From positions 1 to 64,000 of the forward strand of contig CASICI010000025.1 of NCBI GenBank assembly GCA_949373145.1: DNA of 64,000 nucleotides, read 5' to 3'. This document shows positions 1-64,000 of the stretch, in pieces. Source of the stretch: an uncultured Phycisphaerales bacterium. GTDB taxonomy: Bacteria > Planctomycetota > Phycisphaerae > Phycisphaerales > SM1A02. Below the pieces are notes generated by a model. That model saw nothing but the letters and a program-made list of their open reading frames with translations, was not told the origin of the DNA and ran no database searches. Made by a program: the position numbers and the translations under genes. Position 1 is the stretch's first letter. Each line of letters opens with the position of its first letter.

Positions 1-1
1 C

Positions 2-205
2 GTCCGTGATGCGGTCGGATTCAATTTTCTTTCAGATCGTCCCACGCAGGCGCGTGTCGGTTCGAACACCGGGCCGGCCATCAGGCAGAATGTGGTGAGC
101 TGGCTCGACTATGCGCTGGGACTCACGCCTCTGGTGTCGTTTCGACAGGATCATCTCGAGGGTCATGATGGAGCGATCATGCTCAGACATGAACCCGCCA
201 CTTGA
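2..205 (+). CDS. C-terminal fragment of an unidentified protein (cut by window edge)
   Basis: An open frame runs in from the left edge and ends at a TGA, giving 67 residues that end in 'DGAIMLRHEPAT'. No other frame is open over this stretch and codon use resembles the neighbours, so it is probably the tail of a real gene. I do not recognise the family from this fragment: there is no transmembrane segment, no cysteine and no known motif. The next gene starts 31 bases downstream on the same strand, but that gene appears to have its own promoter. Confidence 0.5.
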   Translation, partial: VRDAVGFNFLSDRPTQARVGSNTGPAIRQNVVSWLDYALGLTPLVSFRQDHLEGHDGAIMLRHEPAT

Positions 206-224
206 GTATTGACTCTGTCGCGTC

Positions 225-230
225 TAGCTT
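225..230 (+). promoter_or_regulatory. Candidate -10 box (TAGCTT) for a leaderless transcript
   Basis: TAGCTT is followed by six bases and then the ATG at 237. There is no Shine-Dalgarno before that ATG. The same TANNNT-N6-ATG spacing recurs at eight other genes in the window, which is the main support. No clear -35 is visible. Confidence 0.4.
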
Positions 231-236
231 AGACGC

Positions 237-986
237 ATGGCAACATTGATCATTCAGAACGGCGAGACCAGTCCTCCCGGACTTGCACTCGAAACCCTGC
301 GTCGCTTCGGTCACTCCATCCAGATGGTGAAGATCTGGAAAGGGGAGTCCCTTGCCCGATGATCTGGGTGATGTCGATGCGATTCTCTGTTGTGGAGGTG
401 ACCAGAGCGCCCGCAATGATGTCTCGGATCCCGTGATGGAATCTCAGTGCGCCTTTCTGGCGCTCGCCCACGAGGCGGGTGTCCCGATTCTCGGCCTGTG
501 CCTTGGAGCGCAGGTGCTGGCGCGTGCTCTTGGAGGGACCGTCGGGTCGCTCGATGGGGGGCCAGAGTGCGGCTTCACCGAGATATCCCTGAATTCCGTC
601 GGTCGTGAGGACCCTCTCTTCAAGGGCATCCCCTGGAAGACCCCATCAGTTCAGCTGGCATGAGGATGCGATCACGTCGCTCCCCCACCGGAGGCGTGAC
701 GCTTTCATCCAGCCGGCGGACCGAGATCCAGGCCTTCCTGGTGGGCACCACCAGCTACGGCCTTCAGTACCACCCCGAGTACGGAACCGCTCCTCTGGAG
801 GAGCACTGCCGCCGTACGGATGCCTTCGCCGACAGTGCCGGAGGTTCCGAAGCACTCATGGCAGATCTTGCAGAGCATGGGACCAACGTCGTGCGACATG
901 CCGAACGTTTCTTCGAGTCGATGGCTCTGTTTCTCATGCCTGCCGACCGGATTCACCGGGGCGTCAGACATGAGATCGAACATTGA
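237..986 (+). CDS. Class I glutamine amidotransferase, GMP-synthase-like (frameshifted)
   Basis: Three reading frames together give one class I glutamine amidotransferase domain of about 250 residues, a family that releases ammonia from glutamine for an acceptor. The N-terminus 'MATLIIQNGE' is in one frame. The nucleophile elbow 'GLCLGAQ' with the catalytic Cys lies in the ORF at 352-663. A short piece 'HQFSWHEDAI' is in the third frame. The histidine motif 'YGLQYHPEY' lies in the ORF at 660-986. Frame changes fall near 350, 650 and 690, and the total length is a multiple of three. The catalytic motifs are intact, so indel errors are more likely than decay, but a pseudogene cannot be excluded. 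The acceptor substrate cannot be told. It is convergent with dxs. Confidence 0.7.
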
Positions 987-1041
987 TCATCTTGCGGCGT
1001 TCAATGTTCCAAAGCGTTGCATCGATCTGATCATATGTCGA

Positions 1042-3052
1042 TCACACCGGTGTGTTGGTGTCCATCTTGACCTGTGTGTCTGCCGCAGCAGCAGCCTTGG
1101 ATGAATACTGATCGACTGCGTGCCGGATGGCGCGTTGGATGCCCATCGAATCGATGCCGATCTCCGCGAGCTGCTCGTCTCTGCTGCCCTGGAGGATCCA
1201 CCGTTCAGGCATCCCGAGACGAATGATCTTGCTGGCATCGAGACCCTCTCGGTTGCATGCTTCGATCACCTGGCTGCCGAAGCCGCCTGCGAGTCCATGG
1301 TCTTCGACGGTGATGATCGGTGTTCCGCTTTGGATGAGCCTTCTGAGCAATGAGATGTCGACCGGTTTGGCGAATCTGGCATCGTAGACTTCGGTCCGGT
1401 ACTGTTCGGACAGTTCGTCGGCCGCCTCGATCGCATGGATCGCACTGGTTCCGTAGGCGAGCACGGCGACGCTCGGGTTCTCATGCTGGATCAGTGGGCG
1501 TGCTTCACCGAGTCGGAAGGGTGGGGCGGGTCCGAAGCGTTCCTCCGCGAGCATGCTGACATTGTCACGTGGATATCGAACCGCACTCAGGCCCTCGTCG
1601 TAGTCGTTCATGAAGAGCATGCATTCGCGAAGGCTCGATTCATCGATCGGTGCGACCAGTGCCGCCTGGGGAAGAACCGCGAGGAGTGAGATGTCGCAGA
1701 AGCCCTGATGGACCGCTCCATCACCACCGACACAGCCTGCCCGGTCGAGGCAGAGTTTGACGGGATGTCCTTGAAGCGCGACCTCCTGAAAGGCCTGGTC
1801 GAATGCTCTCTGAAGGAAGGTCGAGTAGACGGCGAAGTAGGGTTTGAGTCCGGTCTTCGCCATACCAGCCATCATGTCCATGGCGTGGCTTTCACAGATC
1901 CCCGTGTCCCACGCGCGGTCGGGCCATTTCTCGAGAATCTGGGTGATGCCGGTGCGCGTCGGGCATGGCAGCGGTGCAGGCCACGGCTTTCGGATCCTTT
2001 TCCATGATCATCGCCATGGCATCGGAATAGGCTGCGGTGAACGAACGTCCGGACTTGCGGAGTTCGACGCGGCATCCGGAACTCACAAGCTCCTGATCGT
2101 CGCCCTCGTCCGGCATGACGTTGAATGCCGGAGGCGAATGGAACTGGGTCGCATTACCTTCGGCGAACTCGTAGCCCTTGCCTTTCACGGTCTTGACGTG
2201 GAGGACCATGGGGCGCTCGAAGCGCTTGGCCTCGTTGAAGAACTCGACGAGGGTTGGAATGTCGTGTCCGTCGATCGGGCCGACGGTGAGCAGGCCGAAC
2301 TTCTCGAACCAGGCGTCTTCCGCAAGGACAGCCTTGCTCGCTTCGCCCAGTCGGTGGTACAGGTCCGCAGCGAGTCCGCCACCGGGGAGGTGCTTGGCGA
2401 GTTCCTTCGCGGCCTTGCGAAAGCCGGTGTAGGTGTCGCTCAAACGAACCCGGTCGAAGTACTGCGCCACCGCGCCCTGGGGTTTGGCGATCGACATCCC
2501 GTTGTCGTTGAGGACGACGAGGAACTGGCGTTTCAAGGTGCCTGCGTTGTTGAGACCTTCCATCGCAAGGCCGTTGACGATCGAAGCATCACCGATCAGG
2601 CTGACCACGCGGCGACCTTCGGGGTTCGACTCACTGGGATGGTCGCCGGCAAGTTCGTCACCACGCGCCATGCCGACCGCGGTCGAGATGGCGGTGCCTG
2701 CATGGCCCACGGAGAAGAGATCGAACGGGCTCTCGTTGGGCTCTGGAAACCCGGCCATGCCGCCACGTTGTCGGAGCTTTCCGAGCATGTGGTGTCGGCC
2801 GGTGAGAAGTTTGTGGGGGTAGCACTGGTGGCCGACGTCGAACAGCAGTCTGTCGTGACCGAAATCGAAGACGTAATGCATCGCGATGGTCAGTTCGACC
2901 ACCCCGAGATTCGGAGCGAGATGTCCACCGGTCTTGGAGACCTGATCGCAGATCGCGAACCGAATTTCCGCAGCCAGCTCGTCAAGCTGCTCTAGCGTGA
3001 GCTTTTTCAAATCGGAAGGACCTGAGATGCCGGGAAGGAGGCGGAATTCCAT
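1042..3052 (-). CDS. dxs: 1-deoxy-D-xylulose-5-phosphate synthase (one frameshift)
   Basis: DXS condenses pyruvate and glyceraldehyde 3-phosphate with thiamine diphosphate, the first step of the MEP isoprenoid pathway, in the cytoplasm. The N-terminal ORF (1892-3052) shows 'GHQCYPHKLLTGR', the thiamine-binding 'GDASIVNGLAMEGLNN...LNDNGMSI' and 'HVKTVKGKGY'. The C-terminal ORF (1042-1881) shows the transketolase pyrimidine-binding part 'YSTFLQRAFDQ', 'LDRAGCVGGDGAVHQG' and the transketolase C domain. The two are joined by a +1 frameshift near 1950: removing one base in the GACGCGCACC stretch restores 'AAMPDGTGI' and the missing linker. Repaired length is about 670 residues, slightly long for the family. 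The prenyl diphosphate synthase gene lies 62 bases upstream on the same strand, so the two may form one isoprenoid operon. Confidence 0.93.
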
Positions 3053-3114
3053 GGACTGTCTTTCGATAGTGACTCGGGAGTGCGGGCGTCTTCGTGATTA
3101 TAGCCGCGTCAGGG

Positions 3115-3999
3115 CTAGGTGGTTCGGCTGGAGAGCAAACTGGTGATCATTCTGAGGGGCTCTGCGGATGGCCCGAACTCACTCAGGGCGCTTTCAGCCT
3201 CTTTCTGCAAGTCACCCACGACACGTCGGGCGCCTTCGAGTCCATGGACTGCCGGATAGGTCATCTTGCCTTGGGCACGGTCCTTGCCCGCGGTCTTGCC
3301 CAGCTGTTCGGTCGTCTGCGTTTCGTCCAGAATGTCGTCGACCACCTGGAACATCAGGCCCACGGCCGCTCCCCAGCGGTCCACCTGCACCATGTCCTCT
3401 TCCCGCGCGTCGGCGGCGATCGCTCCGGCACGGGCGGCCCGTTTGATCAGTGCAGCGGTCTTGTTTCGATGGATCAACTCGAGTGAGGCCGCTTCGTCGA
3501 GTGCCTCCGGAAACATGCCGATGGTGTCCCAGGTCTGCCCTTCGATCATCTCCCAGGTCGCCTGAGCCACTTCAGCGGTGACCCGTTCCGGGTTGCGGGG
3601 GCTCTCCCCAGCGACCACGAACGCCAGCGACTGCAGCAGGTCTCCCGTGAGCACGGCGACGCACTCGCCAAACGCCTTGTGTGTGGTCGGGCGGCCGCGC
3701 CGCATGTCATCGTCGTCGAGCGCCGGTAGATCGTCGTGAACCAGACTGAAGGCGTGGATCAGCTCGAAGGCGCACGCGGCAGGCAAGGCATCCTCGACCG
3801 TGCTGCCGAGCATGAGTGCGGTTCGAAGAGCGATGATCGGCCTGATTCTCTTCCCGCCACCCAGGGTCGAGTGCTGTGCGGCCTCTCGAAGTCTTTCATG
3901 ATGGATTCGATCGACGATGCCGGACAGTCTTTCATCGATGACCCCTCTGAGGGCCTCGTCATCGAGTGTCGGGCGAGTGTGATTCTGCGTGTCGGTCAT
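3115..3999 (-). CDS. ispA: Polyprenyl (farnesyl/geranylgeranyl) diphosphate synthase
   Basis: This 294-residue protein is a short-chain trans-prenyltransferase that extends allylic diphosphates with isopentenyl diphosphate. The first aspartate-rich motif is 'VHDDLPALDDDDMRRG' (DDx4D type, typical of bacterial FPP/GGPP synthases) and the second is 'FQVVDDILDETQT'. 'GGKRIRP' near residue 48 binds the diphosphate. Length and motif order match IspA-type enzymes; chain length of the product cannot be fixed from sequence. It is followed by dxs on the same strand, linking supply and elongation of isoprenoid units. The ATG at 3999 has no obvious Shine-Dalgarno; a TATCAT hexamer lies eight bases upstream. 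Confidence 0.9.
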   Translation of the reverse strand: MTDTQNHTRPTLDDEALRGVIDERLSGIVDRIHHERLREAAQHSTLGGGKRIRPIIALRTALMLGSTVEDALPAACAFELIHAFSLVHDDLPALDDDDMRRGRPTTHKAFGECVAVLTGDLLQSLAFVVAGESPRNPERVTAEVAQATWEMIEGQTWDTIGMFPEALDEAASLELIHRNKTAALIKRAARAGAIAADAREEDMVQVDRWGAAVGLMFQVVDDILDETQTTEQLGKTAGKDRAQGKMTYPAVHGLEGARRVVGDLQKEAESALSEFGPSAEPLRMITSLLSSRTT

Positions 4000-4075
4000 C
4001 GATCCCCATGATAATGGCTTGACGTGGAAGAATCATCACCTGCGACCCTTTCCATCATGAAGAGCATCGAATCCC

Positions 4076-4081
4076 TATAAT
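4076..4081 (+). promoter_or_regulatory. -10 box (TATAAT) placed for a leaderless transcript
   Basis: A perfect TATAAT is followed by exactly six bases (CGAAGC) and the ATG at 4088. Transcription starting the usual distance from a -10 would begin at or next to the A of the start codon. There is no Shine-Dalgarno in this gap and no good -35. Confidence 0.6.
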
Positions 4082-4087
4082 CGAAGC

Positions 4088-4714
4088 ATGTCAGAATTGT
4101 TCGAAAGACTTGGAGAACTGGTTGATCGTGGCGGTGTGGTCGTCTGGCCTCTCCTGTTGATGAGCATCCTCTCGATCGCACTGTCGTTCGAGCGAGGTGT
4201 GTTCTGGTGGCGCATCAACGCCTCCATCAATGGTCGGTTCGAAGGACTGATGAAGGCGCTTCGGCGTGGCGATGCCGCTGAGGTCAGAAGCATCGCGCGT
4301 GATGATGGTTCACCATTCGGAGAACTGGCCGATCGTCTTGCTGAGGGCGGCGACGCCGAAAGCATCAGCATCGAGGTCGTCGAACAGGCCCGGCCTCGGA
4401 TCGAACGCTACATGCTCGTCTTTTCGACGATCATCACCGCAGCCCCGATGCTTGGAATTCTCGGTACCGTCCTCGGAATCATCAGGAGTTTCGAACTTCT
4501 CGGGGCTCAGGAGACGATCACCGATCCACGTGACATTTCAGGCGGAATCGCGGAAGCCCTGATCACCACCGCTCTGGGCCTTGTGGTGGCCTTGCTGGCC
4601 CTGGTTCCCTATACGGCATGCCGCGGGCAGGTCGAACGTGCTCTCGGTCGATTCGAGGCGATGGCCGCGGCAGCTCGTGGTCAATTCACGCGTCAAAACA
4701 AGTCCGATTCGTGA
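4088..4714 (+). CDS. MotA/TolQ/ExbB proton channel family protein
   Basis: This 208-residue inner-membrane protein has the ExbB/TolQ layout: one membrane segment near the N-terminus (about 15-38, 'VVVWPLLLMSILSIALSF'), a cytoplasmic loop, and two later segments ('IITAAPMLGILGTVLGIIRSF' and 'EALITTALGLVVALLALVPY'). The sequence 'APMLGILGTVLGII' and 'GIAEALITTALGL' are the family's signature helices. Such proteins normally pair with an ExbD/TolR partner to use proton flow for work in the envelope, but no ExbD/TolR or TonB gene is adjacent here. The partner must be elsewhere. It appears to be transcribed from its own TATAAT, with the FHA-phosphatase gene 75 bases downstream. Confidence 0.88.
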   Translation: MSELFERLGELVDRGGVVVWPLLLMSILSIALSFERGVFWWRINASINGRFEGLMKALRRGDAAEVRSIARDDGSPFGELADRLAEGGDAESISIEVVEQARPRIERYMLVFSTIITAAPMLGILGTVLGIIRSFELLGAQETITDPRDISGGIAEALITTALGLVVALLALVPYTACRGQVERALGRFEAMAAAARGQFTRQNKSDS

Positions 4715-4789
4715 CACAGTCACTTCGCTCCCGAATTCGTCAATCCAACACACGGGCACGCAATCGTCCACGGAAGGGGCCACCAGGTC

Positions 4790-6457
4790 ATGAATGAAAG
4801 CAACACGGATGGTGGTTCGAGCGACATCACGGATCCCGGGCTTGAGATCGCCATCACCGGCGAAGGCACGAACACTGCGCTCACTCTCGAGCAGGATGAG
4901 TATCTGATCGGCCGCGCGGTCGATGCTGAGATTCAGCTGGCATCGCCATCGGTTTCACGGCGGCATGCACGGATCTTCCGACATGACGGGGCATGGTTCG
5001 TCGAGGATCTGGGCTCGAGGCATGGAACCGAAATCGGCGGGGTCTCCATCGAACCCAACCGGCCGGTGAGCCTTCAAGAAGGCGAACGTGTGGTGGTTCG
5101 GCCCTATCTCATCAGAGTCAAAGGAGACGGGCAGGAGCGATCGACGATCTTTCCCACGGATGACAGTGGCACCGTTCAGCCGGATTCCCTGGCTGCGGTT
5201 CCCGATTCGGAACTCGAGATTCTCGCCTCGCATCGGCTCGGGCTTCTCATGGATTCCGCAGCCTCGATCCAGCAGACCGAGGATGTCTCGGCGATGGCCG
5301 ACGCCGTGATCGGTTCGTTGCTGGCAGGCACCGAGTTCGGTCGGGCATTTCTTCTCGAGCCGGTTTCCGGCGGATTCGAAGAGATCTCGATCATCGGTGG
5401 GCAGACCCGACTTGGAAGCACGGATGGTTCCGAAGGCGACCCCATCAGCCGTACCCTCCTGAACGCCGCGTCGCGCGGGCAAGTGGTCCGTTTGATGGAT
5501 GAACCCGACATTCAGGCGGCGGTCTCGATCGTTGGTGCCGGAGTCAAGGAAGCCTTGTGCGTACCGGTCAAGGTGGGTGAGGTGGTTCAGGCGTATCTGT
5601 ACCTCGATGCCAGCGCGGTCAGCGGTTCGGACAGCTCGGATGCAGCCGCCTTCTGTTCGGCGATCGGTCGACTGTGTGGACTGGCATTCGCGAATCTTCA
5701 GCGATTGGATCTTCAGACCGCTCAGGCTCGTCTGGTGCAGGAGCTCGAGGCCGCTCAGATGGTTCAAAAGAGAATGTCGCCTCCCGAAACCGGTTCCTTG
5801 GCCGGAATCAAATGGCAACTTGATGTCGTTCCCGGCACGATCGTCGCGGGGGATCTGGTGTGCGCGTGTCAGGATTCATCCGGCAGACCGATGGTCTTTC
5901 TGGGCGACGTCGCCGGCAAGGGTGCAGCCGCAGGTCTTCTGATGGCCGCACTTGAAGCGCGACTGGTCGCGGAATCGGAACGCGAGGGCGACCTCTCGGG
6001 AATGATCTGCCGATCGAACAACGCCATCATGCGGGTGACCGATGCCGCGGAATTCATCACGCTCTGGACGGTCATCTTCGATCTTGAGAACAACAAGGCG
6101 ATGTGCGTTGATTCGGGGCATGGATACTGCGTCATCGTGAGAGTGGATGGAACCATCGAGCAGGTCGAGATCGAAGAGGGGGGACCTCCGATCGGAGTGG
6201 TGCCTGACTACCCCTACGTGGATGAGTCCGTCGACTTCAATCCCGGCGATCGAATGGTCATCTTCAGTGATGGCCTGGCCGAGCAACAGGGGCCCGAGGG
6301 CAACATGTTCGAGTTCGAGCGGGTCTTCGAGGCGCTCAGGGGTTCCTCCAACGAGCAGGAGGATGTCCAACGCCTCTATGCCGCGTTGGAAGTCTTCGCA
6401 GGTGGGCGATCATGGCAGGACGATGTCACCATCATGAGCGTCACGCACGACATGTGA
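4790..6457 (+). CDS. FHA-GAF-SpoIIE/PP2C-type serine phosphatase
   Basis: The 555-residue protein joins three signalling domains. An FHA phosphothreonine-binding domain spans about residues 20-105 ('YLIGRAVDAEIQLASPSVSRRHARI...LGSRHGTEIGG'). A GAF-like sensor domain spans about 145-300. A SpoIIE-type PP2C phosphatase domain spans about 340-555, with the metal-site signature 'VFLGDVAGKGAAAGLLMA', 'FITLWTVIFDLENNKAMCVDSGH' and 'MVIFSDGLAEQQG'. A short helical linker 'QTAQARLVQELEAAQMVQKRM' precedes the phosphatase, as in RsbU-like proteins. The likely role is partner-switching or Ser/Thr phospho-signalling in the cytoplasm; no kinase or anti-sigma partner is nearby. The start is supported by 'GGAAGGGG' upstream. 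It sits just after the ExbB-like gene. Confidence 0.88.
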   Translation: MNESNTDGGSSDITDPGLEIAITGEGTNTALTLEQDEYLIGRAVDAEIQLASPSVSRRHARIFRHDGAWFVEDLGSRHGTEIGGVSIEPNRPVSLQEGERVVVRPYLIRVKGDGQERSTIFPTDDSGTVQPDSLAAVPDSELEILASHRLGLLMDSAASIQQTEDVSAMADAVIGSLLAGTEFGRAFLLEPVSGGFEEISIIGGQTRLGSTDGSEGDPISRTLLNAASRGQVVRLMDEPDIQAAVSIVGAGVKEALCVPVKVGEVVQAYLYLDASAVSGSDSSDAAAFCSAIGRLCGLAFANLQRLDLQTAQARLVQELEAAQMVQKRMSPPETGSLAGIKWQLDVVPGTIVAGDLVCACQDSSGRPMVFLGDVAGKGAAAGLLMAALEARLVAESEREGDLSGMICRSNNAIMRVTDAAEFITLWTVIFDLENNKAMCVDSGHGYCVIVRVDGTIEQVEIEEGGPPIGVVPDYPYVDESVDFNPGDRMVIFSDGLAEQQGPEGNMFEFERVFEALRGSSNEQEDVQRLYAALEVFAGGRSWQDDVTIMSVTHDM

Positions 6458-6526
6458 GTGGCGACGCTTGCGTCTCTTCATGCTGATGCTGACAGGTTGT
6501 GCTCCGCCGAGGCGGGAGCGTCCGAG

Positions 6527-7549
6527 TTAATCGAGTCCGAACTCGCCGTTGTTTGCGACCGGATCACATTCGTGGCTGAAGGTTCGTGGTGACTCCACGG
6601 CCTCCATCGCCACGGAAGTCCAACGGTCCATGTTGAGCATGTCCGCGAGTCCGATCTGTGTGGTCGCACCGTCGCAGGTCAGTGAAGGCACCGTGATACC
6701 GTAGCGCCTCAATGGAACGGCTTCTTCGACGAACACTTCCATGCCCTCACCCGCCGATTGAGCGATGGTCGAGCCCAGATTCACTCTGTTTCCCGTGTAC
6801 TCCTCCCAGATGGTCGTTTCGCACAATCGGGAGGGCACCACCCAGGGGGCACCGTTTGGGATGTTCTCTTCGCGGATGTAGACGCCCGGCTGTCGAAGAG
6901 TGGAGCAGGTGAATGCGATCTGGCGCTCAGGTTGCCGGATGCTTCCTGCTGACAGGGCGACCAGTCGACCTTTGACCGTGCGCACGTCGTTGCCGACTCT
7001 GATGTCGGCCGGCGTGTCTCCGAAGATCAGGTGCGCGGAACCGCCATTCATCTTCCACCAGCCTCCGAGGTAGTAGGCGTTGTATCCGAATTCCGGAACC
7101 TGGCTGATCTCGCGAAGCGCGTCCTGGTGGCCGGGGTCGTTCTCATTGGCATATGAGTTTTCAAGTGCTCGCGAGTCTTCGAGGTAGCCGTAGAGCGGCT
7201 CGATCTGGTTGTCCAGGAAAGGCAGCAGGCGCCAGGGGTACGTCGTCGTCACCGAAGGGTCGAGTCTGGATCCGGCAGGGCTGTTGTATCGAACGCGCCA
7301 GTATTCTTGAACACCTTCCGACATGTATCCGGGAAGAAGTCTGTCGTCGTAGGTGTTGGAGTAGGTGCTCCAGCCGATGAAGACCTGACGAAGATTGCTC
7401 ATCGCCAGTGTGTTGTTGGCAGCTCTCGAGGCGCTCTGGAGGCCTACGAGCAGCACGGCCAGCAGCAGTGAGATCGCACCGATCACGGCAAGCAGCTCAA
7501 CGATCGTGAACCCTTGACTTGATCGGTCACTCTGGTGTTGGTGGGGCAT
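6527..7549 (-). CDS. Pseudopilin-like secreted protein with type IV prepilin leader
   Basis: The protein (340 residues from the chosen start) has a type IV prepilin leader: a short basic leader, the cleavage motif 'QG-FTIVELLAVIGAISLLLAVLLVGL' and a single hydrophobic helix, then a long globular domain. This is the architecture of the planctomycete 'prepilin-type N-terminal cleavage/methylation' families, which occur in very large paralogue sets. A prepilin peptidase would cut after Gly and methylate Phe. The ORF track starts at 7591, but the ATG at 7549 has AGGAGAG eight bases upstream and gives a normal 13-residue leader. The globular function is unknown. The gene is isolated, between the convergent phosphatase gene and ispG. 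Confidence 0.78.
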   Translation of the reverse strand: MPHQHQSDRSSQGFTIVELLAVIGAISLLLAVLLVGLQSASRAANNTLAMSNLRQVFIGWSTYSNTYDDRLLPGYMSEGVQEYWRVRYNSPAGSRLDPSVTTTYPWRLLPFLDNQIEPLYGYLEDSRALENSYANENDPGHQDALREISQVPEFGYNAYYLGGWWKMNGGSAHLIFGDTPADIRVGNDVRTVKGRLVALSAGSIRQPERQIAFTCSTLRQPGVYIREENIPNGAPWVVPSRLCETTIWEEYTGNRVNLGSTIAQSAGEGMEVFVEEAVPLRRYGITVPSLTCDGATTQIGLADMLNMDRWTSVAMEAVESPRTFSHECDPVANNGEFGLD

Positions 7550-7671
7550 CTTCGCGCTCTCCTGTGGTCTTTGAATGGATGAGTCCGTCATCCTATACGG
7601 ATTTCGTCGTCATTCTGATGCTTGATGGCCACGGATTCGCCAAAAGCGCCTCTTGTCGGTCGGATCGAAGG

Positions 7672-8925
7672 TCAGCTCTTGCCGATCGTGATCTGTTCGA
7701 CATCTCCGGAGGCGATCTTGTCGGCTCCCGAGCCAAGCTCGCCGATCGGAGCTGGAGGAACGATTTCAACGTTCTTCTGGCCAAGCTTGGCTTCGCCTCG
7801 GTTGACCTTGTCCTCGAAACGTTTGCATTCGGCCAGCAGGCTTTCAAGGATCTCCTCTTCCTTGACATTGGCCACTCGCTCGCCCTGTACGTAGATGATG
7901 CCTCGCTTGTTGCCGGCGAACACGGCCACATCGGCGCCTTCGGCTTCTCCCGGTCCGTTGACCACGCATCCCATGACGGCGACCTTCATCGGCATCGAGA
8001 TTTCACGATCAAGGGTCTTCTTGACCTCTTCCACCAAAGTGAACAGGTCCACCTGGATTCTTCCACAGGTGGGACAGGCGATCAATTCGATGCCTGTTCG
8101 CTCACGCTTGTTCAAGGCACACAGAAGTTCGACCCCATCTTCGACTTCGTAGACCGGATCACTCGCATAGGAGATTCTGATCGTGTCGCCGATGCCATTC
8201 GCCAGCAGCGTGCCGAGTGCCGCGATGGATCGAACCGAGCCGGTCTCTCTCGTGCCTGCATGGGTCACCCCGAGATGCAATGGGTACTCGAAGCGATTCG
8301 CGATCTCCGTGTAGGCGTCGATCACCAGAGTGGCGTCCATCGATTTCGCGCTGATCACGACGTCGTGGAAATCACGAGCATGAAAGATGTCGAGGTATTC
8401 CTCGAGTTTCGCGATCATGATCGCGAGGAGGTGTCCCGAACGGTGGCCTTCGAAATAGGCCCCGAGTTCCTCCATGCGCTTCTGCTTGTCCTTGCGCTCG
8501 ATGATCGAACCTTCGTTCACTCCGATTCGAATCGGAATGCCGGCGCTCTTGCAGGCGTCGATCACGTCGTTCACCTGATCACGATCACTGATGTTGCCGG
8601 GGTTCAACCTGATCTTGTGGACGCCCGCCTCGACGGACTCGAGTGCGCGCTTGTAGTGGAAGTGCACGTCCGCCACGATCGGGACCGTCGTCTGGTTGAT
8701 GATCTCCGCAAGTGCTTCCGTGTCCTTGCGTTCCGGCACGGCGACACGGACGATGTCCGCACCCGCATCGGTGAGCTTGTTGATCTCGGCGACGCACGCA
8801 TCGATGTCGTGGGTGAACACCGAGCACATCGATTGCACCGTGACCGGCGCGTCTCCACCGATGGCGATGCGTCCGACTCGATCATCGCCGATGGCGACCT
8901 TGCGGCATTGTCGTCTTTTCTGCAT
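7672..8925 (-). CDS. ispG: 4-hydroxy-3-methylbut-2-en-1-yl diphosphate synthase (IspG/GcpE)
   Basis: IspG is the 4Fe-4S enzyme that converts methylerythritol cyclodiphosphate to HMBPP, the second-to-last MEP pathway step. The 417-residue protein shows the TIM-barrel N-terminus 'VTVQSMCSVFTHD', 'DIVRVAVPERKD', 'VADVHFHYKRALES' and 'KIRLNPGNI', and the C-terminal cluster-binding part with 'CPTCGR' and 'VMGCVVNGPGEAEGADVAVFAG', which supply the three cysteines and the conserved Glu. Length is normal for the compact bacterial form. With dxs and the prenyl synthase 5 kb away, this region holds three isoprenoid genes but not as one operon. A TACAAT box lies six bases before the ATG, so it may be translated from a leaderless mRNA. 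Confidence 0.95.
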   Translation of the reverse strand: MQKRRQCRKVAIGDDRVGRIAIGGDAPVTVQSMCSVFTHDIDACVAEINKLTDAGADIVRVAVPERKDTEALAEIINQTTVPIVADVHFHYKRALESVEAGVHKIRLNPGNISDRDQVNDVIDACKSAGIPIRIGVNEGSIIERKDKQKRMEELGAYFEGHRSGHLLAIMIAKLEEYLDIFHARDFHDVVISAKSMDATLVIDAYTEIANRFEYPLHLGVTHAGTRETGSVRSIAALGTLLANGIGDTIRISYASDPVYEVEDGVELLCALNKRERTGIELIACPTCGRIQVDLFTLVEEVKKTLDREISMPMKVAVMGCVVNGPGEAEGADVAVFAGNKRGIIYVQGERVANVKEEEILESLLAECKRFEDKVNRGEAKLGQKNVEIVPPAPIGELGSGADKIASGDVEQITIGKS

Positions 8926-8931
8926 GTCCTC

Positions 8932-8937
8932 ATTGTA
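8932..8937 (-). promoter_or_regulatory. -10 box (TACAAT) six bases before the ispG start codon
   Basis: Read on the minus strand, TACAAT-GAGGAC-ATG repeats the spacing seen at polA (TACAAT-GACTCC-ATG). GAGGAC could look like a Shine-Dalgarno, but it abuts the start codon and is too close to work in the usual way. Confidence 0.5.
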
Positions 8938-9060
8938 CTTCTATCTGTGTTCTCAAGGCGCAAAATCATGCATGGAACACCATCTGGTCGTTAGCATTTC
9001 TGAAGCACCTCACTTGATTTCCCACCCAGGCACGATCTGAACGACTCCGGAGACCCACTG

Positions 9061-10479
9061 ATGACGACCGCAGACAGCACCACGCAACTTTCGGACAACG
9101 GTGGACCGAAGATCCGCCTCGGGATCATGATGTTTCTTCAATACGCAGTCTGGGGAGTCTGGTTGCCCGTTCTGGCGATCTATCTCATGGCGACCGTGGA
9201 CGACGGAGGGCTCGGATTCAGTGGCGCGGACGTCGGTTGGATCCTCGGTGTGGCAGCAGCCTCCGGGGCCATCACGGCGCCCTTCATCGCGGGCCAGATC
9301 GCAGATCGCTTCATGAACGCCGAGATCGCACTCGGAATCCTCCTGATGATCGGAGGGCTTCTGAACATAGGATTGGCCTACGTCACGGACTTCTTTCCCT
9401 TCATGTTGCTTTCGATCGGGTATTCGATCTGCTACATGCCCACGATCGCTCTGACCAATTCGATCTGTTTCGCCAATCTTTCCGATCCTGAAAACGCCTT
9501 TCCCAGAGTTCGTGTCTGGGGCACGATCGGCTGGATCGTGGCAAGCACGCTCTTCGGGCTGCTCTATCTTCAGAGCAACATCTCCCTGACCTGGATGCCC
9601 TGGTTCTTCGAGGGAACACCCAAGCCGGATGGAACGACGTTGATCGCCAATTCGCTGATCGTCTCCGGAGTGATCTCACTGGTCTACGGCATGTACTCGA
9701 TGCTGTTCCTGCCTCGAACGAGACCGACGCGCAGCAGCAAGCATCCTCTGGCGTTTCTTGAAGCGTTCAGTCTGCTCAAATACCGAGGTGTGTTCGTTCT
9801 GACGCTGGCCGCGCTGCTCATCTCGATGATTCACAACGTGTATTTCGTCCGCACCGGACCCTGGCTTGAATCCATCGGATTCGCCAAAGGGGAGGTCGGC
9901 GCTGTCATGAGCGTGGGGCAGATCGTCGAGATCTTCGTCCTCGCCGTGCTGGGGTGGTTCCTCAAGGGGCTTGGTTTCAGGCTGGTGATCACGATCGGTG
10001 CCATCGCCTACTTCCTCCGATTCGCCGACTTCGCCTGGGCCACCGGCGGCCCCAAGGAACTCGCTTTCATCGGAATCGCGCTGCATGGTTTCTGCTTCGC
10101 CTTCTTCTTCGCGGCAGCGTTCATCTTCATCGACCGTGCCGCACCGAAGGAAGCCAGACACTCCGCTCAGACCGCCTTCGGCATCGCCATCCTCGGAGTG
10201 GGGCCGATTCTTTCCGGCTTCTTCAACGGGTGGTTGGATCAAGTCGGCTCGGCCACGAATTCCGAATCGGAGTTCGCGGTCACAGAGCTTGGAAGCCTGG
10301 CGATGAGGTGGCGCTCGACGCTGGAAGGTATGGGTGTCCCGTTCTTCGAGGATGGCATCAGCTATCAGGCGATCTGGTGGACCCTCGCCATCGTCGGGGC
10401 GCTTTCGGCGGTCATCGTCGTGGTGGCCTTCACCGACGACTCCGGCAAATCCTCCGCGTTCGGTCAGGACTCCGACTGA
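9061..10479 (+). CDS. Nucleoside:proton symporter family MFS transporter (NupG-like)
   Basis: This 472-residue membrane protein has about twelve hydrophobic segments. The first segment 'FLQYAVWGVWLPVLAIYL' and the stretch 'YSICYMPTIALTNSICF...RVRVWGTIGWIVAS' resemble the nucleoside:H+ symporter branch of the MFS (NupG/XapB), including the RxWGTIG motif after helix 5. The likely role is proton-driven uptake of nucleosides across the inner membrane; the exact substrate is inferred from family only. The start has 'CCGGAG' about nine bases upstream. It stands alone between divergent ispG and convergent topA, with which it shares a strong hairpin terminator. Confidence 0.8.
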   Translation: MTTADSTTQLSDNGGPKIRLGIMMFLQYAVWGVWLPVLAIYLMATVDDGGLGFSGADVGWILGVAAASGAITAPFIAGQIADRFMNAEIALGILLMIGGLLNIGLAYVTDFFPFMLLSIGYSICYMPTIALTNSICFANLSDPENAFPRVRVWGTIGWIVASTLFGLLYLQSNISLTWMPWFFEGTPKPDGTTLIANSLIVSGVISLVYGMYSMLFLPRTRPTRSSKHPLAFLEAFSLLKYRGVFVLTLAALLISMIHNVYFVRTGPWLESIGFAKGEVGAVMSVGQIVEIFVLAVLGWFLKGLGFRLVITIGAIAYFLRFADFAWATGGPKELAFIGIALHGFCFAFFFAAAFIFIDRAAPKEARHSAQTAFGIAILGVGPILSGFFNGWLDQVGSATNSESEFAVTELGSLAMRWRSTLEGMGVPFFEDGISYQAIWWTLAIVGALSAVIVVVAFTDDSGKSSAFGQDSD

Positions 10480-10505
10480 TCGGGGCCTGAGCGTTTTCGA
10501 GACTG

Positions 10506-10543
10506 AAAAGACGGCGCCGCATTCGAACGAATGCGGCGCCGTC
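10506..10543 (-). terminator. Rho-independent terminator for topA (perfect 16-bp stem)
   Basis: GACGGCGCCGCATTCG is followed by two bases and its exact reverse complement. On the minus strand the stem is followed by TTTT, which marks it as the topA terminator. It sits between two convergent genes and may also slow plus-strand transcription, though the plus side lacks a T-run. Confidence 0.85.
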
Positions 10544-10573
10544 GTCATGTTCGAATGTCGAATGCGGGGAGGA

Positions 10574-13321
10574 TCAGCTCGCGGCGGAGCTGACTTCCTC
10601 TTCCTTGCCCGCGTCAGGGTGGAGTGAAAGCACCGCGACGCCACCGGGCACCAGCAGTTCGCCGATCGGGGTGCCCGCTTCGATCGGAGTGTCGTCCATG
10701 CGGGTGATGACCGGCATGGGATGCTTCTTGAGATGGTTCTTGAGAGCAAGTTCCAGTGTCTTGCGTTCGTCCTCTTCGAGTTTGGCCCAGCCCATGCGGC
10801 CTCTGCACTTGGGGAATCCGCTGCAGCCGAGCCAGGGACCACGCGCACCTTCGCGGAGATACATGGGTCGTTCCTCGCACTTGGGGCAGGTGAGTTCGGT
10901 CTCGTAGGGTGGGGGAGAGGGAAGCTTCAAGCCGCCCTTCTTGTCGATGTTCAGGACGAACTGCGTGTCGGGATAGTTCGGGCTCGCGATGAACGGTCCG
11001 AACCGACCGGTGCGTTTGATCATCTGAGCCTGATCCTCGGGGCACTTGATGTCGACCTGCTCGGGAAGCAGTGGCTGACCCTCGCGATCGACGGGTGCGG
11101 CATAGTCGCATTCGGGATAGGTGCTGCAGGACAGGAAGCGGCCGTTCTTTCCGAACCGGTAGCTCGTCGTCGCGCCGCATTCCGGACAGGCATAGGGAGC
11201 TGGACGGGTGACGGCACGCGCATGCATGAGGTTTTCATGGGCATGTGCCAATGAGCTCGAGAATCGTCCGTAGAAGTCACCGAGCATCTCACGCCAGTCC
11301 CGGTGATCGCTTTCGATCAGGTCGAGTCGTTCCTCGAGATCCTTGGTGTAGGACACCTGCATCAGCACCGGGAACGCCTCGACGAGCATGTCGGTGACGA
11401 CTTCTCCCATCGCGGTCGCATGGAAGCGTCGGTCGACCTGTTCCACGTAACCACGGTCCTGGATGACTCGAATGATCGAAGCATAGGTCGATGGGCGGCC
11501 GATGCCTTCTTCTTCGAGTTTCTTGACCAGCGAGCCTTCGTTGTATCGAGGCGGAGGACTGGTGAATTTCTGCTTGGGCGTGATGGAGAACGGTGCGGTT
11601 TCCTGGCCATCCTCGAAAGAGGGGAGGGTCTGTTCGTCGCTGGCCGTCGGGACGCCGGCGACTCTCATGAAACCGTCGAAGACCAGCACGCGGCCGTTGG
11701 TCTTGAGAATCGCGCCGGTGGGTTCGTCGCTTCGTTCGAAGAGCACGGTGGTGGCATCGAACTTCGCGGGCGTCATCTGGCATGACACGTATCGTTCCCA
11801 GATCAGCTTGTAGAGCTTGTACTGATCTTCCTTGAGCGCGCTTCGAACCGAGTCGGGCGTTCTGTGCGCTTCAGTCGGACGAATCGCTTCATGTGCTTCC
11901 TGTGCGGCCTTGTTGGATGAGCCGAAGAAGTTGGGCTTCTCCGGGAGGTAGTCCGTCCCGAACGTCTTCTCGATGTAGTTGCGAGCGTTGTTGATCGCTT
12001 CACCGGACAATGTGGTGGAATCGGTACGCATGTAGGTGATCAGGCCGACCTGGCCTTCGCCCTTGATCTCGATGCCCTCATACAGCCCCTGTGCGAGTCG
12101 CATGGTTCTGTCCGTGGCGAATCCCAGTCTGTTCGCCGCGTTCTGTTGCAGCGTCGAAGTGATGAAGGGTGCGTAGGCTCTGGACGTGGTGCGTTTGGTT
12201 TCCGTGGATTTCACGGCGTATCGCGTCTTCGGGTCGAGTTCGCCCTGCAACGTCCGCTGGAATCGAGCTGGGCCCTTGCCTCGTTCGTTTTCGGTGGAGT
12301 CGACCGAGATCTTCTTCATGCCGACGGCCTCGGCGACTTCGGTGATCTCCGCACTGAGGTCCACGGGGGATTCGGCCGAGCATCCGAGGTTGAAACGAGT
12401 GCCACCCAGTTCGACCAGTTCGGTCTTCAATCCGCCATGTTCCGCAAGCCATGCATTCTGGACCTTGATGGTCGGGCCCTTGCCCTTGGCATCGGTCGTG
12501 GTGATGAAGTCACCCCATGATCCGGTGAGCGTGCCCGCCTTCCCGGGATCCAGCGCGAGAAGCGCTTCGACCGACCATGATTCATCGGGGACGAAGATGT
12601 CGATCTCGCGCTCTCGCTCCACCACGATTCGAACCGCGACGGATTGAACACGACCTGCGGACAGTCCGCGGGCGACTTTCTTCCACAGCAGGGGGGACGC
12701 CTGATAGCCGACGATGCGGTCGAGAATGCGGCGTGCCTGCTGGGCATTGACCTTGTACTCGTCGATCACATGCGGGGTCTCGAATGCGCGCTGGATCTCC
12801 TTGCGAGTGATCGCATTGAAGATGACGCGTTTCGCTTTGGATGGCTCGACGCCGACGATGTGCGCGAGATGCCATGCGATGGCTTCCCCTTCACGGTCGA
12901 GGTCGGTCGCGAACCAGATGGTGTCCGCCTGCTTGGCGAGTTTCTTCAGCTCCGTGACGGTCTTCTTCTTGTCCGTCAGAATTTCGTAGCTGGGTTCGAA
13001 GTTGTTCTCGAGGTCCACTCCTGGAACCGGCATCTTGACCCCTTTGGGGGCGCGTGGTGGAAGGTCGCGGACATGGCCCACGGATGCTCTCACGACATAT
13101 TCGGGGCCCAGATACTTGTTGATGGTCTTGGCTTTGGCCGGGCTTTCGACGATCACAAGCTGCTTGCCTGTCGCATTTTCGCTGCGGGTTCGGGTACCAG
13201 CGGCCTTCTTGCGGGTCGACTTCTTCTTGATCGTGGTGGTCGACTTCTTTTTAGACGTGGTTGATGTCTTCTTGGAAGTGGTCGACTTCTTCTTGGTTGT
13301 CGTTTTTTTCTTTTTCGCCAT
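10574..13321 (-). CDS. topA: DNA topoisomerase I (type IA)
   Basis: TopA relaxes negative supercoils by transient cleavage of one strand. In this 915-residue protein a Lys/Thr-rich tail (residues 1-45, 'KKKKTTTKKKSTTSKK') precedes the Toprim domain ('LVIVESPAKAKTINKYLG' and 'FATDLDREGEAIAWHL'). The catalytic tyrosine is in 'GLITYMRTDST' (about Tyr430). 'HEAIRPT' and 'YNEGSLVKKLEEEGIGRPSTYA' are further family motifs. The C-terminus holds zinc-ribbon modules at about 712-738 and 812-839 (CxxC pairs); the module between them keeps one Cys and is degenerate. Residues of about 265-365 are longer than in E. coli TopA. SD-like AGGGA precedes the ATG. The gene has its own strong terminator. Confidence 0.96.
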   Translation of the reverse strand: MAKKKKTTTKKKSTTSKKTSTTSKKKSTTTIKKKSTRKKAAGTRTRSENATGKQLVIVESPAKAKTINKYLGPEYVVRASVGHVRDLPPRAPKGVKMPVPGVDLENNFEPSYEILTDKKKTVTELKKLAKQADTIWFATDLDREGEAIAWHLAHIVGVEPSKAKRVIFNAITRKEIQRAFETPHVIDEYKVNAQQARRILDRIVGYQASPLLWKKVARGLSAGRVQSVAVRIVVEREREIDIFVPDESWSVEALLALDPGKAGTLTGSWGDFITTTDAKGKGPTIKVQNAWLAEHGGLKTELVELGGTRFNLGCSAESPVDLSAEITEVAEAVGMKKISVDSTENERGKGPARFQRTLQGELDPKTRYAVKSTETKRTTSRAYAPFITSTLQQNAANRLGFATDRTMRLAQGLYEGIEIKGEGQVGLITYMRTDSTTLSGEAINNARNYIEKTFGTDYLPEKPNFFGSSNKAAQEAHEAIRPTEAHRTPDSVRSALKEDQYKLYKLIWERYVSCQMTPAKFDATTVLFERSDEPTGAILKTNGRVLVFDGFMRVAGVPTASDEQTLPSFEDGQETAPFSITPKQKFTSPPPRYNEGSLVKKLEEEGIGRPSTYASIIRVIQDRGYVEQVDRRFHATAMGEVVTDMLVEAFPVLMQVSYTKDLEERLDLIESDHRDWREMLGDFYGRFSSSLAHAHENLMHARAVTRPAPYACPECGATTSYRFGKNGRFLSCSTYPECDYAAPVDREGQPLLPEQVDIKCPEDQAQMIKRTGRFGPFIASPNYPDTQFVLNIDKKGGLKLPSPPPYETELTCPKCEERPMYLREGARGPWLGCSGFPKCRGRMGWAKLEEDERKTLELALKNHLKKHPMPVITRMDDTPIEAGTPIGELLVPGGVAVLSLHPDAGKEEEVSSAAS

Positions 13322-13520
13322 GTCCCTGCCAGGTGCTCTGATTCTTCGTACTTCTATAGATCGTCTCTACATGCCCTTTCGGTCATTCATGGCGGGGACT
13401 ATGAGAACCTTCTGGGGGGGGCGTCAAGTCGATTCCGGGTGACTTCGGCCGATGAACGGGAAGCGTCGTGATGCAAAGTTATTCATAATAAGGGTTTATG
13501 GAATTATAAAAAGAACTGGG

Positions 13521-14510
13521 TCAATTCTTCAAATGATCCATCACGATCCGCGCGGCCTGGTCAGGCATCTCTGGAATCCCGTAATCCAGTCTGAGCACCC
13601 CCTTGATGGCATGAAACCGTCGAATCCAGGTTCTCTGCTGCTTGCCGTAGCGCCTGGTTCGTATTTTCATCGACTCCAGCGCCTCAGCCTCGGAAAGCCC
13701 TCCCTGAAGGACTTCCTGAAACTCCCGATAGCCCACCGCCTCGCGCGCCTGCCTTCCGAGTGGGTGTCGTTCCAGCAGGCCCTCGACCTCTTCCTTCAGG
13801 CCCAGTTCAGCCATCATCTTCACGCGGGCGTTGATCCGTCGATTCAATGCCTCGGTCGGCCAATCAAGGCAGACCAAACGGGCCGGCCTGCGAGGTGTGA
13901 TGACGGCACTGGACCATTGGGTCTGGTGCTCTGAAAGTCGTCGTCCGGTGACCTGATGAACCTCCAGTGCCCGGATGGTGCGCCTGCGGTCGTTTCGATG
14001 AATTCTCTCTGCGGAGTCCGGGTCATCGCGTTCGAGGCGTTCACGCAGTTCATCGGTTGAAAGCGCTTCAAGCTCGTTACGCAGTTCGATCGGTGCGGGT
14101 GGTTCTCGAAAGACGCCTTCCAGCAGGGCGCGGACATACAGGTTGGTTCCCCCCACGATGATCGGGGTCGCTCCTCTCGACTGCGTGGCGGAGATCGCCT
14201 CTTCCGCATGGTCCAGCCAGTCATGCACGGTGAAGCCTTCCTGCGACGGGTCGGCGATATCGAAGAGGTGGTGGGGGACTCGAGCGCGTTCCTCCTCGCT
14301 GGGACTTGCGGTTCCGATATCCATTCCTCGATAGATCTGCATCGAGTCCGCGCCGATGCATTCACCACCTCCGGGCAGCGCTTCGGCCAGCTCGATGGCG
14401 AGTCTGGTCTTGCCGGATGCGGTCGGTCCGATCAGTACGAGAATTGGGGGGGCGTCGGGCACGATGTTCTCCAATGACGAGAGCCTTCTCGTCTCCGAGC
14501 AGGGTATCAT
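13521..14510 (-). CDS. miaA: tRNA dimethylallyltransferase (MiaA)
   Basis: MiaA transfers a dimethylallyl group to A37 of tRNAs that read codons starting with U. The protein (329 residues) shows the P-loop 'LIGPTASGKTRLAIELA', 'GADSMQIYRGMDIGTASPS', 'PHHLFDIADP', 'IIVGGTNLYVRALLEG' and the C-terminal 'EAVGYREFQEVL...IRTRRYGKQQRTWIRR'. The ORF in the track runs on to 15062, but that part lies antisense to pgk and has no family similarity, so I place the start at the ATG at 14510. A GTG a little further in is possible. It uses dimethylallyl diphosphate, linking it to the isoprenoid genes nearby. It is divergent from pgk. Confidence 0.93.
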   Translation of the reverse strand: MIPCSETRRLSSLENIVPDAPPILVLIGPTASGKTRLAIELAEALPGGGECIGADSMQIYRGMDIGTASPSEEERARVPHHLFDIADPSQEGFTVHDWLDHAEEAISATQSRGATPIIVGGTNLYVRALLEGVFREPPAPIELRNELEALSTDELRERLERDDPDSAERIHRNDRRRTIRALEVHQVTGRRLSEHQTQWSSAVITPRRPARLVCLDWPTEALNRRINARVKMMAELGLKEEVEGLLERHPLGRQAREAVGYREFQEVLQGGLSEAEALESMKIRTRRYGKQQRTWIRRFHAIKGVLRLDYGIPEMPDQAARIVMDHLKN

Positions 14511-14582
14511 CAAGGCCGACACCTCAACCCCATGTGTGGGACGCACGAAGTGCGCGCCTCCCGTCACGCAACAAGGACAACG

Positions 14583-15800
14583 ATGACGTTCAAGACCATT
14601 GAAGATGTGGATGTGAAAGGAAAATGCGTGCTCATGCGCGTTGATTTCAACGTGCCCATGAGCTCCGAGGGCCGAATCGAGGATGACTTCAGAATCCGGC
14701 ATGCCTTGCCGTCGATTCGATCGGTTCTCTCCCGAGGGGGACGGCTGGTCCTGTTGTCGCATCGTGGTCGACCTTCCGGAAACGGTTTCGAGCCATCGCT
14801 TTCCCTCGCTCCCCTGGCTCGCCACCTCGGCGAGCTCCTCGGTTCCGAGGCCCCGCGTGGCGTGGGCTTTCCCTCCACGGACTGCCTCGACGACGAGGCC
14901 GTCCGGGCGGTTTCGGAACTCACCGATGGGGATGTCCTCATGCTCGAAAATCTCCGGTTCGATTCCGGTGAGACCTCTGATTCGACCGACTTCGCCCAGG
15001 CTCTCGCGCGGATGGGGGACCTCTATTGCAACGATGCCTTCGGGTGTTGCCATCGGACCCATGCGTCAGTGCATGCGCTTCCCATGGCGATGTCCGACCG
15101 TCCCCGCGTGGCCGGTCTTCTCGTCGCCGATGAGATGCGGTATCTCGGGCAGGCCCTCGAGACGCCGGAAAGGCCGTTCGTCGCGATCCTCGGAGGCGCC
15201 AAGGTGTCCGACAAGATCGGTGCCCTGAAGAATCTCATCGGCAACGTGGACACGCTGCTGGTTGGTGGCGCCATGGCCTACACGTTCATGAAGGTGATGG
15301 GGCAGGACGTCGGTTCCAGCCTCGTCGAAGACGACAAACTCGCACTCGCCAAGGAGATCATTCAGCTGGTCGATGCGAGTGCGACCGACCTGGTGCTTCC
15401 CGTGGATCACATCTGCGGCCGTGAGCTGTCCCATGAAAGTCCGGTCTGCATGTCCGATCAGAACATTCCAGATGGTTGGATGGGGCTCGACATCGGGCCG
15501 GCCACCACCGCGCGATTCACCAGCGTGGTCCGCCAGGCCCGAACCGTCGTCTGGAATGGGCCACTGGGTGCGTTCGAAACCGTTCCGTTCGACGTCGGCA
15601 CGCGTCAGGTCGCCGTTTCCATGGCCTCATGTGCTGAAAATGGCGGAATGAGCATCGTTGGAGGGGGGGATACGGCTGCTGCCGTGCTCCTTGCGGGCGT
15701 CAGTCAACGCATGAGTCACGTCTCGACCGGTGGTGGTGCGAGCCTCCGACTTCTCGAAGGTGAGAAGCTCGTGGGGCTTTCTTGCCTTGAAGAAACGTGA
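14583..15800 (+). CDS. pgk: Phosphoglycerate kinase
   Basis: Pgk makes ATP from 1,3-bisphosphoglycerate in glycolysis. The 405-residue protein has 'MRVDFNVPM' at the N-terminus, the substrate-binding 'LVLLSHRGRP', 'MLENLRFDSGE', 'NDAFGCCHRTHASV', the hinge 'ILGGAKVSDKIGALKNLIGNVDTLLVGGAMAYTF' and the nucleotide-binding 'WNGPLGAFE' and 'IVGGGDTAAAV'. The usual 'HRAHAS' is 'HRTHAS' here, a mild change. The track start (14532) lies upstream; the ATG at 14583 is preferred because it follows AAGGA at seven bases and matches the family N-terminus. It is divergent from miaA with a 72-base gap. Confidence 0.96.
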   Translation: MTFKTIEDVDVKGKCVLMRVDFNVPMSSEGRIEDDFRIRHALPSIRSVLSRGGRLVLLSHRGRPSGNGFEPSLSLAPLARHLGELLGSEAPRGVGFPSTDCLDDEAVRAVSELTDGDVLMLENLRFDSGETSDSTDFAQALARMGDLYCNDAFGCCHRTHASVHALPMAMSDRPRVAGLLVADEMRYLGQALETPERPFVAILGGAKVSDKIGALKNLIGNVDTLLVGGAMAYTFMKVMGQDVGSSLVEDDKLALAKEIIQLVDASATDLVLPVDHICGRELSHESPVCMSDQNIPDGWMGLDIGPATTARFTSVVRQARTVVWNGPLGAFETVPFDVGTRQVAVSMASCAENGGMSIVGGGDTAAAVLLAGVSQRMSHVSTGGGASLRLLEGEKLVGLSCLEET

Positions 15801-15878
15801 TTCCAACATTTCGAATGCTATGATCTCAATGAACATCCGGGTTCTTGCCGTGTTGATAGACGAAAGGGATACCTCACC

Positions 15879-16964
15879 ATGACACTTGTTTCACGATCCT
15901 CACTGCTTCTGCTTGCCCTCATCCTGTCTTGCGCGATCGGCTCCTCCGCCGACGCCCAATCGAAGAAGGATGTCAAGTTGGAAGTGGGCAGTCTTCCTCC
16001 CAACATCTCGAGCTGGGGCACGATCGTCTCCGGGAAGAACCCCGGCAAGAAGTTCGGGAACGGCACGACCTACGTCGTCGAATTCTGGGCCACCTGGTGC
16101 GGCCCATGTCGCCAGTCCATTCCGCATCTCAACCAGCTGTATCAGACCCTGAAGACGCGCAACGTTGAAATGGTCGGCATCAGCGACGAATCCGAGAAGA
16201 TCGTCAAGGACTACCTTCGCAAGAAGGGACCCGGCATGAGCTACACGGTCGTCGCCGATCCTTCGGGGACGATGCAGGACCTCTGGATGAAGCCCGCTGG
16301 TGCGAACGGGATTCCCACCGCATTCATCGTCGGTCCCACCGGACGCATCGCCTTCATCGGCCATCCCATGGATCCGAGTTTCGAACGGGTGCTCTTCCTG
16401 TGCTCCGAAGGACGTTACGACCCGACCCTGATGTCCAAGGCACAGCCGCTGCTCGATGCAGCCAACCGATCGATCAAGGCTCGCGACTGGCGCCAGGCGC
16501 ACCGTCAGCTCGATGAAGTCATCAAGCTCGACACCTGGGTGTTCTCCGACAAGGTCGAAAAGAAATATCGTCTGATGATCGAATTCGAAGGTCGAAATGA
16601 TGAGGCCTTCGCGTATCTCGACAGTCAGGTCGACGTCTACTCCAGCAAGGCCGACGTCCTCGATGACTTCGTGCGAATGATGGTGTTGGACCCCGATCTT
16701 CCCAAGGTGCCGCAGGCGCTTCTGGAAAAGACGATCGCCGCGTACGCCCAGCGTGCCGGTGAGGAGTCTCCCGAGTATCTCCAAACCATGGCCATGGTGG
16801 CGCATCGCAATGGCGACATCGATCGTGCGGTCGATCTCCAGTTCCAGGCATGGATGAATTCCTCCCCTGACTACCGACCCGCCAAGAAAGCGGTTCTGGA
16901 TGCCTACAAGGCCGAGCAGGTCAAGGGCAAGGGTTCCGGACGCGGCAAGGGCGGACGCCGCTGA
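15879..16964 (+). CDS. Exported TlpA-like thioredoxin-domain protein
   Basis: The 361-residue protein begins with a Sec signal peptide ('LLLLALILSCAIGSSADAQ', cleavage likely after ADA). A TlpA/ResA-type thioredoxin fold follows at about residues 35-185 with the redox motif 'FWATWCGPCRQSIPHL' and the cis-Pro loop 'NGIPTAFIVGPTGRI'. The remaining 170 residues are helical and TPR-like ('RDWRQAHRQLDEVI', 'GDIDRAVDLQFQAW') and end in a basic Gly/Lys/Arg tail 'KGKGSGRGKGGRR'. It is probably a periplasmic thiol reductase or an extracytoplasmic partner in protein maturation; the substrate is unknown. GAAAGGGA lies before the ATG. A T-rich hairpin downstream ends the transcript. Confidence 0.85.
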   Translation: MTLVSRSSLLLLALILSCAIGSSADAQSKKDVKLEVGSLPPNISSWGTIVSGKNPGKKFGNGTTYVVEFWATWCGPCRQSIPHLNQLYQTLKTRNVEMVGISDESEKIVKDYLRKKGPGMSYTVVADPSGTMQDLWMKPAGANGIPTAFIVGPTGRIAFIGHPMDPSFERVLFLCSEGRYDPTLMSKAQPLLDAANRSIKARDWRQAHRQLDEVIKLDTWVFSDKVEKKYRLMIEFEGRNDEAFAYLDSQVDVYSSKADVLDDFVRMMVLDPDLPKVPQALLEKTIAAYAQRAGEESPEYLQTMAMVAHRNGDIDRAVDLQFQAWMNSSPDYRPAKKAVLDAYKAEQVKGKGSGRGKGGRR

Positions 16965-17004
16965 GTCGGCGACTTCGTTCCTGCGCGTAGAACACGTTAT
17001 TCTC

Positions 17005-17039
17005 ACGAAGGAAGCACCAGAGTGCTTTCTTCGTTTTTT
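17005..17039 (+). terminator. Rho-independent terminator after the thioredoxin-domain gene
   Basis: ACGAAGGAAGCAC pairs with GTGCTTTCTTCGT (one G-T pair) around a CAGA loop and is followed by a run of T. It separates the thioredoxin-domain gene from rpe. Confidence 0.85.
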
Positions 17040-17085
17040 CATGTCCGCGTCGTTCTCGTTCGACGCCCTGCAGGAAGCACGCCAC

Positions 17086-17778
17086 ATGACACCGACGCCC
17101 ACTCCGGGTTCAGCACTCTTTCGCTCACCGCCACCCCACACCCTGGTGGCGCCCTCGATCCTGTCCGCGGACTTCGGTCGACTCGCGGATGACTGCATCG
17201 CAGTCGTCGAGAGTGGGGCGGATCTTCTGCATGTCGATGTCATGGATGGGCACTTCGTGCCGAACCTCTCACTCGGTCCGGCGGTCTGTGCGGCGATTCG
17301 ACGCCACCTCCCGGATGTGGTGATCGATGTCCATCTGATGGTGTCCCGGCCGTCGAAGTACCTCGAGCCCTTCGCCCGGGCAGGCGCCGACCACCTGACG
17401 GTTCATTGCGAGGTGGAGGACTCCGCGGCGTCGCTTGCCGAGTCGATTCGTGCATTGGGATGCTCTCCCGGTCTGGCGATGAACCCCGACACTCCGGTCG
17501 ACGCGATTCTTTCCGACATCGAAGCCTTCGATCTTGCGCTCATCATGAGCGTCCATCCCGGATTTTCCGGCCAGGCCTTCATCCCCGAAGTGCTGTCGAA
17601 GGCGGTCGATCTGCGTGCTCGATTCGGTGACGAACTCCGAATCGAAATCGATGGGGGGGTCTCTCCCGTGACCGCTCCAGCCTGCCGCGAGGCTGGTTGC
17701 GACATTCTGGTTTCGGGTTCCAGCGTCTTCGGTTCCAAGGATCGGGCCGCCGACATCACGGCGATTCGCGGTGGGTGA
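17086..17778 (+). CDS. rpe: Ribulose-phosphate 3-epimerase
   Basis: Rpe interconverts ribulose 5-phosphate and xylulose 5-phosphate in the pentose phosphate pathway. The 230-residue TIM-barrel protein shows 'VAPSILSADFGRLADD', the metal-site 'LLHVDVMDGHFVPNLSLGP', 'VIDVHLMVSRP', 'HLTVHCE', 'ALIMSVHPGFSGQAFIPEVL' and 'EIDGGVSP'. The ATG at 17086 has CAGGAAG at a good distance; an in-frame ATG at 17041 overlaps the preceding terminator stretch and is less likely. The track ORF starts even earlier inside the upstream gene and is not the true start. A proline-rich extension of about 18 residues precedes the barrel. Confidence 0.95.
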   Translation: MTPTPTPGSALFRSPPPHTLVAPSILSADFGRLADDCIAVVESGADLLHVDVMDGHFVPNLSLGPAVCAAIRRHLPDVVIDVHLMVSRPSKYLEPFARAGADHLTVHCEVEDSAASLAESIRALGCSPGLAMNPDTPVDAILSDIEAFDLALIMSVHPGFSGQAFIPEVLSKAVDLRARFGDELRIEIDGGVSPVTAPACREAGCDILVSGSSVFGSKDRAADITAIRGG

Positions 17779-17884
17779 TGTCCCGTTTTTCGGCTTGAGA
17801 CCCGCAAAGCCCGTACGGAAACGAGTATGCTCGATCTCATCAACGGTGTGAGTTCGCATGCATGGCGTGCACAGGAGGTGCTGC

Positions 17885-18736
17885 TTGGCCGATCAAACGA
17901 TGCCACGAACCTGGGATGACGTTCAGTCCGAGGCTCAGAACAAGCGAGGAGTTCCCGAAGGGCTCTGGATGAAATGTCCTGCCTGCGCGGAGACGTTGTT
18001 CCGCAAGGCCGTCGAGACGAATCTCTGGGTCTGTCCGAAGTGTGATCACCACCTTCGCGTCAGCGGGCCCGCCCGGGCCGAGCAATTGCTCGATCCCGGC
18101 ACCTTCGAGCCCATGAATGCCGAGATGGCCCCCAGGGACCCGCTCAATTTCCACGACCTCAAGCCCTACACCAAGCGAATCGAAGCCGCCCAGGCACGCA
18201 GTCGTCAGAACGATGGCTTGCAGACCGGGACCGGATTCATCAAAGGTCGAAAAGTCGTGATCGCGGCCATGGACTTCAACTTCCTCGGTGGCTCCATGGG
18301 GTCCGTCGTGGGGGAGAAGCTCACACTCGCCATCGAAGATGCGACCGATCGTGATCTGCCCCTCGTGGTGGTGAGCTGCTCCGGCGGCGCCCGCATGCAG
18401 GAGTCAGGCTACTCGCTCATGCAGATGGCGAAGACCTCGGCCGCGCTCGCCCGCTTCGACGACGAGGGCGGACTGTTCATCTCGCTTCTCACCGATCCCA
18501 CCTACGGCGGTGTGACCGCGAGCTATGCGATGCTCGGCGACGTCATCCTGGCCGAGCCGAAGGCGTTGGTGGGTTTCGCCGGACCACGCGTGATCAAGCA
18601 GACCATCAGACAGGACCTTCCAGATGGATTCCAGACCTCGGAGTTCCTCCTCGAGTCCGGATTCGTTGATCGCATCGTGCACCGTCACGAGTTGCGCAAC
18701 GAGATCGGTCGAATCATCGACTACGCAGGCAAGTGA
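17885..18736 (+). CDS. accD: Acetyl-CoA carboxylase carboxyltransferase subunit beta
   Basis: AccD with AccA moves CO2 from carboxybiotin to acetyl-CoA to form malonyl-CoA for fatty acid synthesis. The protein (283 residues) has the N-terminal four-Cys zinc ribbon ('CPACAE...CPKCDHH'), then the crotonase-type carboxyltransferase fold with 'GGSMGSVVGEKLTLAIE', 'VVVSCSGGARMQESGYSLMQMAKT', 'SLLTDPTYGGVTASYAMLGDVILAEP' and 'GFAGPRVIKQTI'. I prefer a TTG start at 17885 because AGGAGG sits six bases before it. The track ATG at 17858 lies upstream of that Shine-Dalgarno, and the ATG at 17900 is too far from it. accA is not in the window. Confidence 0.94.
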   Translation: MADQTMPRTWDDVQSEAQNKRGVPEGLWMKCPACAETLFRKAVETNLWVCPKCDHHLRVSGPARAEQLLDPGTFEPMNAEMAPRDPLNFHDLKPYTKRIEAAQARSRQNDGLQTGTGFIKGRKVVIAAMDFNFLGGSMGSVVGEKLTLAIEDATDRDLPLVVVSCSGGARMQESGYSLMQMAKTSAALARFDDEGGLFISLLTDPTYGGVTASYAMLGDVILAEPKALVGFAGPRVIKQTIRQDLPDGFQTSEFLLESGFVDRIVHRHELRNEIGRIIDYAGK

Positions 18737-18772
18737 TCTTCCAGGGGGAGTCTTGATGGACTCTGTACGCCG

Positions 18773-20461
18773 ATGACTCCGACCGATGACACTCGCTGGC
18801 ATCCTCGAACGAGGACGCTCTGGTCGCTCGCGCTGATCTTTCTGCTGACCTACGCACTTTCATTCCCACCGTTCGGTCTGTGGTGGATGATCTTTCTTTC
18901 GCCCGTCGCATTCGCACTGCTCGTCCTCGCGCCGAGGCGCACGCGGACCATGGTGTTGCCGGTCTTCGTCTGTTCCTGTCTCCTCTGGGGATGGTTTCAC
19001 TGGTGGGTGTCCGGAATCACGTCCGCCGGCTACGTCCCGATGGTGCTCTACCTTGCCGGCGTCACCACGCTTTCGGCGTTTCTGCTGCGTGTCATGTCAG
19101 GCGGCAGACTGGCGCTTCCCATCTGGCTGGCACTGCCCGTGACTCTGACCGGGGTCGATTATCTTCGAGGTCTGATCATCTTCGATGGCTACTCATGGTT
19201 TCTTCATGCCCAGCCGTTGATCGACTTTCCTCAATTCGCAGGACTTGCTCGCATCGGCGGCGTCTGGCTTCCGGGGCTGATCGCGCTGGCGTTGTCCGGC
19301 TGCCTGGTCTCCTTGATCTTCTGTCTTCTTCGATGGCAGCCCGCGAAATCATGGCGAGTGGCGGGGCTGGTCGCGCTCGCGCTCAGTCAGGTTGTTCTCT
19401 GGCATTGGGTGCTGGATGATCGGGCCGACTTCCGTCTCGCATCCGAGCGACCGGTGGCCTCCATCCTGCTGGTTCAGACCGATCTTGATTCGGACAACAA
19501 GATCGGTTGGACCTACGAGCGCCAATTGGAGGACGTGCCCCGATTCATGCGTCTCACCGTCGACGGCGTCGAAGGCATTCGCGCATCCGGCGGGCAGCTC
19601 GATCTGATCGCCTGGCCGGAAACGATGTTGCCTTCGGTCGGTTTCGAACGCGGTGATCAGTTCTCGATGGCGATCGAGAATCTGGTCGGTCGACTTGATG
19701 TTCCGATGCTCGTCGGTTCCCCCAGCTACCTCGGCATCAGTCAGGCTGATGATGGGGCGTGGGGATGGGATGCGCACTACAACAGCGCCTACCTGATCGG
19801 TCCCGACGGTCCACCGTATGCCCGGGTCGACAAGGTCTTCCTCACTCCGTTCGGTGAGACCATGCCCTACATCTCCAACTGGGAATGGCTCGAGCAGAAG
19901 ATGCTCGCCTTCGGTGCCCAGGGAATGCGTTTCGAGCTTGATGCCGGAGACGAGATCGAACGAGTGGTGTTTCCTCTGCGCTCGGATCCGGAGGTGCTCG
20001 TCCGTGCGGCGGTTCCCATCTGCTTCGAGGACACGGTCGCGCCGGTCGTTCGAGAGATGGTCTGGGAGGACGGCCGCCGCGTCGCGGATCTCCTGATCAA
20101 TCTGAGCAACGACGGTTGGTTCGGAACCGATGATTCGATTCGTGCGATGCATGAACTCTGTGCCCGCTGGCGCGCCGTGGAAAACGAGACCTGGATGGTG
20201 CGTGCGGTCAATACCGGGCGAAGTGCCGCCATCTCGCCCGACGGTCGTGTCGACCGTTCGATCGCGGTCGGGGCACGTGCCGACGGAACCCTTCAGGTGG
20301 ACGTCGAGATTCCCGGAGATGCCTGGACGACCGGCCGCCCGCCGTATGCCGTGATCGGAGAGCGTTTCGGTGCCGGCTCATGGTGGCTTCTGTTGATCCT
20401 GTGTCTCGCCAACTGGCTGTATACTTCCTCGCGTACGAAGCCTGAGAACGACTTGTCGTGA
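18773..20461 (+). CDS. lnt: Apolipoprotein N-acyltransferase
   Basis: Lnt adds the third acyl chain to the N-terminal Cys of lipoproteins at the periplasmic face of the inner membrane. The 562-residue protein has about six membrane helices in its first 210 residues, a nitrilase-like periplasmic domain (about 230-525), and a last helix 'WWLLLILCLANWLY'. The catalytic residues are visible: Glu in 'LIAWPETMLP', Lys in 'RVDKVFLTPFGETMP' and Cys in 'VPICFEDTV'; 'NLSNDGWFG' is also typical. It ends four bases into the next ORF frame and lies just before a gene for a lipoprotein, so enzyme and substrate may be co-transcribed. Confidence 0.93.
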   Translation: MTPTDDTRWHPRTRTLWSLALIFLLTYALSFPPFGLWWMIFLSPVAFALLVLAPRRTRTMVLPVFVCSCLLWGWFHWWVSGITSAGYVPMVLYLAGVTTLSAFLLRVMSGGRLALPIWLALPVTLTGVDYLRGLIIFDGYSWFLHAQPLIDFPQFAGLARIGGVWLPGLIALALSGCLVSLIFCLLRWQPAKSWRVAGLVALALSQVVLWHWVLDDRADFRLASERPVASILLVQTDLDSDNKIGWTYERQLEDVPRFMRLTVDGVEGIRASGGQLDLIAWPETMLPSVGFERGDQFSMAIENLVGRLDVPMLVGSPSYLGISQADDGAWGWDAHYNSAYLIGPDGPPYARVDKVFLTPFGETMPYISNWEWLEQKMLAFGAQGMRFELDAGDEIERVVFPLRSDPEVLVRAAVPICFEDTVAPVVREMVWEDGRRVADLLINLSNDGWFGTDDSIRAMHELCARWRAVENETWMVRAVNTGRSAAISPDGRVDRSIAVGARADGTLQVDVEIPGDAWTTGRPPYAVIGERFGAGSWWLLLILCLANWLYTSSRTKPENDLS

Positions 20462-20502
20462 GTCGTCTGCAAGCATCAAGATCCGGCACACGGAGGTGCA
20501 AG

Positions 20503-21874
20503 ATGATTCGTTCACCAAGAACTGCTGTGTCCCGACGACGAACGCTCATCGGAAGCGTCCGGATCTGGGCACCTCTTGTCGTGGGTGTGGCCCTTGTCGG
20601 ATGTTCGGTGGCACGGAATGAGAGTCGTTCCACGAGAGACCAGGCTGGCCCCGCGGTTTCCCTGGAGGCGCAGAGCGATGGCAGCACTGCGGCCAGACCC
20701 ATGTCCACCGCTCGCGCCTCGGCTCCCGAAGGCACGAATTCGGGTCAGGCGCAAACCAGAGCCGAGGTTCCACCCACCTCACGGCCACGGCTGGCTCCCA
20801 CGCGACCACCCGAACCTGCATCGGCCCAGGCGTCCACGACACCCTTGCCCAAGCGTGTGCTCACGCCAACTCAGCCACCGAAAGTCGAGGCATTCCAGGA
20901 TCAGTCGAGCGAAGCCGATGTGCTCCAACTCGGGCCGCGGCAGGAGGCGATCTCGATTCTTCGCGCGGCAAGTCGTTCCGAATGGCCGCAGTTTCGAGCC
21001 AATGCACTTGAAGCTCTGACCAGTGACGTTCAACTCCTGCGCGGTGAGATCGTCACCGGGTTGCTCGATGAGAATCGCGGCGTTCGATTCGTGGCACTGA
21101 TGGCGCTCTACAAGGCGCAGCTCTGGGAGCTCGCTCCACTCGTCAAGCCTCTGCTCGACGACTCGTCCGACTCCGTGCGTGCGGCGGCGCTGCTGGTGCT
21201 TCATGCCTCCGGCGCATCGATCGACCCGACACCGCTTGCCGCGATGGCCACATCGGGTGATCCCGAGATCCGAGCCAATGCCTACGTGGTCCTCGGGCTC
21301 ATGGGCAACAAGAGCGCAGTGGGTCTGATTCGTGAGTCACTTGGTGATTCACTCGGACTTGTGGCTCAGGATCGAATCCGAATCGTCGATCTCCAAGGCC
21401 GCCGCCGCACTGGTACGCCTGGGTGATGCTCAGGAGATCGAACCACTGCGGGCGGCACTCTTCGCGCCCGTCGAGCAATCCGAGCTGACAGCCCTGGCGA
21501 TTCAGGCGTTGATCCAACTTCAGGACAAAGGCAGCACCGGCATGCTGGTTCGATTGGTCGAGGCATCCGGAGACCAGCAACGCCCACCGGAGATCAGGCT
21601 GTTCGCGGCTTCGGCACTGGCGCGTCTGGGCATGCGGGAACCGGCTCCGTTGCTCCGGCTGGCATCGGAGTATCTGGCCTTCGATGATCCTCTGGTCCGG
21701 GCGCAGGTGGCCATATTGCTTGGCGATGTCGCCGATCCCACCGCGCTCAGAGAGCTCTCATCGATGATGCGAGATCCCAGTCCGATCGTCCAATTGGCTG
21801 CCGCAGGGGGGGTGCTCAAGTTGGTACCGCCCGCTCGCGAGGCTCTGAAAACACCATCCGATCAGGCGCCTTGA
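20503..21874 (+). CDS. HEAT-repeat lipoprotein (one frameshift)
   Basis: The N-terminus is basic and then hydrophobic with the lipobox 'VALVGC', so the mature protein should be a lipoprotein. A Pro/Ala/Thr-rich linker of about 110 residues follows, then HEAT-type repeats ('DSSDSVRAAALLVLHASG', 'SGDPEIRANAYVVLGLMG', 'FDDPLVRAQVAILLGDVADPTALREL'), which usually mediate protein contacts. The repeat region is split between two frames: the first ends in 'RRRTGTPG' at 21426, and the second continues from 'ISKAAAALVRLGDAQ' to 21874. A single extra base near 21360-21400 explains this. GGAGGTG six bases before the ATG at 20503 sets the start. It lies directly downstream of lnt. No specific partner can be named. 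Confidence 0.78.
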
Positions 21875-22136
21875 ACGTAAAATCGTCTTGAATCTGAATC
21901 CCATGACCCACCTTGATTGAACTGAACCGGGGTTTTGGGTACAAACTACGAAGTCATTCACCCTCAAGGGACGGAGGATTCGTCCCGGTGCATGCACTAT
22001 TCCGTCGGCGCGACGGAAGACATGGATTCGTCGCCGCACCAACCCTCATCGGCCTCGAAGGGCGAATGCTCGGACCGTGAGCACGCACCTGACATGGACC
22101 AAACGGCTTGCAAATGAACACAGAACGGAAGACACA

Positions 22137-23036
22137 GTGAACGTCGTCACCAAGATCTTCATCGTCCTCGTCGCCCTGCTCGCAGTCCTCCTGGTCCCCT
22201 TGGTAGCGGTCAACGCCACCAACGCCACGACCCTTCGCAAGCGAATTCTGACCATGCAGTCGGAAGTGACCGCTGCGGAAGCCAGCATGACTGCCCAGGC
22301 CGTCGCTCGCCAGAACGCCGAAGGCGTTCTGATGATGCGCAACCGTGAACTGCAGCAGCAGATCATGGAAATCGAACAAGGACGAACTTCCGACCAGCGC
22401 ATGATGGCTCAGATGGAAGGCCAGCTCGCCGGCCGCAACGAAGTCCTCGCAAGCCTCCAGGCTTCGATCGACGTCTTCGCTCAGACCGACCGTTCGAAGG
22501 CCGATCTCACCAGCGCGCTCGTCGGTGAACTTCGCGACATTCGTGTTCGCGCACTCGCCTCGGAACGTCAGGCCAACCAGCTCGACCAGACACTCAGTGA
22601 AATCAAGAACCAGCTCGACGTGGCCGACGCCGCTCGACGCAAGCTTCAGGAAGAAGTGGTCCGACTCACCGATCAGAAGGATCAGGCTCTTGGAACCGTC
22701 TCCCGCTACGTGGCCTATGTCGGGGATCTTCCCGAAGCACGCGCCGGCGCCACCGGTACCAGTGCTCGAGTGCCCGCCGACCGAAACCTGAGCGCCACCG
22801 TGATCGCGGTTCGTCGCTCATCCGACGGTTCGCTCGCCGAAATCAACGCTGGCAGCCGTGACGGTGTCGGTGACGGCTGGGTCATGGCGATCACCGACGG
22901 CAGCCGTTTCGTCGGCAACCTGCGCATCATCGAGACCGACGTCAACCGGGCCACCGGTGTGATCGAGCTCGAGGACAAGCAGGCACGTGGTGAAGTCAAG
23001 CCCGGAATGAGCGCCATCGCCCGCAAGGGTGAGTGA
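22137..23036 (+). CDS. Membrane-anchored coiled-coil protein upstream of mreB
   Basis: From a GTG at 22137 (CGGAAG upstream) the protein has 299 residues. One membrane helix ('IFIVLVALLAVLLVPLVAV') is followed by a long predicted coiled coil (about 25-215, 'SEVTAAEASMTAQAVARQNAEG...LDVADAARRKLQEEVVRLTDQ') and a C-terminal domain of about 85 residues ('LSATVIAVRRSSDGSLAEINAGSRDGVGDGW...GEVKPGMSAIARKG'). The C-terminal part loosely recalls the beta domains of MreC ('NIGSRHGVSGGTVAVV' in the mreC below), suggesting a periplasmic structural protein. I do not know a named family. Its place before the mreBCD genes suggests a role in envelope structure or shape. Confidence 0.75.
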   Translation: MNVVTKIFIVLVALLAVLLVPLVAVNATNATTLRKRILTMQSEVTAAEASMTAQAVARQNAEGVLMMRNRELQQQIMEIEQGRTSDQRMMAQMEGQLAGRNEVLASLQASIDVFAQTDRSKADLTSALVGELRDIRVRALASERQANQLDQTLSEIKNQLDVADAARRKLQEEVVRLTDQKDQALGTVSRYVAYVGDLPEARAGATGTSARVPADRNLSATVIAVRRSSDGSLAEINAGSRDGVGDGWVMAITDGSRFVGNLRIIETDVNRATGVIELEDKQARGEVKPGMSAIARKGE

Positions 23037-23159
23037 GATCCGAAGTCGGCTTCGGTCGCCATTCGGTCATCAAGGAACACTGGCATCCGTTCGGATGCAT
23101 TGAGAGGTACAGACGTATGAATCAGACAATGGGTACAACCGCCGTCGAGGGCATCCGGG

Positions 23160-23321
23160 ATGGATGTCTATACCGGCCTTCTGGTTGCCGCCTTCGTGGT
23201 CCTCCTGGCAGGCTTCCTCTGGGTCGCCGCCGCCAACATGGAACTGGCAGACGGCGAACGGGGCTCGGGCGGCATGCTCGACTCCATCCCCGGGTTCAAG
23301 GCCGTCCAGCAGGATTCCTGA
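23160..23321 (+). CDS. Small single-helix membrane protein (53 aa)
   Basis: An ORF below the track's size limit encodes 'MDVYTGLLVAAFVVLLAGFLWVAAANMELADG...', with one membrane helix at residues 5-26 and a short hydrophilic tail ending 'KAVQQDS'. GAGGG lies about nine bases upstream of the ATG. It directly follows the coiled-coil membrane protein gene and is closed by a good terminator, which supports a real gene. A second ATG at 23117 ('MNQTMGTTAVEGIR', with GAGAGG upstream) would be in frame only if one base were removed, so a slightly longer frameshifted form is possible. Function unknown. Confidence 0.55.
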   Translation: MDVYTGLLVAAFVVLLAGFLWVAAANMELADGERGSGGMLDSIPGFKAVQQDS

Positions 23322-23353
23322 GCCCCGCGCAGCTTACGCACGATATGTCCACG

Positions 23354-23388
23354 ACCCGGCGGTTTCCCTGTGGGAGCCGCCGGGTTTT
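23354..23388 (+). terminator. Rho-independent terminator before mreB
   Basis: CCCGGCGGTTTCCC pairs with GGGAGCCGCCGGG (one bulge) and is followed by TTTT. It closes the unit with the coiled-coil and small membrane protein genes and separates it from mreB. Confidence 0.8.
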
Positions 23389-23478
23389 GGTACGTTGATC
23401 TGTCGCTTGATACGGAACAACGCATGACGTTCACCTTCTCGCCCTTAAGTGGACGGGGCAGGTGGGTTGGAGACTACC

Positions 23479-24541
23479 GTGATTCTTGATGCCATTTTAG
23501 GTTGGTTCAGTGTCGACATGGGTATCGATCTGGGCACCTGCAACACGCTCGTCTGTGTTCGCGGCGAAGGAATCGTCCTCAACGAGCCATCCGTGGTCGC
23601 CGTGCGCAAGGGAACCAACAAGGTCATTCGAAACGGCACCGCCGTCGGTTGGGCCGCCAAGGAGATGCTCGGCAAGACGCCCGGGGCGATCTCGGCAATT
23701 CGTCCGCTCAAGGATGGTGTGATCAGCGACTTTGAAATCACCGAAGCGATGCTCAGCTACTTCATCCGCAAGGTGAACGGGAAGTCCCGAATCATGCGAC
23801 CCCGTGTCGTCATCGCGATTCCCTCGGGGATCACCGCGGTCGAGAAAGCGCGCCGTGCTCGACTCCGCGGAGACTGCGCGGGAGCACGCCGGGTCTACCT
23901 GGTCGAGGAGCCCATGGCCGCAGGCATCGGTGCCGGACTTCCGATCGTCGAACCCACCGCCAGCATGATCGTCGACATCGGCGGAGGCACCACCGAAGTG
24001 GCCATCATGTCGCTCGGTGACATCGCCACCTGCGAGAGCGCACGCGTCGCCGGTGACGACTTCGACGAGGCCATCATCAACTACATGAAGAAGAACTACT
24101 CCCTGACCATCGGGGAGCAGACCGCCGAGCGCATCAAGATCGAGATCGGCTCCGCCGCCGAACTCGAGGAGGAGAAGCGCCTGGAAGTCCGCGGCCGCGA
24201 CATGGTCTCCGGCATGCCGCGCAAGACCGTGGTCACCAGCGAGGAGATCCGAGAAGCCCTCAGCGAGCCGATCGACGCCATCATCGAGACCGTGATGAAG
24301 ACGCTCGAACAGGCCAAGCCCGAACTCGCCGGCGACCTCGTCGACAACGGCATCACCCTCGCCGGCGGCGGTGCGCCTTGCTGCGAGGGATGGACACCGT
24401 CCTGCTCGCCAAGGCCACCGGGACTCGACGTTCGTCTGGCCGAGGACCCGCTCACCTGTGTCGCGCGAGGCACCAGCATCTACCTTGGAGAACCTCGAGG
24501 ACCTCAAATCGACCCTCGAGTCGGACATCGACGAACTCTGA
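23479..24541 (+). CDS. mreB: Rod shape-determining protein MreB (frameshifted near 3' end)
   Basis: MreB is the bacterial actin that guides cell-wall synthesis. From a GTG at 23479 (TTGGAGA upstream) the sequence reads 'ILGWFSVDMGIDLGTCNTLVCVRGEGIVLNEPSVVA', then 'PRVVIAIPSGITAVEKARR', 'YLVEEPMAAGIGAGLPI', 'MIVDIGGGTTEVAIMSLG' and 'GEQTAERIKIEIGSA', all classic. Near 24375 the frame breaks after 'NGITLAGGGA'; 'LLRGMDTVLLAKATG' is in a second frame, 'LDVRLAEDPLTCVARGTSIYL' is back in the first, and 'ENLEDLKSTLESDIDEL-stop' is in a third. Three small indels within about 110 bases restore a normal 353-residue MreB ending at 24541. The track ORF running to 24801 is an artefact of these breaks. 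Confidence 0.93.
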
Positions 24542-24612
24542 CTCCGCCAGCCCACCGAGGTCGTTCGTCTCCACGCGGATGGCGAGGGCCTGAGAACCAC
24601 GGTGGAACCCGG

Positions 24613-25543
24613 ATGCCGCGAGTCATCCAGCCAGAACGAGGACTCCTGCTCGTCGCAAGCGGCAGTGGCTCTGCTCCTCGCACTTGCTGCCAACACGCGC
24701 TGGCTCGCCGGCTGGACCGCCGATGTCGGGGCGATCGTCGCCCTTCCTCTGACCCCGCTTCGGCACGCCGCGTCGGGTGCGGTGGCCTGGGTCCGACCTG
24801 AGAAATTCACAGAGGAATACGACTCGGGAACGCTCGATCGCCTTGAGGTCGAACGGGATACCTATCGAGGTCGCTGGCACGCATCCCGGCTCAAGGTCGA
24901 GGAACTCGAACGAGAACTGCAGCAGCTTCAGCAGGCCCGCTCCGTCGGAGGCGAAAGCAAGTGGACGCCCCGCACCGCTCAGGTGGTCCGACACAATCCA
25001 GGTGGCGTCGGGGGCGTTCTCTCATTGAACATCGGATCGCGGCACGGCGTCTCGGGCGGAACCGTGGCGGTGGTCGACGGTGACCGACTGGTCGGTCGAG
25101 TGGCCGATGATCCTGCGGTCCTGACCAGTCTTCTGATTCCGCTGGGTTCGGCCGGGGACATGGCCTCGGAGGATCTGCATGCCAGGATTCTCCCCTCGGA
25201 CGACGAGTCGCTCTCTCCCGAGCGACAGGGCATCGGTGAACCGATCAGATTACAGAGCATCTCCGGCTCGAATGACTTCGAAGGGCTTGTGGAACGCAGA
25301 GTGGCTGTCGCGGTGGGTGACCCGGTTCGTCTGGGCATGGACCAGGCCTGGCATCAGACTGCCTGGGGCATGTTGATCGGAACCGTCAGTCGAATCGAAA
25401 TGGTCCCGAGTCAGCCCCTTCGCAAGCGCATCGTGGTCAGACGGGCGGCGGTGCCCCAGCGTCTCGCCGCGGTCACGCTCAAGATCGAGGGCGCCTCCGG
25501 TGACACGCGTGCCTGGGTCTCTGATCCGGAGGACGGACCATGA
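24613..25543 (+). CDS. mreC: Rod shape-determining protein MreC (one frameshift)
   Basis: MreC is a bitopic periplasmic scaffold linking MreB to the wall enzymes. The main frame contains a membrane segment ('VALLLALAANTRWLAG'), a short coiled coil ('LEVERDTYRGRWHASRLKVEELERELQQLQQ'), and the beta domains ('VVRHNPGGVGGVLSLNIGSRHGVSGGTVAVVDGDRLVGRVAD', 'LIGTVSRIEMVPSQPLRKRIVVRRA'). The N-terminus fits best as 'MPRVIQPERGLLLVAS' from the ATG at 24613, which is in another frame, so one extra base lies near 24660. The track start at 24602 gives an unnatural hydrophilic N-terminus. Repaired length is about 310 residues. It overlaps mreD by ATGA. Confidence 0.85.
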
Positions 25544-26097
25544 GGATCGCCGTCTTCATTCTCTTTCTGGTGCTTGCGATCGTGGTCGACACCCGATTCA
25601 TGGAAGCACTGCGCATCGGAGACGTGCTTCCCGGAATCGCGGGAACACTCGCGGTCTTTCTGGTGCTGTGTGCGCAACGCTCGCACGCACTCTGGGCATG
25701 TCTCGCCATCGGTCTGTTGCTGGACTTCTCTGAATTCGCTCTGTACGACGGTGACATCGCCTACTGTCTCGTCGGTCCGTACACCCTTGGTTTTCTTTTC
25801 GGGGCGAACCTGATCCTTCCGCTGCGAGCGATGGTCTTCTCCCGAAATCCGATGACCTTCGGTGTGCTGGCGTTCCTGTTCATGCTGGCGGTGACGGTCG
25901 TCTACCTGATGCTCTGGCAGATCCGCGGGCTGTATCCCGGAAGTCCTCCGCCCTGGATCGAAGCTTCGATCCTCGATGAACTGGGTCGCCGGGTGCTCTG
26001 CGCCCTTTATTCGGGATTGGTCGCGATCCCAGTCGGGTGGTTCCTGGTCAAGACCTCGCCTCTCTGGGGTTTCACAGGGTCCGTCGCTCGTCGCTGA
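25540..26097 (+). CDS. mreD: MreD-like membrane protein
   Basis: The 185-residue protein is almost entirely hydrophobic with about five membrane helices. 'RIGDVLPGIAGTLAVFLVLCAQRSHALWACLAIGLLLDFSE' resembles the MreD pattern in which helices surround a conserved 'G-x-GLLxD' turn. The gene starts inside the mreC stop region (ATGA overlap), so translation is probably coupled. MreD is expected in the inner membrane with MreC. The identity rests mainly on position and topology because MreD sequences are poorly conserved. Confidence 0.8.
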   Translation: MRIAVFILFLVLAIVVDTRFMEALRIGDVLPGIAGTLAVFLVLCAQRSHALWACLAIGLLLDFSEFALYDGDIAYCLVGPYTLGFLFGANLILPLRAMVFSRNPMTFGVLAFLFMLAVTVVYLMLWQIRGLYPGSPPPWIEASILDELGRRVLCALYSGLVAIPVGWFLVKTSPLWGFTGSVARR

Positions 26098-26156
26098 CCC
26101 TCTTTTCGCGGCCCTGGATCATGCGTCCGGTCTCCCGGCAGGATATCCTCTAGGAC

Positions 26157-27341
26157 ATGCCCCGACTCATTCTCATTGATGATGGCCTCGCCTGTCTCGG
26201 TCCCCTTGGTGATCTGCGGGCAAGCTTCGAACAACGCTCGGGCATCTTCTCCGCCCTCGAGCGAAGCGAGCGCGCATTCGGTCTGAGCGCGCAGCTGCAT
26301 CTTTCGAGTGGTGATGCCTCACTGGCCCACGAACGGACGTCTCGCCCCCTGGTCGACCTCGACGACCTCTCAGCTGCGATCGTCGTGAACGGTCGCTCCG
26401 CCGCCGGTGGGGGCGACGAGGCTCCCGCACTCGGCGACATCCATCGAGACGCCGCAGGCTCGGTGACACTCGCACATCTCGAGGGCGACGCGTTGCGTTC
26501 GATCCTCGAGCACCCGGTGGACGCCTCGTCGCCGGGCACACGACTTTCATTCAGGCACCCCTGGGATCTTCTTGATGGTTTGGGGGATCGGATCGCCGCT
26601 GATGCCGCACTCCTCGAGAGCTCCCATGGGTTGCCGGAATGGGTGACGAAGGTGGGGGATCATCCCTGCCTGATCGAATCCGATGTCACGTTCCTGCCCG
26701 GTGTCGTCCTTGATGCCACCGAGGGCCCGATCATCATTCAGCGCGGGGCACGCATCCGAGCCAACGCGGTCCTCTGCGGTCCGTGCTCGATCGGTCCCGG
26801 TTGTCTGATCTCCGATCGCACCCTGGTCAAGGGCGCCACCAGTCTCGGTCCCGGCTGCAAGGTCGGCGGTGAGGTCGGTTCGGTCATCATGCAGGCGCAC
26901 GCCAACAAGGTTCACGACGGTCATCTCGGTGACGCCCTCGTCGGGGAGTGGGTCAACATCGGCGCCGGCACCGACAACTCGAATCTGCTGAACACCTACG
27001 GCGACGTCGCGATGCGGCTCGACTCGGATGGACCGATGCACAAGACCGGCCGCATCTTCATGGGCTGTGTCCTCGGCGACCACGTGAAGCTCGCGATCGG
27101 CACCCGCCTCATGACCGGAACGGTCCTTTCGACCGGCACCATGTACGCCGCATCCACGCCGCCCAGGGCACTCGTCGAGCGGTTCAGCTGGTGTACCGAT
27201 GCCGGCGAGCGGCTCTATCAGTGGCGCAAGTTCGAGAGCGTCCTGCGGACCGTCTTCGCACGTCGTTCGCTCGAGCCCGGCGAGGCATTGCTGAGTCGCC
27301 TGAAGACGCTCCATGACGCCCGTGCATCATCCAGCGGGTGA
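26157..27341 (+). CDS. GlmU-like left-handed beta-helix protein (putative sugar nucleotidyl/acetyltransferase)
   Basis: The 394-residue protein resembles the 'alternative GlmU' group found in Bacteroidetes and relatives. The N-terminal half (about 1-170) corresponds to a diverged nucleotidyltransferase domain, beginning 'MPRLILIDDGLACLGPLGDLRASFEQRSGIFSALER'. The C-terminal half is a left-handed beta helix of hexapeptide repeats ('VLDATEGPIIIQRGARIRANAVLCGPCSIGPGCLIS', 'GGEVGSVIMQAHANKVHDGHLGDALVGEWVNIGAGTDNSNLLNTYG'). 'HDGHLGDALVG...NIGAGT' matches the acetyltransferase active-site region of GlmU. The likely role is in UDP-GlcNAc or another sugar nucleotide for envelope synthesis, consistent with its place after mreBCD. 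The canonical 'LAAGxGTRM' pyrophosphorylase loop is absent, so the first activity is doubtful. Confidence 0.75.
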   Translation: MPRLILIDDGLACLGPLGDLRASFEQRSGIFSALERSERAFGLSAQLHLSSGDASLAHERTSRPLVDLDDLSAAIVVNGRSAAGGGDEAPALGDIHRDAAGSVTLAHLEGDALRSILEHPVDASSPGTRLSFRHPWDLLDGLGDRIAADAALLESSHGLPEWVTKVGDHPCLIESDVTFLPGVVLDATEGPIIIQRGARIRANAVLCGPCSIGPGCLISDRTLVKGATSLGPGCKVGGEVGSVIMQAHANKVHDGHLGDALVGEWVNIGAGTDNSNLLNTYGDVAMRLDSDGPMHKTGRIFMGCVLGDHVKLAIGTRLMTGTVLSTGTMYAASTPPRALVERFSWCTDAGERLYQWRKFESVLRTVFARRSLEPGEALLSRLKTLHDARASSSG

Positions 27342-27377
27342 GTGGATTTCGATCAGGCCCAGGCGATTCGGCCGCCT

Positions 27378-28520
27378 TCAGGAATCGTTTGACCGCAACG
27401 TGTCACGGCCTTTGATCCCATACCTGGTGAAGACGTGGTGGTTTGACCAGTTCTCAAAGTCCTGATCCACTGCGGAGCTGCGGAAGTACTCTCCATCGTT
27501 TGACCATCCGCCCAGCCGGGATGAAAGGCTTGCACCGGAGTTTCCGCTGAGCCGCTTCACGTACGAATCCCCGTCATAGACCTCGATCGGGCTCAGGATT
27601 CGTACGCTTCCATCGAAGAAGAGTGCCAAGGGCCGTCCCTTGGTCGATTGGTTGAAGAGGCAGGGTGCTGGAGTGCGTCTGTTCGAACCGTCGATTCTTG
27701 TGTTGAACCCGGGAAATAATCCCTTGGGCAGATTCACTTCGATGGTGACGTGTTCCATGATCCTGGTCTTGAGTTCAGGGTAGACGCATTGGGTGACGTA
27801 CGGTGAGGCGAAGCTTTCATCGAACTCGCGTGGGTCGTTCCAGAATGAACTCTCGCCGGTCGTGGGGTCTTCGATTCCAAAGACATCGGGGTGCCACATC
27901 GCGGCAGGGGAGAGAATGTAGCTCGAGGCTCCGATCGGCTCGGGATCGTCCTGGGAAAATTCGAATCCGCAGTCGCCACCGAAGTACTGGCTGGCACCAC
28001 GTTTCATGTAGGGGTCGTCAGGCGCCCAGAACATCCGGTCGTAGTATCGCCCGTTTCCGTAGGCGGTCAGGGCCGCTGCATTTGGAAATCGGTACGCTCC
28101 GGCGGTTCGGAAGTAGCTGGCGAAATTGAGGTTGTCGTTTGGAAAATCGAGGGTGATCGGCATGCGTGCGTTCGCGTTCTCGCATCCGTAGAAACCGATC
28201 GGCGTCCCATCGCAGTCGTCACCCAGCACCAGTCCCGGAATCGTCTTTCCGTGGGCGGCTTCCCAGGCGGCACAGTCGCCCCCGAACGCCCCGAGATCGT
28301 CGGGAACCGCGGTGAACTGGCGTTGGTTCCAGTCGGCGGCATACATCGCGTGGATGGTCTGCTGCTGCACGAGGTTGTTCATCGACTGCAGGCGCATTCG
28401 CTTTCCACCGATCGTGTTCTGGATCGGCAGGGCGGTCGCGATGCAGGCGGCTGCGACCACGAGCAAGGCCACGACTTCGAATCGGGAGAGTCCTCTTGAA
28501 TGGTGTCTGGAGTGTCTCAT
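27378..28520 (-). CDS. Pseudopilin-like secreted protein (second of a pair)
   Basis: The 380-residue protein has a short basic leader and a prepilin-type cleavage site followed by one helix ('HHSRG-LSRFEVVALLVVAAACIATALPI'), with Glu at the conserved +5 position. A large Cys-containing globular domain follows ('FGGDCAAWEAAHG', 'GDDCDGTPIGFYGCENANARM'), with the late motif 'LALFFDGSVRIL' that is also in the upstream paralogue as 'LTLFFDGSI(A)EL'. The two share 'YAADWNQRQF' / 'YAADWNDRQV', 'YILSPAAMWHPDVF' / 'CFSPAAMLHPDVL' and the ending 'YGIKGRDTL' / 'DGIKGRDIL', so they are tandem duplicates. The start overlaps the upstream stop by four bases. Function unknown; a surface or secreted role is inferred from the leader. 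Confidence 0.78.
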   Translation of the reverse strand: MRHSRHHSRGLSRFEVVALLVVAAACIATALPIQNTIGGKRMRLQSMNNLVQQQTIHAMYAADWNQRQFTAVPDDLGAFGGDCAAWEAAHGKTIPGLVLGDDCDGTPIGFYGCENANARMPITLDFPNDNLNFASYFRTAGAYRFPNAAALTAYGNGRYYDRMFWAPDDPYMKRGASQYFGGDCGFEFSQDDPEPIGASSYILSPAAMWHPDVFGIEDPTTGESSFWNDPREFDESFASPYVTQCVYPELKTRIMEHVTIEVNLPKGLFPGFNTRIDGSNRRTPAPCLFNQSTKGRPLALFFDGSVRILSPIEVYDGDSYVKRLSGNSGASLSSRLGGWSNDGEYFRSSAVDQDFENWSNHHVFTRYGIKGRDTLRSNDS

Positions 28521-29623
28521 GGTCTGTCTCCGTTTCTTGAGAGGATGTCCCGCCCCTTGATGCCGTCGGTGGTCAGGATGTGATGACTGATCGCGACGCC
28601 ATCCACGGAATCCTCGCCTCGATACCCGTTGGCGCCCAGCGGGGTGTCTCTGCTCCAGAGTCCACGGGCTCCTTTGGTGCCGGCCTGCACGGTGAGGTCA
28701 TCAAGCCACGCCTGGGCGGTGGAGAGTTCGGCGATGCTTCCATCGAAGAAGAGTGTCAGCGGACTTGCCTCGAGTCCCTGATTGAACTGCCAGGGTTGAT
28801 CGGTGTCCGGATTCTTGAGTGAAGGACTGTTTCTGAACCAGTTGTGCTCCAGGACGCGAGTCTTGAGATCCGGGGTGGTGCACGTGGCGGTTCGTGGTGA
28901 GACGTAGGTGTCGGGAAGCTCGTCCGTCGATTGGTAGCCACCGTCCGATGCCGCGCGGAGAACGTCAGGATGCAACATTGCTGCGGGGGAGAAGCAGTAG
29001 GTGCTGAATTCTATTCCCCCTCCTTCGAGAGCCTCGAATTCATTCTGGTTGTTGAAGACACCAGAGACCTTTTCGCGAGTCGGATCGCCTTGGGCGTACC
29101 AGACGGGTGCGTAGAACTTGCGCTTGACATACGGATGAAATGCCTGGGCGTTGATGAATCGAAAACTCCCGAACCCGCTGGAAAAATCGATGGGTTTGAT
29201 GACCGCGGCATTCCCGCAACTACCGACGCCCTGGCACTGGCCGAAGCTGTCGATCCAATAGGCCCACAATGCCCAGCTGCTCGAGCCGAAATTCTCCCAA
29301 CCGAGCGTCATGACTGGAATGCACGATCGCTGCTGGATGTAGTCATTGCAGTCGTTGTAGTACCCGAAGTCATCGGGAATCCAGTCGACCTGACGGTCGT
29401 TCCAGTCCGCGGCATAGTTGACGAGGCCTTGGTTGATGCGCATGAGGTTCGCGGCGGATGTCGTCTGCGCGTTCTGTCGCTTGGCGGAGGCGACGATCGG
29501 GATCGACGCCATCAGTCCCACCAGAATCGTCACGAGCACGATCATCACATCCGAACGTGTGAAGCCCTGGCACTGGCGAGAGGTGTGGCGAATGTGCTTG
29601 TCCGTGTTCGATCGTCGCGGCAT
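28517..29623 (-). CDS. Pseudopilin-like secreted protein (first of a pair)
   Basis: This protein is 368 residues from the ATG at 29623; the track uses a TTG twelve bases earlier. The prepilin-type leader ends 'RQCQG-FTRSDVMIVLVTILVGLMASIPI'. Position +5 after the cleavage Gly is Asp rather than the nearly invariant Glu, which is unusual. The globular part is a paralogue of the next gene (shared 'NYAADWNDRQ', 'SPAAMLHPDVL', 'LTLFFDGSI', 'GIKGRDILSRNG'). The ATGA overlap with that gene suggests translational coupling and joint function. It is divergent from polA. The role is unknown. Confidence 0.78.
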   Translation of the reverse strand: MPRRSNTDKHIRHTSRQCQGFTRSDVMIVLVTILVGLMASIPIVASAKRQNAQTTSAANLMRINQGLVNYAADWNDRQVDWIPDDFGYYNDCNDYIQQRSCIPVMTLGWENFGSSSWALWAYWIDSFGQCQGVGSCGNAAVIKPIDFSSGFGSFRFINAQAFHPYVKRKFYAPVWYAQGDPTREKVSGVFNNQNEFEALEGGGIEFSTYCFSPAAMLHPDVLRAASDGGYQSTDELPDTYVSPRTATCTTPDLKTRVLEHNWFRNSPSLKNPDTDQPWQFNQGLEASPLTLFFDGSIAELSTAQAWLDDLTVQAGTKGARGLWSRDTPLGANGYRGEDSVDGVAISHHILTTDGIKGRDILSRNGDRP

Positions 29624-29768
29624 GGCATGATCCAATTCTGTTGTGTGTGCTCATGAGACCTATACGACACCTGCTGCCAAGGTATGCCTATTGATCTTTG
29701 ATTTCCATGTTTTTCTTCTTGAACGCACTTCGGCCCTCGGATGAAAACTCATTTTAAGGCGTTGCCAC

Positions 29769-29774
29769 TACAAT
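29769..29774 (+). promoter_or_regulatory. -10 box (TACAAT) six bases before the polA start codon
   Basis: TACAAT-GACTCC-ATG places the predicted transcription start at the start codon. No Shine-Dalgarno precedes the ATG. The -35 is not recognisable. Confidence 0.5.
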
Positions 29775-29780
29775 GACTCC

Positions 29781-32690
29781 ATGTCTCAGCAGGAGCCATC
29801 CTCGACGTTCTACATCATCGACGGCTACGCACAGTTCTTCCGTGCGTACCACGCGATCCGAACCCCGATGTCGAGCCCGGTCACGAACGAACCCACCCAC
29901 ATGACCTACGGCTTCATCGGCATGCTGCTCAAGCTGTTTCGTGAATACGGACCCGGTCATCTCGCCCTCGCGCTCGACGTCTCGAGTGATCGCGGCACGT
30001 TCCGCAGCCAGCTCTATCCCGAGTACAAGGCGAACCGCGACGCGCCCCCGAGCGACCTTCGGCCCCAGGTCAATCGCTGCCTCGAGCTCATGAGGAGCAT
30101 GGAGATCCCGATCTACGGCGTCGAAGGGTTCGAGGCGGATGACGTCATCGCCACCCTGGTGAAACGAGTGCGCGCCGACCATCCCGAGGTCGAGATCCGG
30201 ATCATCTCGAAGGACAAGGACCTTCAGCAGCTGCTTGATGACAAGACCGCCTTGGTCGACGTCCACAAGGACACCGTCAACGACGTCGCCGCGCTCGACG
30301 AGGCCTTCGGGATCAGACCCGACCAGGTCGTCGACATGCTCACGCTGATGGGGGACACCTCGGACAACGTCCCGGGCGTGCCCGGCATCGGCCCCAAGAC
30401 CGCCGCGCAGCTCATCGCGGAGTACGACACCATCGAGGGCATCTTCGAAGCGATCGAGGCCCAGAAAGCACTGCCGAAGTCGAAGCAGGCGATCAAGGGC
30501 AAGCGTCTTGAGAATCTGCTGGCCTCGCGCGAAACGATTCCCCTCGGGCGCGAACTGATCACTTTGCGGGACGATTGTGAATTGCGCGATGACCGCGAGG
30601 TCGAGTTCACACTCGACGCCACCGCAGTCGACTTCACGGCCATGGCGGTCGATGACCTCGTCGAAGCGATGCGGGTCCTGGGGTTCAATCGACTGCGTGA
30701 TGAGCTGTCGATCCTGCTCGGTGGCTCGGCGGCACCGAAGTCAGAATCATCCGCCACCGAAAAGACCACGGAGGCGACCGACGACGGGTTCGCCTCTCTG
30801 GGTGGTCTCTTCGCGGAGACCGCGGTGGTCGATCCCACCTTGCCGGTCTCCGGTGACTACACGATCATCCGCACGCGTGAGGCACTCGAGGCCGTCGTCG
30901 CCGAGGTACGCGCGAAAGGCATGATGGCGGTCGACACCGAGACCGACGGTCTGTGCGCGCCGGTGGTGGGGCTTGCCGGGATCTCGATCACCACCGAGAC
31001 CGGGCGGGGCGTCTACATCCCGACGAACTCACCCGACCCGAGCAGTCATCTCGATGAGGCCACCGTGCTCGAGGTGCTCCGTCCGCTTCTGGCCGATCCT
31101 GCGATCGGAAAGGTCGGCCACAACCTGAAGTTCGACCTCAACGTCCTGCGCGGTCATGACGCACCGCTCGCCGGGATCGCCGGCGACACCATGATCGAGA
31201 GCTACGTGATCGACGCCACGCGAGCGAGTCATTCGATGAACGCGCTTTCTGAAAACGAACTCGGTCGGCGGTGCGTCTCGATCACTGAAATCATCGGGAA
31301 AGGCAAGAAGCAGATTCGGTTCAGCGAGGCCGACCTCGACACGGCCGGGCCGTATGCGGCGGAGGATGCCGACGTCACCCTGCAGCTTGAGGAACACCTG
31401 CGTCCTCAGGTCGACGCGCTCGGGTTGTCAGATCTCTACGAGAAGACCGAGCTGCCCTTGGTCGAGGTTCTTGCCGAGCTCGAATTCAACGGCATCACCG
31501 TCGACCCGGATGAACTCGATCGGCAACGTGTGCGGTTGCAAGGTCGAATCGACGAACTTCGCCAGGCGATCATCGACGAGGCGCCGCATCCTTTCAGTCC
31601 CGATTCCCCGAAGCAGCTCGCGGCGGCCCTCTTCAACAAGCCGACCGACGAGCCCCCGGGACTCGGCCTCAAACCCTTGAAGAAGGGGAAGACCGGGCCA
31701 TCCACCAACGTCGAAGTGCTGACCAAGATGTCGGACGACCCCGCGATCGAGTCTTCGATTCCGGAGCACATCCTCGAATACCGGCAGCTCACCAAGCTGG
31801 TCAACACCTATCTCGTCGCCTTGAAGGAGGCGATCCAGCCGAAGACCGGGCGCATCCACGCCAGTTTCAATCAGGTGGTGACCGCGACCGGTCGACTGTC
31901 CTCCAGTGATCCGAACCTTCAGAACATCCCGATCAGAAGTGACGCGGGCCGCGAGATCAGAAAGGCGTTCGTCGCCAAGCCCGGCCACGTGTTGCTCGCC
32001 GCGGACTACTCGCAGATCGAACTGCGCCTGCTCGCCCATCTTTCGGGTGATGAGAATCTGATTCAGGCGTTCAAGGACGGCATGGACATCCACACCGCGG
32101 TCGCCGCCGAAGTGATGGGGGTGGCGCCCGAGGACGTCGATGGTGACATGCGCTCGACCGCGAAGATGATCAACTTCGGGATCGTCTACGGCATCACCGC
32201 CTTCGGCCTCGCCCGCCGACTGGGGGGCGACGTCTCGAATCAGGAAGCCGCCGACATCATCGAGGACTACAAGTTCCGCTTCCCGCGGATCACCGAGTTC
32301 CTCGATGACTGCGTCGCGCAGTCGAAGGGGCACGAAGACGGACACGTCGAGACGATCCTCGGACGACGTCGCGCCATTCCCCAGATTCATGCGAGAAACC
32401 CGAACGAAAAAGCACTCGGCGAACGCATGGCGATCAACACCGTGGTGCAGGGCTCCGCGGCCGACCTGATCAAGCTCGCGATGCTCGACCTCCATCGCTG
32501 TCTGCCGGAAGAAGCGCCCGGCACCAAGATGCTTCTGCAGATTCACGACGAACTGGTCTTCGAAGTCCCGGAGGCGGAGATCGAACCCGTCACCAGGCTC
32601 GTCATCGAACGCATGGAAGCCGCCATGACCCTCGACGTCCCGCTCGTGGTCGACGCCGCCCACGGTCGCGACTGGTTCGCCGCCAAGTAG
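29781..32690 (+). CDS. polA: DNA polymerase I
   Basis: PolA fills gaps and removes RNA primers in replication and repair. The 969-residue protein has all three domains. The 5'-3' exonuclease spans about 10-290 ('YIIDGYAQFFRAYHAI', 'EGFEADDVIATL', 'GDTSDNVPGVPGIGPKTA'). The 3'-5' exonuclease spans about 355-530, with an intact DxE ('MAVDTETDGL', about residue 383) and 'GHNLKFDLNVL', so proofreading is probably active. The polymerase domain has motif A 'LAADYSQIELRLLAH', motif B 'RSTAKMINFGIVYGI' and motif C 'QIHDELVFEVP'. The frame is uninterrupted over 2.9 kb, in contrast to neighbouring frameshifted loci. It may be read from a leaderless mRNA. Confidence 0.97.
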   Translation: MSQQEPSSTFYIIDGYAQFFRAYHAIRTPMSSPVTNEPTHMTYGFIGMLLKLFREYGPGHLALALDVSSDRGTFRSQLYPEYKANRDAPPSDLRPQVNRCLELMRSMEIPIYGVEGFEADDVIATLVKRVRADHPEVEIRIISKDKDLQQLLDDKTALVDVHKDTVNDVAALDEAFGIRPDQVVDMLTLMGDTSDNVPGVPGIGPKTAAQLIAEYDTIEGIFEAIEAQKALPKSKQAIKGKRLENLLASRETIPLGRELITLRDDCELRDDREVEFTLDATAVDFTAMAVDDLVEAMRVLGFNRLRDELSILLGGSAAPKSESSATEKTTEATDDGFASLGGLFAETAVVDPTLPVSGDYTIIRTREALEAVVAEVRAKGMMAVDTETDGLCAPVVGLAGISITTETGRGVYIPTNSPDPSSHLDEATVLEVLRPLLADPAIGKVGHNLKFDLNVLRGHDAPLAGIAGDTMIESYVIDATRASHSMNALSENELGRRCVSITEIIGKGKKQIRFSEADLDTAGPYAAEDADVTLQLEEHLRPQVDALGLSDLYEKTELPLVEVLAELEFNGITVDPDELDRQRVRLQGRIDELRQAIIDEAPHPFSPDSPKQLAAALFNKPTDEPPGLGLKPLKKGKTGPSTNVEVLTKMSDDPAIESSIPEHILEYRQLTKLVNTYLVALKEAIQPKTGRIHASFNQVVTATGRLSSSDPNLQNIPIRSDAGREIRKAFVAKPGHVLLAADYSQIELRLLAHLSGDENLIQAFKDGMDIHTAVAAEVMGVAPEDVDGDMRSTAKMINFGIVYGITAFGLARRLGGDVSNQEAADIIEDYKFRFPRITEFLDDCVAQSKGHEDGHVETILGRRRAIPQIHARNPNEKALGERMAINTVVQGSAADLIKLAMLDLHRCLPEEAPGTKMLLQIHDELVFEVPEAEIEPVTRLVIERMEAAMTLDVPLVVDAAHGRDWFAAK

Positions 32691-32714
32691 CGCCTGCTGC
32701 TTTGTTCCCTGTGA

Positions 32715-32810
32715 TTTCCAGCAAACCGACCTGAGGCCGATCTCAATGGTGATGGTCTCGTCAATGGCGCCGACCTCGCCACGCTGCTGTCTGAATGGGG
32801 TGACTGCTAA
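32715..32810 (+). pseudogene. Relic of a dockerin-like (GC-type) C-terminal domain
   Basis: A short open stretch ends '...ADLNGDGLVNGADLATLLSEWGDC-stop'. This is the calcium-binding dockerin-like repeat with the W-G-x-C ending that planctomycetes of this type carry at the C-terminus of large secreted proteins. Only about 30 codons remain: a stop lies just upstream and polA ends 25 bases earlier, so no parent protein exists. It is most simply the remnant of a deleted secreted-protein gene whose 5' part was lost beside polA. Confidence 0.65.
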
Positions 32811-32967
32811 GTCGTCTGCGGGTCATAACCTGTGTGATGGATGCGTTCCTTCTTGATTGAAGGCCGGTCTTGCTTTTGTGCGGTCAGGGCGGGTGGTGTC
32901 CGATTAAGATCTGACGGAAGAGCGTGCCTCGGTTCGTTCTCATTCCTGAACCATCTGGTGACTCGTC

Positions 32968-33858
32968 ATGAAACCCACATTTCTCGGTATCGGCCCGGCC
33001 CGCTGTGGCTCGACCTGGCTTCACAAGTCGCTGGCGTTGCATCCAGACATTCAGATGAGCGACCCCAAGCAGGTCTGTTACTTCAATGAGTGGATCCTCT
33101 CTCGGGATCTTGATTGGTATTGGCCTCATTTCGATCCAGCGGAAGGGGAGGCGCCCTCGCCGGTTCGTGGTGAAGTCACGCCGTTCTATGCTCGACTGAG
33201 CCAGGCCTCGGTCGACGCCATCGCACGCCTGCTGCCCGAGGCCGCCATCGTCCTGACGTTGAGAAACCCGATCGATCGTTGCTGGTCGGGTGCGCATCTC
33301 GATCTCGGACATTACGGCAAGAACACGCTGAAGGATCTTTCACCCGGAACGTTCTTTCGATACTTCGAACGCTCGCGTGTCAGGCGGTATACCGACTACA
33401 GCGAGATCATCAGACGCTGGCGCACGGCATTCGGAACCAAGCAGGTGCATGTGGCACTCTTCGACGACATCAAAGCCGACCCCGTCGCCATGCTCGAGTC
33501 GATCTATCGTCACCTGGGCGCAAGCTCCTCATGGCACCCGCCTCTCGAAGAGGTCGCGCCCCGGGTGCGACCCGAAGGTGCCGGGCATCAGGATCATCAG
33601 ATGCCCGAGATCGTTCGGTGGTATCTCGCGGACATGTGGTTCGATCGAGTGGTCACCCTGAATCATGAACTCGAAGGACTTCTCGACCACTGGGTCAGCG
33701 GGATGCAGGAGGCCCTCGGAACCGTGCGCCCTTCGTGGCGGCTTCGTCGTGCGATTCTGGGCAAGGCCGGGTCGTGTCCCGAGAAGCTCGCGTTCGCGAT
33801 GTACGACGCACTCAGCGAAGTTCGGCTTCGATCCGCGTGGCGACGCCTCGGTTCATGA
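32968..33858 (+). CDS. Sulfotransferase domain protein
   Basis: The 296-residue protein has the PAPS-binding signatures of sulfotransferases. The 5'-phosphosulfate loop is 'FLGIGPARCGSTWLHKSLALHPDI' at the very N-terminus. The 3'-phosphate motif is 'AIVLTLRNPIDRCWSGAHLDL' at about residues 92-112. 'LFDDIKADPVAMLESIYRHLG' matches the late family helix. Sulfate would be moved from PAPS to an unknown acceptor, probably a glycan or lipid. A second, different sulfotransferase lies 1.4 kb away across an acyltransferase gene, which points to a surface-polymer modification set. There is no signal peptide, so it is cytoplasmic. Confidence 0.88.
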   Translation: MKPTFLGIGPARCGSTWLHKSLALHPDIQMSDPKQVCYFNEWILSRDLDWYWPHFDPAEGEAPSPVRGEVTPFYARLSQASVDAIARLLPEAAIVLTLRNPIDRCWSGAHLDLGHYGKNTLKDLSPGTFFRYFERSRVRRYTDYSEIIRRWRTAFGTKQVHVALFDDIKADPVAMLESIYRHLGASSSWHPPLEEVAPRVRPEGAGHQDHQMPEIVRWYLADMWFDRVVTLNHELEGLLDHWVSGMQEALGTVRPSWRLRRAILGKAGSCPEKLAFAMYDALSEVRLRSAWRRLGS

Positions 33859-33905
33859 TGCCGATTCCTGATCTGGTCTTTCAAACTGGGTTTTGATCTC
33901 GGTGT

Positions 33906-35073
33906 CTAGGTGGAACGTTTCGTTTGCTTGCGAAAGCTTCGAATCTTCTTTCGAGCCAAATCCTCGAGCTTCAACTTCATCATGAGTGCCTTGGTGACAA
34001 TGCCAAGTCGGTAGACGCACATCATGTAGTGATAGAAGGGATTGAAGAGTGCTCTCTTCGTCCGAAGCTGTCGTTGTTGCGCCATCACCATCTTGGAACA
34101 GAGCCTCGACTTGTAGTCAGCTTTTCCGATTCCGAAATCGAAAGTCTCCTGCTGCCCGGTCTCGATGTATCGTCTGATCGTTTCGTAGAGAAGAATCGTT
34201 CCCAGAGGATATTTGCAGAATGTCGGGTTGAACCCCATCTGCGTCCCAAAGCGCTGGTCCTTGATGACGGCATTGTTGAGGAATGCCAGAGGCTGCCCAT
34301 CGATGAAAAGGATCGAGATCTCAAGGTTGCCCTGGGCGGCAAGGCCTTTGTAGAACGCATTCATTCTGGGGTTGTTCTGGACGTTGACGCCCAAGTCCGG
34401 CGTGGTAGGAATGTGAATCGATCTCCTCGCATATCGTCAGCGCTTCATTGATTTCTTCGCTCTTGGAAAACAGGGTGATCTCGAAGCGATTCTCGTAGAT
34501 CCGATTGAATCGGTTGAGGTTGTGTCTCAAAGTGCTTCTGGTGCTTTTTCCAAGTAACAGCATCTGTTTATCGAAATCTTCGGCGATCTCCATTTTCCAG
34601 TGTTCCTCTGCCCTGAAAAATGCTTTTTGGTAACTCGCGAGCGATGACGTCCTCAAGGCCTCGAGAAGTGGATCATCCTCGTCGATGTGGGGAAGCTCGA
34701 TGATGTCGACCTTCTCCTTCTGAATCGCTTTGGTGGTCAGGTCGAGCAATGCTGCGACATTTTCGACCGCTTGTCTTCCGCAAATCCCCCCCTGCGGAAT
34801 GGTCAACTTCCTGACTTTGGCTCTGGGAAGTGGAAGGTAGGCATCGCGACCGATGTACTGCCGTTCTATTCGTGCACTGAACATGCAGGCGATCCGGCCC
34901 TCATCATCGACAAGAATCGGAATGAACGGCTTCTTGATGTCCGGGTCACTCTCGCACAGCCGCAGAACGACGGCCGGATGTGCTCCCGGGTGCGTGGCGA
35001 CAGCTTTCCACTCGTCCAGATGGGGAGTGATCTCTTCATCAGTCGACAGAATTTTGAAATGAAGTTTCGTCAT
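33906..35073 (-). CDS. FemAB/CelD-like GNAT acyltransferase (one frameshift)
   Basis: Two minus-strand ORFs (34321-35073 and 33906-34394) form one protein of about 388 residues. The N-terminal half has 'MFSARIERQYIGRDAYLPLPRAKVRKLTIPQGGICG' and 'WKMEIAEDFDKQMLLLGKSTRSTLRHNLNRF'. The C-terminal half has the GNAT-like 'LEISILFIDGQPLAFLNNAVIKDQRFGTQMGFNPTFCKYPLGTILLYETIRR' and 'FDFGIGKADYKSRLC'. This is the layout of the CelD/BcsL and FemAB-like acetyltransferases acting on polysaccharides or peptidoglycan. The break lies near 34400, where 'HSYHAGLG' should continue to 'VNVQNNPRMNAFYKGLA'; one extra base explains it. The substrate is unknown. It lies between two sulfotransferase genes. Confidence 0.75.
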
Positions 35074-35217
35074 GACACCATGGATTCGTGACTTGGGTCC
35101 TGTTCCCGATCGATCAGAATACCAGCTGGATAAAACGTACCCTAAAATCCATGTCTGGACGGACAGGTGTTTGGCTGAACGCCAAAGAAACCGGCTTATT
35201 TGACTCCTCGAACCTTA

Positions 35218-36267
35218 TCAGTCGCGATCATCGAACAACTGCTTCGTCAGACGACGCAATGAGTCCAGCGGGTCCGCTGGATCAGCTTCGAATAAGTCAT
35301 CGCCCTGCAGGAATTTATCGGCCGCTCTGGTCAGCCATTCAAGAAGATACGCCCTGCCGTCATTGCCGCATGTCTTCAGCGCCATCACATGCATGTGCAG
35401 CAATGCGTGGATGTTGTCCTTCTTCCAGGCAGCGAATCTTTCCTTGTCAGGAATCAGTCCTTGATTGATCTCGAAGGGAACTCGTCGCTCCGTGCTGCGC
35501 ACATATCCCAGCAGTCCGTCGTAGGCATCACCCACGAAGGTCCTGCCATCGAGCGCATCCATCGGAAGATTCGTGGTCTGAGCTTCGAATCGTGACTTCA
35601 CTTCCTGGTAGAGCTGCAGGTCCATCGGGTTGTTCGCCTCGAAGACGGACTCGATCATCGACCAGTCATCACCACGTGGCGTCTTGTGAATGCTGGTGCG
35701 GTGTCTTTTCAGCTGTTTTTCACAGACGATGTCCAGGCGATGTTCGGCATTGGCGACGGTGCGTGTCATCTCTTCGGTCACACCGAAGGTGAAATCAAGT
35801 TCATCGAGTCGTCTGACCAGGCATTCGAACGCCGACTCCTCGATCGGTGTGGGATCATACAAGTCTCTTCCGAGCAGAAATTTGGTCATGCTTTCGGAGG
35901 CTGATGGAGTCTCCACGAATGCCTTGAACGTGTCTGGATATTCGGACTTGTTGGTTCGTTTCCAGAGAGCTCTGAATTCAGTCCTGTTTCCCAGAAAGTT
36001 GTATTCGGATTCCAGGCGATCGATCGGTTTTCGAACGACCAGGGTGAGTTGGCGATTCCGATACTTGGCGGCTCCATCGGCTTCGAAAATGTCACCGGCA
36101 TTGGAGGTCATCCGTTCCTTCTTGGCAGGATCGATCCAGAGGATGTGTCGATAGCAGTCATCCGCTCTTCGCTGACGTTGCTCCCCGGTGAGCGCGACGA
36201 TCAGAGTGGTTCCTCCGGTCTTGGGCACGTGAATGACGATCGGTTGATTCGTGTTGTTTGCAGACAT
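35218..36267 (-). CDS. Sulfotransferase family 2-like protein
   Basis: The 349-residue protein starts 'NQPIVIHVPKTGGTTL', the PAPS 5'-phosphosulfate loop of the carbohydrate sulfotransferase (Sulfotransfer_2-like) group, and has the 3'-phosphate motif 'LTLVVRKPIDRLESEYNF' at about residues 75-92. It is unlike the sulfotransferase at 32968, so the two are not a recent duplication. No signal peptide or membrane helix is visible. The gene begins nine bases after the CorA/ZntB-like gene on the same strand, so the two are probably co-transcribed although they seem functionally unrelated. The acceptor is unknown. Confidence 0.8.
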   Translation of the reverse strand: MSANNTNQPIVIHVPKTGGTTLIVALTGEQRQRRADDCYRHILWIDPAKKERMTSNAGDIFEADGAAKYRNRQLTLVVRKPIDRLESEYNFLGNRTEFRALWKRTNKSEYPDTFKAFVETPSASESMTKFLLGRDLYDPTPIEESAFECLVRRLDELDFTFGVTEEMTRTVANAEHRLDIVCEKQLKRHRTSIHKTPRGDDWSMIESVFEANNPMDLQLYQEVKSRFEAQTTNLPMDALDGRTFVGDAYDGLLGYVRSTERRVPFEINQGLIPDKERFAAWKKDNIHALLHMHVMALKTCGNDGRAYLLEWLTRAADKFLQGDDLFEADPADPLDSLRRLTKQLFDDRD

Positions 36268-36275
36268 CGTCCCGG

Positions 36276-37259
36276 TCAGCGACCGAATTTCCCTCTCATT
36301 TTGATGGCGATCAAGAGGCCGATGCCCGTGCCCACCGCGGTCACTATCAGGAGTCCGCAGACCACCAGAAAGGCATTCGGGTCGTCCGCATCAGGAATGC
36401 CCTCGACGTTGATTCCAAGCAGGCCCGTCACGAAGGTGAGAGGCAGGAAGATCGTCGCGATCCAGCTCAGGCGATACATCGAGGTGCTCATGTCGTCCAT
36501 GGCCAGCATGTGCTCGCGGTCTGACAGGACACGAACCCGGTCGAGCTGACTGTGCACACGTTGTTCAAGACCGTTCGCACGGCCAAGCAGTCCTTTGAGC
36601 GAAGTCACGTCGCGTTCTCTCAGCTCTTCCGAGAAGTCGAGCATGGAGCGCCCGATCGCCGTCTGAATCGGGTCGAGGGAACGGTCGATCGTCAGCAACG
36701 AACGGCGGATTTCACCAATGGCGGCCTCCTTGACTCGTCCTTTTTCTTCCAATTCCGCTTCGGCCTGATCCAGTTGCAACGCACAGGTCCGCACGATCGG
36801 TCGGATGTGGTCGATGAACTCATCCCCGATCTCGGACAGGACGCCCAGGGGGGTGACGTGTTCGTCTCGATTCTGAGCGATCGATTCGCACGCACCGTCG
36901 ATCACCTGAAGACGGTGCCAGCCGATGGTGAAGATGTGTTCGCCCTGGGTCACCGCCGTGATGACAAGTCCATCTTCGATCTGGCCTCCCGGCTGGCTGG
37001 TCGGTGGGAGCTCAAGGCGAAGAATGCTGGTTCCGCTGTGTCGATACCGGACGCTCTCTCCCGAACTCTCGGAGAGGATCTCCATGACCTCTCGGGAGAT
37101 GCCCAGGCGATCGAGGCAGCGCTCGATGACCTCCAGGCCGGGCTCGGCCATATCGATGGCAAGGTCCAGCCATTCGAAGGCGATGCCTGGGGGGGTCAGG
37201 CGGCGGACACCTGGTTCAATGATCTCGAACCACTCATTTGGAAGATTCTTGGCGGGCAT
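36276..37259 (-). CDS. CorA/ZntB-type metal transporter (GIN motif)
   Basis: The 327-residue protein has the CorA family layout: a large cytoplasmic N-terminal domain with a long helix ('ALQLDQAEAELEEKGRVKEAAIGEIRRSLLTIDRSLDPI') and two C-terminal membrane helices. The pore signature after the first helix reads 'FLPLTFVTGLLGINVEGIPDADDPNAF'. It is GIN, as in ZntB-like members, not the GMN of the magnesium channel CorA. Zinc or another divalent cation is therefore as likely as magnesium. GAGGAG before the ATG supports the start. It forms the head of a two-gene unit with a sulfotransferase. Confidence 0.85.
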   Translation of the reverse strand: MPAKNLPNEWFEIIEPGVRRLTPPGIAFEWLDLAIDMAEPGLEVIERCLDRLGISREVMEILSESSGESVRYRHSGTSILRLELPPTSQPGGQIEDGLVITAVTQGEHIFTIGWHRLQVIDGACESIAQNRDEHVTPLGVLSEIGDEFIDHIRPIVRTCALQLDQAEAELEEKGRVKEAAIGEIRRSLLTIDRSLDPIQTAIGRSMLDFSEELRERDVTSLKGLLGRANGLEQRVHSQLDRVRVLSDREHMLAMDDMSTSMYRLSWIATIFLPLTFVTGLLGINVEGIPDADDPNAFLVVCGLLIVTAVGTGIGLLIAIKMRGKFGR

Positions 37260-37377
37260 GGGCGGTCTCCTCGTATGGACCTCGCCCAGACTATCGCCTC
37301 ACCGCCCTGAAATGGGCCGAAAACAACCACATCTCTCTGCTTGAATCACCAGAGATCGGATGGAGTCGCCGACACGG

Positions 37378-37405
37378 TTGACCGACAATGGGGGGGTGGT
37401 ATACT
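37378..37405 (+). promoter_or_regulatory. Sigma-70-type promoter of the tRNA-Asp gene
   Basis: TTGACC and TATACT are separated by 16 bases, 64 bases before the mature tRNA 5' end. This is the best -35/-10 pair seen in the window. Confidence 0.75.
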
Positions 37406-37469
37406 TCTCGACTCACGAGAACGTCATTCCGACCTTCTGGGTCGTGTGTCGACTCTCGTGTCCCCGTCT

Positions 37470-37543
37470 GGGGCGGTAGCTCAATTGGTTAGAGTACCGG
37501 CCTGTCACGCCGGTGGTTGCGGGTTCGAGTCCCGTCCGCCTCG
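37470..37543 (+). tRNA. tRNA-Asp (GTC)
   Basis: The cloverleaf is complete: acceptor GGGGCGG/CCGCCTC, D arm GCTC...GAGT, anticodon arm CCGGC-CTGTCAC-GCCGG with anticodon GTC, and T arm GCGGG-TTCGAGT-CCCGT. The CCA end is not encoded. A good promoter lies upstream and a perfect hairpin terminator downstream, so this is a single-gene transcript. Confidence 0.97.
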
Positions 37544-37571
37544 TTGCCCCACTAGGCACGGAGAACAGTTC

Positions 37572-37608
37572 AGCCGGGACGCGCTTCAGCGCGTCCCGGC
37601 TGTCCTTT
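37572..37608 (+). terminator. Rho-independent terminator of tRNA-Asp
   Basis: AGCCGGGACGCGC, loop TTCA, and the exact reverse complement GCGCGTCCCGGCT are followed by a CCTTTTG tract. The 13-bp perfect stem is 28 bases after the tRNA. Confidence 0.88.
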
Positions 37609-37690
37609 TGGGGCCTCCTGCGCGATGATCCTGTACGATTTCCTTGTCGTGACCCCGGCTTGAGCCCAACCCACACACGAGGAAGATGAC

Positions 37691-39322
37691 ATGACCGTAC
37701 CAGCCTTTCCCGCAGACAAGCGTCGACTTCTGTTCATCACCTGCTTCATCGCACTGATCGCGACGTCCTTCGGATTCATGCTTCGAATTCAACTGGTTGA
37801 AGAGGTCTGGAAGCCGATGTTCGATCTGAGCGGTACTCAGGTCGGCGAAATCATCGGAGCGGGCCTCTGGCCATTCGCGATTTCGATTGTTCTCTTCTCT
37901 CTGATCATCGACAAGATCGGCTACAAATTCTGCCTGTGGTTCGCGGTGATCTGCCACGTCATACAAGCGGGCATGCTCATCACTGCCGGTATGGCGTGGA
38001 TCCCCGAGTCCATGCAAGGCTACAACTGGCTCTGGGTGGGTTCGTTCATCGGCGCACTCGGGAACGGTACGGTCGAAGCGGTCATCAATCCGGTCATTGC
38101 GACCGTCTACCGAGAGCAGAAGATCAAGTGGCTCACGATTCTTCATGCTGGTTGGCCAGGAGGGCTTGTACTCTCCGGACTCATTGCGCTCGGGCTTGGA
38201 TCTGGTGGTCTCGGGCTTGCCTGGCAATTTCAGGTTGCGGTACTCCTTTTTCCCGTCGTCATCTATGCACTGCTTCTGATCAAGGCTTCTTTTCCGGTTA
38301 ATGAGCGAGTCGCTGCAGGCGTGCCCTATACGACGATGCTTCGACAGGCAGGCGTCCTCGGGGCTTTCATCGTTGTAGGACTGATCGTCCTCGAGTTTGG
38401 CCGAGTCATTGGCCTGGGTACCGAAGGTGTCAACTTCTGGATCCTTGCGCTGGTCATGATCTTTGGTTTCGGAATCGGAGGAGGCCTTGGTAGGCCGCTC
38501 TTCATCGTTTTACTCCTACTGATGATCCCACTGGCAACCACTGAGCTGGGTACGGACGCCTGGATCAAGGGCTTGATGGGGCCAGCTCTTCAGAACTTTG
38601 AACTCAGTGGTACCTGGGTTCTGATCTACACGGCGTTTGTGATGATGATGCTTCGTCTTTTCGTGATCGGTCCTCTGTCCAAGGTGTTGAATCCACTGGC
38701 GATTCTGGCCATCTGCTCCGCGTTTGCGGCTGTCGGCATCTTCATGCTGGCAGGTGCAGAAGCTGCCGTGATCATTCTCATCTTCGCCACGGTCTACGGC
38801 ATCGGTCAGTCATTCTTCTGGCCCGTCACGTTGGGCATTGTGTCCGAGCAGTTTCCTGAGGGTGGTGCACTTACCTTGAATTCGATCGCCGCTGTTGGCA
38901 TGCTCGGAGTAGGAATCATTGGTACGCCTCTTTTGGGAAATCTTCAAGACACCAGTATCCATGCCAACATGCAGGGTAATGATGCCATCTACGAGACGTA
39001 CATCGCAGATGAGGAGAAGACTTCGATCTTCGGTGCCTACAAGTCCGTCAATCAGGATGTCGTGACTGATCGTGAGTCTCGTATCACGGCACTTAATGAC
39101 CAGCGTCAGGACCAAGATTCCGCTGATCTAAACGAAATGGAAGCCCGCGAACTTGAAGTTCTGATGGGTGAGCAGGGAATCTTCGAGGGTCTGACCAAGG
39201 ACGCCAAGGCGAGCGCACTGCGCTTCGCAGCCGTTCCCGCAGTCTTCATGTTCCTCAGTTACTGCGTCCTGATTCTCTGGTTCAAGTCCCGAGGTGGATA
39301 CAAGCCCGTCGAACTCGACTGA
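37691..39322 (+). CDS. MFS transporter
   Basis: The 543-residue protein has about twelve membrane helices in MFS order. The start is 'RRLLFITCFIALIATSFGFMLRIQLV', with the cytoplasmic loop 'SLIIDKIGYKFCLWF' after helix 2 in place of the usual MFS motif, and 'NGTVEAVINPVIATVY' in helix 4. A hydrophilic loop of about 80 residues near 430-510 ('YIADEEKTSIFGAYKSVNQDVVTDRESRI...DLNEMEARELEVL') lies before the last helix, which is unusual. The substrate cannot be deduced; sugars are common for related proteins. GAGGAAG precedes the ATG. Codon use is somewhat less GC-biased than in the neighbours. Confidence 0.8.
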   Translation: MTVPAFPADKRRLLFITCFIALIATSFGFMLRIQLVEEVWKPMFDLSGTQVGEIIGAGLWPFAISIVLFSLIIDKIGYKFCLWFAVICHVIQAGMLITAGMAWIPESMQGYNWLWVGSFIGALGNGTVEAVINPVIATVYREQKIKWLTILHAGWPGGLVLSGLIALGLGSGGLGLAWQFQVAVLLFPVVIYALLLIKASFPVNERVAAGVPYTTMLRQAGVLGAFIVVGLIVLEFGRVIGLGTEGVNFWILALVMIFGFGIGGGLGRPLFIVLLLLMIPLATTELGTDAWIKGLMGPALQNFELSGTWVLIYTAFVMMMLRLFVIGPLSKVLNPLAILAICSAFAAVGIFMLAGAEAAVIILIFATVYGIGQSFFWPVTLGIVSEQFPEGGALTLNSIAAVGMLGVGIIGTPLLGNLQDTSIHANMQGNDAIYETYIADEEKTSIFGAYKSVNQDVVTDRESRITALNDQRQDQDSADLNEMEARELEVLMGEQGIFEGLTKDAKASALRFAAVPAVFMFLSYCVLILWFKSRGGYKPVELD

Positions 39323-39356
39323 GCGCCGGGTGCGTGTTCGAGCGCGCTCAGCCGAC

Positions 39357-39935
39357 TCAGCCCATGTAGGCGGGGGCCTGTCCCGGTGCCCATTTGATGC
39401 CACAGCCAAGGGCTGGTTTCTGATCTGCAGGGATCGGTTCACCTGCAGCCAGTGCATCGAGTGCCGCTCGAAGATCTTTTCCATCGACCGGGATATCCGT
39501 CTTGGGTCGACTGTCATCCAGCTGACCTCGATAGACCAGCGCCTTGCTCGAATCGAAGAGGAAGAAGTCCGGGGTGCAGGCGGCGGTGTAGGCCTTCGCC
39601 ACCGACTGGTCCGCGTCGAAGAGGTAGGGGAAGGTCCAGCCGTTGGCTGCCGCGGTCTCCGCCATCTTGTCGGGAGCATCGTCCGGATAGTTCTCGATGT
39701 CGTTGCTCATGATGCCGACCATGCCGATTCCCAGTGCGCTGCAATCCCTGCCAAGCTTCGTGAGTTCATCGTAGATGTGCTTCACGTAGGGACAGTGGTT
39801 GCACATGAAGACGACCAGCAGTCCGTGTCGGCCTTCGCACTCGCTCAGTTCATGGGTGCGTCCATCGGCGGCCTGGAGGGTGAACTCCGGAGCGATGGTC
39901 CCGAGTGGAAGCATGGTTGAATTGGCAGGTGGCAT
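39357..39935 (-). CDS. Thioredoxin-fold peroxiredoxin-like protein (AhpC/TSA type)
   Basis: From the ATG at 39935 (CGGAG upstream) the protein has 192 residues. It matches the redoxin/AhpC-TSA group: 'LGTIAPEFTLQAADGRTHELSE', the active site 'LLVVFMCNHCPYVKHIYDELTKLG' with a CxxC pair, 'VGIMSNDIENYPDDAP' and the cis-Pro region 'ACTPDFFLFDSSKALVYRGQLDDSRP'. It is cytoplasmic, with no signal peptide. Its probable role is a thiol-dependent redox reaction; such proteins are common in planctomycetes and their substrate is not known. The track start at 40133 overlaps the divergent zinc-ribbon gene and is rejected. Confidence 0.87.
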   Translation of the reverse strand: MPPANSTMLPLGTIAPEFTLQAADGRTHELSECEGRHGLLVVFMCNHCPYVKHIYDELTKLGRDCSALGIGMVGIMSNDIENYPDDAPDKMAETAAANGWTFPYLFDADQSVAKAYTAACTPDFFLFDSSKALVYRGQLDDSRPKTDIPVDGKDLRAALDALAAGEPIPADQKPALGCGIKWAPGQAPAYMG

Positions 39936-39996
39936 GATGTTTCTCCGTTCTGATGACGAACGGCTCGACATGAGCACGTTTCGACTTGAGGGTGAG

Positions 39997-40002
39997 TATA
40001 GT
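39997..40002 (+). promoter_or_regulatory. -10 box (TATAGT) six bases before a start codon
   Basis: TATAGT-CGGGCC-ATG gives the same leaderless geometry as at 4076 and 29769, and there is no Shine-Dalgarno before the ATG at 40009. It helps choose this ATG over the in-frame ATG at 39970. Confidence 0.5.
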
Positions 40003-40008
40003 CGGGCC

Positions 40009-40281
40009 ATGCCCAGACGATTTGAACAGAATGAAGGTCCCAGCGAGGATGACATCCAGCGTTTCGGTGGCGCGGATTCGTCTCTGGGATTCTGTCCCGA
40101 ATGTGGGGCGGAGATCTCCGATCTCGCCGACATCTGCCCTTCATGTCACAGCTGGATCCCAGAGGGAGCCCAGCGACGCCATCCGCTGACCAGCGACATG
40201 ATGAGACGTTGGTATGCCTTCATCGGCATCGTGGTCCTGGGGGTCTTTCTGTATCTCTGGCTCTTTCGTGGTGCGGGCTGA
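40009..40281 (+). CDS. Small zinc-ribbon membrane protein
   Basis: The 90-residue protein has a zinc ribbon ('GFCPECGAEISDLADICPSCHSWIP', two CxxC knuckles) followed by one C-terminal membrane helix ('WYAFIGIVVLGVFLYLWLF'). The ribbon would face the cytoplasm if the helix is a tail anchor. No function is known; similar small proteins are widespread. I choose the ATG at 40009 because TATAGT lies six bases upstream and earlier in-frame codons run antisense into the neighbouring gene. It is convergent with the metal uptake operon. Confidence 0.72.
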   Translation: MPRRFEQNEGPSEDDIQRFGGADSSLGFCPECGAEISDLADICPSCHSWIPEGAQRRHPLTSDMMRRWYAFIGIVVLGVFLYLWLFRGAG

Positions 40282-40304
40282 ACCGCCGGGTCGGGACACG
40301 GAGT

Positions 40305-41624
40305 TCATTCCGGGATCCTGCGGCCATGCGGGTCGGTGGTCGGCGTACCGGTCTCTCTCGCCAGCTGTTCGAGCATCTCCTCATCGGTGACATGCTCGAG
40401 TCTCATTGCAGTCTCATGGACGTGGTCCGGCGCAAGACCGGCGCTCTTGGCGAGCCATGCTTCCCAGAGTCTGTGCGATCGGACCAGAGTGGCTGCGCGT
40501 CGTCGACCTGCATCGGTCAGCGTGATCAGGTCTTCTCGTCTCATGAAGTCACCCTGACTCAGCAGGTGTCGAAGGCTCCATGCGATTTCGAATCTCGAGA
40601 CCCGGCGAGCAGTCGTCAGATCGTGGGTGAGCACTCGAGCCGAGCTCTGGCCGCCACGTTCCTCCAGGCGCCAGGCGAGCGCAAGCAGATCCTCCGTCGT
40701 CGTTTGAAAACGAAAACGCCAGCGTCGGACGCTTCTGGGCACCACGCCATGGGTTGGATTGATGAGGATGCCAACGAAGAGCAGGCAACCACCGGTGACG
40801 GCGATCATGCCTGAAGTCGGGACCGATCCGTACCCGATGAGATGGGGAAGTTCGACCGCTCCAAGGTGCCCCAGGACCGCGGACGTCAGCCCCAGGAATG
40901 ACGCAAGCCACAGCATGCTGGTCAGGTTCGTCGCGAAGAGGCGTGCACAGACCGCCGGAACGATGATCATCGCGACCACGATGATGCTGCCGACCGCCTC
41001 GAATGATGCCACCGTGGTCACCGCCGTCATGCCCATCAAGAGGTGGTGCATGAGATCCGGGCGCATCCCCTGTGCCCGCGCCTGTTCCGGATCGAATGCC
41101 GCGATTCGAAACGCCTTGAACCAGACGATCAGAATGAACAGATCGATCAGAAGCACGATCGCCACCATCAGGAACGCTCGGGGCAACTGCACGCCGCCCA
41201 GCAGAGGAAGCGTGACGAGGTCGAGTGGTGCGAATTCAAGAGCACCGTACAGAACGCAACTGGGATCAAGGTCCACGGAGTCCGCGCCTTGGACGATCAG
41301 CAGAAGCCCCACCGCGAAGAGGGTTGTGAAGACCACGCCCATCGCGGCGCCTTCATCCACGCGTCCGAAACGTTTCAGCCACTGGGAGAAGAATGCGGTG
41401 AGGAACCCTGCGACGATCGCTCCCGCGAACATGATTCCATTCGATCGAGAGCCTGTGAGAAGAAAGCCGATGGCAATGCCGGGGAGGACCGCATGGCTGA
41501 TGGCATCGCCCATGAGACTCATGCGTCGAAGCACCAGGAAACAACCCGGCAGGGCACAGGCCACCGCGCAGGTCGCCGCGATGACGATGATCCAGCCATC
41601 GAAGAAGAGGCTCCATTGCGTCAT
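40305..41624 (-). CDS. Manganese/zinc ABC transporter permease with C-terminal DtxR-like domain (second permease)
   Basis: From the ATG at 41624 this is a 439-residue protein. The N-terminal 290 residues are an ABC-3 family metal permease with about eight helices ('LPGCFLVLRRMSLMGDAISHAVLPGIAIGFLL', 'FEAVGSIIVVAMIIVPAVCARLFA'). The C-terminal 150 residues resemble a DtxR/MntR regulator: winged helix ('RFEIAWSLRHLLSQGDFMRREDLITLTDAGRRRAATLVRSHRLWEAWL') and metal-binding dimerisation helices ('DHVHETAMRLEHVTDEEMLEQLA') ending 'DPHGRRIPE'. The cytoplasmic domain may sense metal and gate transport; this is inference. The track joins it in frame to the preceding permease, but a TGATG stop/start overlap suggests two coupled genes. 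Confidence 0.82.
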   Translation of the reverse strand: MTQWSLFFDGWIIVIAATCAVACALPGCFLVLRRMSLMGDAISHAVLPGIAIGFLLTGSRSNGIMFAGAIVAGFLTAFFSQWLKRFGRVDEGAAMGVVFTTLFAVGLLLIVQGADSVDLDPSCVLYGALEFAPLDLVTLPLLGGVQLPRAFLMVAIVLLIDLFILIVWFKAFRIAAFDPEQARAQGMRPDLMHHLLMGMTAVTTVASFEAVGSIIVVAMIIVPAVCARLFATNLTSMLWLASFLGLTSAVLGHLGAVELPHLIGYGSVPTSGMIAVTGGCLLFVGILINPTHGVVPRSVRRWRFRFQTTTEDLLALAWRLEERGGQSSARVLTHDLTTARRVSRFEIAWSLRHLLSQGDFMRREDLITLTDAGRRRAATLVRSHRLWEAWLAKSAGLAPDHVHETAMRLEHVTDEEMLEQLARETGTPTTDPHGRRIPE

Positions 41625-42992
41625 CACCGTCGTTCTCCCCGTTCGAGGGCGGACAGGCAGGATGATCGGGTGCGGGCTTGGAGGTATCGAACCCCGTTCG
41701 GTGTTCAATTCCTTTTCCAGTTCATCGAGCAGCTCGAGTGGAAGCAGGTGCTCGAGATCGTCGGCCCCACGGTCGACATGGTCTTCGTCGAAATCAGCCC
41801 GGCGCAGCAGATAGTGTTCCCAGAGTCGGTGGCGCCGCACGACTTCGACCGCGCGTCTTTCACCCGTGGGTGACAGACGTATCTCGGTCTCGGAAACGGT
41901 CTGGATGATCGTGAGCAGTCCTGCACGGTGAAGGCGTTGGCAGGTGTTCGAGTTCGCCCATCCTCCGCGTGCGGTGATCTCGGATTTGTGGCAGAAGTCC
42001 GAGCCGGAATGTTCGAGGCTTTCCCAGATCGCTCGAAGAGCATGTTCACGTTCCATGGATCGTGAACGCCGTCTCAGACGGAGCGCACGACGAAGCAACC
42101 CGCGTTGTCGGCCGAAGACGAGGCTCAAGAGAAAGAAGCCACCAAGTCCCAGGACCACCATCGCTCCGGCGGGCAGATCCGGGGCGAGTGCGCTTGAAAG
42201 GGTGCCGGCCCAGCCGCCAAGCCCGCCGATGACGCCTGCCGTGAGGAGCAGGTGGCCGGTCCTGTTGGTCCAGAATCTCGCGGCTGCCGGTGGGATCACG
42301 AGAACCGCGATCACGAGCACGAGACCGACCGCCTGGAGACCCACCACGACGACTGCGATCACCCATCGCCATGAGCAGCAGATCGTAGGCTCCGGTCTTC
42401 ATCCCTCGCCCACGAGCGTAGTTCTGATCGAAGCAGATCAGTCTCAACTCCTTGAAGAAGACGATGCATGTCGTGATCGTGAGCACCGAAGTGACGGGCC
42501 GATCATCATGGCGTCACGCACCAGCATGGACGCGGTCTTTCCGTAGATGAACGTCTCCAGTCCAGCCGCACTCGCGGTGGTCTCCTGTTGTGCCAGTCCG
42601 AGAAGCGCGGCACCCGCCCCGAAGAAGCGTGCTCAAGACCACGCCGAGTGCGGAGGTCCTCTGGAAAGTCTTCCTGAACTCGTCAACCAGTGGACAGCGA
42701 TGATTCCAATGATGCCCGAGCACGTCGCGCCGATCAGCAACACGCCATGGGATTTCACACCGAAGCCCATCGCCGATGCCACAAGAAAGGCAAGCACGAT
42801 TCCGGGCAGGGTGGCGTGGCTGAGTGCGTCGCCAAGAAGCGCACGGCGTCTCAGGAGCATGAACGAACCCACGACTCCACCGGCCATTCCCAGAGCGCTG
42901 ACACCGAGAACCACCACGCGGGTATTCCAGTTGGAGAGAAACAACAGATCAAGGAATGTCGTTTCAGTCGCGGGCATGAGCGCGCTCATCAT
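41624..42992 (-). CDS. Manganese/zinc ABC transporter permease with C-terminal DtxR-like domain (first permease, frameshifted)
   Basis: The N-terminus ('WNTRVVVLGVSALGMAGGVVGSFMLLRRRALLGDALSHATLPGIVLAFL') is in the ORF at 42633-42992. Repairing indels near 42660, 42632, 42498 and 42366 gives the continuous 'STFFGAGAALLGLAQQETTASAAGLETFIYGKTASMLVRDAMMIG' and 'VLTITTCIVFFKELRLICFDQNYARGRGMKTGAYDLLLMAMVIAVVVVGLQAVG'. The start of the track ORF 40305-42362 then carries the last helices and a DtxR-like winged helix with dimerisation helices. No stop is visible before the second permease; a TGA overlapping its ATG is one frame away, so a fifth indel near 41640 is likely. It overlaps the ATPase gene by four bases. 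Confidence 0.75.
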
Positions 42993-43804
42993 CGACCGAC
43001 CCCTCGTGCGTGCCCGGCAAGAGCCTTTGATGCATGGTCCAGCAGAGTGAGGGTTCCACCGTAGGTCGCTTCGATGTTCTCAGGCGTGAAGACGTCTTCG
43101 GTGGGTCCGAATGCCACCACACGTGTGTTCAGAAGCAGGACATGATCGAAATATTCGGACACCGTCTGAAGGTCATGGTGCACCACCACCGTGGTGCGTC
43201 CTCGAGTCTGCAAGGTTCGAAGAAGAGTGACGATGGTCTGTTCAGTCGAGGCATCGACACCCGCGAATGGCTCATCCATGAGATGAAGATCAGCCTCTTG
43301 AACGAGAGCTCTGGCGAGAAAGGCGCGTTGTTGCTGACCGCCGGAAAGTTGCGAGATCTGGCGCCCGGCGAATTCCGCGAGTCCGACTTCCTCGAGTGCG
43401 TTGAGTGCCTGTCGTTTGATTCTTCGGTTGACCGGCCGAAGCATGCCGAGGGTGTGATAGAGCCCCATGCAGACCACGTCCAGAACGCTCACCGGAAAAT
43501 CCCAGTCGATCGATTCGCGTTGTGGAACATAGGCGACACGTTCACGTTGAACCGCGTAGGGGCGACCGAACATCTGGACATGACCACTCAATCTGGGGAC
43601 GAGATCGAGTGCGGCCTTGATCAAGGTGCTTTTTCCAGCTCCGTTGGGGCCGATCACACCGACCAACGAACCGGGAGGAATGTCGATGTCGATGTCCCAC
43701 AACACGGGGCGACGCTCGTATGCGACCGTCATCGCATGAATCGAGAGTGGGGCGTCCGGTGAGTGCTCGGCTCGAGTTTCTGCGGGGATCTCTTTTTTAC
43801 TCAT
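42989..43804 (-). CDS. Manganese/zinc ABC transporter ATP-binding protein
   Basis: The 271-residue ATPase has Walker A 'GVIGPNGAGKSTLIKAAL', Q-loop 'YVPQRESIDWDFPVSVLDVV', the signature 'LSGGQQQRAFLARAL', Walker B 'LHLMDEPFAGVD' and the switch His in 'VVVHHDLQTV'. The Q-loop stretch 'QRESIDWDFPVSV' is characteristic of the manganese/zinc/iron uptake (MntA/SitB/TroB) branch. It overlaps the binding protein stop and the permease start by ATGA-type overlaps, so translation is coupled through the operon. A basic N-terminal extension precedes the ABC domain. It is intact, unlike its neighbours on both sides. Confidence 0.92.
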   Translation of the reverse strand: MSKKEIPAETRAEHSPDAPLSIHAMTVAYERRPVLWDIDIDIPPGSLVGVIGPNGAGKSTLIKAALDLVPRLSGHVQMFGRPYAVQRERVAYVPQRESIDWDFPVSVLDVVCMGLYHTLGMLRPVNRRIKRQALNALEEVGLAEFAGRQISQLSGGQQQRAFLARALVQEADLHLMDEPFAGVDASTEQTIVTLLRTLQTRGRTTVVVHHDLQTVSEYFDHVLLLNTRVVAFGPTEDVFTPENIEATYGGTLTLLDHASKALAGHARGVGR

Positions 43805-44810
43805 CTGGGTTCCATGCTCTCCGTCGCGTCTTCAGAATCGAGACCTCCCCCGAGGCCCCTGGTGACGGTTTCGATGTCATGCATCATCATGCCGACCCAT
43901 GTGCCCTCGGCAGTGCCTTTCGGGCCCATCGAATCACTGAACAGTTCACCTCCGATGACGACATCGTGCCCTTTCGCCGCGGCACCCTCGATCAAGGCTT
44001 CGATGCTCCGGCGGGGCACGCTCGACTCGATGAAGACGGCTGGGACGTTGCGTTCGACGACCAGCGTCACCAAGGCCTCGAGGTCGGCCAGGCCGGCCTC
44101 GCTTTCAGTCGTGATCCCCTGAATGGCCTGGACCTCGATGTCGAATGCCGCCCAAAATAGCTGAAGGCATCATGACTGGTGATCAGGACTCTGGATTCGT
44201 TCGGAATCGAGGCGATCGACCTTCGACCGAAGCGTTCGAGTTCACCGCACTGCTCGAGCAGTCTTTCGTGATTTGATTTGAACATCAGTCCGTCACGCTC
44301 CCTCAGACTCGTGAGTCCCTTCAGGACCGCATTCGAGCATGCCCCCAGAGTCGGGGTGAAAGCCAGAGATGAGGGTCCGGGTGTTCGCCGGTGCCGTCCG
44401 GGTAGAGCAGTTCATCTGAGGGAATGGTCTCTGCGATGGCGATCGAGGGTCGATCGGTGCCTGCTCGTTCCAGAACTTCACCCATCCTGCCTTCCAGATG
44501 ATGGCCATTGAAGAAGATGATCTGGGCCGCGAGAAGGGCGGCGATGTCATCACGTGTGGGTTTGTACAAGTGGGGGTCCACTCCGACCCCGATCAGGCTG
44601 TGAACGCGCACGGCGTCACCTCCGATGCTGCGTACGAGGTCCGCGATCATTCCCGTCGTCGTGACGACTTGGATCGGTCGGCTCCCCTCGTCCGCTCGGG
44701 ATCCTGCTCGGTCTGTTCACTCGGATCCTCCACAGCTCATGCAAGCAGAGCGCCAGCAGGATCAGGAGTGGTGGCAGCGCAACGCAGGCGTGTCTTTTCT
44801 TCCAGGGCAT
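43801..44810 (-). CDS. Metal ABC transporter substrate-binding protein (frameshifted)
   Basis: Pieces in several frames form one cluster A-I metal-binding protein (ZnuA/MntC/TroA family). The start is 'MPWKKRHACVALPPLLILLAL', an export signal. 'VVTTTGMIADLVRSIGGDAVRVHSLIGVGVDPHLYKPTRDD' supplies the first metal His, 'IIFFNGHHLEGRMGEVL' the second and 'VLITSHDAFSYFGR' the third. 'GIQGITTESEAGLADLEALVTLVVERNVPAVFIESSVPRRS' and 'GTWVGMMMHDIETVTRGL' supply the C-lobe acid residue. Frame breaks fall near 44750, 44675, 44345 and 44160, with all ligands preserved. The repaired protein is about 336 residues. 'SHDAFSYFGR' and 'GI(Q/S)TESEAG' favour manganese/iron over zinc but do not decide it. Confidence 0.82.
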
Positions 44811-44811
44811 G

Positions 44812-45244
44812 TCATCGTTTCCTGATCGTACAGAAGTGTTTCATCGCTTTGAGTGTGGGGGGTGAACAGTGGTGTTCGATTCCCTCGGAATCGGCATTCG
44901 CCGTGCCTTTCGGGAACGCCGAGTTCGATGAGAAATCTCAGCACGATTTCATGTCGTGCTTTCGCCGTCTGGGCGAGTGCTTTTCCCGCCTCAGTCAGTT
45001 CGATCGGTTGATAGGGGCTGGTCGTCACCAGGTCGCGCCCGACCAAACGAGCAACGGTTCTGTTGGCCGTCACGTGTGAGACGCCAAGTCGTCTGGCAAG
45101 TCTGGTGACTCTGCAGGAACCCTCTTCGGCGTGCAGTTCCGCAATGGCTTCCACATAGTCTTCAGCGATTTCGTTCGAGTGGTCTGCGCGCGTCTTGCGA
45201 AAGACGTCCGCCTGTTGGTGAGGCGTTCTCTTTTTTGTAGCCAT
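44812..45244 (-). CDS. mntR: DtxR/MntR family metal-dependent repressor (one frameshift)
   Basis: The N-terminal part resembles E. coli-type MntR: 'TRADHSNEIAEDYVEAIAELHAEEGSCRVTRLARRLGVSHVTANRTVARLVGRDLVTTSPYQPIELTEAGKALAQTAKARHEIVLRFLIELGVP'. Dropping one base near 44920 converts the odd tail of the track ORF into 'KGTANADSEGIEHHCSPPTLKAMKHF', the metal-binding 'D-x-EGxEHHxS' motif, and ends the gene at 44812, two bases from the binding-protein ATG. With manganese bound it should repress the uptake genes that follow it. Two palindromes flank its -10 box, one including its own start codon, so autoregulation is likely. Repaired length is about 143 residues. Confidence 0.85.
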
Positions 45245-45251
45245 GGCTACA
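45236..45251 (-). promoter_or_regulatory. Palindromic operator overlapping the mntR start codon
   Basis: TGTAGCCATGGCTACA is a perfect 16-bp palindrome that contains the ATG of mntR. Its relative at 45257-45272 lies 21 bp away centre to centre, two helical turns. Both are likely binding sites for the MntR-type repressor. Confidence 0.65.
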
Positions 45252-45256
45252 TATTA
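45251..45256 (-). promoter_or_regulatory. Candidate -10 box (TAATAT) of the metal uptake operon
   Basis: On the minus strand TAATAT-GTAGCC-ATG shows the window's recurring -10/N6/ATG geometry. The box lies exactly between the two palindromic operators, so a bound repressor would cover it. Confidence 0.5.
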
Positions 45257-45272
45257 TGTAGTCTTGGCTACA
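45257..45272 (-). promoter_or_regulatory. Second palindromic operator upstream of mntR
   Basis: On the minus strand TGTAGCCAAGACTACA is a near-palindrome with the same TGTAG...CTACA arms as the perfect site at 45236. It falls in the -10/-35 spacer. Confidence 0.6.
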
Positions 45273-45289
45273 AGTCAAGGTTCGTCATG

Positions 45290-45326
45290 AAAAAAAACCG
45301 GCAGCCGTCTGGACGCCGGCTGCCGG
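45290..45326 (-). terminator. Rho-independent terminator of the sigma factor gene
   Basis: On the minus strand CCGGCAGCCG and CGGCTGCCGG pair around a nine-base loop and are followed by eight T. It lies 71 bases after the sigma factor stop and just before the metal operon promoter. Confidence 0.85.
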
Positions 45327-45396
45327 AAAAGGTTTCCATCCCCGGAAGGGGTGGAGACAAGAGAGAGAAGATTTGAAAGTCGTCTGGAGCTTCTGT

Positions 45397-45957
45397 TCAA
45401 CCAATCACAGTGTTGTTCGTGGGCATGAGCACATTGGACTGGGTGAGCTTCTTGAGCTTTGCCAGGCCGCGATGCTTCCAGTTGTTGATCGTCGTGACCG
45501 TCACGCCAAGGGCTTCAGCCGCATGGGTGTAACTCTTTCCGTCCTGGATGATCATTCTGATCGCGTCTCGTTCGTCCATGCTGAGCTGATCCATGGCGTC
45601 ATTGAGCTGAAAATTCCTTGTTTGATCTTCAACCGGGGTCATGGAGCGAGCTCCCTGGCGGCCATGACGCTGAACGATGTCATCAGTGACGGCGGTTTCC
45701 AGCAGTTCACGAAGTCGCGTACTTCTCGCATGACGTCTTCTCAGCAGGTTGTGCGCGACTTTGATCAGGTAACTGACCGACAGATCCATTTGTTCGAGTC
45801 TGGGGTGCTGGAGGAGGCGAACAAACACTTCCTGAGTGACATCCTCAGAGACATCCTGTGGGGCACATTTTCGTGTGAAGGCAAAGACTCGTGTGTAGTA
45901 CGCTTCAAACAGCCGCATTACGAAGTCTTCTCTGGTTTCTTCTTCATTTTGAATCAT
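45397..45957 (-). CDS. ECF-type RNA polymerase sigma factor
   Basis: The 186-residue protein has sigma region 2 ('LFEAYYTRVFAFTRKCAPQDVSEDVTQEVFVRLLQHPRL...VSYLIKVAHNLLRRRHA', with the DVTQEVF core-binding element) and sigma region 4 ('MDQLSMDERDAIRMIIQDGKSYTHAAEALGVTVTTINNWKHRGLAKLKKL'). There is no region 3, so it is an ECF factor. AGGAG seven bases before the ATG supports the start. No anti-sigma gene is adjacent. It is divergent from a LuxR-type response regulator, and a palindrome (TGGGGTACCTACCCCA) lies between them. Target genes are unknown. Confidence 0.9.
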   Translation of the reverse strand: MIQNEEETREDFVMRLFEAYYTRVFAFTRKCAPQDVSEDVTQEVFVRLLQHPRLEQMDLSVSYLIKVAHNLLRRRHARSTRLRELLETAVTDDIVQRHGRQGARSMTPVEDQTRNFQLNDAMDQLSMDERDAIRMIIQDGKSYTHAAEALGVTVTTINNWKHRGLAKLKKLTQSNVLMPTNNTVIG

Positions 45958-46104
45958 GGACGGTGCTCCTAAACGATGTCATCTTTGAATTCCCTGACGG
46001 TGGGCGTCATGGACAGTTGAGAATTCAACCGGAAGAGGACTCGCCCTTTGAGCCTTGAAATCTTCCGGACACTCTATAAAATCACTTCCAAGCTGATTCT
46101 TCTA

Positions 46105-46120
46105 TGGGGTACCTACCCCA
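46105..46120. promoter_or_regulatory. 16-bp palindrome between sigma factor and response regulator genes
   Basis: TGGGGTA-CC-TACCCCA is a perfect inverted repeat in the 282-base divergent gap. Its symmetry and place suggest a transcription factor site, possibly for the response regulator encoded just to the right. The rest of this gap is AT-richer than average and shows no gene. Confidence 0.4.
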
Positions 46121-46239
46121 ATCCAATTTGAGGAGCGAGAAAAAGCTGTTACGAGCGCCCAGGTGCCGTTTTTTTGACATCGGATATCTTGAAACCGACT
46201 TTCGGGTGGTAAACTTTGTCAGCTAAAGGGGCTGAGATT

Positions 46240-46878
46240 TTGAAAACCACTTCAATCGTCATCGCCGATGATCATCCAAGCCAGCGCAAATTCCTGTTTG
46301 ACGCCTTAGAAGAAGAAAGCTCCCTGGCTGTTCTTGACGCCGTGGGAACAGCCTCGGAAGCGATCGATTCCGTCGTCAGGCACAGTCCGGACATTCTCAT
46401 CCTTGATGTGGAAATGCCCGGACTCGACGTCTTTCATGCAGCCGAAGAGATCTGCAGGCTCAGGCCCGATGTGAAGATCATCTTCCTCTCGGGAAACTAC
46501 CAGGACCATGACATCGCCTCAGCGTTGAGGGTCAATGCAAAGGGCTATCTCAGCAAAGCTGATGACGCCTTGCTGATTCTGGATGCGATTTCTCAGGTGA
46601 TGAAGAACAAGCGCTATTTCTCTCCCATCATCGCAGAGCGCCTTGTCATGATGAATTCAGGTCAGATTTCCGCACGCTCCGAGACGCTTTCCACACGAGA
46701 GTGGGAGACCCTTGAATATGTCGCGAAGGGCTATTCGAAGAAGGAGATCGCCGTATTCCTTCATATCTCGGTGAAGACCGTCGAGAAACACACGCAATCG
46801 ATCATGAACAAGCTTGATGTGCACGATCGAGTGCGTCTGGCGCTCTGGTATCTCTCGCATCTCAAATCAGTCGAGTAG
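46240..46878 (+). CDS. LuxR/NarL-family response regulator
   Basis: The protein has a receiver domain (about 1-120: 'TSIVIADDHPSQRKFLFDALE', phosphoacceptor Asp in 'DILILDVEMPGLDV', 'IIFLSGNYQDHD', Lys in 'AKGYLSKADD') and a C-terminal LuxR-type helix-turn-helix ('LSTREWETLEYVAKGYSKKEIAVFLHISVKTVEKHTQSIMNKLDVHDRVRLALW'). It is a DNA-binding output regulator. The start is uncertain because no ATG exists: the TTG at 46240 gives the usual few residues before 'IVIADDH', while the track uses a TTG at 46216. The 3' end overlaps that of the convergent hybrid kinase gene by 17 bases, and the two may be partners. Confidence 0.9.
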   Translation: MKTTSIVIADDHPSQRKFLFDALEEESSLAVLDAVGTASEAIDSVVRHSPDILILDVEMPGLDVFHAAEEICRLRPDVKIIFLSGNYQDHDIASALRVNAKGYLSKADDALLILDAISQVMKNKRYFSPIIAERLVMMNSGQISARSETLSTREWETLEYVAKGYSKKEIAVFLHISVKTVEKHTQSIMNKLDVHDRVRLALWYLSHLKSVE

Positions 46879-49060
46879 AGGGCGAGTCATCACGGCTCCT
46901 CAGGCCTCGTGCGAGTCTTCGAGCATGGCGGTGGCAGAGCGCTTCGAGTTCGTCGATCTCGAAAGGCTTTCTCAGAAAACCAAGATTCGTGATTCCCTCG
47001 GGTTTTTCAGACAACCCGCCCGTGATCAGGACACATGGGGTCTGGAGTCCCTGCCCCCTCAACTCCTTGATGCATTCCACCCCGGTCTTGTAGGGAAGAT
47101 CGATGTCCATCACCAGGACATCGAACGGGGGAGTTGATTCACGGAGGGAGGCTTCGACTTCACGAGCATCGCCGTGGCTGGTCACGGCAACTCCTATCGA
47201 TTGAAAGAAGCGTGTGAGCAGGGCCTTGATCGTCTCATCATCTTCCACGATCAGAACTCTTTTGAGTCGTTGTCTGACGGAAACGGGAGCACGCTCACGA
47301 AGTGGGCTGGTGTCCTGGACGTGTGCTCCCTCTCCAGAGGCGATACGGAGCCCGACATGAACCCTGAGGCCGCCCATTGGCGATTTTTCGAGCGAAATCT
47401 CACCCCCCGACTCCTGAATGACCCGCTGGACGATGGACAATCCCAGGCCGGTCCCACGCCCCGACGACTTTGAAGTGACGAACGGTTGGAAGACTTCGGC
47501 TCGTCGTGATTCTGGAATTCCCGGGCCATCGTCATCGATGTCGATGGTGAGCATGGGCGTGTCATGTCTATCGAACGTTCGTGTCATGCTGAGCGCGATA
47601 CGACCCTTGTTGTCGATGGCATCTCGTGCATTGATGACGAGATTCATGAGAATCTGATGAAGAGATTCCGCCCCGAGTTCGACTTCGACGTCGCCGATGT
47701 CATTCATGTCGAGACTCAGTTCGATTCTTCTTGGAATGAGTCTTCTGATCATGGTCATCACCGCCTTGACCTCCGGACCGATTCGAACCCGGCCGGTCGG
47801 TCTGGGGGATCCCTTGTGCATCGTCAGCAGAGCTCCGATGAGACCTTTGGCACCTTTTAGGGTCATCTGGATCTCGTTCAGCGACTCGTTGGTCTTCTGG
47901 TCTTCAGTCCGGCGTTGCAGCAGTTGGACCCGACCTGAGATCGCGAACACGATGTTGTTGAAGTCATGCGCGATTCCCGAGGCAAGATGGGCGATGATTT
48001 CGGAACGTTCATGTCCACGTGTGATCTCGTCGAAATGCGTTCTTTCCTGAACGGCGCGCTCCCTCTCGAGTCTGCGCGAAATCGATTGTGCGATCAACTG
48101 GAGCGCCGAGATCTCGTCGGCATGCCATGGTTTGTGTCGATCTCTGGCGAAGGTCAGCACGAGGGAGAGTTCTCCGATGACCTGCACCGGTATGATGATG
48201 CCCGTCAGTGACGCAGCATCCCTGCACAGTGGCCGTGTGTTGTCCCCTGAATGTCCTGACTCCATTCCAAAGCGAATTGGTGTCAAAACCTGGCAGGCCG
48301 CTCTGATCTGCTCGCTTTCGGATGCCGTGAGCGGGCGATGCGTCAATCTCGATGATGTCCGGTCAGTATCGGGCCAGGATCCCAGGAGACTGCATCCATC
48401 ACTGTTTTCGAAGTCATGGATGGTGGCTTCGGTGATCTCGAGTTCCTTGGCGATACGCTCCAGATTCCTGTTCAAGGTTGCTCTGGTGTCATCCGTTGCA
48501 AGAAAGGACTCGAGTATCAGCGTGCTCATCTTTTGAAGCTTCGTCGCACGTTTCTTCTGCGCCTTCAATTCAGCCAGAGCGGTGTAATCGACCGAGATGG
48601 TTTCATAGCCCACCGTCTTGTTGCGCCGGACGATTCGTCTCTGCTGGATGTGAAGCCAATGCCAGTTGTTCCGTTGATCCTGAATTCGACAGTCGATATC
48701 GGCATGTTCACCATCACCGTTGCTGCGTGTGCGCTCCAGGCTTTCGAGGGCTGCTGCATCCTGTGGGTGCACCAGTTCGTTCAGTCGGCGCCTGCCGGAA
48801 ATGAAATCAGCGGAACCAATTCCCGTGATCCGCTTGATCTCCGGACTGATGTATTCCAAACGTCCGGAAGCGCTGTACTGCGTCAGGACCAGATTGCCTG
48901 CTTCCATCAGTTTGAGCATCTGGCCGTCTTGTCTCGTCCAGGTCTCCTGTGCACCCCTCGATGCGCTGGTGTTTTTTCTCGATCTCACCATGAGCCATGC
49001 GATGAATGCGAAAGCAGTCACCACCGCGGCAATACCTGTCGTTACATAGACCTCGATCAA
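46862..49060 (-). CDS. Hybrid sensor histidine kinase with receiver domain
   Basis: The 732-residue protein starts at a TTG with GGAGG eight bases upstream. One membrane helix (about 8-27) is followed by a PAS domain with PAC-like tail (about 45-165), a GAF-like domain (about 180-335), the dimerisation/phosphoacceptor helix 'SGIAHDFNNIVFAISGRVQLL' with His365, and a HATPase domain (N box 'NLVINARDAI', 'DDDGPGIPESRRAEVFQPF', 'GRGTGLGLSIV'). A C-terminal receiver ('RVLIVEDDETIKALLTRFF...VLVMDIDLP', Asp652) completes it. It has no large extracytoplasmic domain, so it probably senses a cytoplasmic signal through PAS or GAF. The LuxR-type regulator on the other strand is a plausible target. Confidence 0.92.
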   Translation of the reverse strand: MIEVYVTTGIAAVVTAFAFIAWLMVRSRKNTSASRGAQETWTRQDGQMLKLMEAGNLVLTQYSASGRLEYISPEIKRITGIGSADFISGRRRLNELVHPQDAAALESLERTRSNGDGEHADIDCRIQDQRNNWHWLHIQQRRIVRRNKTVGYETISVDYTALAELKAQKKRATKLQKMSTLILESFLATDDTRATLNRNLERIAKELEITEATIHDFENSDGCSLLGSWPDTDRTSSRLTHRPLTASESEQIRAACQVLTPIRFGMESGHSGDNTRPLCRDAASLTGIIIPVQVIGELSLVLTFARDRHKPWHADEISALQLIAQSISRRLERERAVQERTHFDEITRGHERSEIIAHLASGIAHDFNNIVFAISGRVQLLQRRTEDQKTNESLNEIQMTLKGAKGLIGALLTMHKGSPRPTGRVRIGPEVKAVMTMIRRLIPRRIELSLDMNDIGDVEVELGAESLHQILMNLVINARDAIDNKGRIALSMTRTFDRHDTPMLTIDIDDDGPGIPESRRAEVFQPFVTSKSSGRGTGLGLSIVQRVIQESGGEISLEKSPMGGLRVHVGLRIASGEGAHVQDTSPLRERAPVSVRQRLKRVLIVEDDETIKALLTRFFQSIGVAVTSHGDAREVEASLRESTPPFDVLVMDIDLPYKTGVECIKELRGQGLQTPCVLITGGLSEKPEGITNLGFLRKPFEIDELEALCHRHARRLARGLRSRDDSPSTRLI

Positions 49061-49144
49061 TTCGTCTGCCTCCGGGGCTCACCATGCTTCTGAAGAGGAT
49101 GTCGTCAGTCTTGTTCGGTTTTCCTCGGGATGGTCTGGTGGAAG

Positions 49145-49840
49145 TCAGTGCATGCCCGATTTTAAAACGAGTTTTTTCCAACACACGCTTGTCTCGTCCA
49201 ATACCCGGCACAGTTCCGGGCATGCATGAGCAGTGAAGAATCGCTGGTAGAAGGCGTCGTGGCCATTCGTCCAATTGGCGCTTGTGGTGAAAGGAAGATA
49301 GGTCGTCGCAACAAATTTGGAAAGTCTCAATCTTCGCACGATGTATTTGTTTGGGAGTGTCCTTCTCACACAGATGATGGTCCATGCCACAAGAAACCAC
49401 AAGAAGTAAAAACGTATTCGAGAGACCGTCTGGATTCTCTCTTCAAGGCTGCGAAGAAAAGGTTGGTGATCTTCAATGTTCTCTCGCACGACGAGATCGT
49501 AGCCTGCGATGAATGAGACCCATCTCAGATTCTCCCGGCTGTAGATGTTCTGTCCCCAGCTCAGGTCCGACTCGAAGATCTCCTGCGTCCGTTCGAGCAC
49601 CAGCTTCCTGATTCTGAGACGCTCGTCCGAATCGATCCTCGCTTCGACCTGATCGAAGGCATCCAGCATCTCGACCTCGAATCGAGAAAATGGATTGGTT
49701 TCTCTGAAACGTGTGTTCGTGAAAACCCAACGTGTGATTTCATTTATAAGCATCGAGTTCTTCAAACCAAGAATGGAGATCATTCGTTGTGAGGTCGTCC
49801 AATACAGAAGGATACCGTTTCTGTTCGCTCTATCGTGCAT
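49145..49840 (-). CDS. Hypothetical protein, possible membrane-associated
   Basis: A 231-residue ORF fills the space between the kinase gene and tRNA-Lys. It is less GC-rich than its neighbours. It has a charged helical N-terminal half ('SRFEVEMLDAFDQVEARIDSDERLRIRKLVLERTQEIFESDLSWGQNIYSRENLRWVSF') and one hydrophobic helix ('IRFYFLWFLVAWTIICV'), then a basic region. No family is recognised. The first ATG has GGAGG at 14 bases; an internal Met at 'MISILGLKNSM' is another start. Base composition and lack of homology cues suggest a horizontally acquired or lineage-specific gene. Confidence 0.45.
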   Translation of the reverse strand: MHDRANRNGILLYWTTSQRMISILGLKNSMLINEITRWVFTNTRFRETNPFSRFEVEMLDAFDQVEARIDSDERLRIRKLVLERTQEIFESDLSWGQNIYSRENLRWVSFIAGYDLVVRENIEDHQPFLRSLEERIQTVSRIRFYFLWFLVAWTIICVRRTLPNKYIVRRLRLSKFVATTYLPFTTSANWTNGHDAFYQRFFTAHACPELCRVLDETSVCWKKLVLKSGMH

Positions 49841-49908
49841 TCAATCCGGTCATTCCTCCAACGGAAGCCTTCTGATGAACGCAGGCCGGTAAAACCCGGG
49901 CTTCTTGC

Positions 49909-49947
49909 AAAACGACAGGAACCCCCGTCATGGACGGAGGTTCCTGT
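49909..49947 (-). terminator. Rho-independent terminator of tRNA-Lys
   Basis: ACAGGAACC...GGTTCCTGT with an inner CCGTC-ATG-GACGG stem forms a long hairpin. On the minus strand it is followed by CGTTTTGC, seven bases after the tRNA 3' end. Confidence 0.8.
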
Positions 49948-49953
49948 AATGAG

Positions 49954-50027
49954 TACCCTCGCTCGGACTCGAACCGAGGACCCGCTGATTAAGAGTCAGC
50001 TGCTCTAACCAACTGAGCTACGAAGGC
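49954..50027 (-). tRNA. tRNA-Lys (CTT)
   Basis: On the minus strand the cloverleaf has acceptor GCCTTCG/CGAGGGT (first pair G-U), D arm GCTC/GAGC, anticodon arm GCTGA-CTCTTAA-TCAGC with anticodon CTT, and T arm CTCGG-TTCGAGT-CCGAG. CCA is not encoded. A promoter ends six bases before its 5' end and a hairpin terminator follows. Confidence 0.94.
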
Positions 50028-50033
50028 AGGACG

Positions 50034-50061
50034 AGGATAGCGTTTCTGGCGCTCATATCAA
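50034..50061 (-). promoter_or_regulatory. Promoter of tRNA-Lys
   Basis: On the minus strand TTGATA and TATCCT are separated by 16 bases, the same spacer as at tRNA-Asp. The -10 ends six bases before the mature tRNA 5' end, so transcription may start at or next to the first tRNA base. Confidence 0.6.
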
Positions 50062-50081
50062 GCCCGCCACGGGTCTCAGGG

Positions 50082-53000
50082 TCAGTCTTCAGCGAGTCGC
50101 CATCCCTGCTCCATGAGCGGCTTGGCTTTTTTGAACTTCATTTCTTCGCGTTCGCCGTTTTCGGGATTGATCAGTGTGACCATCTCGTTCCTGCCGATCG
50201 CTTGAACGGCCGTCTGGCCAGACGAAGCAGGTTTCCTGCCCACGTTCTTCGCCTGGACCTGAGCTGCTGGTCTGGCAGCTCTCGGGAGCGCTGCCTGGGG
50301 TGCCTCGTCGGCAGATGGTGCGGATCGGGCTCGAGTTCCGCCACCCACGGCCTGCGGTGCCTGTTGCGCACCAACAGCGGTCTGGGCTGGCTTGACTCTC
50401 TGGCCAGGGGGGGTTTCACCCTGGCCCTGATAGGACATCTTGCCTCGCATGATCACATCGGTCGTCTTGTCTTCAACCACCGAGAGCATCTCGTCGTAGA
50501 GTCGGGCAGCCTCACGTTTGAATTCAATCCTGGGGTCCTTCTGGCTGAACGATCTGAATCCGATGGCATCCTTCACCTGGTCCATCTGGTGAAGATGATC
50601 CTTCCAGGAGGCATCGAGTATCTGAAGAAGAATCCATCGCTCGAATTGTGTCAGCTCGGTTCTGAAACTCCTCTTGAGAGCCGCGGAGGTGACATCAAGG
50701 ATGGACTCCGAGCCTTCGTCGATGCTCTTGATCTCATCATCTTTCAGATTGATTCGGGCATGTTCCTGGAGCCAGGTCCTCAGGGAGTCGGATGACTGAT
50801 GTTGTCCGGCGATCAGGGTGGCCCGCTCCTCGAATCGTTCCGGAGTCCATTTCTCGGCTTGCTCCACAAGGATCTTCTTGAGTTCGTTGGGATCTCCGGA
50901 GGGGAGGGCGTTCGGCGACCAATTGAGGTCGTATCTCGCATTCACCCAGCTGGTGAAGTTGGTCACAGCGGCCTTGGGGTCGCTCTGCATCTGTACGTTG
51001 GTGCGTTCAAGAGCCTGATTGATCGGATATTCGCGTTCGCGGACACTGTAGACGGCATGGACCGCATTCATCAGTATTCCGGCGACAGCCTCGACCGTGT
51101 CGCTCTTCTCAAGCTCCTCGGGCGTGACCTTGGTCATGAATTTCCTGTTGGTCCACTCGCAAAGTTCCTGCTTCTGGAAGTTGGGAGCCATGAACTTGTC
51201 GAGTGGTTCAAGCGAGATCTTCGAGAACTTCGCCTCTGCCGCCTGATCGAAGCGTTCACAGACCTGCTTGCGAGGAAGCCCGCGGATCTCGTCTCCAGTG
51301 ATCTCGGAGCCATAGACGTCATTGCACCATGACGCCAGGCCGGACCATTCGATGTCTTCGGGATCGCCGTCATCCGGCATGAACTCGGTGGCGGTGATGC
51401 GGATGAGTCCGAATGCATCCTCTTTCGTCTCCGCTGCGACCAGTCGGTGAAGATCTTCCCTGTCCTTCTTGCGGAATCTGTCCTTGGGGATATCGACTCC
51501 GAAATTCTCCGAGATCCATTCAGCGATGCAGTTGTTTCGATGATCCGGCCCGAGGTAGGTCGAGGAGCTTTCCCAGACGGCGTTCTCCAGTTGTTCGAAG
51601 ATCTGTTCCTTGATGCCTTCTCCTTCCAGAATCGGCTGTCGCATGCCATAGAACGAGTGTCTCTGGAATTCCATGGGTTCGTCGTATTCGAGGATGTTCT
51701 TTCGCCACTGGAAGTTGCGTTCCTCCACCTTCCGCTGGGCCCGGGCCACGGACTTCGTCAGCATGCCGGCTTCCAGAACGACACCTTCCTTGAAGCCGCT
51801 TCTGGACAGGATCGTGTTGACGATCTTGCCTGCGAACATCTTCATCAGATCGTCTTCAAGGCTGAGAAAGAATCTCGAGGAGCCGTTGTCACCCTGTCGC
51901 CCCGCGCGCCCGCGCAGCTGATTGTCGATACGGCGTGATTCATGGCGTTCCGTGCCCACGATGTGCAGGCCACCGAGTTGTTCGATCGACGTCCACATCT
52001 GGAGCTTGTGAAGACCGGCCGATCCGGAATTGTCCAGCCCTTCGGCAAGCTCCTTCTCCCATTCGGCCAGTGCCGCTTCCGACGAGGGTTGTTTGGGGAT
52101 TCGCAGACCGAGTCCCTTCTCCGCCAGTTCATCCGCGCAGTGCAGCATGAACGACCGTCGAGCTTCGCCGAGATCCAGCTGCTGGGCCTCCTCCTTCTTC
52201 ATACCGGCCCGTCTCATGCAGAGATGGCGGTAGACCGCGGTCAGGATGTCATCGTCCTCCCACTCAGGCTGTGCCTCGCGAGGACAGATGTCCAGTCGCT
52301 TCCAGTGATCGACGAGCTGCTCTCGAGTGATCTGGCCGAGCTTGATGTCCGTACCACGGCCGGCCATGTTGGTGGCGATCATCACGGCACCGAGTTGCCC
52401 CGCGCTCTTGACGATGTCCGCTTCCCGCTCATGTTGTTTCGCATTCAGCACCTCGTGCGGAATGTGCGTTTCGGACTTGAGCATGTGACTGAGCATTTCA
52501 CTCTTGTCGACACTGGTCGTACCGACCAGCACGGGGCGTCCGGCATCGTGGTACTGAGCGATCTCGTTCACGATCGCGTCCCACTTGCCCTTCTCGGTCG
52601 AGAAGACCCAGTCATTGCGATCATTTCTCTGAATCGGAACGTTGGTTGGAATCGAGATCACGTCCAATGAGTAGATTTCATGGAATTCAGTGGCTTCGGT
52701 GTCGGCGGTGCCGGTCATCCCCGAAAGCCTTTCGTACATCTTGTAGAAGTTCTGGATGGTGATGGTCGCCATCGTCTGGGTCTCATCCTTGATCGGGACG
52801 CCTTCCCTGCACTCGACGGCCTGGTGCAGACCGTCCGACCACTGTCGACCGACCATCTTTCTACCGGTGTTCTGGTCGACGATGACGATTCCCGCTTCGC
52901 CGTCCTGATCCTGGGCGACGACGTAATCACGGTCTCGCTGGTAGACGGTATGTGCTCTGATCGACTGCTCGAGAAGGTGAGGCATGTCGATGTTCTCACC

Positions 53001-54275
53001 GACGTAGAACGAGCCGATGTTCGATTTTCGCTGAGCTTCGGCGATTCCTTCATCGGTGATCGTCGCCTTCTTCTTGTCCAGCTCGATCTCGTAGTACTGG
53101 GTGAAACGATCTCGTTCCGATTCGAGCCTGGGGAGTTCCTCTCGCCTGGCGTTCAGCTTGTCCTTCAAGCCGGGAATGAGTGACTTCTCCGACGCATTTC
53201 TGATGTCCCCTTCGATGCCTGCGATGTTGACCAGGCAGGTGTCGACCTTCTGATCGGCTGTGTTCCAGGCAACCTGCTTGTCCACGAGATGTCGTGCCAG
53301 TTGGTCGGCCAGTTCGTATCTCGGTCGTGTCTGGTGTGCCAGGCCCGAGATGATCAGGGGGGTTCGAGCCTCGTCGATGAGCGTGGAGTCGACTTCGTCG
53401 ACGATCGCGTACTCATGCTTCTTCTGAAACTGCATCTCCGCATCCAGTTTCATGTTGTCGCGCAGGTAGTCGAATCCGAATTCACTGGTGGTTCCGTAGA
53501 TTGCATCACAGGTGTAGGCGAGTTTCTTCTCATCAGGGGTCTGCATGTGTTGCGGATGAATCGCCCCGACGGTCAATCCCATCGCTCGATAGAACGGGAA
53601 GACCCAGTCTCGGTCACGTTGCACCAGGTAGTCGTTGACGGTGATGACGTGGACCTGCTTCTCCTCGATGCATGCCAGGTAGGAGGCCAGCGGGGCGACG
53701 ATCGTCTTTCCTTCACCGGTCTTCATTTCCGCGATCTTGCCCTGGGAGAGCACGACGCCGCCGATCAACTGGACATCGAAGGGGCGAGCTCTGAAGGGTG
53801 GCTTCGAGTCCGGATAGAGTTCGCGCACCGCGTGGTAGATCTCGACCGGGATATCGACCAGCTGCCACGCAGGAGTCGGTTCGGAGCAACCGGCAAGTGC
53901 GCCTTCAGGCGGCGCATCCTCCATGCTTTCCATCTTCGCCCTGGTCTGATCGAACAGAGCTCGCACCGATTCAGGAAGCGTGTCGCGATCGAACTCCTCC
54001 GCGGGATTGAAGATGTTTCGAATTCCCACCGAACGGTCCATCGCCTCACGAGCGACCGCGAAGATCTCCGGGATCATGTCGTAGGCGGCTTCGCCGTTTT
54101 GGACGCGGTTGCGGAATTCGGAGGTCTTCGCCTTGAGTTCCTGATCCGTGAGATCCACATAGTCACGTTCAATCGCGTTGATCTTCGAGACTCTGCTGAG
54201 GTAATGCTTGACCATTCGGTCGTTACGTGTGCCGAATGTCTTCTTCAAAACGCTACCGATGATTGGGACGGCCAT
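50082..54275 (-). CDS. secA: Preprotein translocase ATPase SecA (extra-long form)
   Basis: SecA drives preproteins through SecYEG. The protein (1,397 residues from the ATG at 54275, GAAAGG upstream) is far longer than the roughly 900 of E. coli. The motor is intact: '[35 protein letters not shown]' (Walker A), '[16 protein letters not shown]', '[22 protein letters not shown]', '[12 protein letters not shown]', '[15 protein letters not shown]', '[16 protein letters not shown]' and '[23 protein letters not shown]'. Extra length lies in an insert after the Walker B region, another near 670-760 and an enlarged helical scaffold region. The C-terminal SEC-C zinc motif is absent; an Ala/Pro/Gln-rich linker leads to '[34 protein letters not shown]'. 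The frame is clean over 4.2 kb. Confidence 0.95.
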   Translation of the reverse strand: [1397 protein letters not shown]

Positions 54276-54407
54276 GGCTTGATGCCTTTCAAATGACACC
54301 ATCGAGTGATGTCGATCAGATTCTTGAGTTCGTGTCGCGTGTCGAGCTTCATCCTGGAAGTCGACGCCACCTTTGTGTGTATTGCGCGCCCTGGGGCGCC
54401 TTCGAGC

Positions 54408-54866
54408 TCAGGCTCGGTGGGGTGGTGGCAGGTTTCGACGCTCTTTCGCGTCGGTCAGCGCGCGGTCTTCCCGGGGTGCTGTGTCGTGGGATTCTCCAGC
54501 CGGGGCAGGCGAGAGCGTGTACCCATCGATCTCACATGAGACCTCACTGCAGAGCAGCAGATCCTGTGCGGTCACATGAACGCCATGGATCATCGAATCG
54601 CGATTCGACAACGTATTGGAGCGGGCGCCCGATGTCTGCACCTGGAACGTGGCCCCGGATGCGATCAACAGCATGATCGCAAGCAGCGCGGCATTCGCCG
54701 TGTGGTCACTTCTTCGATCAGGATTCGTGCTGTTCAGACGCAATTGTTTATTTCCTCGATTCGGACGCCGTGTCCGCTCTGCAAGTATCTCTCGCTTTTC
54801 AGTCTCAGGCAAGCGGCAGATCGTAGAGAAGCCAAGTACCTTTGAATCATGAGCATCCTCAGTCAC
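54408..54866 (-). CDS. Possible small membrane protein of unknown function
   Basis: This ORF is the only gene-like content in the roughly 570-base gap between secA and the PqqB-like gene. It has one hydrophobic helix ('ANAALLAIMLLIASGATFQV') preceded by a basic stretch and followed by 'IHGVHVTAQDLLLCSEVSCEIDGYTL' and a charged tail. The first 18 bases overlap the divergent neighbour, so the true start is probably internal. No family is recognised and no Shine-Dalgarno stands out. The single helix with basic N-terminal side is what a small inner-membrane protein would look like, but a chance ORF is quite possible. Confidence 0.35.
   Translation of the reverse strand: MTEDAHDSKVLGFSTICRLPETEKREILAERTRRPNRGNKQLRLNSTNPDRRSDHTANAALLAIMLLIASGATFQVQTSGARSNTLSNRDSMIHGVHVTAQDLLLCSEVSCEIDGYTLSPAPAGESHDTAPREDRALTDAKERRNLPPPHRA
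54837..54842 (+). promoter_or_regulatory. Weak -10-like box (TACCTT) six bases before a start codon
   Basis: TACCTT-TGAATC-ATG keeps the recurring spacing, although the hexamer is a poor match to TATAAT. No Shine-Dalgarno precedes the ATG at 54849. Confidence 0.3.
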
Positions 54867-55823
54867 ATTTTCGTCGTTCTGTGCCTCGTACTTCAGGTTC
54901 CGGTCGACGAATCAGTCGATTTGGTCCTCGATTCGGCCGTTTCCGCACCCCAGTACGAGGTCGTGGTCCTCGGACGTGCCCAGGACGGGGGCATGCCCCA
55001 CGTCGGCTGTGAACGGCCCTGCTGTGTCGAGGCGAGGATCACTGGTCGTCGTGAGTTGCCGGCTTCCCTGGGGATCATCGATCGTGCCTCAGGAAAGCTT
55101 CTCCTCATCGAGGCCACCCCAGCCATTGATGAGCAGATTTCCATGCTTCATGCCCTTGCAGGCGTCGAAGGCAGAGGCCGGATGCCCGTGGACGGTGTTC
55201 TGCTCACCCATGCGCACATCGGTCATTATCTCGGGCTGGCTCATTTCGGCCGTGAGGTCGCTTCGACGCACTCCGTGCCGGTTCACGTCAGCCCGCGATT
55301 CGCGGCGTATCTCCGAGCGAACGGACCATGGTCGCAATTGATCGATCTCAAGCAGATCATTCTCAAGACATTCGAACCAGGTGTCCGGTTCGAGATTCTC
55401 CCCGGGCTCTGGATCGAGCCCGTCGCGGTGCCTCATCGAGATGAATTCTCCGACACGATGGCGTATCGAATTCATGGTCCAGACAAGACGGTCTTGTTCG
55501 TTCCGGACATCGATCGCTGGGACGCCCCTTCCGTCGGACCTGATTTCATCGACCGTCTGTTCGACGGCGTCGATCTCGCCTACGTCGATGCGACCTTCTA
55601 CGACGGTCGCGAAATTCCCGGTCGCAATCTCATGATGATTCCTCATCCACCGATGATCGATTCGATGGAGCGTTTCGCCGAGCACGTCAGAAATGCTCCG
55701 GGATCAATACGTTTCATTCATCTCAACCACACGAACCCGGCTCTGCATGATGAGTCCGTCATCGAAGAGGTGACCAGGCAGGGATTCCTGATCGCACGCC
55801 CGAAAGAGCGTACGGCGTTGTGA
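54849..55823 (+). CDS. PqqB-like metallo-beta-lactamase-fold hydrolase
   Basis: The 324-residue protein has a hydrophobic N-terminus that looks like a signal peptide or anchor ('ILSHIFVVLCLVLQV'), then a metallo-beta-lactamase fold. 'VVLGRAQDGGMPHVGCERPCC' is the Cys-containing start typical of the PqqB-like branch. The metal loop is 'LLTHAHIGHYLGLAHFGREV', with HxHxGH in place of the usual HxHxDH. 'AVPHRDEFSDTMAYRIHG' and 'RFIHLNHTNP' supply later His ligands, and 'LFVPDIDRWD' the bridging acid. No other PQQ genes are present, so it is probably a related hydrolase, not a PQQ synthesis protein. It is followed by a CAT tRNA on the other strand. Confidence 0.82.
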   Translation: MSILSHIFVVLCLVLQVPVDESVDLVLDSAVSAPQYEVVVLGRAQDGGMPHVGCERPCCVEARITGRRELPASLGIIDRASGKLLLIEATPAIDEQISMLHALAGVEGRGRMPVDGVLLTHAHIGHYLGLAHFGREVASTHSVPVHVSPRFAAYLRANGPWSQLIDLKQIILKTFEPGVRFEILPGLWIEPVAVPHRDEFSDTMAYRIHGPDKTVLFVPDIDRWDAPSVGPDFIDRLFDGVDLAYVDATFYDGREIPGRNLMMIPHPPMIDSMERFAEHVRNAPGSIRFIHLNHTNPALHDESVIEEVTRQGFLIARPKERTAL

Positions 55824-55828
55824 GGGAA

Positions 55829-55902
55829 TGGGCCGGCCCGGATTCGAACCGGGGTCTCGCCGATTATGAGTCGGGGGCTCTGGACCACTGAGCTACCAGC
55901 CC
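55829..55902 (-). tRNA. tRNA with CAT anticodon (Met or lysidine-modified Ile2)
   Basis: On the minus strand the cloverleaf has acceptor GGGCTGG/CCGGCCC, D arm AGCTC/GAGC, anticodon arm CCGAC-TCATAAT-CGG type with anticodon CAT, and T arm CCCGG-TTCGAAT-CCGGG. It lacks the initiator's three G-C anticodon-stem pairs and mismatched acceptor end. The C-G-containing anticodon stem around ACTCATAAT resembles Ile2 of E. coli, but elongator Met cannot be excluded. CTGACC and TATCTT, 18 bases apart, lie upstream as a possible promoter. Confidence 0.9.
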
Positions 55903-55937
55903 TGCGGTATCAAGATACACGCAGATGGCTGCAGAGG

Positions 55938-56654
55938 TCAGGCCGGCAATTTCGATTCGACCAGTTCCTGATTCGAGCTGATGGTCCGAGCCTTGAGGGT
56001 CTGTTCCGAAATGATGCTGATCCGGGGAGCTGGCAGAGTGTCTTCCGGCACGGCTGTGATCTGAAATCCGACGTAATGGAGTGAGCGGATGATGTCGTCA
56101 TCCTCGGATGTCTCCTTGGCCTCATCGAGGATCATGTTGACTCTCCGCAGGTGCCGTCTGATCTCATCGTATTGTTCATCCGAGAGTTTCTCCCATCTGA
56201 AGAAACTCAAGTCATCACTCAAGTCGGATGGTGTCTGTGATGAAAGTGAGCATTCGGCTTCTCGAATCCAATTCTTTCGCAGATGCGAGACTCGATCGAC
56301 ATCCACTTTGGAATTCGGGTTGTATCGCAGACTGATCTGGTCCAAGGCTGCAACATAGATGGCCGGCGCTCTTCTGGCCACGCCTTCCCGATGTCCGGCG
56401 GACTTGATGAGTCCATGGGATTCGAGTGTTCTGATGTGGTAGTACAGGTTGACGGGATTCGTGCCCGTCACCTGTGCGAGCTCGTTGATGGTCAGTCCTT
56501 TGGATCTTCTCACCATCTCGAACAGGCGCATCCTGTAAGGTGAATCGATTACGCGCCAGACCGAATCATCGCTGATGTCAAGGCAGTTGTGCGGGGTTTG
56601 CGGTTGCTCTGTCTTCCAGTCCAGCGAAGGATTTACAGCAAATTCAAGTGTCAT
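55938..56654 (-). CDS. ArsR-like winged-helix transcriptional regulator
   Basis: The 238-residue protein has a winged helix-turn-helix at about residues 28-100 ('VWRVIDSPYRMRLFEMVRRSKGLTINELAQVTGTNPVNLYYHIRTLESHGLIKSAGHREG'), close to ArsR/HTH_20 regulators that respond to a ligand or partner. The C-terminal half ('SFFRWEKLSDEQYDEIRRHLRRVNMILDEAKETSEDDD') is helical and probably a dimerisation or sensing part. No metal-binding Cys pair is visible. GGAGCGAG precedes the ATG. Target unknown; it stands alone between the CAT tRNA and the DUF3299 operon, which reads the same way. Confidence 0.82.
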   Translation of the reverse strand: MTLEFAVNPSLDWKTEQPQTPHNCLDISDDSVWRVIDSPYRMRLFEMVRRSKGLTINELAQVTGTNPVNLYYHIRTLESHGLIKSAGHREGVARRAPAIYVAALDQISLRYNPNSKVDVDRVSHLRKNWIREAECSLSSQTPSDLSDDLSFFRWEKLSDEQYDEIRRHLRRVNMILDEAKETSEDDDIIRSLHYVGFQITAVPEDTLPAPRISIISEQTLKARTISSNQELVESKLPA

Positions 56655-56836
56655 CTCTCGCTCCAGATTTTGGCAGGCAAAAAACTCGCGCTCTCATCTT
56701 TCCAAAAGAGAGACGGTGAAACAAGGACAAAGAATGAATATTGTCCGCTCGCGAAGCGGGAAGTGGGGCGTGACGAATCATCAGTTCGTGACGTGTGTCT
56801 GATGACGTGAAAGTCGTCGCTTACGCCATTGTCCCA

Positions 56837-57667
56837 CTAGAGTCCGGGTTGGAGCGTGCCTTCTTCAAGCAGATACAGCCCCACAAGCCAGTCCTCGATC
56901 AGGTAGGGATCCACTTTCAGTCGTCCGGTAATAGATCCGAACGAGATGGCATGTTTCGGGCCCCTCATGACGGCTTCGTTCAAGCCGACTTCGATGGCAT
57001 CGAACGGGGTGGGTGGGACGCCGATGCAGCACCCGTCCCATTGATTGAGCATGATCAGGAGTTCCGTCGTCTTTCCGCTGACAAGTGGAAAGACCGTGTA
57101 CCCCGAGATGTCGACCCATGCGCCATCGAGAAGTGCGATTCGTTGTGGAATCTCGTTCTGCCCCAGGCGTGGTGCATAGGTGTCGCCGGCACTGTAGAGA
57201 TATTCCCAGCTTGGTCGGTATGGGTTCTCCTTGGTGCCTTCGCCCTGGAGGGTGAATTCGCCATCCACTTTCAGCTCGTCCGGTGTGACGCGCCTGATGT
57301 CACCCTCGACGATCGTCGCCGAGGCGATCACTCGATCCATTCCCAGCGTGAGAGTCTCGCCGGTGTCCTGCGAGCTCTGCTCGTCCGAGTCACCTGCTGC
57401 CGGAGTTGCGGTGGGCTGCGAAGTGCTTTCAACCATCGTGGCTGAATCCATCAGGTCCTCGACCAGGGACTCGACTGGGTCGTTTGTTGCGGTATCCCCA
57501 TCGGGAGTCCCGGGGGAGACGTCTGAAACAGCCTCGGCTGGGAGCGCGGCGGTGGTGGGAGTCGACGGGGTCGACGTCATGGACACACTTGATTCGTCAT
57601 CGGACAGAAACATCGTGGTGATCGCACCGATGAAGACGGCGAAGATGAGAATCCAGAGAGTTCGCAA
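56837..57667 (-). CDS. Membrane-anchored DUF3299 protein
   Basis: The C-terminal domain matches DUF3299: 'RIALLDGAWVDISGYTVFPLVSGKTTELLIMLNQWDGCCIGVPPTPFDAIEVGL', with the conserved 'GxVxPL' and 'C-x-G-V-P-P-T-P'. The N-terminus is one membrane helix ('LRTLWILIFAVFIGAITTMFL') followed by about 90 residues of low-complexity Ser/Thr/Pro/Asp linker, so the domain is probably periplasmic. I prefer a TTG start at 57667 because GAAAGGA lies eight bases before it; the track ATG at 57748 overlaps the permease gene by 32 bases. It is the last gene of an ABC transporter operon whose set (ATPase, permease, DUF3299) resembles the zinc-regulated zrg loci described in Vibrio. Confidence 0.78.
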   Translation of the reverse strand: MRTLWILIFAVFIGAITTMFLSDDESSVSMTSTPSTPTTAALPAEAVSDVSPGTPDGDTATNDPVESLVEDLMDSATMVESTSQPTATPAAGDSDEQSSQDTGETLTLGMDRVIASATIVEGDIRRVTPDELKVDGEFTLQGEGTKENPYRPSWEYLYSAGDTYAPRLGQNEIPQRIALLDGAWVDISGYTVFPLVSGKTTELLIMLNQWDGCCIGVPPTPFDAIEVGLNEAVMRGPKHAISFGSITGRLKVDPYLIEDWLVGLYLLEEGTLQPGL

Positions 57668-57716
57668 AGGGGGTGTCCTTTCTCGAACCTTCCGGTTCAA
57701 GGGTGCTTGGTGCTCA

Positions 57717-59182
57717 TCATGCCATGGGGCGGAGGTTCTCGGCAACACTGGTTCTGTACGCTCGGATCGCCGGTGCCACGCCGGCGAGTGCCGCCAGAGC
57801 CATCGTCGCAGCGATCACCAGAAGAATCGTTCTGCCATCCAGCGATGGATCGATCACGATACCCAGTCTTGCACGCAATTGGTCTGCGATGGCCAGAGAG
57901 CCAGCCCAGCAGACGATGATTCCCATCAGGGCGCCAAGCATTCCAATGAGTACCGACTCGGTGATCACAAGGCCGAAGATTCGCTCCCGTGAGCAGCCAA
58001 GGACCCGCAGAATCGCGATCTGTCGCCTGCGTTGTTCCATGGAATTCCAGAGGGCGAGCAGGATTCCAATTCCCGAGGAGGCCAGGACGGCCCATGCCAT
58101 CGCCACGAGCAGTCGATCCACGTTTCCTACGATGGCGAAGAGTCGATCCACCTGATTGCTGGGAGACGCCACGGTGATCGAGGTGTCCTTGCGAAGCATG
58201 TCGAATGCTTGTGGAAGAATCGGGGAGACCGCCCCGCCTGGCCGACTCGGCGTCGACAGCAGGATGCCGGTGATCAACTTGTCTTCGGGGAGAAGGTCTT
58301 CGACTTCGAGCTTCGGATGTGCATGATCGTGTCCGTGGTCATGATCGTGTCCGTGATCATGATCGTGTCCGTGGTCATGATCGTGTCCGTGGATCATGAT
58401 CGTGATCGCGTCGGTCATGATCGTGTGCGTCATCATGGTCATGTCCGTGGTCATGATCGTGTGTCGTGCTCATGATCGTGTCCGTCATCATGAGCATGTC
58501 CGTGGTCATGACCGCCATCTCCAGCGTGGGCATGCCGATCTTCGGCGTGAAGCACCCATGACCCGGTGAGATCGGTATAGATCGCTCGGTCGTGACTCGA
58601 TTCCGTCGGTGCGAGAATGCCAACCACCTCGAAGAGGTGTGAATCGTGGACATGATCGGTTTCGCGGGAATTCCCGAAGCCATGAGTCAGGGCAACCTTG
58701 TCGCCCATCTTCAGGTCACTTTTTCTGGCAGCTTCAGCGCCGACGACGAGCTCGTACGGGCGGGCGAACCGCCTGCCTTCCTCGAACGACCAGGCCACGC
58801 CGTCCACGGGTTGGAACGCGGTGAAGAAGTCGCTGTTGGTCGCCACCACCGGGACGCCCATGTAGGAGTCGCCCAACTGCGTCGGCACGGCCCATGCCCA
58901 GGGAAAACTCGCGACGATCTCCTCGTACTTTTCAAGTGAGATCGAGTTTCGCGGCGGGCTTGCATAGAACAGGCCGTTGAGCACGGATTCAAGCGGGCTG
59001 GCATCTCTGCTGACCAGCAGCTGCGCATTACCCGTTCCTCTGGCGAACGCACGTTCACCCGAGGTTCTCAACATCAGCAGGGCCATGAGAAGACCGACTG
59101 CGATGGCGACCGTCAGAACGGTGACCACCGTGGAGAAGAGTCTCACCTTCAAGCTTCTTAGAATGATCGATAGATCGGTCAA
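57717..59182 (-). CDS. FtsX/MacB-type ABC permease with His-rich loop (frameshifted in repeat)
   Basis: Two ORFs make one permease of about 488 residues. The first (58451-59182) has the first helix ('LFSTVVTVLTVAIAVGLLMALLML') and the start of the periplasmic domain. The second (57717-58454) has the last three helices ('LLVAMAWAVLASSGIGILLALW', 'FGLVITESVLIGMLGALMGIIVCWAGSLAIA', 'ILLVIAATMALAALAGVAPAIRAY') with the FtsX-type 'RRRQIAILRVLGCSRERIF'. Between them lies a His/Asp-rich loop of about 70 residues ('HDHGHAHDDGHDHEHD...HGHDHDHGHDHDHGHDHAHP') split by two single-base insertions near 58460 and 58400. The loop should bind Zn2+, Cu2+ or Ni2+. The ATPase gene overlaps its start by four bases. 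Confidence 0.8.
58322..58515. repeat. Degenerate 18-bp tandem repeats coding for a His/Asp-rich loop
   Basis: The unit ATCGTGTCCGTGGTCATG (minus strand: CATGACCACGGACACGAT) recurs with small changes and encodes D-H-G-H-D-H in the permease gene. Frameshifts occur inside the array, as expected from slippage or from sequencing error in repeats. Confidence 0.8.
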
Positions 59183-59850
59183 TCGAGTGCCTCCACCCTT
59201 TCAAATGCTTCCTTGAGCGACGGGTCGTGGCTGGTGCACAGTAAGGCGGCCCATCCTCGGCATGATTCTCGAATCAGGTCGATCGCGGTTCGCGCGTTCT
59301 CGGGGTCGAGACTCGCGGTGGGTTCGTCCGCCAGCACGAGTGCCGGACGCGGGGCAAGTGCCCGTGCCACGGCGACTCTCTGTTGCTGTCCGACACTCAG
59401 CTCTCCCGGCATGGCGCCGGGTCGTTCGATGCCGAGTCGTTCGAGCAACGTGTCGGTGCGTCGGCGATGCTCGCTCGAGGGGCTTCCCGAGAACAGAAGG
59501 GCGAGTTCGATGTTCTCTCGTGCGGTAAACCCCTCCAACAGATTGAAGGTCTGGAAGATCATCCCGATGGATCTGCCGCGGAATCGATCCCGGGCGGCTC
59601 CGTCGAGGCGGGTGATGTCCTCACCGCCAATGTGAATTTGGCCACCATCCGGTTGGATCAAGCCCGCGATCAGCCCGAGGAGGGTGCTTTTTCCGGAGCC
59701 TGAGGCACCGACAAGAAGGACTTCCTCGGCTTCGGCGAGTGTGAAGTGAGGCATCTCAAGGGTGAATCGTGCGCCGTCGCTTCTGCCGTGGGTGAAACGA
59801 AGTTCAGTGATCTGCAGTGCCGATCCGGTACTGGTGGGTGTATCTGACAT
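59179..59850 (-). CDS. ABC transporter ATP-binding protein (LolD/MacB type)
   Basis: The 223-residue ATPase has Walker A 'LLVGASGSGKSTLLGLIAGLIQPDGG', Q-loop 'GMIFQTFNLLEGFTARENIELALLF', the signature 'LSVGQQQRVAVARALA' and Walker B 'ALVLADEPTASLDPENA', with the switch His in 'CTSHDPSLKE'. The spacing and 'FQTFNLLEGFTARENI' place it in the LolD/MacB/FtsE-like group that pairs with FtsX-type permeases such as the next gene. Such systems usually act as mechanotransmitters or lipoprotein movers rather than channels. It is the first gene of the operon and has TATGAT six bases before its ATG. Confidence 0.9.
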   Translation of the reverse strand: MSDTPTSTGSALQITELRFTHGRSDGARFTLEMPHFTLAEAEEVLLVGASGSGKSTLLGLIAGLIQPDGGQIHIGGEDITRLDGAARDRFRGRSIGMIFQTFNLLEGFTARENIELALLFSGSPSSEHRRRTDTLLERLGIERPGAMPGELSVGQQQRVAVARALAPRPALVLADEPTASLDPENARTAIDLIRESCRGWAALLCTSHDPSLKEAFERVEALD

Positions 59851-59856
59851 ACCGAC

Positions 59857-59862
59857 ATCATA
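59857..59862 (-). promoter_or_regulatory. -10 box (TATGAT) six bases before the ABC ATPase start codon
   Basis: On the minus strand TATGAT-GTCGGT-ATG has the recurring leaderless geometry and no Shine-Dalgarno. It would be the promoter of the ATPase-permease-DUF3299 operon. Confidence 0.5.
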
Positions 59863-59926
59863 GCGGTGAAATCGGACTTGAAGGATCCTTTCGAACCGGT
59901 TCGCCTCTCGTTACTGTGGTGCATTC

Positions 59927-60646
59927 ATGAGCCAGAAAGCCTCTCAAACCTCGATCTTTCACAAGGTGACCCATGGAGCCGGTCTCGGTCACTACGGCTG
60001 GCTGCTCATCGCTTTGATCTGCACCGTCTTTTTCGCTCCGATGCTTCAGGATTATCGAGTGGGAATCAGAGTCGCCGATCTGATCAGTGGCACTGTGATG
60101 GTTGCAGGCGTCCTTTCCGCCATCACGAAACGGATACATGTCCTGTTGCTGACGGGGATCGCGGTCCTCGCGCTCGCGGCTCGCTTCATCGACCCCTTCG
60201 TGGACACAACTTTGACGGCACTGATCGCCGAAGTCATGTCGTTCTTCTTCCTTGTGAGCGTCTTCGCGATCATTCTGAAGGACATCTTCAGAACGTCCGA
60301 CGTCTCCACGAACACGCTCGTGGGCAGTGTCTGCGGCTACCTGATTCTTTCGACCGTTTTCGCCTCGGTCTACACCTTCCTGGTGATTCTGCATCCGGAT
60401 TCCTTCCTGATCAACACGGGGCTCAATGTCAAGCCGTCGTTATTGGGAGAGGATTCGTCACACTACGGGCTCACGAATTACTTCTCGATCATCACGCTGA
60501 CGACGGTGGGGTTCGGAGACATCGTTCCGCAGAACACCTACGCTCGAACGGTCGTGTCCGTCGAGGCCATCTCGGGCCAGATCTACATGACGGTGATCGT
60601 CGCCCGTCTGGTCGGCCTGCATCTCTCTCGTTCGATCAGGGGTTGA
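59927..60646 (+). CDS. Potassium-channel-like membrane protein
   Basis: The 239-residue protein has about five to six membrane helices and a pore loop with a K+ selectivity filter, 'TNYFSIITLTTVGFGDIVPQNTYARTVV', before the last helix 'ISGQIYMTVIVARLVGLHL'. The earlier helices lack the regularly spaced Arg of a voltage sensor, so it is a non-voltage-gated two-pore-helix (Ion_trans_2) channel with extra helices. There is no cytoplasmic RCK/TrkA domain. It should work as a tetramer in the inner membrane. No Shine-Dalgarno stands out at the ATG. A gene of unknown function follows after 17 bases. Confidence 0.85.
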   Translation: MSQKASQTSIFHKVTHGAGLGHYGWLLIALICTVFFAPMLQDYRVGIRVADLISGTVMVAGVLSAITKRIHVLLLTGIAVLALAARFIDPFVDTTLTALIAEVMSFFFLVSVFAIILKDIFRTSDVSTNTLVGSVCGYLILSTVFASVYTFLVILHPDSFLINTGLNVKPSLLGEDSSHYGLTNYFSIITLTTVGFGDIVPQNTYARTVVSVEAISGQIYMTVIVARLVGLHLSRSIRG

Positions 60647-60663
60647 CCCAGGAGTTCCGCTGC

Positions 60664-61155
60664 ATGCCCACGACCAATGACGCCATCCTTCCTGAAGACA
60701 TGCATCGCTTCTGTGCGGTCGAGCTCTTCCACAGGACCTGGGCTCTGCTTGAATCGACCCAGCGAACCCCGGACGAGGAGGCTGCCATGATCGACATGGC
60801 ACACGCCTCCCGCTGGCACTGGAGCGTCGTCGGGGCTCCCGTCAATCTGGCCCGTGGGTCCTGGCAGATAGCACGCGTCTATGCCGTGCTCGGCCGAGGC
60901 GAAGCGGCTCGCATTCATGCGCAGTGCTACCTCGTGGAGTGCGAAGAGAACGATCTTTCGGAGTTCGATCGTGCCTTCGCACACGAAGCCATCGCCCGCG
61001 CCTGTTCGTGCCAGGGTGATGCCGAAGGTCTCGCCACCCATGTTCAATACGGTCTTGCGGCGGCTGAACATGTCACGGACGAGTCCGAGCGCGAATGGGT
61101 CCGACGCAATCTCGCGACGGTGACGACCCAGCCACCTCTTCACGACACCCAATAG
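60664..61155 (+). CDS. Conserved-looking hypothetical protein (helical, TPR-like)
   Basis: The 163-residue protein starts at an ATG with GGAG eight bases upstream and 17 bases after the channel gene, so the two are probably co-transcribed. It is all-helical with TPR-like spacing: 'MHRFCAVELFHRTWALLESTQRTPDEEAAMIDMAHASRWHWSVVG', 'NLARGSWQIARVYAVLGRGEAARIHAQCYLVECEEN', 'FDRAFAHEAIARACSCQGDAEGLATHVQYGLAAAE'. It has no signal peptide. I recall no named function. The track ORF from 59866 is the same frame running back through the channel gene and is not a fusion. Confidence 0.75.
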   Translation: MPTTNDAILPEDMHRFCAVELFHRTWALLESTQRTPDEEAAMIDMAHASRWHWSVVGAPVNLARGSWQIARVYAVLGRGEAARIHAQCYLVECEENDLSEFDRAFAHEAIARACSCQGDAEGLATHVQYGLAAAEHVTDESEREWVRRNLATVTTQPPLHDTQ

Positions 61156-61185
61156 AAAACGCTCGCTGGCGTGGCCAGCGAGCGT
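61156..61185 (-). terminator. Rho-independent terminator of tRNA-Arg (possibly bidirectional)
   Basis: ACGCTCGCTGGC-GTG-GCCAGCGAGCGT is a perfect 12-bp stem. On the minus strand it is followed by TTTTC, eleven bases after tRNA-Arg. On the plus strand it lies directly after the hypothetical gene's stop and may act there too. Confidence 0.82.
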
Positions 61186-61196
61186 CATTCGGTGAA

Positions 61197-61270
<74 letters not shown>

Positions 61271-61337
61271 GGAGTCGTCGGAGACGATCCAAGGCGGCAA
61301 GTATAACGGTTCAAGGCACTGCTGGCACCTCCGGGGG

Positions 61338-61343
61338 TAGACT
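61338..61343 (+). promoter_or_regulatory. -10 box (TAGACT) six bases before a start codon
   Basis: TAGACT-AAATTC-ATG shows the recurring spacing. The six bases are AT-rich and contain no Shine-Dalgarno. Confidence 0.45.
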
Positions 61344-61349
61344 AAATTC

Positions 61350-61709
61350 ATGCCTGCAGCTCTGTGGTTGACATTCGTCGGTTCCGCGCTGGTGATCCTC
61401 GCATTCGGCATTCCCATGGCCATGCGCAAGGTCCCGCCCAACGCCATCTACGGGGTGCGTCTGCCGATCACGATGAGAAATCGTGCGGCCTGGGATGCCG
61501 CCAACGTTCAGTTCGGGTGGTGGATGATCATCAGCGGGACGCTGGCTCTGGGGGGGTTCTTCACTGGATGGCTGCTTGGTTGGACCGTCGACACCATCGC
61601 GACTGTCTATTGCATCGTGATGCTCCTGCCCCTGATGGTGGGGGTGGTCACCTCGATCAGGGCTGCCTACGACGCGGAGTCTCGTTCGAAGGACGACATC
61701 GGTTCCTGA
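61350..61709 (+). CDS. SdpI-family membrane protein
   Basis: The 119-residue protein has three to four hydrophobic segments. Its central motif 'KVPPNAIYGVRLPITMRNRAAWDAANVQFGWWMIISG' matches the SdpI family (KVPPNxxYGxRTxxTxxxxxxWxxAN). In Bacillus, SdpI gives immunity to the SdpC toxin, but most family members in other phyla have no known role, and there is no toxin gene here. It is read from a possible leaderless mRNA and is convergent with the glycosyltransferase gene. Confidence 0.85.
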   Translation: MPAALWLTFVGSALVILAFGIPMAMRKVPPNAIYGVRLPITMRNRAAWDAANVQFGWWMIISGTLALGGFFTGWLLGWTVDTIATVYCIVMLLPLMVGVVTSIRAAYDAESRSKDDIGS

Positions 61710-61729
61710 GCGTTCAAGTCACGAGAGGC

Positions 61730-63586
61730 TCACGTGCCAGGGTCTGGCGCCGGCCCGACGACGGCAAGCGAGACGACCTTGCCGTTTGAATAGTTGAATC
61801 CGGTGACCATTCCGTGAACCGTCCGGCCATCAGCCTGCTCCAGCTGGTCCTTTGGAATCACCATCCAGGCATCGGGGTGTGTGGCCAGAAAGCCCTCGAG
61901 CTGACCCGCATTGACTCGTTGCAATCGTCCTCGAGTCGCATGCATCAGACTGTCCTCGTGAAAACCCACGGAGGCGATCACCGCTGCGGAGTCATCGAAC
62001 GCGCCCGCCTGTTCGAGCACATGTTCCAGTCGGGGCGTGACCCATAAGGGCCAGCTGGCAGGCAAGGCAAGACCGAACGTGAGACCCAGTGAGACCGCCG
62101 CTGCCGGGATGGAGAGGAGTTGCCCTTCGAGCAGGCGTCCATGCATGATCCGGATGAAACCAAGTGTCAGGCATGTGAGACCGAACAGTGCGCCCAGTGT
62201 GATGAGGCTCCAGTCGATGGCGCCCATGCCCTCCGTGAAGGGTGATCCCGGAGGAGGCTGTGACAGAGAACCAAGTGTTCCCGAAAGGAGCAGCAACGTC
62301 GTCGGGAGGGCGATGATTCCAAGGCCGATGATGTACCACACGACGAACCCGAGTCTCGGGCCCAGAGTTCCAAGTGCTGGGAATGCTCTGGACCCTGCCA
62401 GAACGCCCCGAGCACTGAGCAGTGCCACGGCCGGATACAGCGGCAATGTGTAGTGAGGAAGCTTGGTCGCTGCCAACTCGAAGACGATCCAGGCGGGAAG
62501 CAGCCAGGCCACCAGAAAGCATTCGGCACCCCGGCCTCGGGCCGGGCCAGTCAGAAGTTTCAGAGCCTTGCCGGCAATCGAGTCTGCAGGATCCTGTCGA
62601 CCTCTGGACCGTGTCCAGGCGCGTCCGAACGCCAGGCCTGTCAGAAGAGAGCCCGGCCAGAGCAGAGCCACGAGAAGGACGAGATGGTACCCAGGAGGCG
62701 CTCCGTGACTTTCTCGACCAGTTGCGGAGCGGACGACAACCTCGTCGTAGGCGATGGCTCTGAGGGTTTCAAAGCCAACCGCACCGATCGCAAGAAACAC
62801 CCAGGGAAGAAAGACGATCAATGCCGTCGACAGTCCACTGATCGGTCGCAGTCGCCACAACCATCCAGCTCGGCGTGTCCAGAGTGCGAGTGACACTGCC
62901 GTGAGCAGGACGACCATCGGGGTGAGCGGCCCCTTGGCAAGCATGCCCAGGCCGACGCAGACCCACAGGATCGTCGTCAGCCAGATCGGAGCGCGCTCTC
63001 CACGGCCTTCTCTGATCCAGCAGGCATGAAGCGCCACCATCGCCGCGGTCGTGCACAAGACCATCAGCTCATCAGCACGTGCCATGTGGGCATCGAATGC
63101 GATCAACGGGCAGATGGCGAGCAGTCCACCCGCCAGCATGCCGGTCGGGCCACCGAACATGCGTGTGCCCAGGCGCCAGGTCAGCAGAATCGTTCCAAGG
63201 GCGGCAAGCAGACTCGGGAGTCGGTACATCCAGATGGCATCTCGGGTGGTATCGAATCCCGTGAAGAGTCCGGCGGACCCAGCTTGCAGCCAGTAGATGA
63301 GAGGGGGTTTGCTGAGTCTGGTCTTTTCCCCGACCCGGGGAATCGTCCACCCTTCCAGCGTGTTCGAGTCGAGCATCTGCCTCGAAGCCTGAGCGAAACG
63401 GGCCTCATCACGATCAACGACGGGAATGGAATCGAGGCCGGGCAGAAGCACGACCAGTGCGAGTAGAATCAGAACCGCTCCGGCACGCCAGGAGCGTCCG
63501 GCCGACCAGAGCCGATCGGTACCCCTTGATCTCGTGGAGGGACCGAGAGTCTTCTCAGTGTCTTGGATAGGATGCGTTTCAGTCAT
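61730..63586 (-). CDS. GT39/ArnT-like membrane glycosyltransferase
   Basis: The protein (618 residues from the ATG at 63586) has about twelve membrane helices and the GT-C fold of the ArnT/PMT family. The first periplasmic loop carries the catalytic acid motif 'IPVVDRDEARFAQASRQML', and 'RLSKPPLIYWLQAGSAGLFTGFD' is the next signature. It should move a sugar from a polyprenyl-phosphate carrier to a lipid or protein outside the inner membrane, using carrier built from the isoprenoid pathway. The C-terminal periplasmic domain of about 110 residues is predicted soluble. The track start (63838) overlaps the divergent gene and is rejected. Confidence 0.85.
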   Translation of the reverse strand: MTETHPIQDTEKTLGPSTRSRGTDRLWSAGRSWRAGAVLILLALVVLLPGLDSIPVVDRDEARFAQASRQMLDSNTLEGWTIPRVGEKTRLSKPPLIYWLQAGSAGLFTGFDTTRDAIWMYRLPSLLAALGTILLTWRLGTRMFGGPTGMLAGGLLAICPLIAFDAHMARADELMVLCTTAAMVALHACWIREGRGERAPIWLTTILWVCVGLGMLAKGPLTPMVVLLTAVSLALWTRRAGWLWRLRPISGLSTALIVFLPWVFLAIGAVGFETLRAIAYDEVVVRSATGRESHGAPPGYHLVLLVALLWPGSLLTGLAFGRAWTRSRGRQDPADSIAGKALKLLTGPARGRGAECFLVAWLLPAWIVFELAATKLPHYTLPLYPAVALLSARGVLAGSRAFPALGTLGPRLGFVVWYIIGLGIIALPTTLLLLSGTLGSLSQPPPGSPFTEGMGAIDWSLITLGALFGLTCLTLGFIRIMHGRLLEGQLLSIPAAAVSLGLTFGLALPASWPLWVTPRLEHVLEQAGAFDDSAAVIASVGFHEDSLMHATRGRLQRVNAGQLEGFLATHPDAWMVIPKDQLEQADGRTVHGMVTGFNYSNGKVVSLAVVGPAPDPGT

Positions 63587-63677
63587 TTGGAGTGCTTCGA
63601 ATGAGAGTCGGCGAAAGCAGAACTGTGCACCAGTCGAAAAAGAACCCTGACGAATGGAGACTACCAGAGTGGCGCGC

Positions 63678-64000
63678 ATGACGACGGAGCAGGTCGAGCG
63701 AAGCGGGGGTGATGGTTCGGCTGCGAGCCCTCGAGGGCTCGTGCGTTCAGTGCGGCCTCCGCTGACACGTTTCATTGAAGATCCGAATCGAGGTATCGGC
63801 CGGTACCTTGCGGTCTTCATCGGTGTCTTCGCGGCCACGTTCGCGCTTGATCAATGGCTGGGTTCCGGATTGGGATTCTTTCGCCGTGGTGACATCGAGC
63901 GTGAGCTCGCCGCCCTTGGTCAGTGGGGGCAGTTCAGTTCACTCGTGATCGTGGGCGTCATCCTCGTGAGCGTTCAGCCCGCGCGTTGGCGTCGCGTCTT
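63678..64000 (+). CDS. N-terminus of a membrane protein, probably PAP2-type phosphatase (cut by window edge)
   Basis: The open frame from the ATG at 63678 runs off the right edge after about 107 codons. It has a membrane helix ('YLAVFIGVFAATFALDQWL') and then 'FFRRGDIERELAALGQWGQFSSLVIVGVILVSVQPARWRRV', which resembles the first part of PAP2-type phosphatases ('GDxxxxLxxxxxxG...DPxRRR'). The catalytic motifs would lie beyond the edge, so this is a tentative call. It is divergent from the glycosyltransferase gene with a 91-base gap; a PAP2 enzyme could recycle the polyprenyl carrier used there. Confidence 0.55.
   Translation, partial: MTTEQVERSGGDGSAASPRGLVRSVRPPLTRFIEDPNRGIGRYLAVFIGVFAATFALDQWLGSGLGFFRRGDIERELAALGQWGQFSSLVIVGVILVSVQPARWRRV

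Follow-up and report, generated by a model that had tools for sequence, protein, structure and literature searches.

Two palindromes flank the −10 box of a metal-uptake operon in a 64,000-nucleotide stretch of DNA from an uncultured Phycisphaerales bacterium (contig CASICI010000025.1; the whole stretch analyzed is referred to here as the window), raising the question of which protein, if any, reads them and what would follow from its binding. The operon is of the mntR-mntABCD type, serving manganese uptake, in a Phycisphaerae-like planctomycete. We suggest, with a probability of roughly 85%, that the palindromes are paired operators of an E. coli-type manganese sensor, MntR, which would control mntR-mntABCD by manganese-dependent closure and leaderless reopening. 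Our searches of the open-licence literature turned up no described MntR site in Planctomycetota; the motif defined below would supply this phylum with an operator definition for manganese control that is statistically strong.

The mntR promoter and its paired palindromes

On the minus strand, the promoter reads in the order TTGACT - TGTAGCCAAGACTACA - TAATAT - GTAGCC-ATG-GCTACA. Operator 1 (TGTAGCCAAGACTACA, 45257..45272) fills the entire 16-bp spacer between the −35 box (TTGACT, 45273..45278) and the −10 box (TAATAT, 45251..45256). The final base of the −10 box is shared with operator 2 (TGTAGCCATGGCTACA, 45236..45251), a perfect palindrome that holds the mntR ATG (45244-45242), which opens a minus-strand ORF at 44762..45244, together with the predicted transcription start at 45244, the A of that ATG. 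The first-pass annotation had described two palindromes with a TAATAT −10 box between them, one palindrome being perfect and containing the start codon, and each of these elements was found in place; its idea that a DtxR/MntR-type repressor has a site covering both promoter and start codon of the operon that encodes it is supported, the site being a putative one. A promoter scan of a 301-bp stretch returned a single promoter-like site, TTGACT-16-TAATAT (mean in shuffles, 0.1). The geometry is the same in the nearest relative, G151, in which the boxes are TTGACA and TATGAT, a perfect TGTAGCCATGGCTACA occupies the position of operator 1, and operator 2 is identical. Further upstream, a stem-loop followed by a T-run (45290..45326, minus strand), read from the sequence and resembling an intrinsic terminator, ends an upstream sigma-factor gene and isolates the mntR promoter. 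This stem-loop is also present in G151 and is kept in the alignment of the two sequences; it is absent from the output of the promoter scan covering the 301-bp stretch.

A leaderless mntR mRNA is predicted because, in the window as in G151, the A of the ATG is the seventh base past the −10 box, and this is the natural reading of the geometry. An operator can hold the start codon because such a message would begin at the ATG. In the window, the mntR frame offers no start codon other than this ATG, there being an in-frame stop 12 nt further up, and no Shine-Dalgarno sequence can be recognized before the gene. Planctomycetes are reported to have few genes with Shine-Dalgarno sequences, and base biases that suggest leaderless or S1-dependent initiation (PMC5397173). 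If the message is leaderless, operator, promoter and start codon fit into about 43 bp.

The paired layout is not general. An ATG inside operator 2 at the predicted +1 was confirmed only in the window genome and G151; at other loci, in-frame candidate starts within the sites are for the most part alternatives to better-placed starts further downstream. Even within the genus, spacing and start-codon overlap are variable, the pair being 16 and 19 bp apart in G150 and G152 and followed there by GGAG-type leader sequences. About 15-20 other relatives have a single operator in a 16-18-bp spacer, with the GCTACA end providing the TACA of a TACAAT-like −10 box. The earlier proposal of a 21-bp centre distance, placing both sites on the same face of the helix, is true in the window; however, close pairs occur at 16, 17, 19, 20, 21 and 22 bp, and same-face binding can therefore not be a general requirement, so that this spacing was discarded as a rule. 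The common theme is a putative operator embedded in the core promoter; the paired form covering the start codon elaborates on it locally.

All genes of the operon lie on the minus strand. The mntR gene (44821..45244), encoding an E. coli-type MntR, is in frame to about 44912; near 44905 it carries a one-base frameshift and runs on in two frames to about 44821. It is followed by a gene for an mntA/znuA-type substrate-binding protein (43801..44810), likewise frameshifted in the window, an ABC ATPase gene of the metal transporter (42989..43804), and two ABC-3 permease genes (40305..42992), of which the first is disturbed by indels near 42660-42360. Both permease genes have in-frame DtxR-like C-terminal parts that match Fe_dep_repr_C. 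The combination of a permease with a DtxR-like tail recalls Chlamydia YtgC-YtgR and is widespread among the family genomes. Genes that are open in G151 and split by frameshifts in the window lie at 40300-45250, about 21400-24600, 33900-35000 and 39400-40300, and outside the operon at least four more genes in the window are broken relative to G151. These frameshifts are as likely to be draft errors as real decay; their scatter favours draft errors without proving it. Tight autoregulation, as first proposed, would require an intact MntR in the window's own genome, where the mntR copy is frameshifted.

Conservation and distribution of the motif

Of 181 genomes from the family, 95 have an orthologue of the DNA-binding half of MntR at strong E-values, and such orthologues also occur in named Planctomycetota and Verrucomicrobia records. 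In the 300 bp upstream of the MntR match, the motif with at most two mismatches is present at 72 of 105 loci, compared with 5 of 503 control stretches of equal length taken downstream. At some of the loci outside these 72, a site is found beyond mntR, immediately ahead of the transporter genes. Lack of conservation upstream of orthologous mntR genes had been named beforehand as the outcome that would overturn the idea; the motif is conserved there, and the idea survived. The comparison also refined the motif to TGTAGC-N4-GCTACA with a free 4-bp centre, correcting the half-site TGTAG-CC given originally: the conserved half-site is TGTAGC. In a profile anchored on one half only, with the partner half then scored, the partner reads G87 C88 T95 A95 C95 A76 (percent), and the centre is loosely A/T-rich.

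The suggestion of a lineage-specific operator proved too narrow. The motif occurs in the window's family and order and in some Pirellula/Rubripirellula and Verrucomicrobia records. Across the phylum sample, it is found alongside MntR in further families of that order and in some beyond it. It is thus wider than one lineage, yet not universal: in f31 (L170-L181), another planctomycete family, most of the MntR-bearing genomes sampled lack the motif in the 3.4-kb stretch examined. The recognition helix of the f31 proteins is the same as in motif-bearing genomes despite the absence of the motif in most of them.

Among the 75 perfect sites listed by a scan of the 181 genomes, 67 are no more than 1 kb from mntR. 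Of the remaining eight, five, from four genomes (G061, G081, G085 twice, and G086), are directly upstream of a ZnuA-ATPase-permease operon. One further site, in G092, is at the end of contig C174 and probably belongs to an mntR at the start of another contig; the remaining two lie elsewhere in G092. One of these two, inside a gene, is probably a chance match. The other is a perfect TGTAGCTAATGCTACA at L153:2155-2170, between mgtE and an MgtC-family gene, whose candidate ATG it holds; it is a possible extra MntR target. In the 2.1 Mb of the window's genome that was searched, nothing pointed convincingly to a wider regulon, the remaining matches having two mismatches and being fewer than those of a reversed control pattern. 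Regulation by MntR seems to be local, covering its own locus and the transporter.

The protein likely to read the motif

The closest solved relative is E. coli MntR (2H09). The intact orthologue in G151, 76-78% identical to the window protein, reaches 166 bits with the MntR equivalog model NF008273 (NCBIfam), above its cutoff of 153. The binuclear manganese site has six ligands, D E H E E H, and 104/104 orthologues keep every one of them, as does E. coli; in the window MntR, the last three fall beyond the frameshift. These ligands are at positions 8, 11, 77, 99, 102 and 103 in B. subtilis numbering, for which a B. subtilis MntR sequence with Met at position 8 was used for column position only.

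The palindromes might involve no DNA-binding protein at all, being chance or RNA-level elements such as a start-codon hairpin. A lone perfect 16-bp palindrome is common in the window (6 found versus 1.3 expected) and is weak evidence. A matched pair is not weak. For the pattern searched, TGTAGNCNNGNCTACA, 0.6 matches with at most two mismatches are expected per window; both sites match it with 0 mismatches, and there are no further zero-mismatch matches in 2.1 Mb of the window's genome. Near-identical imperfect palindrome pairs 16-30 bp apart numbered 0 in 100 Markov-shuffled windows; the real window has one other near-identical palindrome pair, which is GATC-rich. Moreover, the conserved motif differs in distance and orientation from locus to locus, occurs also between mntR and the transporter genes, and lies in the promoter spacer, where transcription would miss it. 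Conservation across the family led us to reject chance as the origin of the palindromes, and we consider an explanation by chance or by RNA scarcely credible.

Given a DNA-binding protein, the genome offers candidates other than MntR, because both permeases have C-terminal DtxR-like parts. These could bind the palindromes after release as a repressor, as in Chlamydia YtgCR, YtgR being reportedly a permease-fused iron repressor. An operator of the YtgR type would accompany the fused permease regardless of MntR. Instead, the perfect site is present in 1 of 36 family genomes that have the permease without MntR, as opposed to 46 of 67 that have both. Likewise, in genus g7 the DtxR-tailed permease is found in 13/13 genomes, whereas MntR is found only in G032 and G034, and the site only in those two. 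In genus g5, MntR and the site coincide fully, both being present in the same seven genomes and in no others. Over the whole family, the perfect site occurs in 63 of 95 genomes with MntR versus 2 of 86 without it (Fisher p=6e-22); both of the latter are incomplete genomes, and the absence of a perfect site from 32 of the 95 is due in part to imperfect sites. Sites thus track MntR rather than permease tails. We consider binding by the tails improbable and MntR the likely reader of the motif. A different possibility is that MntR does bind but senses or controls zinc or iron, with the transporter being a zinc importer. The substrate-binding protein and the permeases show similarity to zinc families and manganese families alike (AztC/AztB, EfaA, MntC), and none of them reaches the curated cutoff for any of these. 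The regulator, by contrast, passes the MntR equivalog cutoff with every manganese ligand kept, and we judge a zinc or iron sensor to be unlikely, if deserving of some weight. The reading that we prefer remains MntR acting as a manganese sensor.

The MntR-less genomes of genera g5, g7, g34 and g35 have a longer DtxR-like protein (about 220-290 aa, a weak match) and lack the motif; in these genera the regulator has apparently been replaced.

Relation to known MntR boxes and proposed control

Comparison with boxes read from the E. coli K-12 genome sequence indicates where the motif may belong. E. coli mntS has two MntR sites overlapping its promoter (PMC11275975), TATAGCACAGGCTATA and TATAGCTATTGCTAAA, which are 19 bp apart. 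These boxes (TATAGC-acag-GCTATA and TATAGC-tatt-GCTAAA) flank a TATAAT −10 box and have the core TAGC-N4-GCTA found here. They differ from the planctomycete pair in the spacing (19 versus 21 bp), in having A:T rather than G:C at ±7, in driving a small protein rather than mntR and a transporter, and in not containing a start codon. The E. coli mntH box, ACATAGCCTTTGCTATGT, likewise has the core and the 4-bp centre, but is single, has ACA/TGT flanks arranged otherwise, and has A:T at ±7. The inverted TAGC-N4-GCTA core of the proteobacterial MntR box is thus present in the window, with one mismatch (ACTA) in operator 1, whereas the proteobacterial A:T at ±7 is replaced by G:C in about 95% of partner halves. 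The half-site had been called unlike known MntR sites; this is right for the flank at ±7 and wrong for the core, which is that of mntH and mntS. We conclude that the motif is probably a variant of the proteobacterial MntR box with G:C for A:T at ±7.

The MntR of B. subtilis belongs to the same regulator superfamily and has the same metal site. Where there is one operator, it overlaps the promoter; tandem 18-bp sites separated by 1 bp show cooperative binding; and in the protein-DNA structure the thymine methyl at −7 is contacted by Pro36 in the recognition helix (PMC11275975). The half-site of its operators (mntA, mntH, mneP) is different from the one described here, and the T:A at ±7 read by Pro36 is absent here. 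In the orthologues, the recognition helix reads S/T-H-V-T, position 36 being His in 104/104 and position 37 Val in 103/104; in E. coli MntR, these positions are Gln-Pro. The likely reader of the motif is a recognition helix that has His-Val in the place where the B. subtilis and E. coli proteins have a proline. That the proline and the T:A at ±7 have both been lost suggests a change in specificity, the link between helix and operator being a correlation between groups. A helix residue and a base pair that change together would be a natural pair for understanding how MntR/DtxR proteins read DNA. An evolutionary scenario that we regard as evenly balanced is that planctomycetes and some relatives lost the helix proline in favour of His-Val while ±7 of the operator went from A:T to G:C, and that one sub-lineage moved a paired operator onto the start codon of a leaderless mntR, covering −10, +1 and ATG.

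Under the manganese-sensor reading, we suggest that MntR dimers would occupy both operators when Mn(II) is plentiful. With operator 1 between the −35 and −10 boxes and operator 2 extending from the −10 box over +1 and the ATG, RNA polymerase would be excluded and repressor and importer would both be turned down. When manganese is scarce, MntR would leave, the operon would open, and a leaderless mRNA would start at the ATG. Autoregulated repressors expressed from a leaderless message with an operator at the promoter are known from lambda cI, transcribed from PRM, and from tetR of Tn1721. The likeness lies in the leaderless autoregulation; the repressors and operators are unrelated.

Open frames 309-345 aa long in three genomes (G320:C52:85992-86795, G363:C36 and G501:C32) each hold two MntR-like matches in tandem, as if two repressor units had been fused.
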